From positions 1 to 64,000 of the forward strand of contig CAILCF010000001.1 in assembly GCA_903832635.1 (NCBI GenBank): a stretch of 64,000 bases of DNA, in the 5' to 3' direction. A model generated the notes under the pieces. It was not told the origin of the DNA and ran no database searches. It saw only the letters and a program-made list of their open reading frames with translations. The translations under genes were made by a program, and so were the position numbers. The stretch is from an uncultured bacterium. Its GTDB lineage: Bacteria; Patescibacteriota; Saccharimonadia; Saccharimonadales; Saccharimonadaceae. Shown piece after piece: positions 1 to 64,000 of this stretch (position 1 is its first letter; every line of letters starts with the position of its first letter).

Positions 1-604
1 ACATACGGTAAATTTTGACATCGTATTTTTGGCCCTGCAACAGATTAAGCGTGGCAATATTGCAAGTGAGCTTATTGCCTTTGACTGGACAGCTGACTAC
101 TTTTCCGTCAATATCTAGCTGATAGCTAAAAACTGAATCACTTTCAGATAAATTGATTGATAATGGTTTTGAAGTTGGCACTGAGACGTCCAGCGTATCA
201 ACTTTAACTGATGGTGACTGTGGTATCGATATATCAAAGGTTTTTTTCGCAAGCCAACCACCAAACAGCGCAACACTTACTTTGGTATTGCCGGCCATAG
301 GGGCCTTTTGAGCGCTAAAACAGGTTTTTAAAGATATGATTGGCAAACTGCCAATTTTAGCTACGTTTTCATAACTAACATCAAACCCCGAATCACTACT
401 TACCTGCCGATTAACGTCTGGCAATAATGTCAGGTGTGAAACGCATGTTGGCTGACCGTATGAAAATTGGACAGGCTCAGCTTGCATGAAAATAATCGAA
501 CCGACAATGAATGATAACAAAAATAGACCGAACAAAATTATAATCCAGCGATGTAAACTGAGTATCTTGTCAAAGATATTTTTGACTGTTTGTTTTAAAT
601 GCAT
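1..604 (-). CDS. Hypothetical membrane-anchored secreted protein, 3' part cut by window edge
   Basis: Open frame read from ATG at 604 to the window edge (MHLKQTVKNIFDKILSLHRWIIILFGLFLLSFIVGSIIFMQ...); N-terminal TM segment. Absent from ORF track because it is truncated. Confidence 0.75.
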   Translation of the reverse strand, partial: MHLKQTVKNIFDKILSLHRWIIILFGLFLLSFIVGSIIFMQAEPVQFSYGQPTCVSHLTLLPDVNRQVSSDSGFDVSYENVAKIGSLPIISLKTCFSAQKAPMAGNTKVSVALFGGWLAKKTFDISIPQSPSVKVDTLDVSVPTSKPLSINLSESDSVFSYQLDIDGKVVSCPVKGNKLTCNIATLNLLQGQKYDVKIYRM

Positions 605-649
605 CCATGCTTATTTTAGCATAATTGGTATGATTAACAGATATTTTGA

Positions 650-680
650 CCAAGAAAAAGACCATCCTATTCGGATGGTC
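650..680 (-). terminator. Intrinsic terminator of rRNA operon
   Basis: GACCATCC-GAATA-GGATGGTC followed by CTTTTTCTT on minus strand, just after 5S. Confidence 0.8.
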
Positions 681-688
681 TTCTTATA

Positions 689-800
689 ATTCGGCACCGT
701 GCTAGTTTCCCGCTTGTGGCAGTATAATCGCCGCTGTTGAGCTTGACTTCTGTGTTCGGAATGAGAACAGGTATTTCCTCAACGCCATGGGCACCGAATT
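689..800 (-). rRNA. rrf: 5S rRNA
   Basis: Minus strand ggtgcccatggcgttgaggaaatacctgttctcattccgaacacagaagtcaag...cggtgcc; complementary termini. Confidence 0.9.
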
Positions 801-893
801 GGTCGGAATAATCTATTCCAACCTATCGATGCCCAATGATTATGGGCACGGTCATTTGTATGTAAAAATCTTGTTTATAAAAATTGACAAATC

Positions 894-922
894 AATGGTT
901 ACCATTAATTACTAGTTAAGTC
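894..922 (-). repeat. 3' arm of 23S processing stem
   Basis: aatggttaccattaattactagttaagtc is inverted relative to 4107-4135 (gacttaactagtaattggcaataaccatt): 16 bp perfect, then 8 more after a 5-nt mismatch. Confidence 0.8.
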
Positions 923-967
923 TACCCTATTACCCCTGTTAATGCAAGCATTAACGTTGGTAATAAG

Positions 968-4106
<3,139 letters not shown>

Positions 4107-4135
4107 GACTTAACTAGTAATTGGCAATAACCATT
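4107..4135 (-). repeat. 5' arm of 23S processing stem
   Basis: Pairs with 894-922. Confidence 0.8.
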
Positions 4136-4458
4136 TATTACTATTTTTCTAGCCGTCAATTTTAAAAACTTTTTCTTACAACCTAATTGTTAAATGACAT
4201 GCTCTCTCCGCCGTACGGCGGATGAGTTCACATTTAGACGCACCATTTTGATGTATTTTGTCTGAACTCAAGCCTTCCAATCGTATCACCCCGCCTCGCA
4301 GCATGTAAAGAGGTAATCGTTGTTATTTTTGCAATAAAGAAAACCTCCTGCGATATACTTTATTGCGTATCACCAGAGGTTCAATCGAACATTCGTTTAG
4401 CTTTATTAATTGTACTCGCGATAGGGTGCTTTTGCAAGGGTTTTGGGATTAAAATATA

Positions 4459-4800
4459 CTACTTTTTCTTTTCAATACGAACTGCAGTACCGTATGCGGC
4501 GACTTCATTCATTATATTATAAATATCTCCTGTATCAAATCGCATCATTAATATTGCATTTGCTCCCTTATCGGCAGCTTCTTGGCGCATTCGTTCCATA
4601 GCATGGTTGCGGCTATCAACCAATAGTTTCGTCAAGCCACCTGATTCACCACCTACAAGTGATCTTAAACTTGCACCCATATTGCTGAAAATGTTTCGAC
4701 TGCGAACAATCAGACCAAAAACTTCACCATAAACCTCGACAACCTCATATCCAGGCACATCATTTGTCGTTACAACTAAAATTTCATCTGCTTTTGCCAT
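4459..4800 (-). CDS. YbjQ/UPF0145 family protein inside the 16S-23S spacer
   Basis: ORF 113 aa, MAKADEILVVTTNDVPGYEVVEVYGEVFGLIVRSRNIF...GANAILMMRFDTG; SD GGGAG upstream. Confidence 0.85.
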   Translation of the reverse strand: MAKADEILVVTTNDVPGYEVVEVYGEVFGLIVRSRNIFSNMGASLRSLVGGESGGLTKLLVDSRNHAMERMRQEAADKGANAILMMRFDTGDIYNIMNEVAAYGTAVRIEKKK

Positions 4801-4888
4801 ATTTTTCTCCCTTTTTATACGTTTATTATATTCTTATTTATTGATAATAAAAAATCCTCAACAATAATAGAACTGGATCGAACAAAAG

Positions 4889-4965
4889 TGGTGGGGCTAT
4901 CTGGACTCGAACCAGAGACCTCGTCATTATCAGTGACGCGCTCTAACCAGCTGAGCTATAGCCCC
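4889..4965 (-). tRNA. tRNA-Ile(GAT)
   Basis: Cloverleaf read by eye; loop CTGATAA; encoded CCA. Confidence 0.95.
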
Positions 4966-5034
4966 ATCACCTGTGCTCGATAATTGTTAAGTTCTTGGTG
5001 GAGTGATTCAGGCTTGCGCCTGATTCACCCCATG

Positions 5035-5112
5035 TGGTGGAGCATGTCGGATTCGAACCGACGACCCCCTGCTTGCAAAGCAGGTGCTCTAAACCAACTG
5101 AGCTAATGCCCC
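5035..5112 (-). tRNA. tRNA-Ala(TGC)
   Basis: GGGGCAT...ATGCTCC acceptor, anticodon TGC, encoded CCA. Confidence 0.95.
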
Positions 5113-5178
5113 ACAGGCCGCGAACTTAATACATTTTATCCTAGATGATTCATCCCCGCAAGTGTATAGTAAGGATAT

Positions 5179-5415
5179 ATGGCGTACGAATTCAGTTTCG
5201 CATCATTTTTTATCGGCTTTATTATTGTCGCCGTCGGTGCTGCGTTTATGATTTGGCATCAGGTTATAGCTGATAATTTAGGTTCGGGCGTGTCCAGTTA
5301 TGATAGATTCAAGTTTTGGGCTTTAATTACTGTTGTTGTTGGTTTTCTTGTAATGCTAAATTTGCACGTATTCATTCTGGGTAATCTGTTAAATTCCCTA
5401 TTCCACCGATCCTAG
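5179..5415 (+). CDS. Small two-TM membrane protein, antisense to the rRNA operon in the spacer
   Basis: 78 aa ORF, two hydrophobic segments, AAGGA SD, followed by hairpin at 5436-5457. Confidence 0.6.
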   Translation: MAYEFSFASFFIGFIIVAVGAAFMIWHQVIADNLGSGVSSYDRFKFWALITVVVGFLVMLNLHVFILGNLLNSLFHRS

Positions 5416-5470
5416 ATAAAATTTGAATACAAAAGTACCTCCGGCTTTCGCCAGAGGTAATCTGTTATTA

Positions 5471-5495
5471 ACAACTTGGTTGTGCAATCATCGTC
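5471..5495 (-). repeat. 3' arm of 16S processing stem
   Basis: acaacttggttgtgcaatcatcgtc is inverted relative to 7155-7180 (gacgatgatttgcacaaccaaattgt). Confidence 0.85.
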
Positions 5496-5635
5496 AAGAT
5501 AAGTCGAGATTTTTTCGAACTTTGTCTTGCCCCTGATAAATCAAGAGCTGCGTTATTATGTAAGCTCAACATAACAACAAGACCGACCTAGCTTCAGCAA
5601 TAGATTTCTCGTATTGCTGGCATAACACTCCCTAG

Positions 5636-7108
<1,473 letters not shown>

Positions 7109-7154
7109 AGATTATCACCGATAAATCGATGTAACCTATAACTCAATATAAACT

Positions 7155-7180
7155 GACGATGATTTGCACAACCAAATTGT
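7155..7180 (-). repeat. 5' arm of 16S processing stem
   Basis: Pairs with 5471-5495. Confidence 0.85.
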
Positions 7181-7249
7181 CAAAGGACTTTTAATCTGTT
7201 ACAACTCCACGTTGATTTGCACCAAAATAGCGCGACCAGATTGTTATCA

Positions 7250-7279
7250 ATCATACCTTAAAACTTATACATCAGTCAA
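7250..7279 (-). promoter_or_regulatory. Putative rRNA operon promoter
   Basis: TTGACT-N18-TATGAT on minus strand upstream of 16S. Confidence 0.6.
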
Positions 7280-7297
7280 GTAGAATATACTTATATC

Positions 7298-7735
7298 TTA
7301 TAATGTTGCTAAATATACTACAATACCAATTGCTGCGCCCAGTACTGCACCCAGCGCAACCTCTGTTGGTGTATGTCCCATTGCAACTCTTGGTAATTTT
7401 ATCTTGCTGTTTGTAGACTTGATTAATTTATGAATTGCCAAACCTTGTTCCCCAGAAGATCTACGAACTTTAACCGCATCATACATAACTATCACTGCAA
7501 AAAGTAAAGATAAACCGAACAAACCAGAACTAATTCCGTCCTTTAGACCTATAATTGTGACCATTGCGGTCACAGCTGCACTATGAGCACTTGGCATCCC
7601 TCCAGAGATAAACAAGTATGCCCTAAGTGTGCGTCTTTCTTTGTTTACAGAACTGATGATAAATTTAATTAGATGAGCTACAACCCAAGCTAAAAAGATT
7701 GTTAACAGATAGGGTGAGATATTCTGTATTGTCAT
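7298..7735 (-). CDS. DUF212/YuiD-type divergent PAP2 family membrane protein
   Basis: GGMPSAHSAAVTAMV...VRRSSGEQG...MGHTPTEVALGAVLG. Confidence 0.85.
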   Translation of the reverse strand: MTIQNISPYLLTIFLAWVVAHLIKFIISSVNKERRTLRAYLFISGGMPSAHSAAVTAMVTIIGLKDGISSGLFGLSLLFAVIVMYDAVKVRRSSGEQGLAIHKLIKSTNSKIKLPRVAMGHTPTEVALGAVLGAAIGIVVYLATL

Positions 7736-7736
7736 G

Positions 7737-10256
7737 TTATTCCCCTTCTACAGTGTCCTTACTTTTATCTTGCTCTGGCATTAGCCCAATCGATGCCACT
7801 TTATCACCTTCGCGCATTCTCATAATCCTAACACCTTGAGTTGTGCGTCCAATTGTTGGTATATCTTTAAGACCTACTCGAATTGCCTGTCCACCGGTTG
7901 AGATTAGCAAAACTTCAAATGCGTCTGGTTCAAGTGTGTGCACTGCAATAATTGGACCTGTTTTTGCAGTTACTACCGCCGCTTTAATCCCAACCCCACC
8001 GCGTTTATGTGAAGGAAAATTGGAAACCTTTGTAGCTTTTCCGTAACCATTTTCACTAATTACCAGTAATTTTCGATCATCATCAACAATATCCATTCCA
8101 ACTACTTGGTCAAGGGGACGAAGTCTTACGCCTCTGACACCCCTTGCAGATCGTCCCATCGGCCGTGCATCTTTTTCGTTGAACCTTATTGTCTGACCGG
8201 CAGATGTCGATATAATAACATCGTCATTGCCACTGGTCTTTTTTATCCATTTCAACTCATCGCCATCATCAAGTTTGATAGCAATCAAACCATTTGTACG
8301 AATATTAGCATAGTCTTTTAATGGAGTCTTTTTAATCGTTCCTTTTGTAGTTGTCATGAATAAATATCCATCATCGTTAGCACCTTTTGCATGACTAATG
8401 ATAGAGGTTATCTTCTCTTCAGGTTGTAGCTGGAGTAAATTCACTGCCGCAACACCCCTGGTTGCTAAACTAGCTGCAGGTACTTCGTAAGCTTTCAATC
8501 TAAATATACGTCCACGATTCGTAAAGAATAACAAAAAGTCATGAGTACTGGCTGGGACTAACTGATCAATAATATCCTCTGTTTTTATTGTCATACCCTT
8601 TTTGCCCTTACCGCCCCTGTTTTGACGACGATATTCACTAACCAAAGTCCTTTTAATATAATTCTCTGCAGTAAGTAGTATGACACTTTCTTCTTCCGGA
8701 ATTAATTCTTCATCGCTGAACTTACCAAGCTCATAATTAATCATCTGGCTACGTCTTTCGTCACCATATTTTTCCTTCATTTCGAGGAGTTCAGACTTTA
8801 TAATCTTCAAAATCTCATGTTCATCTGCCAGAATTGCTTCTAATTTAGATATTAATTCTGAAAGTTCTTTCAACTCATTTTCAATAGCTTCTCTTTCAAG
8901 CCCGGTCAAGCGTCGCAACTGCATAGCAAGAATTGCCTTAGCTTGAATTTCTGAAAGTTTGAATTTTTGGATTAATGCCGCTTCAGCATCTTCACTAGTC
9001 CTGCTAGCTCTTATAGTTTTAATTACTTCCTCGATATGATCCAGAGCGATTTTGTAACCTTCCAAGATATGTGCGCGTTCTTTAGCTTTTTTCAACTCAA
9101 ATTCTGTTCGACGACGGACAACTACTTGGCGATGCTTAATAAATTCAGCCAAAATCTCATGTATACCCAAAATACGTGGCTGTATTCCATCGATTAACGC
9201 CAACATATTAAAATGGAAGCTGGTTTGAAGTGAAGTATATTTATATAGCTGATTTAAAACCTTTTTCGGATATGCGTCTTTTTTCAGTTCAATTACAACT
9301 CGGACAGATCCACGTGCACTTTCGTCGCGCAGGTCGCTAATAGAGGTTATTTTTTTGTCCTTTACCAGTTCTGCAATTCTCTCTATAAGTGTTGCTTTAT
9401 TAACAGCAAACGGAATTTCGGTTACAATTATTTGATGTCGCCCCCTCTTATTCTCTTCAATCGTTGCGACAGCACGAATAACGACACTTCCGCGACCGGT
9501 TTGATAAGCTTGACGCATAGGCGACCCACCATAAACTATCGCACCTGTTGCGAAATCAGGACCTTTTACGTATTTCAGTAAATCATCTAGGGTTGTTGTT
9601 TCTGGATTATCAATTAGATGAATCGTAGCATCAACCAGCTCTCCGAGGTTGTGTGATGGAATACTAGTAGCCATACCCACTGCAATTCCAATTTGCCCGT
9701 TCAGTAACAGATTCGGTAATTTTGCCGGCAGTACTACAGGTTCTTGTTCAGACCCATCATAATTATCTCGAAAATCTACCGTATCCTTATCTAGATCTGT
9801 TAGTAGCTCATTCCCCGCTTTGTCGAGTCTAGCTTCTGTATAACGAGCGGCAGCGGCTGGATCACCATCCATTGAACCAAAATTTCCCTGACCGTTTACC
9901 AACGTATAGCGCATTGTCCAATTTTGAGCTAATCGTACCATTGAATCATATATTGCTGTGTCTCCGTGCGGATGATATTTACCCATCACATCACCAACTA
10001 TACGGGCAGATTTAGTAAACTTCCCACCAGGACGCAATCCTTGCTCACCCATTGAATATAGTATGCGTCGATGAACTGGCTTTAGACCGTCTCGAACATC
10101 AGGCAAAGCACGGTCAATAATAACACTCATAGAATATCGGAGGAAACTATCCTCCATAACATCTTCAATTGTTTCTTTTTCTACAACACGTGAATGTGTT
10201 TGAGGAATTTCATCTATAATTTCATCTTCAATCGATGTATTTTTATCATCATCCAT
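7737..10256 (-). CDS. gyrA: DNA gyrase subunit A
   Basis: [34 protein letters not shown]-terminal GyrA-box repeats. Confidence 0.97.
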
Positions 10257-10257
10257 A

Positions 10258-12255
<1,998 letters not shown>

Positions 12256-12383
12256 TTATGGACTAACATAGCTATTTGCAATATCCCCATTATAGCGAAT
12301 AATTTGTGTTCACTCAAGCTATTGCGCTGAACATATTTGTTATGCTAAAGTGTAACACAAGAGGTTAAATTAAACAAAAAATT

Positions 12384-13949
12384 ATGTTTAAAAAAATAGT
12401 ATCAAATCTACCCTTCAGCCCGGCACTTGTGGGTCAACTTGGGTTCTATGCAAAGCGTCTAAAAAAGGAAGAGGCAACCCGTCGACTTGGTCTTGTTTTC
12501 CTGGCTCTAACACTAATTGTTCAATCACTCGCAGTATTTCAACCCTCTGAATCAGCAAATGCCTCCAGTGACACCGACATGGTATCGGGCGGTGTTTCAT
12601 CAATAAGTGATTACTTGAGATCATATGATGCAAACACAAAACATTTACAAGATACCATGAATTATGTAGGTATAACACGACATGAAATTGTCGAGGCGGC
12701 TTCTCATTACACAAGCTTTAGTGCTGGAGACAAATTATCCTGGGGTTTTGCATCTAGATTTAGCTATGCTCAAGGAGAAAGAGTACACCCTATTTTTAAC
12801 GACAACGGTACTAGGGTAACAACAGTATATTCAAGACCGTTGCGACTTTGGGGAAATGCGAGCATGTTATCTTATGGATGGTACGGACATTCTGCTAGAA
12901 TGGGTTGGTTTGCAATAATGAGGTCGTGTGGGAATTTAGTCACCGAAAAACTCCCAACACCCGTCCAGCCGGATTATAGTTGTGACGAATTAACAGCCAA
13001 GTTGATTAGCGGTAATCAATACAAATTTAGTGGTAGTGCAACCGCCAAGAATGGCGCTTCAGTCAAGAGTTACGAATTTAACTTTGGTGATGGTACAAAT
13101 AAAACATCCACTAGCCCGAATAATATTTTGCATACATATGCAAGTAAAGATGCTAAGTATACCGCAAGACTTAGTGTTAACTTTAAAGTAAATGGCGATT
13201 CAAAAACTGCGTCAAGTAGTGCATGCACAGCAAAAATAACAGTTAGCAAGCCACCGACTCCTCCCCCACCGACTCCTACACCCTGCCTGCTAAATCCAAA
13301 ACTATTAGCAAGTGATGAAAACTGCAAGCCATGCCCAGGCAATGAATCGCTTTGGATTAACGACGAATCTTGTATACCTAATATCATCCAATCTAAAACC
13401 GCTACTAATACGTCACAGGGCTTTGTCGACGCTTCAACTATTACTGCACATTCGGGTGACCAAATAAGCTATACAATTACTATCGAAAATACGGGTTTAA
13501 GTCCGAAGACCATAAAACTTGAGGACCACCTTGGAGACGTTCTAGAATACTCCACCCTAATAGATAATGGTGGTGGCTCGTTCAACGACGCAACAAAAGT
13601 ACTTTCTTGGTCCGATGCCATACTTGCGCCAAAGGAAAAGCAGACCAGAACATTCGTTATGAAAGTAATGGATGAAATTCCAGCAACGGCCAGCGGTACA
13701 AGCGATCCGACTTCGTTTGACTGTATTATGACGAACATATTTGGCAACTCTACAAACGTAAACGTCGATTGCCCTACTCCAAAAATTGTTGAAAATGTTG
13801 CAAAAGAGCTTCCACATACCGGTCCAACCGAAAATATTATCTTTTCGGGGATAATATTTGCAATAACAACTTACTTTTATGTAAGAACTCGCCAAGTGAA
13901 ACGAGAGGTTCAATTGATAAGAAAAGACATAAGTACGGGTACATTATAA
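12384..13949 (+). CDS. Secreted surface protein with PKD-like and DUF11-like domains and an LPHTG C-terminal sorting signal
   Basis: N-terminal signal segment; Pro-rich linker PPTPPPPTPTP; C-term KELPHTGPTENIIFSGIIFAITTYFYVRTRQVKRE. Confidence 0.8.
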   Translation: MFKKIVSNLPFSPALVGQLGFYAKRLKKEEATRRLGLVFLALTLIVQSLAVFQPSESANASSDTDMVSGGVSSISDYLRSYDANTKHLQDTMNYVGITRHEIVEAASHYTSFSAGDKLSWGFASRFSYAQGERVHPIFNDNGTRVTTVYSRPLRLWGNASMLSYGWYGHSARMGWFAIMRSCGNLVTEKLPTPVQPDYSCDELTAKLISGNQYKFSGSATAKNGASVKSYEFNFGDGTNKTSTSPNNILHTYASKDAKYTARLSVNFKVNGDSKTASSSACTAKITVSKPPTPPPPTPTPCLLNPKLLASDENCKPCPGNESLWINDESCIPNIIQSKTATNTSQGFVDASTITAHSGDQISYTITIENTGLSPKTIKLEDHLGDVLEYSTLIDNGGGSFNDATKVLSWSDAILAPKEKQTRTFVMKVMDEIPATASGTSDPTSFDCIMTNIFGNSTNVNVDCPTPKIVENVAKELPHTGPTENIIFSGIIFAITTYFYVRTRQVKREVQLIRKDISTGTL

Positions 13950-13967
13950 TAATCAAAAGGATAAATT

Positions 13968-14543
13968 ATGGCAAATAATCAAGAACAATTTAGACCGGGA
14001 ATTGAAAACAGTAGTGAAGAAATTAAACAACCTACTGGAACGAAAGAGAAGTTGGTTGAAACTCCCGAAACTACAGTTGAGTTGTCACCTCGCGATATAG
14101 AGGCTCGTGCAGAAAAAGCCAGGTTAGAAGCACTCGAAACCGCTGCTAGTATTGAATCAAAAAACATAGAAAAAGAACAAAAAAAATCTCCAACCGGACG
14201 TGGTTCAATTAATAAGAGACAAAAAGAGAAAAGTTTCAAGCAAACTATGAACCAAGTTCAAAAAGAGCTTCCACCATCAAAAAGAGTTTTTAGTAAAATA
14301 ATCCACAACAATTACATCGAGAAAACAAGTGATATAATTGGTTCCACTGTCGCCAGACCCAACGCTCTATTTGCTGGTGCCTTTGTTGCCTTTATCTTAA
14401 CGATTTTGACATATACTGTTGCAAAAACTATGGGATATGCATTATCTGGGTTTGAGACTATTGGAGCCTTTATTGTTGGCTGGATGGTTGGTATTTCCTA
14501 CGATTACCTCAAAGTTTTAATTACTGGCAAAAAATCTGGTTAA
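13968..14543 (+). CDS. Hypothetical protein, charged N-terminus and two C-terminal TM segments
   Basis: 191 aa ORF with AAAGGATA SD, follows the LPHTG gene. Confidence 0.7.
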   Translation: MANNQEQFRPGIENSSEEIKQPTGTKEKLVETPETTVELSPRDIEARAEKARLEALETAASIESKNIEKEQKKSPTGRGSINKRQKEKSFKQTMNQVQKELPPSKRVFSKIIHNNYIEKTSDIIGSTVARPNALFAGAFVAFILTILTYTVAKTMGYALSGFETIGAFIVGWMVGISYDYLKVLITGKKSG

Positions 14544-14553
14544 TAATCTTCTT

Positions 14554-17298
14554 TCACCTTAATTTTATAGACACTCCATCGTCATCGTCTGGATTTTTTC
14601 GAACCTGAAGATTTTCTGACCTCAATTTATCATCTGTGATATCGGTTTCATTTACGATATTTTTACTAGAATCAATAATCGAGGCATTAGTTTTTGATTT
14701 TGCAATCTGTTCACGTTTTGCTAGCCACTCGTCCATAAATGACGAACCTGTACCAATTGTTGAACTAACGGGTTTTAAAGGTGTTGTGGTTGTTCTAGAT
14801 ATTGGTTGAGCAGCTTGTGACTTACTTAATGCCTCTAGTTTTGCCCTTTTAGCTGCATCACCGGCTCCTAGACGAGCAAAAATCTCTTTTTCAACCAAAG
14901 CCCTTGGTCGACCAAACTTAGCCGCTGAGAGCTTTTTAATAGCGTCCTGCAATTGTATATTAGGCTTAATCATTGGTGGAATAAGATTCATACTAAATGC
15001 CGCTGACGGAACTCCATTTATTAAAACTGAAGTTATTGTTTGGAAATTAGGCAATTTAGTTAAATCTTCGGCATCAAAGGTTGGCATAAATTTCTTTTGT
15101 AGTATTTCAGCATCGGTAATACCAAGTCTACCACTTATAATTGTGCCGACATTCCCAAGAATCGACTCTCGTATAATGTCGGTTAGTTGTGTCATAAATT
15201 GATTTGCAAGAACTAAACTTAATCTATACTTTCGTGCCTCAGATAAAATTGTTGCAAAAGAATCTGTTGCAAAATTTTGAAACTCATCTACGTAAAGTGT
15301 AAAATCTACACGATCGTCTTCTGGGATATCGTCACGTGCCATCGCAGCAACTTGAAACTTCATAATAAATATCATTCCTAAAAGTTGAGAGTTTAATTCA
15401 CCGGTTTTACCCTTTGATAGATTAACTATTAATATCTTTCTGTTATCCATAATCTCACGTAAGTTAAAACCGCTTTTTGTTTGTCCAATAATATTTCGCA
15501 TCATTTCGTTTGACAAGAATGCACCAAACTTACTTACAAACCAACCTAGAACCTCTGATTTGTTTGCCTCACTGGTTTGAGCCATCTCTTTATTCCAAAA
15601 ATCGAGAACAGTTTGGTCAGACACATATTTTAACTTTTCATCAGTAAATGATTGATCATTAAAAACTTGTGGTACGTCAATAAACGATGAACCATTTGGG
15701 TCGCTCATTATAGTTAGTGCCGCATTACGAAACCAATGCTCGTACCTCGGCCCTATTATCCCTGTGTGTCCGGGGTCATACAGTTTGTATAGCATCGCAA
15801 TTGCTTCCTGGATTAGAAAATCTCGTTGGTCTTGAGTTTCAAATTCAAATAGATTCAACCCAATTGGACTTTCCATATCACCCGGAGAAAAATAGATTAC
15901 GTCCTCAACTCTTTCTTTTGGGATTGCCCCTAAAAGAGTTTCGGCGGCATCTCCGTTCGGGTCAATAAAAGCAAAGCCACGACCATCCAACATATCTTGA
16001 AAGGCTAAATTATTAAGTAGTGCGGTCTTACCCGTACCGGTTTGTCCTATAAAATACGTATGTCTCCGCCTATCATTTGTACCTAGCCTAATTTGTTTTT
16101 TTGTCCCCCTGAATTCGTTATAGCCCAACAGAAAACCTTCATCCATTACCTGTGTTGGGCCATCAACCTGTTTAGCCATCTGTCGTTGTACCTGAGATGT
16201 TGGGATACTGTTTTGATCTGGTAAATGAAAAATAGTCGCTAACTCAACACTATTTAATATGTTTTGATTTACGCTTTGTGGGAAAAATCGAAATATATAT
16301 GCTGTAACTAATTGTTCAATATCTTTAGAGATACTGAATTTAAAACCATTATTTGTTGTTGAGTCAAATAACGAAAATGCAGCAATTATATTTTTTAGAA
16401 GTGATTGAGACCTTGCAGCAGTGTTAGAAGAAACCACAACACGTATTAAAACTTCATACCCGGGGTGACGTGTTTTTTCTTCAATAGATTCAATAACACT
16501 TTGTTCCAGCGATGTCAGTTGTTTTTCTTCCGACTTGGTCTCAGTACTTTCGGGCGGCTTCCATAATGCCTCCATTAGGTTTTTAGGTTTAAATATATCC
16601 CCAATACCTGACTGCTTTACTCCCTTATCTTTTTTTATTTTACCTGCAGTATAAATGGAATTTTTTGTCCAACTTTCCGATGCAGGTCGAATCATCACCT
16701 GGACAGCAACGCCATCTTCGCGAGTAACGGTCGACAAGGCATTCAGTAAAGCCCTAGATGCATCAAGTTTTGACTCTTGATATGTAACAATAGGGTATAC
16801 GAAGTTTTTCTTCAAAGTAAATTCACCACCTATTGTGCCACTTATCTTCCCGGTTTGACTAAAAATATTTCGCTCTTCAACCTCCTCCAACCTTGCGGAT
16901 GGATATGCTGCTGCAACTGCCTGCCGGATTATATCAGTTAAAACTGCAGGAACAACAACATAGTAATATACCAAACCCTCGTGTGCTACGACTTCGAAAG
17001 AAATATGTCTTTGTCCGTATATTCGACTCTTAAAACCTTTTGTTGCTGTACTTGAAATAATGTTATACATCACCTGGGCTTGCGATAGAGCTTCTTCAGT
17101 GATATCTCTCTCGTCACGACCGTTAGATTCAAGATCCTCCCCAGAAGGTGGAATATGAATATGCATTGGTATCATTTTTAAACCACGCTCGTAATTTTTT
17201 GCATCTCGCATGGTTTTTTGATATTGAGAAAAAACAAAAAAAGCAACAACAATTCCTATAATTAGAATAATGACTATCGTGACAATTACACCTATCAT
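14554..17298 (-). CDS. VirD4/TraG-like type IV coupling ATPase with N-terminal TM
   Basis: Walker A GQTGTGKTALL, FIDPNGD, LYVDEFQNFAT, ANQFMTQL. Confidence 0.85.
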   Translation of the reverse strand: MIGVIVTIVIILIIGIVVAFFVFSQYQKTMRDAKNYERGLKMIPMHIHIPPSGEDLESNGRDERDITEEALSQAQVMYNIISSTATKGFKSRIYGQRHISFEVVAHEGLVYYYVVVPAVLTDIIRQAVAAAYPSARLEEVEERNIFSQTGKISGTIGGEFTLKKNFVYPIVTYQESKLDASRALLNALSTVTREDGVAVQVMIRPASESWTKNSIYTAGKIKKDKGVKQSGIGDIFKPKNLMEALWKPPESTETKSEEKQLTSLEQSVIESIEEKTRHPGYEVLIRVVVSSNTAARSQSLLKNIIAAFSLFDSTTNNGFKFSISKDIEQLVTAYIFRFFPQSVNQNILNSVELATIFHLPDQNSIPTSQVQRQMAKQVDGPTQVMDEGFLLGYNEFRGTKKQIRLGTNDRRRHTYFIGQTGTGKTALLNNLAFQDMLDGRGFAFIDPNGDAAETLLGAIPKERVEDVIYFSPGDMESPIGLNLFEFETQDQRDFLIQEAIAMLYKLYDPGHTGIIGPRYEHWFRNAALTIMSDPNGSSFIDVPQVFNDQSFTDEKLKYVSDQTVLDFWNKEMAQTSEANKSEVLGWFVSKFGAFLSNEMMRNIIGQTKSGFNLREIMDNRKILIVNLSKGKTGELNSQLLGMIFIMKFQVAAMARDDIPEDDRVDFTLYVDEFQNFATDSFATILSEARKYRLSLVLANQFMTQLTDIIRESILGNVGTIISGRLGITDAEILQKKFMPTFDAEDLTKLPNFQTITSVLINGVPSAAFSMNLIPPMIKPNIQLQDAIKKLSAAKFGRPRALVEKEIFARLGAGDAAKRAKLEALSKSQAAQPISRTTTTPLKPVSSTIGTGSSFMDEWLAKREQIAKSKTNASIIDSSKNIVNETDITDDKLRSENLQVRKNPDDDDGVSIKLR

Positions 17299-17325
17299 CT
17301 CGATGTTTTACACCCAGGCGACAAC

Positions 17326-17745
17326 CTATTCAGTAGCACCCAGTTCCCTCCCAAAACGTTTTTTCAAATAATCAGCTTGTAATTTATTTACTTCTTTATC
17401 CTGAAGATGTGGATCATCACGTGTTTGGGCAACGATTTTTTTTGCTTTGTCGACCCACTCTTTTTCAATTAAATCATCGTCATTAGCAACTGCAGGGTTG
17501 TTGGTTAAATTCGTATCAACATTAGAATTATCTGAAGTCACTCCAACTAGAGGTGTTGATAATACAGTTGTAAGTCCTATATCTGCCCTAATTGCATCAG
17601 CGTCACTTTTCCTTTCATAAGCTTCGGCCCCTTTTCCCAACGTGGTCTCGGGATTATCAAGAATAGGTGTTTTCTCAACACTACGTCTCTCTGGTGGAAT
17701 CATATGTTCTGGGGCAGAATTTTGTGAAGATGACTCTGGTTTCAT
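17326..17745 (-). CDS. Hypothetical protein
   Basis: 139 aa; -10 TATAAT 7 nt before ATG. Confidence 0.65.
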   Translation of the reverse strand: MKPESSSQNSAPEHMIPPERRSVEKTPILDNPETTLGKGAEAYERKSDADAIRADIGLTTVLSTPLVGVTSDNSNVDTNLTNNPAVANDDDLIEKEWVDKAKKIVAQTRDDPHLQDKEVNKLQADYLKKRFGRELGATE

Positions 17746-17797
17746 ATCTGTAATTATATCATGTTACTTTATTATCAACGAGCTTATGTTATTTAAA

Positions 17798-18184
17798 TTA
17801 TTTTATCCTTTTTGATACATACAAACACCCTATAATAATAAAAATTATAATTAAAAATATCTCATAGATACCTATACTACCGACAGATGATAATCCAACC
17901 AACATTATCGGGCCCGATGCAAATACCGTTGAATAATAATATGAACGCCTGAAAGATAACGTTTCCATTGGTTTTCGAGGAACAAAAGTGGTCGAAAGGT
18001 GTGATATTACCTTACTTGAAATGTATAATATATACGCAAATATACCGACCAAAGACAGATAAGCAAATACAAAAATCATTAGTATTCCGAGAGGGCCGGA
18101 TGATAAGGGTGTTGTGATATTTAATAGTATAGCTAGTATACATATACTAAATATAGTAACAATCGATATAATTATTCTTGTCAT
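17798..18184 (-). CDS. Hypothetical multi-TM membrane protein
   Basis: 128 aa hydrophobic ORF. Confidence 0.6.
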   Translation of the reverse strand: MTRIIISIVTIFSICILAILLNITTPLSSGPLGILMIFVFAYLSLVGIFAYILYISSKVISHLSTTFVPRKPMETLSFRRSYYYSTVFASGPIMLVGLSSVGSIGIYEIFLIIIFIIIGCLYVSKRIK

Positions 18185-18224
18185 TCTTTTTAACTATAAC
18201 ACTTTAATAATTAGACATAAAATA

Positions 18225-18490
18225 AGCCCGAGCGACAAGTCTTAATGCTCGGATTGCAGCAAACGCCACATAATTATATAAATTGAGCGTGTGAACCACG
18301 AGCAACCTGCCGCTGCAGGCTATAGACTGACCGCTCCGAGAAAACTCGGGGCATATTTGTCTCTTGTACACGATCCACGTAACGCTCTATTTAACAGCTA
18401 TAAAACTGCATTTTAAAACATACGGTACAAGTGTACGCGCTTCACGCCATTTGGCGGAGCGTCAGCAACGCCAAGTTTTTTGATCATATC
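18225..18490. ncRNA. Candidate structured non-coding RNA, family unknown
   Basis: No ORF; stems CCGAGC/GCTCGG (18227-18251), GAGCGT/ACGCTC (18284-18387) enclosing CCTGC/GCAGG (18306-18319) and CCGAG-AAAA-CTCGG (18336-18349), CTTGTAC/GTACAAG (18363-18431). Confidence 0.5.
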
Positions 18491-19373
18491 TTAATAATAC
18501 AATCGACAAAACACAGTTGTCGTCACCGACTTTCCGTCAAAGTTTACGGTCAGTAATTTAATTGTTAAGGTATTTTGGGTTTTTTTGTTTTTGATTAAAA
18601 CCTAAAAATACCATAGCACAAGCGGTATTATCAGTCAACTCATGATAACAAATATATGTTGTTAGGTTTACTACTGTAAACCAATTTCGTATATTTTAAG
18701 ATGTTAATGTTTGTTATGTCAGATTATTAATTGTTGTTATATATACTACTAATACTATTATTTTTTTCAAATGAATATACTTTATTATTTACATCAAGAT
18801 TTTTTGTTTTGCACATATATAAAAATATTTTTTTATATTGATTCATAAGTTGATAATGAAATATTATATTATCGAATTTTTGTATTAGTTTTATTATTTT
18901 ATCAATTTTTCTATTTTATACTTTCCGGCTTATTATCCTGGCTCATTATCATTTATTGTCGTAACTTATTAATTTATACGCTTTTTAAAAAACCGTGAAT
19001 TATTTTTTTGTTTTGTATTATTGAAAATGTATTAATATTTTTTAATTAAATATTTATTTACTTAACCAGAACTTGTACGACATTTGTTTAAAATTAGTTT
19101 ATTCACACAATATTATTTAATCAATATCATTACTACCGCAAATTCGATATGACTAATCATAATATATAAAGAATATTAACTCCTTCAATAATAATCCGTT
19201 TCCCACGGACCTGCTGGTTAGTTTTTTTGGTTTTTACTGCGTAGTATTTTTTACTAGACTATTTTTAAAAAAGTTATTGACACAAGCGCTTTGTAGTCTT
19301 ATTATAGGGGTAGCCTCTGAATAAATAAATTATACAGAAGCCAAAAACAAACATATAGAAAAAACTCCACAAT

Positions 19374-19410
19374 AAAAAAACAACCGTTCCTCGCAGGCGG
19401 TTGTTTTTTT
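19374..19410. terminator. Bidirectional terminator-like hairpin after tmRNA
   Basis: AAAAAAACAACCG-N11-CGGTTGTTTTTTT. Confidence 0.8.
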
Positions 19411-19420
19411 ATAGTCAAAT

Positions 19421-19832
19421 TGGTGGAGCTGCGGGGAATCGCACCCCGGTCCGAACGGTAACAGATCATTATTCTACAAGTATAGTTTGGTTTCTTTTTA
19501 ACGACTCTCATAACTTAAAACCATACAAAAAACATTATAATTGTCGCGCAATTTAGTTTCCCAACATTATGTTGCTTCCCATAATGTTAGTAATCAGCAT
19601 ACTTATAACACCACACCAACTCTATGCTGACTGGATGATGTGATGGCCCGAATTAAATCCGAGCTGTTGCTAGAACTGGTGACTGGAAAGTACTGGCAAT
19701 ACCAGTAACTGTCTCAGCTACATAGTTCTTTGCTTTTGCAATAAATGTTGCAATTATTTGTGTACTTAACGTGTACATCCGACTTGCAAATAAACTGTTA
19801 AATTCCATTCGTCGAAACCTAATGTCAGCCCC
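19421..19832 (-). ncRNA. ssrA: tmRNA
   Basis: 5' ggggctgacattaggtttcgacgaatgg and 3' gttcggaccggggtgcgattccccgcagctccacca on minus strand; tRNA-like acceptor pairs. Confidence 0.93.
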
Positions 19833-19895
19833 AACATAACTTACTAATTATACCATATATTGCACTCTTGAACCAGTCATGCTTAAATTAAGCTT

Positions 19896-21404
19896 ATGGT
19901 ATCCAGAATAATAACTGTTGCTCCCGTAGGTTTTGATGGTTTTATTGTCGAGGTTGAAGCCGATGCAACAAAATCACTTCCTTCTCTACAAATTGTCGGC
20001 TTGGGTAATAAAGCAATTGATGAAGCAAAGGAACGTGTTCGTAGTGCGATTACAAATTCATATTTGGAATTTCCAAAAAAACGTATCACGATAAACCTTG
20101 CCCCGGCTGAATTACCCAAGGATGGAGCTCATTATGACTTACCTATTTCACTAGCGATTTTATGTGTTAGCGGTCAATTACTTCAATCCGAAATAGACGA
20201 ATCCGTATTTGCGGGTGAACTTGCCCTGGACGGATCAATAAGGCCAATCAAGGGTGCAATAAATATTACTCAACTCGCAAAGCAGTCTGGATATAAAAAA
20301 ATATTTCTACCCTATCAAAACGTTAATCAAGCCGGATTGGTTGAGGGTATTGATATTTATGGAGTCAGTTCAATTAAACAGTTATTCCTCCATCTAAAAA
20401 AAGAAGTTCTAATAACACCTTATGCACAACCGACTGAGAATATGAATAAAGAAGCTCCAATTAGTCCTCCCATATTAGATGATGTTAAGGGCCAAGAACA
20501 AGCCAAACGGGCGCTTATCATTGCTGCAGCTGGTCACCACAACATTCTACTATCGGGGACCCCAGGAGCAGGGAAAACTATGCTAGCAAAAGCTTTATCA
20601 AACTTATTGCCTGAACTCACAAAAGAAGAACAAATAGCAGCAACAAAAATCCATAGCGTTGCTGGAAAGATAACTGGTGAAATTATTACCAAAAGACCAT
20701 TTCGATCACCACATCATACGGCAAGTGTAGTATCAATTATTGGAGGCGGCGGACGACCCAAACCTGGGGAAATCAGCCTTGCTCATACCGGGGTGCTGTT
20801 TCTAGATGAATTTCCTGAATACTCCAGATCTATACTTGAATCATTAAGACAACCTTTAGAGGATAAAAAAATTGATGTTAGCCGAGCAAATGGTCACGTA
20901 ACCTACCCAGCGGATTTTATGCTAATAGCAACAATGAACCCCTGCCCTTGTGGTTACTATGGTAGCACTATAAAAGAATGTTCCTGCACAAGTACACAAA
21001 TTTTATCGTACCAAAAAAGATTATCAGGCCCCCTAATTGATAGAATTGATATGTTTATTTCTGTTTCGCAGGTCCCAAGCGAATCACTTATTAACACAAG
21101 TTCGTTGTGTGTAACTCAACATACTAAAGCGTTAGAGAGTATTAAACGTGCAAATATAATCCAAAACAACAGATATTGTAGTAGTACTTTGTACAACTCT
21201 TCACTTTCAAACCAAGAAATTAATAAATACGCCGCTCTCACAAACGACGTAAGAAAGTTGTTAGTGTCTGCAGCAAATCGTCTCAAATTAAGCTCTAGGG
21301 GCTACTTTAAAATAATAAGAATCGCACGAACTATTGCAGATCTGGCTGGTGAAGAAAATATTAAATACGAACACATTAGCGAAGCTCTTCAATATCGAGG
21401 TTAA
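19896..21404 (+). CDS. comM: YifB/ComM family Mg-chelatase-like AAA ATPase
   Basis: SRIITVAPVGFDGFIVEVEADATKSLPSLQIVGLG, GTPGAGKTMLAKAL, MNPCPCGYYG. Confidence 0.9.
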   Translation: MVSRIITVAPVGFDGFIVEVEADATKSLPSLQIVGLGNKAIDEAKERVRSAITNSYLEFPKKRITINLAPAELPKDGAHYDLPISLAILCVSGQLLQSEIDESVFAGELALDGSIRPIKGAINITQLAKQSGYKKIFLPYQNVNQAGLVEGIDIYGVSSIKQLFLHLKKEVLITPYAQPTENMNKEAPISPPILDDVKGQEQAKRALIIAAAGHHNILLSGTPGAGKTMLAKALSNLLPELTKEEQIAATKIHSVAGKITGEIITKRPFRSPHHTASVVSIIGGGGRPKPGEISLAHTGVLFLDEFPEYSRSILESLRQPLEDKKIDVSRANGHVTYPADFMLIATMNPCPCGYYGSTIKECSCTSTQILSYQKRLSGPLIDRIDMFISVSQVPSESLINTSSLCVTQHTKALESIKRANIIQNNRYCSSTLYNSSLSNQEINKYAALTNDVRKLLVSAANRLKLSSRGYFKIIRIARTIADLAGEENIKYEHISEALQYRG

Positions 21405-21488
21405 TACACTTGAACTACTGTTACTTATCTGATAAAATAACTACCGAGCCAATGTAAACAGTTAGCCAGGCAACCAAGGAGATTAAAG

Positions 21489-21995
21489 ATCAGTAAATCA
21501 ATTCGAATTAATCAAGAGATTAAAGCCGATGAAATACGTGTCATTGGGGTGGATGGTGACCAACTGGGAGTAATGAGTCTGTCTAATGCACTTAAAGCTG
21601 CTGAGGACGCTGGAGTCGACCTCATAGAGATTTCTCCAAACTCAAATCCACCTGTTGCGAAAATTGTTGATTGGGGTAAATATCAATATCAAAAAATGAA
21701 AGAACAACAGAAAAACCGAAAGCATGCTAAAGCCGCCGAACTAAAACAAATGCGTATGGGTCTCAAAATAGGATCAAATGATTTAGAGATAAAACTTCGG
21801 AAAATTCGTGAATTCTTATGCGGAGGCCATAAGGTTAAAATTTTAATTTTTTTCAGAGGTAGAGAAATGGCTCACCAAGAATTAGGTTATGAAATGATAA
21901 AACGAATAATAGCCCAATTAGAAGAGGATGCGGTTGTTGAACAAACACCACAAATGGCTGGCCGTAATTTAAGTATAGTTATAAGGAGCAAATAA
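21489..21995 (+). CDS. infC: Translation initiation factor IF-3, likely ATC start
   Basis: ISKSIRINQEIKADEIRVIGVDGDQLGVMSL...; AAGGAG 7 nt before ATC at 21489; ORF track start (GTG 21549) would cut the conserved N-terminus. Confidence 0.9.
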   Translation: MSKSIRINQEIKADEIRVIGVDGDQLGVMSLSNALKAAEDAGVDLIEISPNSNPPVAKIVDWGKYQYQKMKEQQKNRKHAKAAELKQMRMGLKIGSNDLEIKLRKIREFLCGGHKVKILIFFRGREMAHQELGYEMIKRIIAQLEEDAVVEQTPQMAGRNLSIVIRSK

Positions 21996-22189
21996 TGCCA
22001 AAAATGAAAACCCATAAGGGTACAGCTAAACGAATTAAAATTACAAGTACGGGAAAATTAACCAGACGCCGTGCTTTTGGCAATCATATGCTTGCGAAAA
22101 AAAGTAAAAGTCGTAAAAGAGCAATCAATACTACTGCAACCGTAACTGGTGCGACAGCAAAAAATGTTAAAAGAGCGCTAGGCGTCTAA
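21995..22189 (+). CDS. rpmI: Ribosomal protein bL35
   Basis: [32 protein letters not shown]. Confidence 0.93.
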
Positions 22190-22203
22190 GAAGGAGTAAT
22201 TCG

Positions 22204-22545
22204 ATGAGAGTAAAACGAGGTGTTACTGCAAGTGCAAAACACAAAAAAACCATAAAACTGGCCAAAGGCATGCAACATGACCGCACCAGGTCATATCGAC
22301 TTGCAAAACAAGCTGTGATAAAAGCGTTGTCATATGCATATAGAGACAGACGTAATAAAAAAAGAGATTTACGTGGTTTATGGATTACTCGTATTAACGC
22401 AGCCGCACGCAATCTGGGAACAACATATAGTAAATTGATGACCGATTTGAAGACAGCAAATATAGAAATCGATCGAAAAGTACTGGCTGAACTTGCTGTT
22501 AGTGAACCAGTAGCGTTTGCCGAAATAGTAAAACAAGCAAAATAA
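22204..22545 (+). CDS. rplT: Ribosomal protein bL20
   Basis: [22 protein letters not shown]...[23 protein letters not shown]. Confidence 0.95.
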
Positions 22546-22550
22546 TAACT

Positions 22551-22595
22551 AACTAAAAACAGCCATTTTCACTTCTGAATTGGCTGTTTTTAGTT
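22551..22595. terminator. Bidirectional terminator between rplT and rnpB
   Basis: AACTAAAAACAGCCA-N15-TGGCTGTTTTTAGTT, 15 bp perfect. Confidence 0.9.
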
Positions 22596-22597
22596 GG

Positions 22598-22952
22598 CAG
22601 TTTATCGATAAGCCGGGTTCTGTCGTGGATGATCATCTATCTAGTCTAGTAGTTGCCTACCATATCAAGCGGATATCGACCTGCGAGCGAGCTACTCTTA
22701 ATGCAGATCTCCTTGCAGCGGACAGGGTTTACCTTCACGCCATGTCACCATAACATGCTGTGGGCTTTTACCCCACTCGTTTCACCTTTTCCCTCCTTTC
22801 GCACAAAGCTATGAAGGGTAGTTTTGTTTCTGTGGCACTTTCCCTAGGGTTGCCCCCGGTCGCTGTTAGCGACTGTCTTGCTCTATGCTGCCCGGACTTT
22901 CCTCTCCACACTTTCTTAATAAGCATGGGGCGATCATCTAATAAGCTGCCAC
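22598..22952 (-). ncRNA. rnpB: RNase P RNA
   Basis: Minus strand gaggaaagtccgggcagcatagagcaagacagtcgc...acagaacccggcttatcgataaac; TATAAT upstream near 22957. Confidence 0.93.
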
Positions 22953-23135
22953 TTAAATTATACCAAAATATCCCGAGGCTTACTATCGACGCAAGATATT
23001 CCCTACCGTAAAGGCAAGGTGGGTGCTCGCAAATCAACTCAACAGAGATGAATCATTAAAGCTCCCTATCTATATGATATTCAGGAAAATCATATACGCC
23101 TAGGTTTACCCCGGGACATATTCTATTATAACATT

Positions 23136-23789
23136 TCAAGCACCGAAGATACGAGCAAATATTTGGATAAAAAAAGTAATTGAATAAGTTAAAAACATGC
23201 TAAAGGCTGAACCCCCTATCAAAATTAACCCAAAAACAATAATTATTCCAAATCTTTCCATCGATTGCATGCCACGACGAACAAAGTCAGGCGCTAATGC
23301 ATATATTACCCTTGAACCATCTAGTGGAGGAATTGGTATTAAGTTGAAAATAAAAAAACCTAAGTTAACCATTACGCCAACTGTCAAAATAAGCCCAACT
23401 ATATCATTTGCCACTCCAGATGCACTGACAGGGTTACCTAACAACACCGATATACCGTAAATAAAAAAAGCTAAAAATAGATTTGTTAGCGGTCCGGCCA
23501 ATGCTAATATCGCTGCCCCCCATTCATTCCACCTTATATTATTCGGATTAAACGGCACTGGCTTTGCGGCACCAAAAATTGGAGCACCCGAGATAGCTAG
23601 CAATAATGGTAATAACACCGTTAAGAACGGATCAATATGTTTTATAGGATTTATTGATAATCGTCCGCTAAGCCTAGCTGTATCATCACCAAGCCAATAT
23701 CCCGCATATGCATGCATGGCTTCATGAAGTGTCATTGATATCAGCACAACTACTAAAACAATAACTATATATGTTACATCGATATTCAT
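23136..23789 (-). CDS. Site-2 protease (M50) family membrane metalloprotease
   Basis: TLHEAMHAYAGYWLGDDTA (HExxH), NLIPIPPLDGSRV. Confidence 0.88.
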   Translation of the reverse strand: MNIDVTYIVIVLVVVLISMTLHEAMHAYAGYWLGDDTARLSGRLSINPIKHIDPFLTVLLPLLLAISGAPIFGAAKPVPFNPNNIRWNEWGAAILALAGPLTNLFLAFFIYGISVLLGNPVSASGVANDIVGLILTVGVMVNLGFFIFNLIPIPPLDGSRVIYALAPDFVRRGMQSMERFGIIIVFGLILIGGSAFSMFLTYSITFFIQIFARIFGA

Positions 23790-23828
23790 ATAATCCAGTA
23801 TAACAGTAAACGTTTTACTGTACTTCTC

Positions 23829-23857
23829 TTGACGTATAAGGGAAAAAACACTATACT
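23829..23857 (+). promoter_or_regulatory. Putative promoter of rpmB
   Basis: TTGACG-N17-TATACT. Confidence 0.6.
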
Positions 23858-23891
23858 TGTAAAGATTGTTAAAAATAAATGGAAATTAATT

Positions 23892-24086
23892 ATGGTATCA
23901 CATTGTGAATTAACTGGTAAAGGCAAACAATTCGGTCATAATGTTAGTTTTTCGATGAGACGTACTAATCGTGTATTTAAACCAAATCTACAAAAGAAAA
24001 CGTTTGAAATCGACGGCCAAAAGATTACTATGGTGCTTTCAACACAAGCAATTCGAACTCTTAGAAAAAAAGGTATTCTTACCTAA
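23892..24086 (+). CDS. rpmB: Ribosomal protein bL28
   Basis: MVSHCELTGKGKQFGHNVSFSMRRTNRVFKPNLQ; start trimmed to ATG 23892. Confidence 0.9.
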   Translation: MVSHCELTGKGKQFGHNVSFSMRRTNRVFKPNLQKKTFEIDGQKITMVLSTQAIRTLRKKGILT

Positions 24087-24105
24087 CTCGCCCAACAAGC
24101 TTTTC

Positions 24106-24136
24106 AATATCCCCTCGGTAACGAGGGGATATTTTT
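24106..24136 (+). terminator. Terminator of rpmB
   Basis: AATATCCCCTCG-GTAA-CGAGGGGATATTTTTT. Confidence 0.88.
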
Positions 24137-24155
24137 TATAAATCTGATACCATTG

Positions 24156-24791
24156 TTAACTGCGGAATATTTTGATAATCGTCAAAGGCGCCTGTGCGGC
24201 TAGTTGTTGTTTTACCTTATATTTTGGCATCTCTTCAACGGGTGCACCAAGCTCAGTTACAAATGGATCAAGCTCATTTTGAGGGACTTCGTATTTTAGT
24301 TCTTTATCTGCATAATGAATCGGTATAACAATCTTTGGGCTAATCATTTTTACCAGACTTGAAGCACCGGATGCATCAAGTGTATAGCCATTTCCTCCGA
24401 CAGGTATAATCAGAACATCGATTACCCCCAAACCCTCGAGTTGTTCATCAGTTAGCAATCCATTAATATTCCCAATTATCCCAATACGAGTCTCACCAAT
24501 CTCTACCCTATACATAGTAGATTGCAAGCCCTCGGCTTCAGTATCAATATTCCGACGAACCGGGATACCTACAATATCGAAATCGGCAACACCATACTCC
24601 CCAGGTCCATCAATCAATAACCTAGAATCAGGGTTGTTTACCGCAAACCTATGCTCGGTAATCAGCTCAACTGCTTCCTTGATTGGGACATCTTTTAAGC
24701 CAACAACTGATAATTTTGGATCAACGATTATTTTAGCTTTTTTAGTTGTGATTACTACACAATTAGCACCCTTGTATTCAATTTCGAACAT
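24156..24791 (-). CDS. MBL-fold metal-dependent hydrolase, UlaG-like
   Basis: MFEIEYKGANCVVITTKKAKIIVDP..., SPKIVIPIHYADKE. Confidence 0.75.
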   Translation of the reverse strand: MFEIEYKGANCVVITTKKAKIIVDPKLSVVGLKDVPIKEAVELITEHRFAVNNPDSRLLIDGPGEYGVADFDIVGIPVRRNIDTEAEGLQSTMYRVEIGETRIGIIGNINGLLTDEQLEGLGVIDVLIIPVGGNGYTLDASGASSLVKMISPKIVIPIHYADKELKYEVPQNELDPFVTELGAPVEEMPKYKVKQQLAAQAPLTIIKIFRS

Positions 24792-24807
24792 AACTCTCCT
24801 TAAAAAC

Positions 24808-25413
24808 TTATTTTTCGTTAATTACATTATCAACATCTAGTATTATTTTATGTTTTCCGTTGATAATTTCAGTTATAAATCTATCGCGCACACTCAGTCG
24901 ATAATAGAATTCATCATAAGGCAAAATACTGTAATTTATCTCTCGCCCTTCAGACTTTTCAATACCACTAATTAAAGTTTTCGCTTTTAAAGGTGCAACA
25001 TTGCCTACCAGCAGTACGTCAACGGCTGTATTTGAACCTTTAACTAGAACACCAGAAAATATAGCTAATCGGAGCCCTGAAAGTTCACGTACAATTGGAC
25101 CATACTTTTCTATTGAAGTATCGGTTGGCTCAATAGTAACAATTTTCGGTTCATCGCCCCCATCCCCAAAAATTGCTCGTAGCGGAACATAATAGTCATA
25201 CCTCTGATTAACCTGATAATACAGTTTGTTATCCGAACTATCACTTGTAATTATTCCTACTTCTAACATATTAGAAAGTTCTCGTCTGACTGAATTAATC
25301 TGTTCGTCAATTTTTCGTGTTATTTCACGTACGAAAAAAGATTGTCCTGGATTGTTCAAGAAAAGATGTAATAATTTCACGCGTGTTTTTGACCCAAATA
25401 ATGCATCAATCAT
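24808..25413 (-). CDS. Winged-helix transcriptional regulator with nucleotidyltransferase-like region
   Basis: MIDALFGSKTRVKLLHLFLNNPGQSFFVREITRKI...VKGSNTAVDVLLVG. Confidence 0.7.
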   Translation of the reverse strand: MIDALFGSKTRVKLLHLFLNNPGQSFFVREITRKIDEQINSVRRELSNMLEVGIITSDSSDNKLYYQVNQRYDYYVPLRAIFGDGGDEPKIVTIEPTDTSIEKYGPIVRELSGLRLAIFSGVLVKGSNTAVDVLLVGNVAPLKAKTLISGIEKSEGREINYSILPYDEFYYRLSVRDRFITEIINGKHKIILDVDNVINEK

Positions 25414-25455
25414 CTATTCACTCCGAATAACTTTGTTAACATAATAATATCATGG

Positions 25456-26337
25456 TTACGTACGATTGGCGAGCTCGTGATGTAAAAATTTTTTAGCGTT
25501 AGTAAATGAAAACCACTGAATAAAGATATTACGTCTCAGCCAGGTTAACTGACGTTTTGCCAGATGCAAATCAAGTGAAACAGCTTTGCTCTTTACCTCA
25601 TCAAGATCCATTTCCCCTTGCAAATATCGATGAATTAATGGATATATATTAGATTTCATCGCTTCATTGTCCCATCCGAAGTTCCTGCCTAATTGTTTCG
25701 CCTCTTCTAATACACCGTCTTTAAACATCTGATTAATCCTGTCAATGATTTTGCCTTTTAAACACGCATTTTCTGTTGTTATTCCTACAATTATACAATT
25801 GTTTTGTGGCTTATCATTTTTTTGTGGTATAGTCCCATTTCTCTCTATTGAACGAATAACATAGCGTTTATTTTTATAGTTATTTGGTAGTGCAATTTTA
25901 TTTTTAATACAATACTCATATAATTTATCTAATGATAATTGTTGTAATTTTGTCCTTAATCTAATATCAGCTGGCAATCCAAACTTATAATCAAAAAGGA
26001 TAGCATCTATATACAGTCCGGTCCCCCCAACTAAAATTGGGATACGTCCACGAGACCTAATTTCGGATATTTTTTGGTCAGCATAAAATTTATAATCTGA
26101 CACTGAATAATAACTACCCGGGTCAACTAAATCTAACCCCCAATGTGGAACTATATTTTGATCTTTTATACTTGGTTTAGCGGTACCTATGTTTGTGCCT
26201 TTATAGACCGATCGTGAATCAGCACATATTATTTCTCCGTTAAACTTCTTTGCAATTTCAATTGCAAGAGATGTTTTCCCACTTGCTGTTGGACCGACAA
26301 TCACTAATAGTGGTAGTTTTAAAGATTTGGAGACCAT
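25456..26337 (-). CDS. miaA: tRNA dimethylallyltransferase
   Basis: VIVGPTASGKTSLAIEIAKKFNGEIICADSRSVYKG. Confidence 0.92.
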   Translation of the reverse strand: MVSKSLKLPLLVIVGPTASGKTSLAIEIAKKFNGEIICADSRSVYKGTNIGTAKPSIKDQNIVPHWGLDLVDPGSYYSVSDYKFYADQKISEIRSRGRIPILVGGTGLYIDAILFDYKFGLPADIRLRTKLQQLSLDKLYEYCIKNKIALPNNYKNKRYVIRSIERNGTIPQKNDKPQNNCIIVGITTENACLKGKIIDRINQMFKDGVLEEAKQLGRNFGWDNEAMKSNIYPLIHRYLQGEMDLDEVKSKAVSLDLHLAKRQLTWLRRNIFIQWFSFTNAKKFLHHELANRT

Positions 26338-26630
26338 CTTTTATCCTTGAAATTATCAACAATAAAATTCGTACAAGTAACTCCCTCTTGAGCTAAAAGT
26401 TGAGCTTGGACTTCCCTCCCACCGTGGAATCCAGAGGCCAAACCCCCAAATCTATTGACTAATCTGTGCCATGGAAGGTTTATATCACCATAGTGAGCAA
26501 TACCGCCCACTATTCTCGCAGCAGAAGGACTTCCGGCAAGCGCTGCAAGGTCGCCATAGGTTGTAACTTGACCAAACGGTACTCGATAAATCAAGTCATA
26601 TATGTTGCTGCGAAAGTCATTGCCAACCAT
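26319..26630 (-). CDS. Alkyltransferase-like (ATL) protein, MGMT family without catalytic Cys
   Basis: VPFGQVTTYGDLAALAGSPSAARIVGG...LPWHRLVN (PWHR instead of PCHR). Confidence 0.88.
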   Translation of the reverse strand: MVGNDFRSNIYDLIYRVPFGQVTTYGDLAALAGSPSAARIVGGIAHYGDINLPWHRLVNRFGGLASGFHGGREVQAQLLAQEGVTCTNFIVDNFKDKRWSPNL

Positions 26631-26633
26631 AAT

Positions 26634-28448
26634 TTACAGTAGTTTTATATAGTCTGCCAATTTATCTAGTTTAACCTTCTCTTCAACTGTTTGAGTTCTA
26701 ATACTTACCTCTCGAGCTTCTCTGTCCTTAGGTCCAATTATCAATTGAATCGGGATTTTCATATTTACAGCTTCGCGAATTTTTTTGCCAAGAGACTCGT
26801 TTCTACTATCAACTTTATATCGAATTTCATTATATTTAATTGGCTTCATCAATACTACGCTGTCAAGAATTATTTTTATTTCATCAACATAATCCAAGAC
26901 GGTATCATTAATTGTTAAAATACGGATTTGTTCCGGTGCTGTCCAAAACGGGAACCAGCCACCTGTATGCTCTATAAAAACACTCAAGAAACGTTCGACT
27001 GAACCTAATATCGCACAATGAATCATTAACGGCATCTGGATATTACCATCTTTATCGGTGTATTGAAGTCCGAAACGCTGTGGTTGAACAAAATCCAGCT
27101 GAACAGTTGCAACTTGGTGCTCACGTCCGATAGCATCAGTAGCCATAAAATCAATTTTTGGCCCATAAAAGGCCGCTTCGCCGTCTTCTTCGAAGAATTC
27201 TAATTTATTTTCTATGACCGCAGCTTTTAATTGCGCTTGTGCAGATTCCCACCATGATTTTTCACCTAAATAAGCATCACTGTCATCACGATACGACAAT
27301 CTTACTCGAAGTTTCATAGCAATTGTTTCATATAATTCTCGAGCAGTCGCTAATAAATTACTTATCTCACGCTCAACCTGTTCAGGCATACAAAAAACGT
27401 GACTGTCATCTTGGGTTAATGAACGAACCCTATCAAGCCCGCCCAGTTCACCGGTTTTTTCGTCACGATAGTCAGTAGTTGTCTCCAGATAACGAACCGG
27501 TAAATCACGATAGCTTCGAGGTTTGCTGGCATATATCTGAGCATGGTGTGGGCAATTCATAGGTTTTAGGGCCATTTTATCGTCAGTTTCTTGGCTTGTT
27601 ACTAAAAACAATTCTTCGCCAAACTTGTCCCAATGACCAGATTTTTTATACAAGTCGATTTTTGTGATGTGCGGAGTCCATACTTTTTCAAAACCATAGC
27701 CAATTCTTATTTGATTTGAATACTGAGTCACAACATCACGCAAAACCGTGCCACGAGGTGTAAATAACGGCAAACCAGTTCCTACAAGAGGCGATGTTGT
27801 ATAAATATCCAACTCTTTTCCTAGGCGCCTGTGATCACGCAATTTAGCCTGCTCCATGCGCTCCATATAGTCATCCAGTTCCTTTTGAGTTGCAAAAGCA
27901 ACTCCATATAACCTTTGCATCTGAGGATTTGTATCTTTGCCTCGCCAATATGCGCCTGCAATTCGAATTAATTTGAACACACCGGTGAAATCTTTTGCCA
28001 TAGCCAAGTGTGGACCGCGGCATAAATCCATAAAATTACCAATTTTATAGAAAGTAACACTATTAATGGCCGATTTTCCATTCGTTGCTAGGCCGATTTC
28101 GTTCATATCCAAATCCTTGGCTACAGTAGTGCCAGAGCGTTTTAAATCATTGAGTAATTCTTCCTTATACGGCTGTCTGTTTTTCTTTGCCCAAGAAATA
28201 GCTTCGTCTATAGGTACATCGGTTTTATCAAAACTATCACCAAACTCAATAATCCGTCGCATTTCTTTCTCAATTTTTGGAAAGTTCGCATCAGATATCT
28301 TGGTATCGCCCAAATCAATATCATAGTAAAATCCATTATCCACGACAGGTCCAACCCCAAATTTAGCCTCTGGCCATAATTTTTGAATCGCAGCAGCCGT
28401 AATATGAGCCAGACTGTGTCGCATTAGGTGTAATTTATCATCATCCAT
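26634..28448 (-). CDS. thrS: Threonyl-tRNA synthetase
   Basis: HSLAHITAAAIQKLWPEAKFGVGP, MKPMNCPHH, RDLPVRY. Confidence 0.95.
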   Translation of the reverse strand: MDDDKLHLMRHSLAHITAAAIQKLWPEAKFGVGPVVDNGFYYDIDLGDTKISDANFPKIEKEMRRIIEFGDSFDKTDVPIDEAISWAKKNRQPYKEELLNDLKRSGTTVAKDLDMNEIGLATNGKSAINSVTFYKIGNFMDLCRGPHLAMAKDFTGVFKLIRIAGAYWRGKDTNPQMQRLYGVAFATQKELDDYMERMEQAKLRDHRRLGKELDIYTTSPLVGTGLPLFTPRGTVLRDVVTQYSNQIRIGYGFEKVWTPHITKIDLYKKSGHWDKFGEELFLVTSQETDDKMALKPMNCPHHAQIYASKPRSYRDLPVRYLETTTDYRDEKTGELGGLDRVRSLTQDDSHVFCMPEQVEREISNLLATARELYETIAMKLRVRLSYRDDSDAYLGEKSWWESAQAQLKAAVIENKLEFFEEDGEAAFYGPKIDFMATDAIGREHQVATVQLDFVQPQRFGLQYTDKDGNIQMPLMIHCAILGSVERFLSVFIEHTGGWFPFWTAPEQIRILTINDTVLDYVDEIKIILDSVVLMKPIKYNEIRYKVDSRNESLGKKIREAVNMKIPIQLIIGPKDREAREVSIRTQTVEEKVKLDKLADYIKLL

Positions 28449-28506
28449 TCAATAATAATAACATATTCTTGCTTCACTACCCCTATTTTGATATCCTAAA
28501 AGCAAC

Positions 28507-28583
28507 GGGTCCTTAGCTCATTTGGCTAGAGCGCCACATTGACGTTGTGGAGGTGGGAGGTTCGAATCCTCCAGGACCCACCA
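28507..28583 (+). tRNA. tRNA-Val(GAC)
   Basis: GGGTCCT...AGGACCC acceptor; loop TTGACGT; encoded CCA. Confidence 0.93.
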
Positions 28584-28710
28584 GAAATACATTAAATCAT
28601 CACTTAAGGTGGTGATTTTTTATGTTTTACCCAAGTTTTCCACCTGATATAAAGTGATTGAATGTATATATTTATATCATAAACAGCATAAAGCATATCA
28701 TAGTGTTCTA

Positions 28711-28739
28711 TTGACTTTCATTAGTGGTTATGCTAATAT
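28711..28739 (+). promoter_or_regulatory. Putative promoter
   Basis: TTGACT-N17-TAATAT. Confidence 0.65.
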
Positions 28740-28745
28740 AATGTT

Positions 28746-28874
28746 ATGGAACAAAAGCAACGGATACAAACCATCCACACTGCCTCAAAGCTTGAACGAT
28801 TTGTCATAGGTTTTGAATATGATAAAACTCTTCAGCAATTAAAGCGTGAGGTTCGTATTCGTACACTTGAGTAA
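28746..28874 (+). CDS. 42-aa small protein, apparently leaderless
   Basis: MEQKQRIQTIHTASKLERFVIGFEYDKTLQQLKREVRIRTLE; framed by promoter 28711-28739 and terminator 28901-28928. Confidence 0.55.
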   Translation: MEQKQRIQTIHTASKLERFVIGFEYDKTLQQLKREVRIRTLE

Positions 28875-28900
28875 TATCCAATAATTGATAATACCGTTTA

Positions 28901-28928
28901 GACCGCCATTCGTTGGCGGTCTATTTTT
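28901..28928 (+). terminator. Terminator of the 42-aa ORF
   Basis: GACCGCCA-TTCGT-TGGCGGTC then TATTTTT. Confidence 0.85.
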
Positions 28929-28944
28929 CAGGAATAAGATTTTC

Positions 28945-30618
28945 CTAAGATTTATGTTTTAAAAGATGTTTTTTAGTACGTCGCTTTACATGTGCAACCG
29001 ATTCATAAGTTGCCTTATCAGTAACGTCAAAAACCTCAAGGTAGCGACCCAAAAATAGACGCCCCTGAGAGTCCAGGGCTGCCATTGAACTATATAGTAT
29101 TGCAGTAAATGGCATTAATACCCATTGAGCTAGCATCCAAAATGTTCTGGTTCGTTTATAGCGTTCCGGTCGTGGGGGAAGCATCTTGAATGTTAAAAAG
29201 ATTGTAATAAACAATCCGATTAATGCTATCTGCTGAATCGTACTGACCATATCGGGCAATTGATGTGCTGCGACACTACGTTCAGCTTGGCTATTAATAA
29301 ATAATGGCACCCATCCACCGATTGCCACCAAAATAGAAACACAAGCAAGAGTTACATGCCCGTCAAGCAGCCTCAGAAGCCTTGCAATGCCCGCAATTAA
29401 AGGAACATTACGTTGCTTCGAGAATATCCTTACGGCAACATATGGGACGTCTGAAGCCCCATAAGCCCATCTTCGTAATTGGAGAAACTGTGCCTTTAAA
29501 GTTTTAGGAAATGTATCACTTAGAACCGCATCTTGATAAATCGGTACATATATCGGTAGGACTGTGTAATCTCCATTAAAATAGAAATAGCTCCGCCAAT
29601 ACTGATGTCCGTCCTCTACAATTGACCGTGTACTCCAAAAATTCATTTCAACAAGTGCATCCATTGGTTGTGAGTGAGAGGCGAAATTACGGAGAGTATG
29701 AGGACGCATAGAACTAATGATATTCCAAAAAGAGTTACCTGTTGCAATAACCCTCATAGGAGCTGGTGCATCCCAGATATTATTAAAAAATAAACATGCA
29801 GGTTGATAAGATAGTTGCTTTCTGTCTTCGTGAACTATATATTCATATGTCACATAATCGAAATAAGATGAATATGGCCGATTATCCGCATCAAGGGTGG
29901 TAACAATGACATTTTTATATTCAATACCGGCGTCATCAAGCCATTTTTTTAAATAATGTCCGGCATAAGTTATATTCGGTCCCTTGCCAACAACTTCATC
30001 CGGAAGGCCTTCGGGATGTTCAACGATATTAAATGCAAAAAAACTATCTTTAAATTCCTGTTGCAACCTAATAGCGTTTTCTCTTGTTGACTCCCCACCC
30101 TTTGCTTCGTATGCCAATGTAAGAATAATTTTTTTGTTGTCGTACGAACCTTTTAACACCGAGTGTATTGTAGGAGCAAGAATCTCATATGATTCATTAT
30201 AAGTCGCAACTATCACAGCGTTATAAATTTGTGATGGTTTTGGATATTTTTCAATACTGGTAGCTATTTGATGCAAGTTTTCTATGTGTGTAGATATATC
30301 AAACATTTTTGATCGGCTATTGCGCATTATTTCATATGACTCTTGAGGAGATTCCAAATCAGCCAAGCGACCATTCCAGTCTACCTTTTGGGCAGATTCT
30401 AGCCTATTTCGTCCTTGAATTGTTCGAAAGGCAATACCGACTGCCTTGACCAACATTGTAGAAATAATGAAAAGCAAATAAAATGACGCAAACGTCGGAT
30501 TAACCAAAGATAAGAAAACAAATAATATAAGTGCTCCGTAACTTAAAAACGCCGGTAACATCTCGAATAAGCGGTACTTCAATGTTCTTTTACCTATTGG
30601 GATTTCTAAGTCAATCAT
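28945..30618 (-). CDS. Membrane glycosyltransferase family 2
   Basis: VATYNESYEILAPTIHSVL, VTTLDADNRPY, QLRRWAYGASDVPY; multiple TM. Confidence 0.85.
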   Translation of the reverse strand: MIDLEIPIGKRTLKYRLFEMLPAFLSYGALILFVFLSLVNPTFASFYLLFIISTMLVKAVGIAFRTIQGRNRLESAQKVDWNGRLADLESPQESYEIMRNSRSKMFDISTHIENLHQIATSIEKYPKPSQIYNAVIVATYNESYEILAPTIHSVLKGSYDNKKIILTLAYEAKGGESTRENAIRLQQEFKDSFFAFNIVEHPEGLPDEVVGKGPNITYAGHYLKKWLDDAGIEYKNVIVTTLDADNRPYSSYFDYVTYEYIVHEDRKQLSYQPACLFFNNIWDAPAPMRVIATGNSFWNIISSMRPHTLRNFASHSQPMDALVEMNFWSTRSIVEDGHQYWRSYFYFNGDYTVLPIYVPIYQDAVLSDTFPKTLKAQFLQLRRWAYGASDVPYVAVRIFSKQRNVPLIAGIARLLRLLDGHVTLACVSILVAIGGWVPLFINSQAERSVAAHQLPDMVSTIQQIALIGLFITIFLTFKMLPPRPERYKRTRTFWMLAQWVLMPFTAILYSSMAALDSQGRLFLGRYLEVFDVTDKATYESVAHVKRRTKKHLLKHKS

Positions 30619-30621
30619 ATT

Positions 30622-30999
30622 CTATAATAACGTTTGAAGACCCAAGATTTTTGAAGCTGTTGCAAAACCAATCAAGATTATACCTATACTGAACCATATA
30701 AACATGATTGCTACAGGACGCCCTTTTGTTATAAGTAGTTTTATAGATATTATCGAATTTAATATGGCAACACACAACTCAAAAGCAATAAACACAAAAG
30801 TGTAAAACCATTTATCAAAATAAAATTGGGTAATCCCAAAAGCTGAATAGTGAGAAACCAATAATCTTTCGCTAGAGTGAATAGAAAAACCAAGAATTAC
30901 AGATGCTAACAAGGCAAGAAATAACATTAAAACAACCATAAATAATAAATACCTATCCGCAATAAGTTGTTTAAGTGATTCTTTGATAGTTTTCTTCAT
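30622..30999 (-). CDS. Hypothetical multi-TM membrane protein
   Basis: 125 aa hydrophobic ORF upstream of the glycosyltransferase. Confidence 0.65.
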   Translation of the reverse strand: MKKTIKESLKQLIADRYLLFMVVLMLFLALLASVILGFSIHSSERLLVSHYSAFGITQFYFDKWFYTFVFIAFELCVAILNSIISIKLLITKGRPVAIMFIWFSIGIILIGFATASKILGLQTLL

Positions 31000-31025
31000 A
31001 ATAGTTAGTACCGGATATTGGTTTA

Positions 31026-31101
31026 TGGAGCCGCTGTCCGGATTTGAACCGGAGACCTACGCTTTACGAAAGCGCCGCTCTACCAGCTGAGCTACAGCGG
31101 C
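31026..31101 (-). tRNA. tRNA-Thr(CGT)
   Basis: GCCGCTG...CAGCGGC acceptor; loop TTCGTAAA context; encoded CCA. Confidence 0.92.
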
Positions 31102-31162
31102 ACTCAGTTGATCGTAAATTATTATAGCATCCTGTAGTAACAAAATAAACGACACTCCTCTG

Positions 31163-31191
31163 TTGCGAATCAGGATAAAAACTGCTAAAAT
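31163..31191 (+). promoter_or_regulatory. Putative promoter of tRNA-Asp
   Basis: TTGCGA-N17-TAAAAT. Confidence 0.55.
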
Positions 31192-31209
31192 ACCTTAGTT
31201 GCAGACCCT

Positions 31210-31285
31210 GGGCTCGTAGTGAAGGGGTTATCACGCCTCCCTGTCACGGAGGAGATCGCCGGTTCAAATCCGGTCGAGCCCGCCA
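31210..31285 (+). tRNA. tRNA-Asp(GTC)
   Basis: GGGCTCG...CGAGCCC acceptor; anticodon GTC; encoded CCA. Confidence 0.93.
31267..31285 (+). repeat. tRNA-Asp 3'-end repeat, copy 1
   Basis: aatccggtcgagcccgcca identical to 31462-31480. Confidence 0.95.
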
Positions 31286-31461
31286 ATATAAAATAGTCAC
31301 CTATCTGGTGGCTGTTTTATATTGCTGAGATTTGTATCGAATTTGAATCAGCGATTGTGGTTTGCCAAAGGCAAAGCACAGAATCGCCGGGTCGTGTAGC
31401 GCAGCGCCGCGAAAAAGTGTTTACATTTTTTCGTAAGCAAGCGGAAGAGGCTTTAGACGAT

Positions 31462-31480
31462 AATCCGGTCGAGCCCGCCA
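31462..31480 (+). repeat. tRNA-Asp 3'-end repeat, copy 2
   Basis: Exact 19-bp copy of 31267-31285, followed by a diverged copy of the downstream terminator. Confidence 0.95.
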
Positions 31481-31611
31481 AATATAATAGTTCACCGACT
31501 GGTGGACCTTTTTATTGCTAAGTTTTTTTGAATCAATCCGATAATATTAAGTCAACCTATTTAGACTATAATGCATCAATATTTATTGTAATTATAAGAT
31601 ATAATACTTTT

Positions 31612-31890
31612 ATGAATCCAGAAATAATCGGCTTGATAGCAGGTATCTTTACTACGTTTGCAGCAATCCCCCAAATAATTAAAATATATAGAATTAAAGA
31701 ATCTAGAGATATATCATTAATATATTTTTTATCCCTTAGTTTTGGGATAATATTATGGCTTATATATGGTTTGTTAATACACTCCACAGCATTAATTGCA
31801 TGGAATACAGTTTCTCTATCCCTTAACATATTTATATCGGGACAAATTATTTATTATGATTTAAAAACTAAAAATGTTGACTATCTTTAA
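31612..31890 (+). CDS. SemiSWEET/PQ-loop family transporter
   Basis: IGLIAGIFTTFAAIPQIIKIYRIKESRDISLIYFLSLSFGIILWLIYG; start ATG 31612. Confidence 0.85.
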   Translation: MNPEIIGLIAGIFTTFAAIPQIIKIYRIKESRDISLIYFLSLSFGIILWLIYGLLIHSTALIAWNTVSLSLNIFISGQIIYYDLKTKNVDYL

Positions 31891-32458
31891 CAATTAACTT
31901 TTCTCTAACTCTTTTTATAACCCAGTTATAGTATTCCCCCGGTGGTTGATAGGGAACATATTTCTTTGATATTTCAGGGTCATTTACTTCTTTTTCAAAG
32001 ATATCAATGGGTACAAACTCAAGGTTTTCAACCTCTCCGTCCGGCATAGATAATTCATCGGCATCACCCTTGTACCTATAAAAGAACACGTGTCCAATCT
32101 CGTTGTCTTGCATGTTAGTCCCAAGAATAGGTTGAGAAATTATATAGGTACCATCGGGTTCCAATTTTCCGAATTCCGGGTTGAGTCCAATTTCTTCCTT
32201 CATTTCTCTGACAGCCGACTGGATTGGAGTTTCGCCAGAGTCAGTATGTCCGGAAACTGAAATATCCCATAGTCCCGGATAGCTGTCTTTGTCCTTGGCT
32301 CGAAGTTGCATTAATATTTGCCCTTTCGAGTTGTATATCCATACATGCGCAGCGTTGTGCCAAAGACCCTGTTCATGAATCTCCCGTTTTGTTTTTACTT
32401 CTCCGGTTGGAATACCATTTTCATCTAATACGTTTATAAGTGCTGTTTGGTTTCCCAT
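31868..32458 (-). CDS. NUDIX hydrolase, IPP-isomerase/YfcD-like
   Basis: GHTDSGETPIQSAVREMKEEIG Nudix box. Confidence 0.88.
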   Translation of the reverse strand: MGNQTALINVLDENGIPTGEVKTKREIHEQGLWHNAAHVWIYNSKGQILMQLRAKDKDSYPGLWDISVSGHTDSGETPIQSAVREMKEEIGLNPEFGKLEPDGTYIISQPILGTNMQDNEIGHVFFYRYKGDADELSMPDGEVENLEFVPIDIFEKEVNDPEISKKYVPYQPPGEYYNWVIKRVREKLIVKDSQHF

Positions 32459-32459
32459 A

Positions 32460-33704
<1,245 letters not shown>

Positions 33705-33801
33705 CTATATAATATCAGCAAAATATATTAATCCACTAACACAATTACGAAGCAAATCGATAGTTATTGCATTCTTTTCATTAATATGTTATATATAATT
33801 T

Positions 33802-34302
33802 ATGGAAACTTCAAAAACAAACATATTTCTATTAGAAAAACCGCCCTACAATAACCTGTTGCCCGAGGAAGATTCAGGTAATGATTATTTTACCAACCTA
33901 GTTAAAGATGAGAAAAAAATTAAAAATAATTTTAATGGATTTATGGTCGATGTACAAAAACTACAAGATGCTGGTAAATATAGTGAAGCATTTAGTAAGT
34001 ACGAAAGTGCAAAATTGCTTACAAATATAAACGAATATAAAAAAGTTGCTAAAATCACATACAAAATGGCTGAAACACTTCAAATGCAGGCTGATAGTGG
34101 TACCGAAGACCCAAGAACAAGCTTGAATATTCTTGATGATGCTGATTACTGGCTAAAAATTTCTGATCAAAATTACGAATCTGCTCGAAAAAAAGAAAAG
34201 GCACTTATTATAAATAAAAAGCGCGGGTTCCGTATAGGCGCTAAGGCCGTTATGAATACATTTAAATCATCTATAAAATCAACATTGAATCGCCATAGCT
34301 AA
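33802..34302 (+). CDS. Hypothetical protein with TPR-like helical content
   Basis: 166 aa; TTGCAT-N17-TATATA then 6 nt before ATG. Confidence 0.65.
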   Translation: METSKTNIFLLEKPPYNNLLPEEDSGNDYFTNLVKDEKKIKNNFNGFMVDVQKLQDAGKYSEAFSKYESAKLLTNINEYKKVAKITYKMAETLQMQADSGTEDPRTSLNILDDADYWLKISDQNYESARKKEKALIINKKRGFRIGAKAVMNTFKSSIKSTLNRHS

Positions 34303-35296
34303 GTAATTGGTATTTTTCATTAATTGCATGGTTATAGGCTGGTAGTAAATTCTCCCATCCCGCAAAAGCAGCAGTTAACATCAAAACAGTACTTTTCGGT
34401 GCATGGAAGTTTGTAATTAAACAGTCAACTACTCTGAACTTATAACCGGGATAAATAAAAATATCCGCTTCTCCGGAAATATCCATCGCAGGTTTCTGTA
34501 ATGATTCGCTCGCATATTCAAGAGTTCTGGCGACAGTTGTTCCAAGAGCGATTACTTTATTACCTTTTAGTTTAACTTTTTGAATTTCTAGTGTTGTATT
34601 TTTTGATATTTTAAAGTATTCCTCATGCATGTGATGTTCCTCGACATTATCAGAACGAATAGGCAGAAAAGTTCCTAGCCCTACATGAAGCGTAATATAT
34701 ACAATTATCACCCCTTTTGATCGGAGTGTTGATAAAATGTCATCAGTCATGTTAAGACTTGCCGTTGGTGCAGCGACTGAACCCTGCTCTTTGGCCCAAA
34801 TAGTCTGATAGCGTAACACGTCGTTTTCATTTGAATCACGCTTCATATATGGAGGTAAAGGTACTTCACCGTATTTTTCAGCAATTTCAAGTAAATCGAA
34901 GTCGCTTTTTACGATTGCTACGCCATCTCCAATAATTTTATCGATTATGATTTTATTTTTTTCAACCGTAAATTCGTCCCCAACCCTAACTTTTCGACGA
35001 TATAAAACGCTGTGGCGATGCCAATCGCTGTCAAAACTGTGCTTTTCGAGAATTAATAATTCTCTTTTTGAGCCGTGTTTGTCGATTATATTTATCCTAG
35101 CTTTAATTACTTTTGTATCATTAAGCACCAATACGTCACCATCTTTAAAATACTTGGTAATATTTATATACTTATCGTCGTGTAATTTTCCAGATTTTCT
35201 ATTTAATACAAGCAATCGTGAGGATCCACGAATATTGGGTGGGTTGTCAGCGATTAAGGATTTTGGCAATGTGTAATCGTAATCAGAGATTTTCAT
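34271..35296 (-). CDS. queA: tRNA ribosyltransferase-isomerase
   Basis: SDYDYTLPKSLIADNPPNIRGSSRLLVL, TASLNMTDDIL, ITNFHAPKSTVLML. Confidence 0.93.
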   Translation of the reverse strand: MKISDYDYTLPKSLIADNPPNIRGSSRLLVLNRKSGKLHDDKYINITKYFKDGDVLVLNDTKVIKARINIIDKHGSKRELLILEKHSFDSDWHRHSVLYRRKVRVGDEFTVEKNKIIIDKIIGDGVAIVKSDFDLLEIAEKYGEVPLPPYMKRDSNENDVLRYQTIWAKEQGSVAAPTASLNMTDDILSTLRSKGVIIVYITLHVGLGTFLPIRSDNVEEHHMHEEYFKISKNTTLEIQKVKLKGNKVIALGTTVARTLEYASESLQKPAMDISGEADIFIYPGYKFRVVDCLITNFHAPKSTVLMLTAAFAGWENLLPAYNHAINEKYQLLSYGDSMLIL

Positions 35297-35302
35297 TTAT
35301 TT

Positions 35303-36352
35303 CTATAACGAATTATCAGTCGGAATTGAAATAAATTTGATAATTTTATTATTTTTCTCGATTGATTTGAAAGATTTACTAAATGCCGTTAATGGAACGT
35401 TAATATATTCATAATTGACTTGGCTGCTATTAATATCTACCAACCTAATAATGAAATAGCCCTCTCCGGTTGTTGATTTGATGATTGGTGATATTTCTGA
35501 CTTCTTTAACTTTGATGCTGCTTGAGCCAAACCTCCATCCTGATTAGTTTTCGGAACCCAGCCCGATAGCCCATAAGTGGCTTTTATCCCATAAGATTTT
35601 GATATCGAGGTTGCCAATTCTTTAAAAACAGTAGTTGGGGTTTTTATTAAATCTGATTTAATAATATCTGCATAATTTTTGGCATCTTTGTCCATAGCGT
35701 ACGATACTTTTTGACGAAGAAGTTCTTTGCCAACCATATATCGATATTCGTCAGGTGTCCAGCCATAATAATCTAATATAACCGCATTATTTGTTTGTTC
35801 GGATATTTCACCGGCGCTTGACTGCCTTTGGCTTATTAAATAATTATCTAATTCGGTATTACTAACCGAAACATTATATGTACTTGCTAGTTTTGAGGCA
35901 TAGGCATTTTCTAGTACATATTCCATAGATTTTTGTTTTACATATTCAACTTGCCTTTTCCCATCGTCGGTCTTAACATTTAGCTGCTCTTTTCTTTCCA
36001 AATAATGAATTGAGCTGAGATACTTCATTAAATAATCACTATAAAGAACCGGCTGACCATCAATATACGCGACAGGAACTGGGATAACTTTTGTGACATG
36101 ATACATAAAATTACTAGTGTTTTGTGCCGGGTATAATTGCCACCAACCAACAACCAAAGCAATAATTATTGCAGCAACACTGATTAATATTGCATTAATT
36201 ACAAGTTTATGACGGGCGTATTGAATTGGATATTTAAATTTACGACCACCAGCAAGTATGTGCTCACGATGTTGATCAATTGTTTCACTTGTAATACGCG
36301 TCGGTAAAGGCGCCTTATCCTTTTTTCGATATTTATTAATCAGCTTCTTCAT
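35303..36352 (-). CDS. Membrane-anchored SurA/PrsA-like peptidylprolyl isomerase
   Basis: Single TM then SurA_N-like and parvulin-like region (YGLSGWVPKTNQDGGLAQAA); start trimmed to internal Met. Confidence 0.7.
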   Translation of the reverse strand: MKKLINKYRKKDKAPLPTRITSETIDQHREHILAGGRKFKYPIQYARHKLVINAILISVAAIIIALVVGWWQLYPAQNTSNFMYHVTKVIPVPVAYIDGQPVLYSDYLMKYLSSIHYLERKEQLNVKTDDGKRQVEYVKQKSMEYVLENAYASKLASTYNVSVSNTELDNYLISQRQSSAGEISEQTNNAVILDYYGWTPDEYRYMVGKELLRQKVSYAMDKDAKNYADIIKSDLIKTPTTVFKELATSISKSYGIKATYGLSGWVPKTNQDGGLAQAASKLKKSEISPIIKSTTGEGYFIIRLVDINSSQVNYEYINVPLTAFSKSFKSIEKNNKIIKFISIPTDNSL

Positions 36353-36872
36353 AATCTCCTTGTTTATCAACAACGTCATCAACAGCTTTTTGCAATTTGT
36401 TGTAAATCTTGACCGGATGTTCGACATGATGAATAACTAAATCACCCACTTTTGTATGGATGACAAGGGTTCCAAAATGAAAAACATCTCCACTAAACCC
36501 TGGTATATTATAGCTTATGCTCTGAATCTTGGATAGCCTTAGATCAATCACATCCTTTTTGAAAAAGCCGTTTTGGGTTACCTGTCTAATTCGTTGGTCG
36601 GTCACTATATAGATTGAAAAATACCATAATATGAAATGGTATGAGAATAATATTGATCCGACTACTAGACCAATTATGGGCAATAGCAATAAATATAGGT
36701 TATCTTGCCAAATTAATGTAGGAATAGACAGTGTCGCAAAAGGAATAAGTAAAAGGTAAAAACCTTTACGCATTGCAATCATATGACGCCGAAAAATAAA
36801 AAGAAGGTTTTCATTTTCTCGCTGACCATCAAAGCTAAGTTGCGATTTTTCTTCGACATCCTTTTTAGACAT
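36336..36872 (-). CDS. PH-domain (bPH2/YdbS-like) membrane protein
   Basis: Two TM helices followed by VTDQRIRQVTQNGFFKKDVIDLRLSKIQSI. Confidence 0.75.
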   Translation of the reverse strand: MSKKDVEEKSQLSFDGQRENENLLFIFRRHMIAMRKGFYLLLIPFATLSIPTLIWQDNLYLLLLPIIGLVVGSILFSYHFILWYFSIYIVTDQRIRQVTQNGFFKKDVIDLRLSKIQSISYNIPGFSGDVFHFGTLVIHTKVGDLVIHHVEHPVKIYNKLQKAVDDVVDKQGDYEEAD

Positions 36873-36892
36873 ATTGATATTATACTACGGTT

Positions 36893-37018
36893 CGGGCAGG
36901 AGTTGGTCACGTTTCGCGACCCCGCGAGTCAGTCAAATTAGCAAAGCTAATTTGTGACATCGCCTTGCGACCCGCAGACTTGCGGGTCTCACCTCCAACC
37001 TCCAAAGATTGACAGTGT
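36893..37018 (-). repeat. Cluster of hairpins 3' of tRNA-Arg
   Basis: GACCCGCA/TGCGGGTC (36969-36988), AAATTAGC/GCTAATTT (36935-36953), GGTCaCG/CGcGACC (36905-36921), ending in a 12/13 match to the tRNA-Arg 3' end. Confidence 0.75.
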
Positions 37019-37034
37019 TCAACTAGCACAAAAG

Positions 37035-37078
37035 ACCATAAGATAAGACCCATCAATCGACGGGTCGTATCTTATGGT
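37035..37078 (-). terminator. Long inverted repeat overlapping tRNA-Arg 3' CCA
   Basis: 17-nt arms (37035-37051 and 37062-37078), 16/17 matched, followed by CTTTTGT on minus strand. Confidence 0.8.
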
Positions 37079-37151
37079 ACCCCGGGCAGGACTTGAACCT
37101 ACAACCTTATCCTTAGGACGGATCTGCTCTATCCAGTTGAGCTACCGAGGC
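37075..37151 (-). tRNA. tRNA-Arg(CCT)
   Basis: Cloverleaf; loop GTCCTAA; encoded CCA. Confidence 0.9.
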
Positions 37152-37173
37152 TCACCTTGGTATTGTAGCAGAT

Positions 37174-37686
37174 TTACCTAGTAAATTTCTCGTGCATTGC
37201 GCTATATTCGTATAGCTCGGACTCTGAAAACCAGTGCTTTATTTCGCTTTTTGCCTCATCAACATTACCACTGGCGTGAATTAAGTTTGGAGTTGATTTG
37301 TTGTTTACGTCTGCATATCCAAAACTTATATGAGAAAAGTCCCCCCTGATAGTGCCAACTGATGCTGTTTTTGGTTCGGTAGTTCCTGCCATTTTTCGAA
37401 CTAGTTCAACTGATTCGACGCCTTCAAGTACCATTGCAATTACTGGTCCCTGCATCATAAAATCGACAGTAACATCAAAGGCTTTTTGTCCCCTACGAGA
37501 AATCATCTTACCGATTTCCTCATAATGCTTCAAGAACTGATCTCGAGTTGGTGAAATCATTTTCAGACCTACGATTTTAAGACCAACTCTCTCGAAACGT
37601 GTAAGTATTTCGCCAACAACCCCACGCTGTACGGCGTCTGGTTTAAATATTACTAAAGTTTGCTCTGTATTTTTTTGTGATGCCAT
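37174..37686 (-). CDS. ndk: Nucleoside diphosphate kinase
   Basis: QTLVIFKPDAVQRGVVGEIL, NLIHASGNVDEA (catalytic His). SD AAAGGAG. Confidence 0.93.
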   Translation of the reverse strand: MASQKNTEQTLVIFKPDAVQRGVVGEILTRFERVGLKIVGLKMISPTRDQFLKHYEEIGKMISRRGQKAFDVTVDFMMQGPVIAMVLEGVESVELVRKMAGTTEPKTASVGTIRGDFSHISFGYADVNNKSTPNLIHASGNVDEAKSEIKHWFSESELYEYSAMHEKFTR

Positions 37687-37779
37687 ATTTCTCCTTTGTT
37701 TACTGGTGTTTATTGTAGCAAATAATTTGATTATTTCCTCTACCCTGCAAATAAATTGATTTTGCGATATGATTACATC

Positions 37780-38697
37780 ATGTATATGTCGGAACTAATA
37801 CTTGATTATATTGAACACCTAGAGGTTGAAGGTGGTCGCTCTGCTCATACAGCCGAAAATTATACTTTATATTTAGAACGTTTTATCGAATTTACTAATG
37901 ATATTATCGTGGACAAAATTACTTCAGAAATTATTCGAAAATATAGACTATGGCTAAATCGTTATAAAAATAGCAACGGCGATGAATTATCTACAATTAC
38001 TCAAAGTTACCACTTAATAGCCCTGCGCGGATTTCTTAACTATCTTTCGAAACGTGATATAAAAAGTTTGTCACCTGAAAAAATTGAACTACCAAAAGTA
38101 TCACGTAGACAAGTTACATTTTTAACTTATGATGAAATTGAACAAATATTAGCACAGATTAATACGAATAATAACACCGGGCTGCGTGACCGTGCAATAA
38201 TTGAACTGCTTTTTTCCAGCGGACTTCGTATATCTGAACTGGTTAACCTGAACCGTGATCACATTAATACAAAAAGACACGAATTTACTGTTCGAGGAAA
38301 GGGTCAAAAAGATAGACCAGTTTTTATCAGTGAAAACGCTAGTATTCACATAAATAATTACTTAAAAACACGTTCAGACTCATTGCCTCCCCTATTTATC
38401 AGTTACAGCCGAAATAATGTGCCCGACAATAGTGGAGATTACCGACGGCTTGGCGCCAGAAGCATTCAGCGAATCATTAACATATACACACGACTGGCTG
38501 GTATTACAAAACATGTCAGCCCACATACAATGAGACATAGTTTTGCAACCGACTTACTAATGAATGGAGCTGATATACGAAGCGTTCAAACGATGCTTGG
38601 TCACAGTAGCATTACCACGACTCAAGTATATACCCATGTAACCGACCAACACTTACATGAAGTTTACGAAAAATTTCATAGTGATAAAACTAGTTAA
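37780..38697 (+). CDS. Tyrosine recombinase, XerC/D/XerA-like
   Basis: GLRISELVNL, HTMRHSFATDLL, LGHSSITTTQVYTHV; start set at ATG 37780. Confidence 0.9.
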   Translation: MYMSELILDYIEHLEVEGGRSAHTAENYTLYLERFIEFTNDIIVDKITSEIIRKYRLWLNRYKNSNGDELSTITQSYHLIALRGFLNYLSKRDIKSLSPEKIELPKVSRRQVTFLTYDEIEQILAQINTNNNTGLRDRAIIELLFSSGLRISELVNLNRDHINTKRHEFTVRGKGQKDRPVFISENASIHINNYLKTRSDSLPPLFISYSRNNVPDNSGDYRRLGARSIQRIINIYTRLAGITKHVSPHTMRHSFATDLLMNGADIRSVQTMLGHSSITTTQVYTHVTDQHLHEVYEKFHSDKTS

Positions 38698-38706
38698 ATT
38701 ATCGAT

Positions 38707-39912
38707 TTACGGGACACAGGGGTTCAAATTAATCGCAGCAAACTGAGAGGAATCATTTATGACAATAAAATTCTTGCATAAATTACCGGTCAATTGAATT
38801 TCTCCTTGAGGGAATGGGAAGTTTATATTTGTTAGTTCAACTCGTGACTGAACTCGCCTGAACAAATCGTTGGCCCTACCTGTGGAATCAATTATTGGTT
38901 GGACTTTGTTAAATTTCACACAACCCAGACCTAAACCATTTACACAAGGTAAAGCACTATCGAACAGTGTAATTCTGTAGTGCGAACCCTTATATAATGA
39001 TTTAAGATTTAAATATGCATTATAACCACTACCAACAGGTTGAGATAGTGTTAATTCAGCGGAACAAGCATACCCTCCGTTTGTTAAACTAGATGAACAC
39101 GTTTTTGGATTCGGTGCACCTGGGGAATTAGCTGTTAATCGAGTATTATTAACAAAAGCACTCAGATCCCCGGTTTTCGACGGATATAGGAATAGTGTGT
39201 TATTTAATGCATTAACACCTCCGACGCTGTCAAAGTCACCAAGCGAAAAATTCGCTGTATTAAATTGAATTAATTGTGTACGTATAATTGACGGGATGTT
39301 CGGTGTGTTCAGACTAGTCCAATTAGTTTCATTCAAAAGAGGTATCCCAGATGCCGTAGGAAAATCAATAACCGTCGAATCCCCCTGTAAATCACTAGAG
39401 TTAAACCACTCTATTTTTATTTTATCAAATGGGGTAACCCCAACCAGAGGAATTATTTTACTAGCATCTTTAGTTAAATAACCAACATAGTCGTCCGTTA
39501 ACATCTTGACCGTTACACAGGTATAGGCTTGATTTAGTGTGACTTTAGCACCGGATGAACCCGTTGTTTGAACTGGGACTTCTTTGTCACTGTTAGGGAT
39601 TAGCGAAACATCGGAAAGTGTTTGAACGGAAGTATTACAAGTCGAAGAATCTATTTTTGCTTGCATTGCTGTACAGTCTGCGGCAGTTCCGGTAGCACAT
39701 GTACTTTGTAATAGTATAATTGCTCGTTTTGCATCTTCAACACCCGCCTGAGCCGAATCATAGGCGCTTTGTGACAAATCATTTGCCGTAGCCTGTTGTT
39801 GATTAAGAATCATTATACGAATAAAACTGACTGTAACAACCGTAATCAAAAGAGCTGCAAAAATAACGACAAATAATGACACGGCCCCCTGTTGTTTATT
39901 TTTAATACTCAT
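38707..39912 (-). CDS. PilX-like pilus assembly protein
   Basis: QQGAVSLFVVIFAALLITVVTVSFIRIM... TM N-terminus, co-directional with prepilin genes. Confidence 0.7.
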   Translation of the reverse strand: MSIKNKQQGAVSLFVVIFAALLITVVTVSFIRIMILNQQQATANDLSQSAYDSAQAGVEDAKRAIILLQSTCATGTAADCTAMQAKIDSSTCNTSVQTLSDVSLIPNSDKEVPVQTTGSSGAKVTLNQAYTCVTVKMLTDDYVGYLTKDASKIIPLVGVTPFDKIKIEWFNSSDLQGDSTVIDFPTASGIPLLNETNWTSLNTPNIPSIIRTQLIQFNTANFSLGDFDSVGGVNALNNTLFLYPSKTGDLSAFVNNTRLTANSPGAPNPKTCSSSLTNGGYACSAELTLSQPVGSGYNAYLNLKSLYKGSHYRITLFDSALPCVNGLGLGCVKFNKVQPIIDSTGRANDLFRRVQSRVELTNINFPFPQGEIQLTGNLCKNFIVINDSSQFAAINLNPCVP

Positions 39913-39942
39913 AACCCTTACTCTCCTTTCGCCTTGGCGAAT

Positions 39943-40665
39943 TTATTCGGCTGCATTATTACCCGCCCTAGCAACTATATCAAATTGATTTACCGCACAA
40001 TATGTGGGGTCAGACTTTACGTCATCAGGCAATCTACATTTTATCGGACCGGAACTTGCGTCTAGCGTATCTTTTTCATTCGTGCCAATCAAAAAACTAA
40101 TATTGTAAATACGTTGGTTAGTTGAGTCGTCAAATGCAGAAGACGTGATTGAAAAATCATGAATCGCTAGGTTATTTTTACCAACATCCAGTAATTCAAC
40201 TGCGTCAGCCATGTTTATTAACTTTTTAGTTGTAGTTGCATAAGTGCAGTAAGAAGAAGTTGAATCCGCTACTTTTATAAAATTAATTGGAATTGTCGAG
40301 TTAGTACCTGAATACAAATTAAGCCGTGACTGATCGCCGGTGATTATAGCATCTCCATAATTCCATATATAACTGTATTGTCCGGTACATAAACGCCCAC
40401 CCCAAGGTTCTGCCATTGACGAAACGTAATGAACAGGGTTTGTCCCCGGCAGGTCAAAAGGTGGACTTGAATTAATATCACGTAATAGTTGACTTGCGAT
40501 AGAACCGCCGGCTTGATTGACACTTTTATATGTAATTCCTGTGTTATATATATTACCTATCTGGATAACCGTCATTGCAATCGCCAGCAACAGTGCAGAT
40601 ACAAACCCCATAGCTAACATCAGTTCGACCAATGTAAAACCATTTTTTCTATTATCGTGGTTCAT
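39943..40665 (-). CDS. Type IV prepilin-like protein
   Basis: GFTLVELMLAMGFVSALLLAIAM class III signal. Confidence 0.85.
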   Translation of the reverse strand: MNHDNRKNGFTLVELMLAMGFVSALLLAIAMTVIQIGNIYNTGITYKSVNQAGGSIASQLLRDINSSPPFDLPGTNPVHYVSSMAEPWGGRLCTGQYSYIWNYGDAIITGDQSRLNLYSGTNSTIPINFIKVADSTSSYCTYATTTKKLINMADAVELLDVGKNNLAIHDFSITSSAFDDSTNQRIYNISFLIGTNEKDTLDASSGPIKCRLPDDVKSDPTYCAVNQFDIVARAGNNAAE

Positions 40666-41251
40666 AAAGCCTCACGATCGTTCCGATTGTAACAGGGACA
40701 GATTGACCCGGACCATCCCAACAGGCACGAATATGAAAATCAATATAACCGGTATTCCCGTTCGACGTTGTGGAACTAACCGGTTCAATCCAGATACCCT
40801 CGACTGACGAAACATTATTTGCTGCATTGTAACGAACCTGGGAATAAGTTATAGCCGAGACTGGTTTACCCGGTGTCGCTGAAGGATCCTCGAATTTTGC
40901 TGTATGGGTATTAAGAACAAACACATTATTTAATGGAATTGAACAAGTTGTACTGTTAAAGTCAGATAATGTATTATTTTTGGCAATCAATTGTATACTT
41001 TGCCAATCAGTATTTGTTCCACCCCTGGAAACAGCAGCAATATACGAAGCATTCAGATATCGTAAAGTTTCTGCTTGAGCGTCAATTTGTTGACGGACTA
41101 GAGTGATCTCAAGTGCTCGCTCGGCAGTCGCTGTACCTTGATTCATTATCGACATTGCCCCGACTGCGACTAAACTAAATACAGCTACTGCAAATAAAAC
41201 TTCAACCAAGGTATCGCCCCTGTCCCTGGGTTTATTAAAGTATTTTAACAT
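40652..41251 (-). CDS. Minor prepilin-like protein
   Basis: RGDTLVEVLFAVAVFSLVAVGAM. Confidence 0.85.
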   Translation of the reverse strand: MLKYFNKPRDRGDTLVEVLFAVAVFSLVAVGAMSIMNQGTATAERALEITLVRQQIDAQAETLRYLNASYIAAVSRGGTNTDWQSIQLIAKNNTLSDFNSTTCSIPLNNVFVLNTHTAKFEDPSATPGKPVSAITYSQVRYNAANNVSSVEGIWIEPVSSTTSNGNTGYIDFHIRACWDGPGQSVPVTIGTIVRLYEPR

Positions 41252-41949
41252 CCGCTATTTTCCCCCAATGACTCTATACCACTGGCACTAGACGCATTGC
41301 CATCAACTTGAACAGCCATAGCGTTACCTGTAAATAAACCGTTTGAATCAACACAAAGTTTTGCTGATTGTGAAAGATTTGAAGTGTTAATAATAGTCCC
41401 AATATCCGAATCAGAAACTACATTCGTTGTGATATTACTAACAAATGTTCGTATTAGGCCACTGGCTGGTGATCGAAGAATCAACATAGAAAGCGACAAG
41501 TTACTCTTATTATTCCCTACAATCGACGAGCCCCACTCTACGTTATAAGTTTCGGCACCATTTGGTGATATTTTTATCGCACAGTTTTGCAAGGCAATTA
41601 CGTCATTAGAATCAGACGATACACACGAAGTGCCTAGAACATTTCTGACTTGCATATTTTTATTATCAGAACTATCGATTGTTATATATTTGCCTAAAAT
41701 CACACAATTTGATTGCCCACGGTTAGTACCACCCCCACAAGCGTTTGTCATTTCATCATTGCTTACGTTTGCTACATTTGAGTACTGTTGTTGCAGATAT
41801 GATTGAAGTGAGGTAACACTATCATGATATCGCTGAATATTAATTGATGAACCGGTACCAACCAAAACACTCATAATCAGTAGCCCCGATATCCCAAGGA
41901 AAAGCATCGTTTCAACAATAGTAAAACCGTTAATTTTTACAGGCTTCAT
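41245..41949 (-). CDS. Minor prepilin-like protein
   Basis: GFTIVETMLFLGISGLLIMSVLV. Confidence 0.85.
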   Translation of the reverse strand: MKPVKINGFTIVETMLFLGISGLLIMSVLVGTGSSINIQRYHDSVTSLQSYLQQQYSNVANVSNDEMTNACGGGTNRGQSNCVILGKYITIDSSDNKNMQVRNVLGTSCVSSDSNDVIALQNCAIKISPNGAETYNVEWGSSIVGNNKSNLSLSMLILRSPASGLIRTFVSNITTNVVSDSDIGTIINTSNLSQSAKLCVDSNGLFTGNAMAVQVDGNASSASGIESLGENSGC

Positions 41950-41990
41950 TTGCTAGTAATTATAACATAAGCACGTACGAGTAAATATCC

Positions 41991-42881
41991 CTAAAAAATA
42001 AAGTGTTGGTACAGATCAAGAATGTATTTGCCAAACAGCCCGGCAATCACGAACCCAGCAATTAAAAGCGGTCCAAAGGGAACGTGTGAGTTACCCTGAA
42101 GCTTTTTCATTACCAAACCCGGCAAAACTGCAAGACTACCTATCAAATTAGCTGCAAATAGGGCTATAAATGCCAAACGCCAATCTGCAAGCAAAAGTGC
42201 CAGCCCCAGACCAAGCTTTACATCACCAAAACCAATCCATGCACCCTTTGAGGATACATATATTGCAAAATATAGACCGCTTAGGATTGCTATAGAGCCT
42301 ATAATGCTGATTAATGACCTGGATTGGTCTGATGACCCAAAAATTACCAGCACAGCACTGATAGCCCCCAATCCAATAACTATATAGTTAACTGAATCCG
42401 GTAAAATTGACCATTTTTTGTCATAGGCAAACAAAATCGCTAACCCTACACCTGCCATTAACCAAATGAATAATCTGGCGAATTCCAAATTCGTATACAG
42501 AGGGTACGGCCAGAACGCATATGACAAGACGAAATATAACGCTACACCGGTTTCCATCAGGGGTTCGAAATACCCGATTGGTTTTCGACAGTTTCTGCAT
42601 TTACCACCCAAAGAAACCCAGCTGATTAGTGGTATCAAATCATACCATTTCAATTTGTATGAACAGTTCAGGCAAACCGAGTGATCGTCTAACAGATTCT
42701 TCTTCGTAAGTTTGTTTAGGCGTTTATATTCATAGGGATCAACATCCTCACCATTTTGTTTATCCTGTACCAATTGACGTGCCCGCAGGCGCCAAACTGT
42801 TGCTCCGGCAAAACTTCCCAAACAAAGACCAATCAAAACTAAAGTAAAATATACAATATATTGTTCCATTAGCACTATCAT
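41991..42881 (-). CDS. pilD: Prepilin peptidase
   Basis: GLCLGSFAGATVWRL, CLNCSYKL/CRNCRKPIGYFEP, GFGDVKLGLGLALLL. Confidence 0.92.
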   Translation of the reverse strand: MIVLMEQYIVYFTLVLIGLCLGSFAGATVWRLRARQLVQDKQNGEDVDPYEYKRLNKLTKKNLLDDHSVCLNCSYKLKWYDLIPLISWVSLGGKCRNCRKPIGYFEPLMETGVALYFVLSYAFWPYPLYTNLEFARLFIWLMAGVGLAILFAYDKKWSILPDSVNYIVIGLGAISAVLVIFGSSDQSRSLISIIGSIAILSGLYFAIYVSSKGAWIGFGDVKLGLGLALLLADWRLAFIALFAANLIGSLAVLPGLVMKKLQGNSHVPFGPLLIAGFVIAGLFGKYILDLYQHFIF

Positions 42882-42905
42882 AGCAGTTAAACTACATAAA
42901 ACACA

Positions 42906-42940
42906 AAAAATATAAGACCCATCTTGGGCCTTATATTTTA
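42906..42940 (-). terminator. Terminator of major pilin gene
   Basis: Near-perfect hairpin aaaatataagaccca-tc-ttgggccttatatttt. Confidence 0.85.
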
Positions 42941-42958
42941 CGATTAATCTATGATAGA

Positions 42959-43417
42959 CTAATTATCTTGGCAATAGTAAGCACCACCACCTTCTTCAAG
43001 TTTTGTAACTACTGTGTATTGACGTACCGTCCCAGCTGCTAGTACTTGACTGGCTGCTGTACTTGCACCACATGTAGATGACTGTGTGATAACAATAACA
43101 CCATCAGGAGCAAGAGTGCCCGTAATGGTCTGTGCTCCACTGGTTGTGTTTACAACTACAGAAGAAGTATTATCAGATACGTTTTTCGAATAGCTTGCAA
43201 TTGTTGCAGTTGTTGGGAAAGTGCCACGATTGTTCCCTGTATAAGATGCAACTCCCGAAGAAACAATCCCCGCATCACTCTTACGAGCCGTGTCTCGTTG
43301 GCTTCGCTGTAATGCCGGCAAAGCAATGAAAACCATTAAAAATATTAAGGCTGCAATTGCCAGCACTAATACGACTTCGATAATGGTAAAGCCTTTTTCG
43401 TTTTGATGTTTCTTCAT
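42959..43417 (-). CDS. pilA: Major type IV pilin candidate
   Basis: EKGFTIIEVVLVLAIAALIFLMVFIALPAL; SD AAAGGTGG. Confidence 0.85.
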   Translation of the reverse strand: MKKHQNEKGFTIIEVVLVLAIAALIFLMVFIALPALQRSQRDTARKSDAGIVSSGVASYTGNNRGTFPTTATIASYSKNVSDNTSSVVVNTTSGAQTITGTLAPDGVIVITQSSTCGASTAASQVLAAGTVRQYTVVTKLEEGGGAYYCQDN

Positions 43418-43509
43418 AACAATTTTTCCACCTTTCTTATGAATGGGTTACTGCCAAGCGTCCATACGCTTATGCTTAAATTTATATTACATTACAACGT
43501 ACATAATGT

Positions 43510-44721
43510 CTATACATTAATACCATTTACTAAACTATAGATAGGCAACAAAATTGCAGCAACCATACCACCAGCTACAATTGCTAGAACAACCATCAGA
43601 ACCGGTTCAATCGCGGTGGATATCGTCCTAACTTGCTCGTCAAGCTCATCTTCGTAAACTCTGGCAACTTTGCCCATCATTTCATCAATCCGACCTGATT
43701 GTTCACCAATTTTTATCATTTGTGGAACCAGTGGTAAAATATAATCTTCAGGCTGAAGTGCGTCTGATAATGCCTTGCCACCCTTAACTTTGTCAGCTGC
43801 TCTTAAAATACTTTTACTAATAATTGTATTATTAACTGACCTGGCGGTTAAATTCAACATATCCAGCATGCTTACGCCGGTGTTCAGAAGTGTCTGACCG
43901 GTGCGTGCAAAACGGGCCATGTATAACTTACGGAACATTTGACCAAAAATAGGCATATTCAATTTTAATGAATCCTTGGTTTTAATACCTGAATCCGTTT
44001 TTAGGTACTGAAGTAGGAAATATATCCCGATTCCAAGAACTATAATCAGTAACCACCAGAAATGAATGACGAAATTCGTAGTGCCCACCATTACTTGGGT
44101 AATCAGAGGGAGGGTCTGTTTTAGGTCCTTATAAAGTTTTTCAACCTGGGGTACAACAGTAAATAGCATAAAACCCATTACACCAAAGATTACGACTAGG
44201 ACAATAATTGGATATGTTAAAGCACCGCGTATTTTACTCATAATTGCTGCGTCTTTTTCTTGTTGGTCAGCAATACGAATTAATGATTCGTCAAGCGTTC
44301 CTGATAATTCACCTGCCCCAACCAGCGCCAAAAATACTTCATCAAAAACCTCCGGATGCTTACCAAATGATTCGGAAAGCGATTTACCACCCTCTACAGA
44401 CGCTGTGATTTCGCCAATAATATTCTGAAGTTTTTTATTCTGAGTTTGTTCTTGGGTTGTGTGCAAACTTTGAGCCAACGGTAACCCAGCTCCAATTAAT
44501 GTAGCCAGCTGACGCGTAAAAACAACCTTGTCTTTGGTAGTAATGCGTCCGGCAAGTTTGGCGATTGGGTTATCATACTCGTTTTGTTCTTTAATGTTTA
44601 ATGGCGTAAAACCCTGGTCAATTAACAAACGAGCGGCAGATCCTTCAGAATCAGCCTGTACGGTAGCTTTTGATATTTTACCTGTTGCTTGATCACGAGC
44701 CTCGTATGTAAATTTTTTCAT
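43510..44721 (-). CDS. pilC: Type IV pilus inner membrane platform protein
   Basis: FTYEARDQATGKISKATVQADSEGSAARLLIDQGFTPL; FTRQLATLIGAGLPL. Confidence 0.92.
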   Translation of the reverse strand: MKKFTYEARDQATGKISKATVQADSEGSAARLLIDQGFTPLNIKEQNEYDNPIAKLAGRITTKDKVVFTRQLATLIGAGLPLAQSLHTTQEQTQNKKLQNIIGEITASVEGGKSLSESFGKHPEVFDEVFLALVGAGELSGTLDESLIRIADQQEKDAAIMSKIRGALTYPIIVLVVIFGVMGFMLFTVVPQVEKLYKDLKQTLPLITQVMVGTTNFVIHFWWLLIIVLGIGIYFLLQYLKTDSGIKTKDSLKLNMPIFGQMFRKLYMARFARTGQTLLNTGVSMLDMLNLTARSVNNTIISKSILRAADKVKGGKALSDALQPEDYILPLVPQMIKIGEQSGRIDEMMGKVARVYEDELDEQVRTISTAIEPVLMVVLAIVAGGMVAAILLPIYSLVNGINV

Positions 44722-44722
44722 C

Positions 44723-45793
44723 CTAGCCTCTCATTAACCTCTCGAATTCAACCAAATCAACTGCAACAGCATAAGCATTATCGTATGTTACCGTACCATT
44801 TTGGACTAGGCTAACAAGTGTACGGTCCATTGTTTGCATTCCTTGGTCGGCGCCTGTCTGAATAACTGCGTCTAATTGATGCGCCTTGCCTTCACGGATG
44901 ATATTACGTACAGCTGGGTTTGTAACCAAAATTTCTGCGGCTGCGACTCGCCCGCCACCGATTGCCGGAATCAAACGCTGTGAGCAAATAGCCATCAAAA
45001 TATTTGAAAGTTGTGCACGAATTTGTGGTTGTTGGTGAGGCGGAAAGACGTCAATCATACGATCTATCGACTGTGAGGCACTATTTGTGTGCAATGTCGC
45101 AAAAACAAGGTGCCCTGTTTCAGCGATGGTAATTGCCGCGCTAATAGTCTCTAGGTCGCGCATCTCACCAATCAGCACAACGTCCGGGTCTTGACGCAAA
45201 CTTGAGCGCAAAGCCGCACTAAAGCTATAGGTATCATAATGAACTTCACGTTGGACAACGGCTGACTTTTTAGATTTATGTGTGAATTCGATTGGGTCTT
45301 CGATAGTAATAATATGATGTGAACGTTCACTGTTGATTTTGTCAACAAGTGCTGCCAAGGTTGTAGATTTACCGCTACCGGTCGGTCCGGTAATCAAAAC
45401 TAAACCGCGTGGGTAATTAGCAAATCCCATAACTACATTAGGGAGCCCAAGTTCGGTAACTGTTTTAATTTCATTTGGGATTAAACGTAGTGCTGCAGCC
45501 AGGTTACCGCGTTCATGGAAAGCGTTGACACGAAAACGACCTAATGTTCCAAAGGCAAAGCTAAAATCGAACTCTTTGTCTTTTAGTAAAATCTGACGCT
45601 GATCTTGGTCTAAAATTGCAAATATCAAGGTTTCGATGGTCTGTTCGTCAAGCGGATCAAAACCCATTATTGGCACTAGTACGCCGTCAATGCGCAGCAT
45701 AGGTGGTAAACCAACTTGCAAATGAAGGTCTGAGGCTTTCTTTTTGACTACTTCTTCAAGTAATATTTCGATTTTTAATTCTTGATTTTTCAT
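44723..45793 (-). CDS. pilT: Twitching ATPase
   Basis: KKASDLHLQVGLPPMLRIDG, GPTGSGKSTTLAALVD, LIGEMRDLETISAAI. Confidence 0.93.
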   Translation of the reverse strand: MKNQELKIEILLEEVVKKKASDLHLQVGLPPMLRIDGVLVPIMGFDPLDEQTIETLIFAILDQDQRQILLKDKEFDFSFAFGTLGRFRVNAFHERGNLAAALRLIPNEIKTVTELGLPNVVMGFANYPRGLVLITGPTGSGKSTTLAALVDKINSERSHHIITIEDPIEFTHKSKKSAVVQREVHYDTYSFSAALRSSLRQDPDVVLIGEMRDLETISAAITIAETGHLVFATLHTNSASQSIDRMIDVFPPHQQPQIRAQLSNILMAICSQRLIPAIGGGRVAAAEILVTNPAVRNIIREGKAHQLDAVIQTGADQGMQTMDRTLVSLVQNGTVTYDNAYAVAVDLVEFERLMRG

Positions 45794-45810
45794 ATTTCAC
45801 CCATCCTTTT

Positions 45811-47571
45811 TTATGCTGTGTCCGATGTTACGCGATTTACTTCCTCTAACGTTGTTATCCCTTGTAATACTTTTAAATAACCGTCTTGGCGCATAGTTAC
45901 CATGCCTTGTTCTTGAGCTTTGCGCTGTATTTCGGCGCTAGTTGCATGAGCAACGATTAGACTTTGAATCTCTTGAGTTACATCCATAACCTCATGAAGG
46001 CCAATCCTGCCACTATAGCCTTTTGAGGTCGCCGATTCAACTCCTCTGACTAAAGTATAAGCGCTTTGCCCACTTAGAGGCAAGTCTTTATAGCCTAAAT
46101 CTTTGGAAATTCTTTCAACATCTTCTGGTGTCTTCGGTAACAAGTGGCCAACAGTTGCCATAATATTTTGAGTTTCAATCGGATTTGATTGATATGTCTC
46201 ACGTTTTTTATCAATACGACGGACTAGGCGTTGTCCGATAATTGTATTAACCGTGCTGGCTATTAAGAACGGTTCAACTCCCATATCAAGTAATCGTGGC
46301 AAAACGCCAGCTGCACTATTTGTATGCAGCGTACTAAATACTAAATGCCCTGTCAACGCCGCTTGAACAGCCAGGTTAGCGGTCTCGCTGTCGCGAATTT
46401 CACCAACCATCACTACATTCGGATCTTGGCGAAGAATTGAACGCAAACCACTAGCAAAAGTAAGACCAATTTCAGAATTAACCTGGATCTGGTTAACCCC
46501 ATCCATTTTATATTCAACCGGGTCTTCGAGGGTCACAATATTGATAGTATCGTTTTTTATTTCTTTGATTAAGGCATACAAAGTAGTCGTTTTACCACTT
46601 CCGGTTGGGCCTGATGCCAAAATCATACCATTTGGTTTTTTTATACCTTTTCGAATTGCCCGAAGTGACCTACCAGTAAAGCCAAGTTCTTCGATATCAA
46701 ATGTGTTTCCTGATTTATCAAGCAAACGAATTACCACTTGTTCTCCCCAAATAACCGGGCTAATTGCAATACGTAAGTCGACTTCCTTTTCACCGATTTT
46801 AACAGTAAATTGACCGTCTTGGGGGATGCGATGTTCATCGATTTTTAAATTGGATAAAATTTTTATACGACTGATAAGAGCCGGTTCTATACTTTTTGGC
46901 AATTGCATAATCTCGCGTAGCATTCCGTCAATACGGCAACGAATTTTAAGGGCATTTTCCAAAGGTTCAATATGAACATCACTTGCACGTGATTTCACGG
47001 CGTACTCTAATATCGTGCTTAGGGCCTTGCTAATTGGAGAATCTTGAACAATCGTTTTTACGCCTCGATTTGACTCTTGGCTGGCTTCAACCTGGCTAGC
47101 TTCGGCAGCTTCGCCAACGCTGGACAAATCGGTTTTATATTGATCAAGAACGTGTCTAACACCAACTTCAGATGCCATAAATACCTTTAGGGGTCGTTGA
47201 ATTCGGTTTGCTAGGTAATCAACTGCTTGGACGTTGTTGGCATCAATCATCGCTACTGCCAAACGATTTTGGATTTCAGCCAGTGGGACAGCCATAAAGC
47301 GTTCAGCAATATCTTCTGGTAATAAACCTAATATGTTTTGGTCTATGACACTATTCGTCAAATTCACATAAGGAACGCCTGAAACTTGCGCTATGGCGTG
47401 CGTTAATAGCTCATCATCAACAATGCCTCTTTCATTTAGTAAAACAATTAGTGGTTTATTCGCAGTTGTTGCAGCTTGCTTGACGTCCTCTAGAACAGAC
47501 TTGCTGACAAGGCCTTCACTAATAAGTAGGCTGACGAGTTTTGTTTGCATATCAGCAGTCATTAAAGCCAT
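45811..47571 (-). CDS. pilB: Pilus extension ATPase
   Basis: MshEN-like N-terminus; ASDVHIEPLE, ASGPTGSGKTTTLYALI, RQDPNVVMVGEIRD. Confidence 0.93.
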   Translation of the reverse strand: MALMTADMQTKLVSLLISEGLVSKSVLEDVKQAATTANKPLIVLLNERGIVDDELLTHAIAQVSGVPYVNLTNSVIDQNILGLLPEDIAERFMAVPLAEIQNRLAVAMIDANNVQAVDYLANRIQRPLKVFMASEVGVRHVLDQYKTDLSSVGEAAEASQVEASQESNRGVKTIVQDSPISKALSTILEYAVKSRASDVHIEPLENALKIRCRIDGMLREIMQLPKSIEPALISRIKILSNLKIDEHRIPQDGQFTVKIGEKEVDLRIAISPVIWGEQVVIRLLDKSGNTFDIEELGFTGRSLRAIRKGIKKPNGMILASGPTGSGKTTTLYALIKEIKNDTINIVTLEDPVEYKMDGVNQIQVNSEIGLTFASGLRSILRQDPNVVMVGEIRDSETANLAVQAALTGHLVFSTLHTNSAAGVLPRLLDMGVEPFLIASTVNTIIGQRLVRRIDKKRETYQSNPIETQNIMATVGHLLPKTPEDVERISKDLGYKDLPLSGQSAYTLVRGVESATSKGYSGRIGLHEVMDVTQEIQSLIVAHATSAEIQRKAQEQGMVTMRQDGYLKVLQGITTLEEVNRVTSDTA

Positions 47572-47581
47572 AAATTAGTTC

Positions 47582-47836
47582 CTATGGTGTACCGGAGGAT
47601 GTCGTAGCAGACCCTGATCCGGTCCCGTTAATTTGGACTTGAACTGCTGGATTAATGGCATTTGAATTAAAAATATCAGGATTTGGTTTATCAATCGTTG
47701 AATCAAATTTATCGATTGTTTTGACTTTGGCTGTACCGGAATAGACATCACCAAAAATACTTCTGGCAACAAAATATGATACTAAAACACTGACTGATGC
47801 TATTAGTATTATCATTGCTATATCAGCTTTTTTCAT
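47582..47836 (-). CDS. Small single-TM protein in pilus operon
   Basis: 84 aa, overlaps upstream gene end, N-terminal TM. Confidence 0.65.
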   Translation of the reverse strand: MKKADIAMIILIASVSVLVSYFVARSIFGDVYSGTAKVKTIDKFDSTIDKPNPDIFNSNAINPAVQVQINGTGSGSATTSSGTP

Positions 47837-48534
47837 TATTTAATTGCCTTATCTGTTAATTGTATACTTACTGCTGGTTCGTAAAATGCGCGACCCTGTA
47901 CTGTCATTGTTTGTTTCGAACCTTGGCTTTCTATCTTTAATGTTGTTATGTCTATTGTTCGAATTGAGTTTTCCAGATTAACCAGAGCTTGTTTTAATGC
48001 GACAGCGTCACCACTTACAGAAAATCGAAACGTAATCACGTGCTGTGAGCTGGCTAATGAGCCAGTTGGAGAAGCGTCAACAGCAGTGTCATTGGCACTT
48101 AGTGATTCGATACCAGCTACAGGATCAACCTGTAGTGATACTAATGTTAACCCGTTAATACCTGCCAATAATTTGTTCTGAAGTGACGCCCCTAATGCCA
48201 ATGAGTTGGCATCCGAAGGTAGAGCATCTAGAACCACTTGGATTGCTTGATCCTCGGGTTTTGCCTTTACGCTGATTAGTGCTTGGTTGGTGTTTAATAG
48301 GTTTACGTTTTTTTGCAGAGGTTGAACATTATTATTATTTGTCTCAAGTGTTGCTACTGTTTGATTTTTTGCGGTTAATACTTTTTCGTTAAATAATAAC
48401 ATCTGTACCAAGAAAACAACTACAACCAAAGAAATACCGACTACTACAGAGATACCGGCAACCCATAGAAACATTAATCGATTTGCCGAAGCAATTTGTG
48501 TTCTTTTTCGAATAGCTGGACCTTTAGACTGCAT
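47836..48534 (-). CDS. PilO-like protein
   Basis: Position after pilM-pilN; N-terminal TM and coiled-coil pattern. Confidence 0.65.
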   Translation of the reverse strand: MQSKGPAIRKRTQIASANRLMFLWVAGISVVVGISLVVVVFLVQMLLFNEKVLTAKNQTVATLETNNNNVQPLQKNVNLLNTNQALISVKAKPEDQAIQVVLDALPSDANSLALGASLQNKLLAGINGLTLVSLQVDPVAGIESLSANDTAVDASPTGSLASSQHVITFRFSVSGDAVALKQALVNLENSIRTIDITTLKIESQGSKQTMTVQGRAFYEPAVSIQLTDKAIK

Positions 48535-48535
48535 A

Positions 48536-49258
48536 TTAATTACTCCCCGTTAGATCTTTGGCAGCATCAGTAAAAAAGCTTTGTGGAACTCCTAAGTGTG
48601 AATCGGTGACGTCACCGTGGGTAGATACAACAATTGATACGTTTTTGGTTTTAGGTGAGAATAATTCAGGTGCGTATTCAAAACTGATAGTGAACCTTAA
48701 CACCTTAGCCCCAGATGAATCTTCACCATAGCTAGTATTACTGGTACTGATGTTGGAGGCTAGTTTTTTCCCATTATTATCGCTATTAGTATATTTTATA
48801 TACGCCCCATCGATTGTCTTTTTAAAAACCTCAACCGCTGCATAACTATTTGCTGCCTGCCCGTTGATGGTAATAGTATTCGTCGTGGAATCAATAGTCA
48901 TGTCAGATATAAGAATAGTGTTTGGGGCAGGAGGAATAATCGCAGTTAATAGGTCAAAAGTGCGTGAATTAACCTTTTTATCGTTATTTAGTGTCGTAAT
49001 TTTTGTAAGTTGATTCTGTATAGTAAGTGTTTTTGAAAGATCGGGAACGCTTAGCAACGTTTTACTTTTCGAATCAATTTGTCCGTCTGCGAATAGACTT
49101 CTGGCTGTTTGAACTCCAAAGACATATACGGCTAGCAAAACCACAACTCCAACCGATACTATCCCAACAAAAATAGCACCAGTAATAACTTTGGTACGAA
49201 CCTGTTGAGCCTTTATTAATTCTTGTTTAACATCGGGAACCAGATTAATCTCTATCAT
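48536..49258 (-). CDS. PilN-like protein
   Basis: MIEINLVPDVKQELIKAQQVRTKV start typical of PilN. Confidence 0.8.
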   Translation of the reverse strand: MIEINLVPDVKQELIKAQQVRTKVITGAIFVGIVSVGVVVLLAVYVFGVQTARSLFADGQIDSKSKTLLSVPDLSKTLTIQNQLTKITTLNNDKKVNSRTFDLLTAIIPPAPNTILISDMTIDSTTNTITINGQAANSYAAVEVFKKTIDGAYIKYTNSDNNGKKLASNISTSNTSYGEDSSGAKVLRFTISFEYAPELFSPKTKNVSIVVSTHGDVTDSHLGVPQSFFTDAAKDLTGSN

Positions 49259-50316
49259 TTTGCATTCCTTCGCTGGGCCAAACCAATAACCGTTGCAAAT
49301 TCGGATGCTATTGCACTTAGCTGTTGTTGGTCAGACTGACTAACCCGAACTTTTTGCCATGGATTTGCAATTGTTGACGTAACACTGGTTTTAGCAGTAA
49401 TGTATTCGCCAAATTGTGGCACAACCGCTGCAAAACCGGACAATAAGATACCTCCTACCGGTGTATTCGGATATCGAGTTTGGAAAAATTTGATTGATTT
49501 CACTAGTTCTGACGCGAAATTATCCAAAGTCGCCTCTATGGCACGATAAACTTGACCTTCTAGCCTGTCCGGAGCAAGTCCGAATTTCAGAATAAACTGA
49601 CGAGCTTGGTCTTCTTGGACATTAAGATTTTGAACTGCTGCTTTGACCAATGACTTAAGCCCTGTTGGAATGTTTCGTACAAGTCGCGGTGTGTCACCGA
49701 ATGTAATTGCCAAATCCGTTGAAAGTTCACCAACATCGATAATTAATCGAGCATCCTGAACACCGGATGGTAATAGTGACCGAATCATAGCAATAGGGTC
49801 CGGTTCGGCGGCAATCACATTAAATCCTAATCCTTCGATAAATTCTAATCGTTCCTCAGAGTAACTGTTAGCAGTGCTGGCCAGCAGTACTTCTTGTTGT
49901 TGCGGATTGTGAAGTGATTGCCCCAGCGGTGCCCAATCAACTTTGGCATCATCAATTGACATTGGAATATATTGGTCAATTTGATATTTTATCGTGCTTT
50001 TTAATTCAGCCTCGCCCATCGTTGGTACATCAATCACAGTAGTGAAAGTTTTACTGGATGGCAAGCCAATCGCAACGTTTTTTTCACTGATTCCACTTTG
50101 ACCGACTGCAGTCATAATAATTTCACCTAAGCGTCGCATACTCTCAGCCGAGTTACTGCTGGTAACTTTTTCGTCAACCGGAGCATACCCATAATGCGCT
50201 AAACTCCAGCTATCTTGTCCGGTTTGAGATAATTGGACTACCCTAACGGCGTTCGTACCGATGTCTAATGCAAAAAAGCTGCCCAATCCTTTTAGTATTG
50301 CCATATTGCCTTTCAT
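49255..50316 (-). CDS. pilM: PilM-like actin-fold protein
   Basis: FALDIGTNAVRVVQLSQTG, IDVGELSTDLAI. Confidence 0.88.
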   Translation of the reverse strand: MKGNMAILKGLGSFFALDIGTNAVRVVQLSQTGQDSWSLAHYGYAPVDEKVTSSNSAESMRRLGEIIMTAVGQSGISEKNVAIGLPSSKTFTTVIDVPTMGEAELKSTIKYQIDQYIPMSIDDAKVDWAPLGQSLHNPQQQEVLLASTANSYSEERLEFIEGLGFNVIAAEPDPIAMIRSLLPSGVQDARLIIDVGELSTDLAITFGDTPRLVRNIPTGLKSLVKAAVQNLNVQEDQARQFILKFGLAPDRLEGQVYRAIEATLDNFASELVKSIKFFQTRYPNTPVGGILLSGFAAVVPQFGEYITAKTSVTSTIANPWQKVRVSQSDQQQLSAIASEFATVIGLAQRRNAK

Positions 50317-50359
50317 TATACAGAAGCATTAGCATTAAAAGCAAGCAAATTCCCAAATT

Positions 50360-53008
50360 CTAAAGTCTAGGTGGTAATTCGGTGTTATAAACTGTTTGGA
50401 TGTAGTTTTTTGTTGTTGAATGAGACATAGCCCATAAGTAGGCATCAGCCCGTAGGTTAAAGGTTTCGGCTGCTTCACCCATACTGGCAGCTTCGGAGCC
50501 GTATGTGCGCCACAGATACAAGTGATTAGTCATGACCGGTCCATTAACGACAAGTTTGTTGTCACAAACGCCAGTTGAGGTCCCCTGTACATCACAGGTG
50601 TAAATTGAACCCGTACCGGTAGGTGTTGTTGCGACTAACCAGGCATCAACTCGGTGGACTCCATTAACACCACTAGGTCCATTATTAATGATGATTTTGT
50701 TGGCAATAATCACCAGTTGAGGCAGTTGGTTAATACTTGTATATGGTCCATTGCTGTAGGTTTGATCGCCGTTTATTGTAACGGTCCCGCTGGCTTTAAT
50801 GACAACGGTTTTACCGGCAGGTAAATCACTCTGGTTTAGAGTTATATCGGTGGCATTATAGGTATTGTCGGCAACGCTTGGCAGGCTACTAGGTGCAACC
50901 GAGCCTGAAATGGGATTACCTGTCCCCGGGAAACTAGCTGCCACGTTTGGCATATTAGCGGCATTAGTATAACTGCCTGGCGCAGTTGTATTGTCACAGG
51001 AAGAATAACCTAGTTTTGTATTTGTAAAACTAAGTTTGCTGTAGTCACAAACAGAAGTTATGCTACCATTTCCGGTTGGACCGGCAAAAGCCGCCCCCGA
51101 CGCAGCGCCACTTATACCACCACTGGCAATAATGCCATATTCCGCCCAACTGCCGTAGGTGTTGCCGGCTTTAGTGGAGGTGCTGGTTGTAACATTTCCA
51201 GTAACTATTAAATCGCCGGCCCAGATTTGAGTTTTAGGTTTCTTGCCGATGACAAGACAGTTTGGTGCTGAATGCGCCCACCTTGAATCCTGTACCCCCA
51301 TCGCGTAGGCACGTGGTTGAACTGAAAATGCAAAACAAATCTTGGATCCCGTAGCAAGATCACCAACAACAACCGAATTCGCTGAAAGCACATCACCACT
51401 ATGAACGCTGCCGCCTACATCAAAAACAGAAGATCCCGGATTGATTATCGAGCAAGTCACCCCAGCGCCAACAAAATATGAACAAGGAGTAGTGCCTAAC
51501 AAAGAGAAACCTCCCGATTGGTTCGGCACAGAAACTCCTGGTTGAATAATTAGTTGAGTTAGTTGCCACGGTGTATTGGCACTCCTCGTTGGGTTTGCCG
51601 GTGGGGCTTGGTTGCTGACTGTTGGGGTAACTTGAACTGTCGCGCCAGATTCAATTATATTATTGGCGTCTGTCCCAACTCCGGGTATTAACGTGTAGTT
51701 ATATGGTACAAAGGCACAAGCTGATACTGATATTGCACTGTTATCGTTCCACGCCCGAGGTGACGCCACAGTGCTTCGGCATAGGTTTTGGTTAACATCG
51801 TCCTGAGTAACTGCATGGGACGAAGTAGAAACTGGACTTGGTTTAGTCGTACCTGCAACAAAACCCGATGATATAACGCCCCCTCCACCAGTACCAGTCC
51901 CTAAATAGCCGCTATTTTGCCAATAATAACTAACGCTCTTATCTGTGTTGTCTGGGCCATTGTTTGTAACCGAATGCGTCCAACTCACAGTCTGCCCCGG
52001 TAAGGCTGTTGGCGTATTAATAGTGATGTTCGGTGTTACTGACCATTGAGCTACGCGCGCCCAATGCGCATAGAGTGTATCGTCGTTATCCATTGACTTT
52101 GAAATTTTTTGGTTTCCTCCCGCAGTAAACCAACCGAGAAATGTGTATGTGCCGTCCGGCCATACTGGCGTGGGAAACGAGTTTGCCGTGCTTTGGTATA
52201 CATACTCTCTTAATAAATTGACACCGGACATATGCGACACAAGTGTATCACTATCGGCAGGTGTATCAGCAACACTGCCACCATTCGGGTCAAAGGTTAG
52301 AGTGCGGTACTCTTTCTGTTTCGGACCACTATACCAATACTCATGGCCACTGGTATGGTAGGGGGGGCTGCCAGGATATGTATTATCTAATATTATATGA
52401 AAGTCACCAGCATCTCCGCGGGTAAAGTAAATTAGTAATGAACAGGAAGTTGTATAATGTGGGTTAGGGGTGTCACAAACCCCTGGGGCTACTTTAGCAG
52501 TTGCGTTTTGGGTGCCATTAGGGTTACCTATAGTACTTGCTCCATGATCGACAATTTTGCCTCTACCGATGTCAATTGTCTCTGAATTATCAAAATCCCC
52601 TATTACGTATGATATATTTGCTTGTTGAAACCATGCATCGTTATTGACACCTGTGTGTTCTTGGATTGACAATCCCCTACAATTATTAAAAGTTAATACT
52701 GAGTTGAAATCGTGTGCGACTACATTATTACCGCTGTCGCATCCAGTACCATTAGTCGTAATCTGGGGTAAAAAAGGTTTCATCACCCAGTTTGGCGAAG
52801 AAGGGGTAGTAGATTCGTTGGAAATTACGGTCTTCGTACCATCTTTCACAAACACTTTGTAGTATCTTGGGACTTGACTGTCCCATAGTGATGCCGCATC
52901 ATCTTGCCATGTTGCAGACGTTGGCGTTGCATAAAGCAAGCAAGAACCCAATATGCTTAGTATAAAGAATAATAAGCTAAGAGTGGTAGTTTTCAGTAAT
53001 CTTTTCAT
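50360..53008 (-). CDS. 882-aa secreted protein with Listeria-Bacteroides (Flg_new) repeat-like and DUF11-like segments
   Basis: N-terminal signal segment; PDGTYTFLGWFTAGGNQKISKSMDNDDTLYAHW; immediately upstream of pilM on the same strand. Confidence 0.8.
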   Translation of the reverse strand: MKRLLKTTTLSLLFFILSILGSCLLYATPTSATWQDDAASLWDSQVPRYYKVFVKDGTKTVISNESTTPSSPNWVMKPFLPQITTNGTGCDSGNNVVAHDFNSVLTFNNCRGLSIQEHTGVNNDAWFQQANISYVIGDFDNSETIDIGRGKIVDHGASTIGNPNGTQNATAKVAPGVCDTPNPHYTTSCSLLIYFTRGDAGDFHIILDNTYPGSPPYHTSGHEYWYSGPKQKEYRTLTFDPNGGSVADTPADSDTLVSHMSGVNLLREYVYQSTANSFPTPVWPDGTYTFLGWFTAGGNQKISKSMDNDDTLYAHWARVAQWSVTPNITINTPTALPGQTVSWTHSVTNNGPDNTDKSVSYYWQNSGYLGTGTGGGGVISSGFVAGTTKPSPVSTSSHAVTQDDVNQNLCRSTVASPRAWNDNSAISVSACAFVPYNYTLIPGVGTDANNIIESGATVQVTPTVSNQAPPANPTRSANTPWQLTQLIIQPGVSVPNQSGGFSLLGTTPCSYFVGAGVTCSIINPGSSVFDVGGSVHSGDVLSANSVVVGDLATGSKICFAFSVQPRAYAMGVQDSRWAHSAPNCLVIGKKPKTQIWAGDLIVTGNVTTSTSTKAGNTYGSWAEYGIIASGGISGAASGAAFAGPTGNGSITSVCDYSKLSFTNTKLGYSSCDNTTAPGSYTNAANMPNVAASFPGTGNPISGSVAPSSLPSVADNTYNATDITLNQSDLPAGKTVVIKASGTVTINGDQTYSNGPYTSINQLPQLVIIANKIIINNGPSGVNGVHRVDAWLVATTPTGTGSIYTCDVQGTSTGVCDNKLVVNGPVMTNHLYLWRTYGSEAASMGEAAETFNLRADAYLWAMSHSTTKNYIQTVYNTELPPRL

Positions 53009-53739
53009 TGCCCTCCTCCCGCAAGCTTGTCTTTCAACACCAAAAAGTCTTCAGTTTGTTCATATTCATATCCTAGGGTTGCATTTTTGTATTCAGCAGT
53101 CGCACGAGAATGAGATTCTGGATTATTAGCAAGACCCAGATACAAATCGATATATTTTAGTTGATCGTTGGTGGTGACTATTGGTTTACCATCAGAGCCA
53201 GTAAACTTGTTCAGCATAATAAACTGATAGTTGTAAACAAGTTTCGCGTACAGCTTAGCTTTCCAATAGTTTACTTGGGCTTGATCCGGCGTTCCTGATC
53301 CAGTATTAAACCAGAGTTCATTCTCATGATTAGCCAAGAAATCTTGGATAAAATCAGTTAGTTGATTTGGCCGCGATTTATTTGTAGTGTTATCCAAAAC
53401 ACCAGCTAATTGATAGACGGTTTCGAATGGATTCTGCTTGGCAGCAATTTGGTTATCAATCTCGGCCGTTAATCCTTTGTTAAGATTATCGACTGAAGCT
53501 TTGGAAGTACTAGGGGTTAACTCAACCTTGGGATTATCAAGATCTTTGACGGTAAGTACTTTTTGCGTGCCAGAGTTGTCCTTGGAGATATTAATAATTT
53601 TAGTGATTAATAAGAAGCTAATGGCAACTACAACCACAACGACGATGGTCGCAATCACTCCAATAATCAACCACTTTTTCTTAGTAAAAGATTTGTGTGC
53701 TTTGAATTGTGGGTTTTCTTTTTTGGATTTATCCGCCAC
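53005..53739 (-). CDS. Hypothetical single-TM exported protein
   Basis: KKWLIIGVIATIVVVVVVAISFLLITKII; overlaps start of next gene by 4 nt. Confidence 0.7.
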   Translation of the reverse strand: MADKSKKENPQFKAHKSFTKKKWLIIGVIATIVVVVVVAISFLLITKIINISKDNSGTQKVLTVKDLDNPKVELTPSTSKASVDNLNKGLTAEIDNQIAAKQNPFETVYQLAGVLDNTTNKSRPNQLTDFIQDFLANHENELWFNTGSGTPDQAQVNYWKAKLYAKLVYNYQFIMLNKFTGSDGKPIVTTNDQLKYIDLYLGLANNPESHSRATAEYKNATLGYEYEQTEDFLVLKDKLAGGGQ

Positions 53740-53850
53740 TGATAATATTCCTTATGTTTACATTACATATAATAATAGCATGTTAGAGAAAAAACAACGA
53801 CGAAACAATATAGACTCGATTATTTTTATCACCTCTGTTAGTATATATGT

Positions 53851-54927
53851 ATGACTTTATCTATTGGAATAGTCGGTTTGCCTAACGTCGGTAAATCAAC
53901 CCTTTTTAACGCATTAACTAATAACGATATATTGGCGGCTAATTATCCGTTCGCAACTATTGAACCAAATACCGGCATAGTCCCCGTGCCTGATGAAAGA
54001 TTGGAAAAATTAGCACAATTATATGATACTAATAAAATAATTCCTGCAACGGTGACCTTTGTTGATATTGCCGGTTTAGTTGCCGGTGCCAGTAAAGGTG
54101 AAGGGTTAGGTAATAAGTTTTTAGCAAATATACGTGGTTGTGATGCCATCGTTCACATTGTTCGCGCATTCCATGATGACAATGTTATTCATGTTTCCGA
54201 AAAAATAAATCCTCGTGATGATGTTGACATTATTAATACCGAACTTATTCTGGCTGATATTCAAACAATTGAAACTAGATTGGTGAAATCACGCAAAGAC
54301 GCCAAAGCCAATCCTAAATTAAAAGTTGTTGCTGATTACCTGACAGAATTAGTTGATAAATTAAAAACTGGCACTCCACTATCATCGATTGCCAATTTAA
54401 ATCTGGAAATTATTTCTGATTTAAATTTATTAACCGCAAAGCCTGTTATATATGTATTTAATGTTGACGAAGAAACATTAGCAAGTTCGGATAAAAAAGA
54501 TGATTTATCAAAACTAGTATTACCAGCCCGAACTATTTTTGTATGCGCAAAATTAGAAGACGAATTAAAGGCATTAACCCCATCGGAATCAGCAGAACTG
54601 CTGGCTACATATGGAGTTAAAGAAACGGGACTAATGCAATTAATCCATGCGGCTTACGATATTTTGGGATTACAAAGTTACTTGACTGCAGGGCCAAAAG
54701 AAGTCCGGGCTTGGACAATTAAAAAAGGTGCAACCGCTCCGCAAGCCGCTGGCGTAATCCATGGTGATTTTGAACGCGGTTTTATTGCCGCTGAAATTGT
54801 TGATTACGATGATTTAATTACAGCCGGCTCAAAAGCCACAGCCCGCTCATCCGGAAAAATGCGAACGGAAGGCAAAACTTACGTTATGCTAACGAATGAT
54901 GTCGTTGAATTCCGATTTAATGTTTAG
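53851..54927 (+). CDS. ychF: Ribosome-associated GTPase/ATPase YchF
   Basis: IGIVGLPNVGKSTLFNALTNN, NYPFATIEPN, TGS-like C-terminus. Confidence 0.95.
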   Translation: MTLSIGIVGLPNVGKSTLFNALTNNDILAANYPFATIEPNTGIVPVPDERLEKLAQLYDTNKIIPATVTFVDIAGLVAGASKGEGLGNKFLANIRGCDAIVHIVRAFHDDNVIHVSEKINPRDDVDIINTELILADIQTIETRLVKSRKDAKANPKLKVVADYLTELVDKLKTGTPLSSIANLNLEIISDLNLLTAKPVIYVFNVDEETLASSDKKDDLSKLVLPARTIFVCAKLEDELKALTPSESAELLATYGVKETGLMQLIHAAYDILGLQSYLTAGPKEVRAWTIKKGATAPQAAGVIHGDFERGFIAAEIVDYDDLITAGSKATARSSGKMRTEGKTYVMLTNDVVEFRFNV

Positions 54928-55645
54928 TTGATTTAATTAATAGATAAAAACGTTCTTGATTGCCTTTTGCACCGGCGACATCGCTGTCGCGTTTATCTGA
55001 AATTACAAAATATTTTTTTGACCAATCTTCGAAATCGCGTAAAATCTGACGGCGGATAGAATCATTTTTTATTATGCCCTTATTAATCTGGTCTTTACCT
55101 GCTTCGAACTGTGGCTTTACCATCGCAACAATTTGAGTTTTTTCGTCCGACAATGATTCATATATATATGGCAAAATATCACGCAGGCTAATAAATGATA
55201 CGTCAATCACAACGATGTCCGGTTTCGTGTCTGTATGAAAATCACGAATATCAGTTTTTTCATGCAGTTCGATTCGTTTATCACCACGCAACCTTGGATG
55301 AAGTTGTTCGGTCCCGACATCAACTGCATATACTTTTTTTGCACCGCCGCGAAGCGCAAAATCAGTAAAACCACCCGTGCTGCTGCCTACATCCAAGACG
55401 ATTTTATCTTTAAAATCTAATTTCAGTTTTTCGGCAACCGATTCTAATTTTAGCCCGGCTCGGCTGACATATTGGTTTTCGACTAGCAGTTTAATGTCAG
55501 CATTCGTATCAACAAAATGTCCGGACTTTGTGATTACCCGACCATCGACAGTTACTTTGCCTAGTTTTATCCAGCTTTCCGATTGTGAGCGACTTGTTGC
55601 CAGTCCCATCTGGGTCAAAACAATGTCGAGTCTTTGTTTTGTCAT
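54917..55645 (-). CDS. tlyA: TlyA family rRNA methyltransferase
   Basis: RLDIVLTQMGLATSRSQSESWIKLGKVTVDG; DVGSSTGGFTDFALRGGA. Confidence 0.92.
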   Translation of the reverse strand: MTKQRLDIVLTQMGLATSRSQSESWIKLGKVTVDGRVITKSGHFVDTNADIKLLVENQYVSRAGLKLESVAEKLKLDFKDKIVLDVGSSTGGFTDFALRGGAKKVYAVDVGTEQLHPRLRGDKRIELHEKTDIRDFHTDTKPDIVVIDVSFISLRDILPYIYESLSDEKTQIVAMVKPQFEAGKDQINKGIIKNDSIRRQILRDFEDWSKKYFVISDKRDSDVAGAKGNQERFYLLIKSTKH

Positions 55646-55647
55646 TA

Positions 55648-56214
55648 TTAACCTTTTTTACGTTCGCGATAATCGCCAGTCGAAGTATCGACTGATATAA
55701 TATCACCGGTTTTTATAAATGCCGGGACCTTGACTGTCAATCCGGTTTCGAGTTTTGCTTCTTTTAGAACGCTGCCACTGGTATCACCTTTGACGACGCT
55801 TTCAGTGTAAGTTACTTTCAAATAGATATTTTTAGGTAACTCGACATTAATAATTTTTCCGTTAAAGAATTGAAGGTTAACATTCTCGCCTTCTTTTAAA
55901 TAGCCCGAGACTTCGTCGACAATATCAGCTGACAACTCGAATTGTTCGAATGTTTCCGGATCCATAAAATGATAACTTGAACCGTCATTATATAAATATT
56001 GAACGGAACGGTTTGATACTTCGGCTGAGTCAATTCTTTCTTGGCCCTTGAAAGTTTTTGGGATGACGCTGCCATCTATCAAGTTTTTAACTTTTACATT
56101 AACAATACTACCGCCTCGGCCCATTACTTTTTGATTGTATTCCATTACTCGAAAAGGCTTGCCGTCAATTTGAACGACAACGCCTTTTTTCAGTTCCGTT
56201 GGCTGATAGGCCAT
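55648..56214 (-). CDS. efp: Elongation factor P
   Basis: LKKGVVVQIDGKPFRVMEYNQKVMGRGGSIVNVKVKNL. Confidence 0.94.
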   Translation of the reverse strand: MAYQPTELKKGVVVQIDGKPFRVMEYNQKVMGRGGSIVNVKVKNLIDGSVIPKTFKGQERIDSAEVSNRSVQYLYNDGSSYHFMDPETFEQFELSADIVDEVSGYLKEGENVNLQFFNGKIINVELPKNIYLKVTYTESVVKGDTSGSVLKEAKLETGLTVKVPAFIKTGDIISVDTSTGDYRERKKG

Positions 56215-56218
56215 ATAT

Positions 56219-56422
56219 TTACCTTGAAATTACAAACGGTAATAGTGCCAGGTGCCTGGCGCGTTTTATCGCAACTGCCAATTGGCGTTGCTGTTTGGCG
56301 CTAAGTCCGGTTTTGCCGATTTGCTTGATTTGTCCGTAAATGTCGACAAATCGTTGCAAAGTTCGAACGTCTTTGTAGTCAAAATATACCGGTGTGTCTT
56401 TTTTGAATCTTTTAATTGCCAT
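56219..56422 (-). CDS. rpsR: Ribosomal protein bS18
   Basis: [50 protein letters not shown]. Confidence 0.95.
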
Positions 56423-56451
56423 ATTTTACTCCTTTCGCCGTACGGCGAACC

Positions 56452-56901
56452 TTAGAAAGGTATTTCGCTTAAATCAATTGGTTTGTCGTCGATGTCTTCA
56501 ATTATGACGTCTTCGGACTTTTTACTTTTCGCTGGGCTATCTGAAGCTTCAGTTTGCCTAGCACCGTCATTTGGACCATCCAAAAAAGTGACATCGCTAG
56601 CAGTTACTTCAATTCGACTTTGTTTTTTACCAGTTTCTTTATCGTCCCATCGGTCTTGTCGCAAACGTCCTTGGACCAATACACGTCGACCCTTTGAAAG
56701 GTACTGCATTACTAATTCGCCAAGTTTTTCCCATGCATTTACATTGAAGAAGTCGGCAGTATCTCCGCCGTCGACGGATTGGCCGCCGCGATCAACTGCA
56801 ATACTGAAGCTGACAATAGATTTACCAGTACCGGTTGTTCGTTGTTCCGGGTCACGGGTCAATCGACCCATCAGAATAACTTGATTAACACTTTTTGCCA
56901 T
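56452..56901 (-). CDS. ssb: Single-stranded DNA-binding protein
   Basis: NQVILMGRLTRDPEQRTTGTGKSIVSFSIAVDR; acidic C-terminal tail IDLSEIPF. Confidence 0.95.
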   Translation of the reverse strand: MAKSVNQVILMGRLTRDPEQRTTGTGKSIVSFSIAVDRGGQSVDGGDTADFFNVNAWEKLGELVMQYLSKGRRVLVQGRLRQDRWDDKETGKKQSRIEVTASDVTFLDGPNDGARQTEASDSPAKSKKSEDVIIEDIDDKPIDLSEIPF

Positions 56902-56905
56902 CTGC

Positions 56906-57265
56906 TTACTCCTTCTCTTCGGCGTCAGCTTTTTCTGGTGACGCGGCGTTTAATTTTGCTTCCTCTAAAATCTTACGATTCTTTTCATCGACTTTGACTA
57001 ATAAATAACGTAAAATTTCGTCAGTTATATTGAAAATACCGCTAATTTTTATTGGAGCATCAGCCGGTAATTTAATATCAAAATAAACATAGACGGCAAA
57101 ATCCTCTTTTTTAATTCTATACGCTAATTTCTTTTTGCCCCAGTTATCTTCACTGACGATTTCGCCGCCAGCTTTGGTGATAATTCCACGAATTTTATTA
57201 AGTGGTGTTTCTAGGTCGACCTCTAGGTCGGGATGGATAAGAACCGTTAGTTCATATTCCTTCAT
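56906..57265 (-). CDS. rpsF: Ribosomal protein bS6
   Basis: KEYELTVLIHPDLE...WGKKKLAYRIKKEDFAVYVYFDIKLPADAPIKI. Confidence 0.93.
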   Translation of the reverse strand: MKEYELTVLIHPDLEVDLETPLNKIRGIITKAGGEIVSEDNWGKKKLAYRIKKEDFAVYVYFDIKLPADAPIKISGIFNITDEILRYLLVKVDEKNRKILEEAKLNAASPEKADAEEKE

Positions 57266-57384
57266 ATTTGATTTCCTCCTCTGGAATCCTTACACGTTGC
57301 CTCGCATATTACGTGTTTGATGCTTGTACCTAATACAAGCTGAGTTAATAACACCTTAATTATACCATGTTATCTGATACGGCG

Positions 57385-59625
57385 CTAGATATCGTCGTCA
57401 GATTGACCAAGATCGTCAAAATCACTAATCAAAACTTCACGTGACCTGGCGCCATCGGCCGGGCCAATTATCCCCTGGTCTTCCATATTGTCGATAATCC
57501 GTGCTGCCCTGGCATAACCTACGCGTAAATGTCTTTGCAATAAGCTGGCGCTGGCTTTTCCATTTCGAACTACCAACTGGACCGCTTCTTTGTATAAATC
57601 ATCATCATTACTGCTATCAAAGTCCATAACCACACCACCTTTTCCATTCAAGTGAACCGGCTGGCTGACAACTTCGTCGTTATATTGTGGAGGTGATTGC
57701 ATTCGTAGATAGTCGTTAATTTTATGAATTTCAGCATCACTTACAAATGCGCCCTGAACACGTTTTGATTTGCCCATCTCTGCTGTTCTAAATAGCATAT
57801 CGCCCGACCCCAAGAGCTTCTCTGCACCGGTTTCATCCAAGATAATTCGACTATTAATCTGTGAAGCAACCGTGAATGCAATCTTGGCAGGTACGTTAGC
57901 TTTAATCAAACCAGTAATAATATTAGCGTCCGGACGCTGAGTGGCAAGAACCAGATGAATGCCGACAGCACGAGCTTTTTGTGCCAGACGAACAATCAAA
58001 GCCTCTACGTCTTTTGGGGCAGTCATCATCAGTTCTGCCAATTCGTCAATAACAATAACAATGTACGGCATCGCACCGTTTTCATGTTCTTGTAAAATAC
58101 CGTCTTCATCAGCTACGCTAACTTTCGTCCCGGCTGATCGAATTTTATTATTATAAGCTTCAATCGATTTCACTTTGTTTTCAGCCAATAAACTATAGCG
58201 GCGTTGCATCTCGTTTACTGCCCATTTAAGGGCACTAATCATTTTATCCGGTTCGGTAATTATAGGAGTTAAAAGATGTGGAATATCTTCATATGATGAC
58301 ATCTCGACTTGTTTTGGATCAACTAGGATAAGTTTAAGGTCACTAGGACTATTTCGATAAAGTAAACTTGTAATTAATGTGTTTATCATAACTGACTTAC
58401 CTGAACCGGTTTGACCGGCAATCAGCAGATGCGGCATCTTACTGAGATCACCGATAATTACTTCACCTGCAATATCTTTGCCGATAGCAAATGACAGTGG
58501 TTTGGTTTCTTTTTCCCACTTTGGACTGGATAGTACCGAATAAAGACGAACGTCGGCTGCTCTGATATTTGGAACTTCAATCCCAACCGCTTTTTGGCCG
58601 GGAATTGGCGCTTCAATTCGCAAACTTGGTGCTGCCAAATTCAATGCAATATTTGTTTCAAGTGCTGTGATACGAGTTAGTTTTACGCCGCTTGGCGGTC
58701 TTAGTGTAAATTGAGTTACCCTTGGACCGGTATTTGCACCCTCCATACCAACGTCAATATCAAATTCAGCCAGCGTGTTCTTGATCGTTAATGCATTCTG
58801 TTGAATGTCGCCCGCATCGGCTGGAGACTGTTTTTTCTCTAGTAAGTCAATGCTGGGGGCTTTCCAATTTGGGTCACTAATTGTAATTAATGCTTGGTCT
58901 TCACTTGCTTTGTCACGCCCTAAACCTTTTATTCCAGCCATCCTGGATTGCCGTTTATCATCCGAAGAAGGGTCACCCGAATCCAGGGGAACGCTTGAAA
59001 CAATTTTTAAATTACCAATAGCAGATGGGTTTACGCCGTCAAGTGCAGCTGCATTTCGCATTACTTTTACATTCGCTTCTTGGTCCGCCACATCACGACG
59101 ACCTAATTCCCAAATCTTTTTTATTAGTGTCCCAGGAGAAACGCGTAAAATGAAAAGTAGTGTAATTGCTATCAGAAGTATATATATAAATGCTGCCACT
59201 GAACCATTTACAATCATCAGCATCCACTTGTTGATGAAATCTCCGACGATTCCACCGGTCGATTGGCCACCACTATTTTTTAGTAGACCGAATAGGGCTG
59301 AAAACCACAATATCGCCGAAGCGGTTGCAATTTTCATAGCCAACGACAATCGGTTGTTTTCCGCTCGGAATATCTCGACAGCAACATAGATAAACAATAT
59401 TGGAATTACATAGACAGAATAGCCGACCCAATTCAGGGTAGTATTATATACCCAATCCAAAACCGGTCCACCCGCATGAAACCATGCAACAACTAAAAGC
59501 AATGAGATTGCTATCAAAAATACTGCCCCAACCTGTGCCCAGAAACCGTTCGGCAAATCATGCTGTGGGACTGTAGAAGCTTTGATTGGTTTCTTTTTTC
59601 TTGATATTTTTTTCTTTTTTGCCAT
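57385..59625 (-). CDS. ftsK: DNA translocase FtsK/SpoIIIE
   Basis: AGQTGSGKSVMINTLI, LATQRPDANIITGLIKANVPAKIAF, winged helix C-term. Confidence 0.94.
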   Translation of the reverse strand: MAKKKKISRKKKPIKASTVPQHDLPNGFWAQVGAVFLIAISLLLVVAWFHAGGPVLDWVYNTTLNWVGYSVYVIPILFIYVAVEIFRAENNRLSLAMKIATASAILWFSALFGLLKNSGGQSTGGIVGDFINKWMLMIVNGSVAAFIYILLIAITLLFILRVSPGTLIKKIWELGRRDVADQEANVKVMRNAAALDGVNPSAIGNLKIVSSVPLDSGDPSSDDKRQSRMAGIKGLGRDKASEDQALITISDPNWKAPSIDLLEKKQSPADAGDIQQNALTIKNTLAEFDIDVGMEGANTGPRVTQFTLRPPSGVKLTRITALETNIALNLAAPSLRIEAPIPGQKAVGIEVPNIRAADVRLYSVLSSPKWEKETKPLSFAIGKDIAGEVIIGDLSKMPHLLIAGQTGSGKSVMINTLITSLLYRNSPSDLKLILVDPKQVEMSSYEDIPHLLTPIITEPDKMISALKWAVNEMQRRYSLLAENKVKSIEAYNNKIRSAGTKVSVADEDGILQEHENGAMPYIVIVIDELAELMMTAPKDVEALIVRLAQKARAVGIHLVLATQRPDANIITGLIKANVPAKIAFTVASQINSRIILDETGAEKLLGSGDMLFRTAEMGKSKRVQGAFVSDAEIHKINDYLRMQSPPQYNDEVVSQPVHLNGKGGVVMDFDSSNDDDLYKEAVQLVVRNGKASASLLQRHLRVGYARAARIIDNMEDQGIIGPADGARSREVLISDFDDLGQSDDDI

Positions 59626-59709
59626 CGTTCATCCTATTATAGGCGCTTTTAGCATTTATTTATACACATATTATAGCAAAATTTACTACGTTTTGCAAGT
59701 CAATGGTAT

Positions 59710-61836
59710 CTAGTAGCTTCGAGGATGAATGTGGATGCGTGGAGCATTGGCTTCGCTGTCCGGCACCTGGCGAGGTGGATATTTGATTGGGGTGGTCTTG
59801 TCTAGGGTCTGCAATGGGTCAACAACAACTGGGTTGCCGTTTTGACCATTGGTTTTTATACTGACACCGCCAGCAATTTCGTTAATTACAGGTATAACTA
59901 TTGGAGTTCGTCTGGTTTGGTCGTAAAGAATATGGGTGATTTCCTCTTTGAGCTCTTTTTTAGCAGCATCCAAATCAACATGCTTGCCCGAAAAAGTCCT
60001 AGCAACCTTTTGTTTCAAATACTGACGAATCAGTCCCATCAACTCTTCGCTATCGCGCAGATAAATAAATCCACGACTGATTATATCGGGACTGGTTAGC
60101 AACCTGCCACTTCCCTTTTGGACGGTTAATACTACGATAAACATTCCTTCTGATGCCATATGCATTCGGTCTTTTAAGACAACCTCTGAAACAATAGCCC
60201 CATTGTCGTCATACATAATGCCGCCTACCGGGAAGCGTCCGTTCTTTTTAACACCCTCGGTTGTAATTTCCAAAATGTCACCACTATCGCAGACAAAGAT
60301 ATTTTCCCGTCTGATACCGGCTTCTTTTTCGGCAATTTCGGCATTATGAACCAACATATGGAATTCGCCGTGAATTGGCATGTAATATTTAGGGTTCAAT
60401 GCACTGACTAAACGTGCATGGTCACTAAAATATGCATGTCCCGAAAGATGCAGTGGACCAATGTTAGTTAAATGGGTTTTGCCATTTTGAATAACATCGC
60501 TGCCCTCACGCATCAAACCATCGACAGTCCTGGTGACATATTTCTCATTACCTGGAATTGGGTTTGAACTAAAGACAATTACGTCTGAGTTTTTAATTTT
60601 GACGTATTTGTGACTGCCACTTGCCATACGATTAAGAACGGCGTTGAATTCGCCTTGCGAACCGGTACAGACAATTGTGACTTTGCTGTCAGGCATTTTG
60701 ACTAGTTCTTCCATTTTGACAACAACGTCTTTGGGTACTTTTATCGTACCGGTACGAAGTGCTACTTCCAGTGTTTGAATCATGCTATAGCCGGCAAAAG
60801 CGACTTTTCGATTATGTTGCTTGGCTTCGTCCAAGATGATTTGCATCCTATATATATGACTGCTAAAACAACTTAGAATCAAACGGCTGTTTTGGTACTT
60901 ATCCATAACTTGTCCAATACTATTTTGGATATCAAATTCCCCATGCATATGGGTACCTTCGATTTCAGCATTAGTCGATTCATTCATCAAAAGCATAATG
61001 CCTTCTTTGGAAGCAATCTCCGTCAGACGTTCTATGTCGTATTTTTTACCATCGACCGGTTCTTCTTCGAATCTCCAGTCACCACTGTGTACCAATATGC
61101 CTAGTGGCGTACGAATTACAATCGCTGCGCAATCCGGTGTAGAGTGTGGGACGCGAATATATTCGATATTAAAACTATCACCAATTTGAACTTGTTCGTG
61201 TTCATCCGGATGAATCTCGTTATATTGGGGAACGTAATCAAACGGAGATTCCTCCATCGTGCGTTGAATCATCCCAATCGTAAATTTCGTACCATAAACC
61301 GGTGCAGGAATCTTGTGTGCAATATGACGAAATGCACCAATATGGTCCAAATGTGCATGCGTAAACAAAATTGCCCGGATTTTATGTTTATTCTCTTCCA
61401 GATAAGTGGTATCGGGAATAATATAGTTAATCCCAGGATAGTCTGCACCCGGAAATAAAAACCCGCAATCAATAACGATTATGTCATTATCATATTCGAT
61501 AGCCATCATGTTTTTGCCGATACCCATTTCACCGAGTCCGCCAATTGGCATAATTTTAATTTTGGGGCCATTAATTCTTGGTTGCTTTTTCTGATCTGCC
61601 GGGCTATATTGCTTGCCGTCATATCCGTTATAAAGTGATTTGTTGACCGGTATATTAATAACGTGTTGGCTGGCGCGCTGATTGACGTTTTCATTGGTAC
61701 GTCGCTGCGCTCTAAAGGCCTCACCCTTTCGAGTGGTGGTATTATTAAGCACCGTGTTGTTTGATTTTTGCCTTGTCTGATTTGGACGTTTTGTTTGATC
61801 GTCCGGTTGAGCTTCGGTGAGTCTTTGTTGACCCAT
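59710..61836 (-). CDS. rnj: Ribonuclease J
   Basis: IKIMPIGGLGEMGIGKNMMAIEY, FTHAHLDHIGAF, GSQGEFNAVL; disordered N-terminal extension. Confidence 0.93.
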   Translation of the reverse strand: MGQQRLTEAQPDDQTKRPNQTRQKSNNTVLNNTTTRKGEAFRAQRRTNENVNQRASQHVINIPVNKSLYNGYDGKQYSPADQKKQPRINGPKIKIMPIGGLGEMGIGKNMMAIEYDNDIIVIDCGFLFPGADYPGINYIIPDTTYLEENKHKIRAILFTHAHLDHIGAFRHIAHKIPAPVYGTKFTIGMIQRTMEESPFDYVPQYNEIHPDEHEQVQIGDSFNIEYIRVPHSTPDCAAIVIRTPLGILVHSGDWRFEEEPVDGKKYDIERLTEIASKEGIMLLMNESTNAEIEGTHMHGEFDIQNSIGQVMDKYQNSRLILSCFSSHIYRMQIILDEAKQHNRKVAFAGYSMIQTLEVALRTGTIKVPKDVVVKMEELVKMPDSKVTIVCTGSQGEFNAVLNRMASGSHKYVKIKNSDVIVFSSNPIPGNEKYVTRTVDGLMREGSDVIQNGKTHLTNIGPLHLSGHAYFSDHARLVSALNPKYYMPIHGEFHMLVHNAEIAEKEAGIRRENIFVCDSGDILEITTEGVKKNGRFPVGGIMYDDNGAIVSEVVLKDRMHMASEGMFIVVLTVQKGSGRLLTSPDIISRGFIYLRDSEELMGLIRQYLKQKVARTFSGKHVDLDAAKKELKEEITHILYDQTRRTPIVIPVINEIAGGVSIKTNGQNGNPVVVDPLQTLDKTTPIKYPPRQVPDSEANAPRIHIHPRSY

Positions 61837-61838
61837 AT

Positions 61839-62456
61839 TTATGTATTCTCCTTTCGCCGTACGGCGAACGTTTCTTTATTAATTATTTCTATTATTTTTA
61901 ATAACTTATTAAAATCCTCTATTAGTGTCGTCCGCATTCCGCCGTTATATAGCGCTGCGGCTGGGTGATAAAGCGGTACGACTACTATTTTGGACTGCCC
62001 AAATGGAATGCGTTTTGGCTGACCGTGAATTTCACTTATCTTGCGGTCTGGTAAAAAATATTCCATGCTATGCCTGCCTAATGTCACGACAATTTTTGGT
62101 TGAATGACATCCAGCTGACGCACCAGATAGGGCCAAAAGGCGGCTTTTTCTTCGGGTAGCGGGTCACGATTATTCGGTGGCCTGTATTTAACAATATTTG
62201 TTATATATACGTCGCTTCTTTTAATTCCGGCACCTTCTAGCATCGTATCAAGGAATTTGCCGGATGCACCAACAAATGGTAAACCCTGTTCATCCTCGTT
62301 TTTACCCGGTGCCTCGCCAATTAAAACGATGTCTGCATCAATGTTTCCATCGCCCATAACCAGGTTCGTGGCTTCTCGAGCCAAATCCGGGCAGATATTT
62401 TTATTTAGAATATCTGCCTTAATCTGTTCAAGAAGTACTTGTTTTTTATTTATCAT
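61839..62456 (-). CDS. Type-4 uracil-DNA glycosylase
   Basis: ADIVLIGEAPGKNEDEQGLPFVGASGKFLDTML; VPLYHPAAAL. Confidence 0.92.
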   Translation of the reverse strand: MINKKQVLLEQIKADILNKNICPDLAREATNLVMGDGNIDADIVLIGEAPGKNEDEQGLPFVGASGKFLDTMLEGAGIKRSDVYITNIVKYRPPNNRDPLPEEKAAFWPYLVRQLDVIQPKIVVTLGRHSMEYFLPDRKISEIHGQPKRIPFGQSKIVVVPLYHPAAALYNGGMRTTLIEDFNKLLKIIEIINKETFAVRRKENT

Positions 62457-62519
62457 AATTAACTACAAGAAAACGATCAGTTAACACAATACTAGCACGA
62501 TTATATTGATATTACAAGC

Positions 62520-64000
62520 TTAAGCGTTGCGGATTGTCAAGCTGATTCGGCCTCGTTCGTCGATGCCTAACACTTTAACTTTGACGATTTGACCTTCTTT
62601 TAGTACATCGGTAACTTTGTCGACTCTTTCAGTGGATAGTTCGCTAATGTGGACCATGCCATCGATTCCGGGCATAATATTTACGAATGCGCCGAAATCT
62701 TTGATGCTGACGACTTTTCCTTCGTAAACTACACCGACTTCCGGCTCTTCGGTCAGGCCTTTAATCCAATTCATAGCTTGTTCAATAGCCTTGGTATCGA
62801 TTGCGGCAACGGTAATCAGGCCGTCTTCGGCAATGTCAATCTGAGCCCCAGTTTCAGCTGTAATTTTCTTTATCACGTCGCCACCTTTACCAATAACTGC
62901 ACCGATTTTATCCGGATTAATCTGGATTTTTTCAATGTGTGGAGCATATGGGCTAAGTTTTTCGCGTGGTTCCGAAATTGTTTCAAGCATATGTTTCAAG
63001 ATGAAAGCTCGCCCCGGTTTTGATTTTTCAAGTGCCTCAGCCAACACCTTTACTGGCAATCCATGAACTTTCATATCCATCTGGATTGCAGTGATTCCGG
63101 CTGCTGTCCCGGTAACTTTAAAGTCCATATCTCCGGCAAAATCTTCGGCATCAGCAATATCACTCATGACAAATGCCTTGTCGCCATCCATCATTAGTCC
63201 CATAGCAATACCGGATACTGGTGATTTTAGCGGGACCCCGGCATCCATCAGGGCCAAACAACTGCTACACGTGGCAGCCATTGATGTCGAGCCGTTTTGG
63301 CTCATTATCTCTGTAACGCTACGAATAGCATATGGGAAATCTTCACGGGCCGGTAAAACCGGTATTAAAGCTCGTTCGGCTAGATAGCCATGTCCAATTT
63401 CGCGTCGTCCGGCACCACTAAGGCGTCGAACTTCACCGACAGTATAGCCTGGCGCATTGTAATGATGCATATAGCGCCTTTCGCCTTCGGTGACTTCCAT
63501 CGTATCAACAATTTGAGCAAAACTAAGTGGTGCAAGTGTAATGATATTCATGGCCTGTGTTAGCCCGCGGGTGAAAATACTGGAACCGTGAGTCCGTGGT
63601 AACATCCCAACTTCTGAAGAAAGTGGTCTAATTTCGTCCAATTTGCGTCCATCGGGACGAACATTGTTTTTAATAATTCCCCCGCGAACATCTTTGTGTA
63701 GTGCCATCGTAAAGGCTTCGTCATATTTATCATGAAGCGACTGATAATCATCTTCACCTAGTTTTTCAGCCATTTGTTTGTGAAATTCCCACCGAAGTGT
63801 CGATACTAATTCATTTCGTTCGGCATAAGGTTTGTGCAAAGCTTCGCCCAGTTTTCCGTCAACCCATTTATCAACAGCCGATTGAACCTCGGCGTCTGGT
63901 AAAACAAGTTCGTATTCTTGGGCAACCGGAGCAATTTTTGCTGCCAATTCTTTTTGCAGTTTAATCGCCGGTTGATAAGCGTCAAATGCCCATTTTAAAG
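62520..64000 (-). CDS. pnp: Polynucleotide phosphorylase, 5' part cut by window edge
   Basis: [34 protein letters not shown] ([11 protein letters not shown]) and S1 domains; frame open to window edge. Confidence 0.95.

Follow-up and report, generated by a model that had tools for sequence, protein, structure and literature searches.

The window, that is, the whole stretch of 64,000 nucleotides analysed here, belongs to an uncultured member of the Saccharimonadaceae (contig CAILCF010000001.1, assembly GCA_903832635.1). Near its middle lies a tRNA-Asp(gtc) gene, followed on the same strand by a short segment that ends in a second copy of the tRNA 3' end (Table 1). The 19 nt of this end, AATCCGGTCGAGCCCGCCA, are identical in both places; the alignment carries on through the terminator and spans about 60 columns, with 85% identity. 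A simple calculation puts the probability of an exact 19-mer repeat arising by chance within 200 bp at about 1e-9. An initial annotation, made from the sequence alone, had reported this duplication, its continuation into the terminator, the lack of an open reading frame and two strong hairpins, and all four observations are confirmed. Only trivial ORFs (54 aa) overlap the segment. The first hairpin, formed by 31350-31356 with 31382-31388, has as its arms the 5' half of the tRNA T-arm in inverted and in direct orientation, a detail missed by that annotation. The feature extends further than had been given, with the unit at 31267-31461 and the original terminator of the host at 31481-31519.

Table 1. 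Features of the tRNA-Asp and tRNA-Arg(cct) loci, in positions of the window
Feature	Positions	Strand	Basis
Host gene tRNA-Asp(gtc)	31210-31285	+	ARAGORN; empty site in G003
Class A insertion unit, 195 bp	31267-31461	+	Exact indel against the G003 tRNA-Asp locus
Left repeat copy, last 19 nt of tRNA-Asp, part of the inserted unit	31267-31285	+	
Palindromic terminator brought by the unit, arms beginning at CCA	31286-31324	+	Host's own is the right-hand one
Segment I, inverted copy of the tRNA T-arm	31337-31356	-	Sequence; specificity over 103 units
Apex hairpin, GTGGTTTGCC-AAA-GGCAAAGCAC	31357-31379	.	Sequence, folding
T5', direct copy of the 5' half of the T-arm	31382-31393	+	
Class A structured core	31394-31461	+	Model R1, 89.4 bits at 31389-31466; covariation
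Hairpin 1 of the core	31410-31433		
Hairpin 2 of the core	31449-31458		
T3, displaced 3' end of the host tRNA-Asp, right repeat copy	31462-31480	+	
Original host terminator of tRNA-Asp	31481-31519	+	Matches the empty-site terminator in G003
tRNA-Arg(cct), class B host	37075-37151	-	
Class B unit region after tRNA-Arg(cct)	36890-37074	-	
Class B core downstream of tRNA-Arg(cct), starting about 80 nt after the tRNA	36905-36993	-	
Displaced 3' end of tRNA-Arg, partial, after the class B core	36890-36904	-	

The limits of the inserted unit were set by comparison with a related genome, G003, where the tRNA-Asp locus has the same genes on both sides and differs by an exact 195-bp indel at GGTTCA^AATCC. 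Within the 19-bp repeat the limits are ambiguous, 31286-31480 being equivalent to 31267-31461. The same comparison identifies the right-hand terminator as the host's, while the left-hand one, ATATAAAATAGTCACC, is borne by the unit. From left to right, the unit consists of a tRNA 3' end, a palindromic terminator, an inverted T-arm (I), an apex hairpin, the direct copy T5' and the core, after which comes the displaced T3. The core itself comprises a GTAG box, a first hairpin, a GCGGAAGAG box and a second hairpin, and it ends in GACGAT exactly at the crossover. The unit occupies a fixed point in the T-loop and displaces the original 3' end of the host to the right; the tRNA stays intact because the unit brings a replacement for the last 18-19 nt of the gene.

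This segment belongs to a hitherto undescribed family of very small, gene-less insertion units in Saccharibacteria. A search combining BLAST with a covariance model (R1) of the core at 31389-31466 found the core in 26 of the 28 genomes of the genus, with 0-14 copies per genome and six in the window's own genome. Across the order, 87 of 249 genomes have it, representing 60 of 131 genera. Sampled over the phylum, it turned up in no more than 20 of 389 genomes, the majority from the same class, and two copies from other classes (L291, L295) retain the architecture behind a terminator. Among named records, exact matches to part of the core come mostly from assemblies of Candidatus Saccharibacteria or of uncultured bacteria, several of them from lakes. 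One class A core lies in a contig labelled Bacteroidales (L312), probably a mis-binned Saccharibacteria contig. Among 122 placed copies, picked mainly from the best-scoring ones, 103 begin 60-110 nt past the 3' end of a tRNA on the same strand (mean 91.9, sd 6.8; 23 isoacceptors), a fixed distance that cannot be created by the bias of R1. The model derives from copies retrieved with a query that contained a tRNA, and it includes about ten T-arm-like end positions; copies away from tRNAs may be under-detected. Of the remaining placed copies, several are next to a contig end, within masked sequence or on the far side of an inserted island. The initial annotation had reasoned that an origin by integration would be undermined if every relative carried the segment at tRNA-Asp and it occurred nowhere else; the comparison came out the opposite way, with an empty site in G003 and the core at tRNAs of 23 isoacceptors. 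None of the 4227 Rfam models matched the window unit or the class B ends at or above its curated threshold, and the literature searched, with incomplete coverage of subscription papers, yielded no description of such units.

Three features went beyond what had been noticed in the single segment, namely ends tailored to each tRNA, a built-in inverted T-arm, and a covarying core fold common to different tRNAs. To measure the first, T3, I and T5' of each unit were scored against tRNAs representing 23 isoacceptors. The strict best match was the unit's own tRNA for T3 in 84 of the 103 units, for I in 72 and for T5' in 51, against about 4.5 expected by chance; three segments per unit are thus tailored to the local tRNA. 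The cores behave differently, since their sequences group by clade and not by tRNA. Between clades, mean core identity is 0.467 for the same tRNA and 0.473 for other tRNAs; within the genus the values are 0.583 and 0.565 (about 0.58 and 0.57), and within one genome, across tRNAs, 0.596. Old tRNA-specific core lineages were therefore rejected, same-tRNA copies of different clades being no closer, and it follows that the target must be where the arms are acquired or rewritten. In orthologous units at tRNA-Lys and tRNA-Arg(tct) of G000 and G003, I, the apex hairpin and T5' are identical, and the stems have been replaced en bloc.

The fold of the core is conserved across this diversity. In a hand-drawn structure of 28 cores, 88.3% of the pairs are standard, compared with 75.2% in shuffles, and its covariation score was reached by 0 of 500 shuffles, a test that related sequences can inflate but whose control holds, as slid structures are only 30-62% paired. 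Helices of 99 distinct cores contain 144 G.T and 32 A.C pairs (74 and 32 without one conserved pair that yields about half of the G.T count), an excess that marks the tRNA-sense strand as the folding strand. The + strand of the window unit likewise folds better than shuffles, with z -2.9 as RNA and z -3.5 as DNA, the - strand giving z -1.7. These predictions would fit RNA or single-stranded DNA alike as the active form. In the minimum fold as predicted, T5' and T3 pair with each other around the core and not with I; the T-arm duplex with I would be one of two alternative pairings.

A second, different structured insert of about 90-110 nt, termed class B, ends in GGTCGCGGAACGTGACC at the same T-loop point as class A. 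It gave 19 matches, one of which (in L039) is doubtful, and its first hairpin covaries when judged by eye. The window holds one class B unit, behind tRNA-Arg(cct) (Table 1).

Occupancy of these sites varies among relatives. The tRNA-Tyr site is clean and empty in the window's own genome and occupied in G003, while Leu(cag) in the own genome retains an 11-bp scar, GATTTATACCA, which looks like the trace of a lost unit. Deletion between the 19-nt direct repeats also leaves clean empty sites, so a single locus fits gain or loss, and the genomes compared are species-level drafts in which no recent gain between strains was seen. Stronger evidence for repeated entry comes from stacks and nested ends. 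At tRNA-Pro of G004, two complete units, first one of class B and then one of class A, are followed by a remnant of class B, and behind each of the three stands tRNA-Pro T3 sequence; the Arg(tcg) and Phe units of G003 have the end of an older core to the right of the newer one. Clear stacks are rare: a scan for two well-preserved T3 copies found them at 3 of 102 loci, which implies that most old ends decay. In other genera, L260, L302 and L267 have two or more class A cores close together and may be further stacks. At tRNA-Asn of G007 (L040, 4600-9800), two nearly identical units, both of which have an additional inverted core, enclose a TdeIII-type restriction enzyme and a D12 methyltransferase.

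Other mobile elements share these tRNA genes. Large serine recombinases were found in 21 of the genus's 28 genomes, frequently adjoining tRNA 3' ends. At tRNA-Asn, Leu, Lys and Gln, an island is placed between the tRNA and a unit, with the final 7-10 nt of the tRNA in front of the unit's terminator; this acceptor remnant shows that the island entered between tRNA and unit, and that the unit was there first. Such islands had been considered as the source of the core on the hint of G018, where a recombinase abuts tRNA-Asn and a core lies 10 kb away, and were rejected on the position of the acceptor remnant; the unit was not found to be such an island's own end. The G018 island in tRNA-Asn (L181, 704-2383 and 5523-6428) codes for a large serine recombinase, the C-terminal end of which overlaps the tRNA, as well as for a reverse transcriptase. 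A motif like GAAGTACGTCCACTAG lies just before the acceptor remnant, upstream of unit terminators, in L181, L183, L236 and L295; it is probably an attachment half-site of serine-recombinase islands, and is also present in another class of the phylum.

Further candidate sources were examined and set aside. Gene cassettes inside units were rejected, as the genes sit between tRNA and unit or between units (restriction-modification genes in G007, pilins in G027). A reverse transcriptase as driver was discarded, being present in only 14 of the 28 genomes. The Rfam LOOT RNA (RF03000) matched with 73 bits at L222, 16083-16196 (- strand), elsewhere in a tRNA-Leu island and not in the unit. A RAYT/REP origin, suggested by the GTAG box and by Y1 genes near tRNA-Met, was also rejected, since the transposase has its own, different palindrome; the core lay within 1.5 kb at only one of eight Y1 loci examined, and that one is the tRNA-Met unit. 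In the own genome (C4), a RAYT-type Y1 transposase at L035, 6151-6768, has the palindrome TTTAGAAGGACGGACCTTCTAAA on both sides, and this palindrome is also found near several tRNAs.

The units resemble several known systems in part. Islander-type tDNA islands insert in a tRNA gene, which element-borne sequence regenerates, and leave the displaced 3' fragment at the far end (PMC4383910); tRNA 3' fragments are usually read as their footprints (PMC9897764). The unit resembles the islands in its regenerated tRNA, displaced 3' fragment and empty site in relatives, and differs in being about 195 bp long and gene-less, with a built-in inverted T-arm and one core whose ends fit 23 isoacceptors. No integrase lies within the element, and the fixed spacing leaves no room for a gene in the 103 units. 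Large serine recombinase islands likewise target the same tRNA genes and duplicate tRNA 3' ends, although they carry genes, have their own end sequence (e.g., GAAGTACGTCCACTAG) and enter between tRNA and unit. As a rule, known tRNA-integrating elements are tied to one tRNA type through a fixed attachment site.

Among systems acting through folded strands, integrons recombine single-stranded attC sites, and gene-less attC arrays exist (PMC4792948). With attC (PMC4792948) the units share conservation of structure over sequence, inverted boxes that can pair on one folded strand, and tandem arrays. In contrast to attC, they have no AAC/GTT crossover triplet, the junction being core/AATCC or similar, following the tRNA; their target is the tRNA T-loop and not attI, the tRNA-sense strand folds, and the core lies between two boxes on one strand. 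The single tyrosine recombinase detected in the own genome is of the general XerA-like type (37756-38697). In CTX-phi, two inverted attP copies pair on the phage strand and rebuild the target for single-strand integration (PMC5357621). The unit likewise has two inverted target-like copies that, by folding prediction, could pair as in an IMEX attP(+) of this type (PMC5357621), although its target is a tRNA instead of dif, one copy is interrupted by a conserved folded core, and phage genes are lacking. As in REP/RAYT systems, an imperfect hairpin has a GTAG-like box at its 5' foot, intergenic copies are numerous and Y1 transposase genes occur in the genus; the units differ in that the own RAYT-type gene is flanked by another palindrome (TTTAGAAGGACGGACCTTCTAAA), with no hairpin shared between these flanks and the dispersed repeats. 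We know of no REPs built from a tRNA end. None of the families compared combines a shared core with arms tailored to each tRNA.

The reading that we favour, tentatively and at somewhat less than even confidence, is that the units are gene-less, non-autonomous elements that integrate at the T-loop through a folded single strand, with a recombinase acting in trans. Because T5' and T3 together are the complement of the inverted T-arm, the folded + strand can rebuild a duplex T-arm. The tRNA-sense strand would fold such that the inverted T-arm pairs with the T-arm halves flanking the core; one strand would thereby yield a duplex copy of the T-arm, leaving the core extruded precisely at the crossover. 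A trans-acting recombinase, for which the XerA-like protein is a candidate, would then exchange the folded strand with the T-loop of a tRNA gene. New units would land beside the tRNA, and older ones would decay or be deleted. Strand exchange alone leaves the retailoring of the arms to a new tRNA unexplained, and fold-back copying or gene conversion from the target would be needed. Against this reading stand the findings that no recombinase is linked to the units and that no unit carries a gene; the viral contigs, phages and plasmids searched contained no match to the unit, so that no vehicle was recognised. The initial annotation had spoken of a classical footprint of site-specific integration, and integration in that classical sense is not established because no recombinase was identified. 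A bolder version, possible but doubtful, sees in them a novel type of mobile unit that has its ends rewritten from the target whenever it inserts: the small folded core would enter the T-loop of any tRNA gene, and fold-back copying of the 3' end of that tRNA would provide both the repair copy that preserves the tRNA and the tRNA-specific attachment site used in the following round.

The main rival, which we consider rather unlikely, holds that the core alone is mobile, as a hairpin-type single-strand transposon or an RNA that enters the T-loop, and that fold-back (template-switch) copying of the tRNA 3' end makes the arms. Insertions would survive only when direct-inverted-direct copying leaves an intact tRNA beside the interrupted copy. 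Mobility of the core alone would explain why arms match the local tRNA while cores track the clade, the direct-inverted-direct layout around two palindromes, the two unrelated cores at one T-loop point, the extra inverted core in L040 and a core that itself has no flanking target duplication. However, the same multi-step repair would be needed at about 100 loci with near-constant spacing, no interrupted T-arm without an inverted arm was recognised at any locus, and the palindrome that goes with the Y1 transposases of these genomes is another one.

An unlikely alternative to integration through a folded strand is a structured RNA or DNA element with a host function, such as a T-arm decoy or a tRNA-linked regulatory RNA, arising locally through duplication of the tRNA 3' end, its likeness to the tRNA kept by selection or gene conversion and its empty sites representing losses. 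The strong structural constraint on the core, the same-strand arrangement, the loss-like Leu(cag) site and the Lys and Arg(tct) orthologues of G000 and G003, which keep I, apex and T5' with swapped stems, would all suit such a function. It is harder to reconcile with so patchy a distribution (87 of the order's 249 genomes, and 0-14 copies per genome in a single genus), with a unit behind a strong terminator, with stacked units and nested old ends, and with cores common to unrelated tRNAs.

It is quite improbable that the units are degenerate scars of ordinary tRNA-integrated islands, be they large serine recombinase or phage elements. A regenerated tRNA with a displaced 3' end is the classical footprint of islands (PMC4383910), and serine-recombinase islands are common at the same tRNAs. 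Scars would not share a folded core, spacing and tailored arms at 103 loci; the acceptor remnant before the unit's terminator places the islands between tRNA and unit; and units are frequent where no large serine recombinase was found, as in G002 (10 copies) and G027 (11 copies). The initial annotation had left a choice among a remnant scar, a mini-element and a pseudo-tRNA: empty sites, 23 isoacceptors and stacks favour the mini-element, and the architecture common to about 100 loci makes a scar unlikely. A tRNA intron or pseudo-tRNA, with the core spliced from the T-loop of a second tRNA copy, is hardly tenable: the T-loop position is exact, the fold compact, and introns at unusual positions are described for archaeal tRNAs (PMC4090602), but only the tRNA 3' half lies downstream, its 3' end decayed in many copies, the upstream tRNA is already complete, and no Rfam intron or ribozyme family matches.

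Our comparative analysis thus documents one small folded core at the same point of tRNAs of 23 isoacceptors, with ends matching each tRNA. If these ends are rewritten at insertion, a minimal element could target essential genes harmlessly. The family adds a large, uncharted group of structured nucleic acids to Saccharibacteria, and it could account for tRNA 3'-end fragments that are usually dismissed as island scars.
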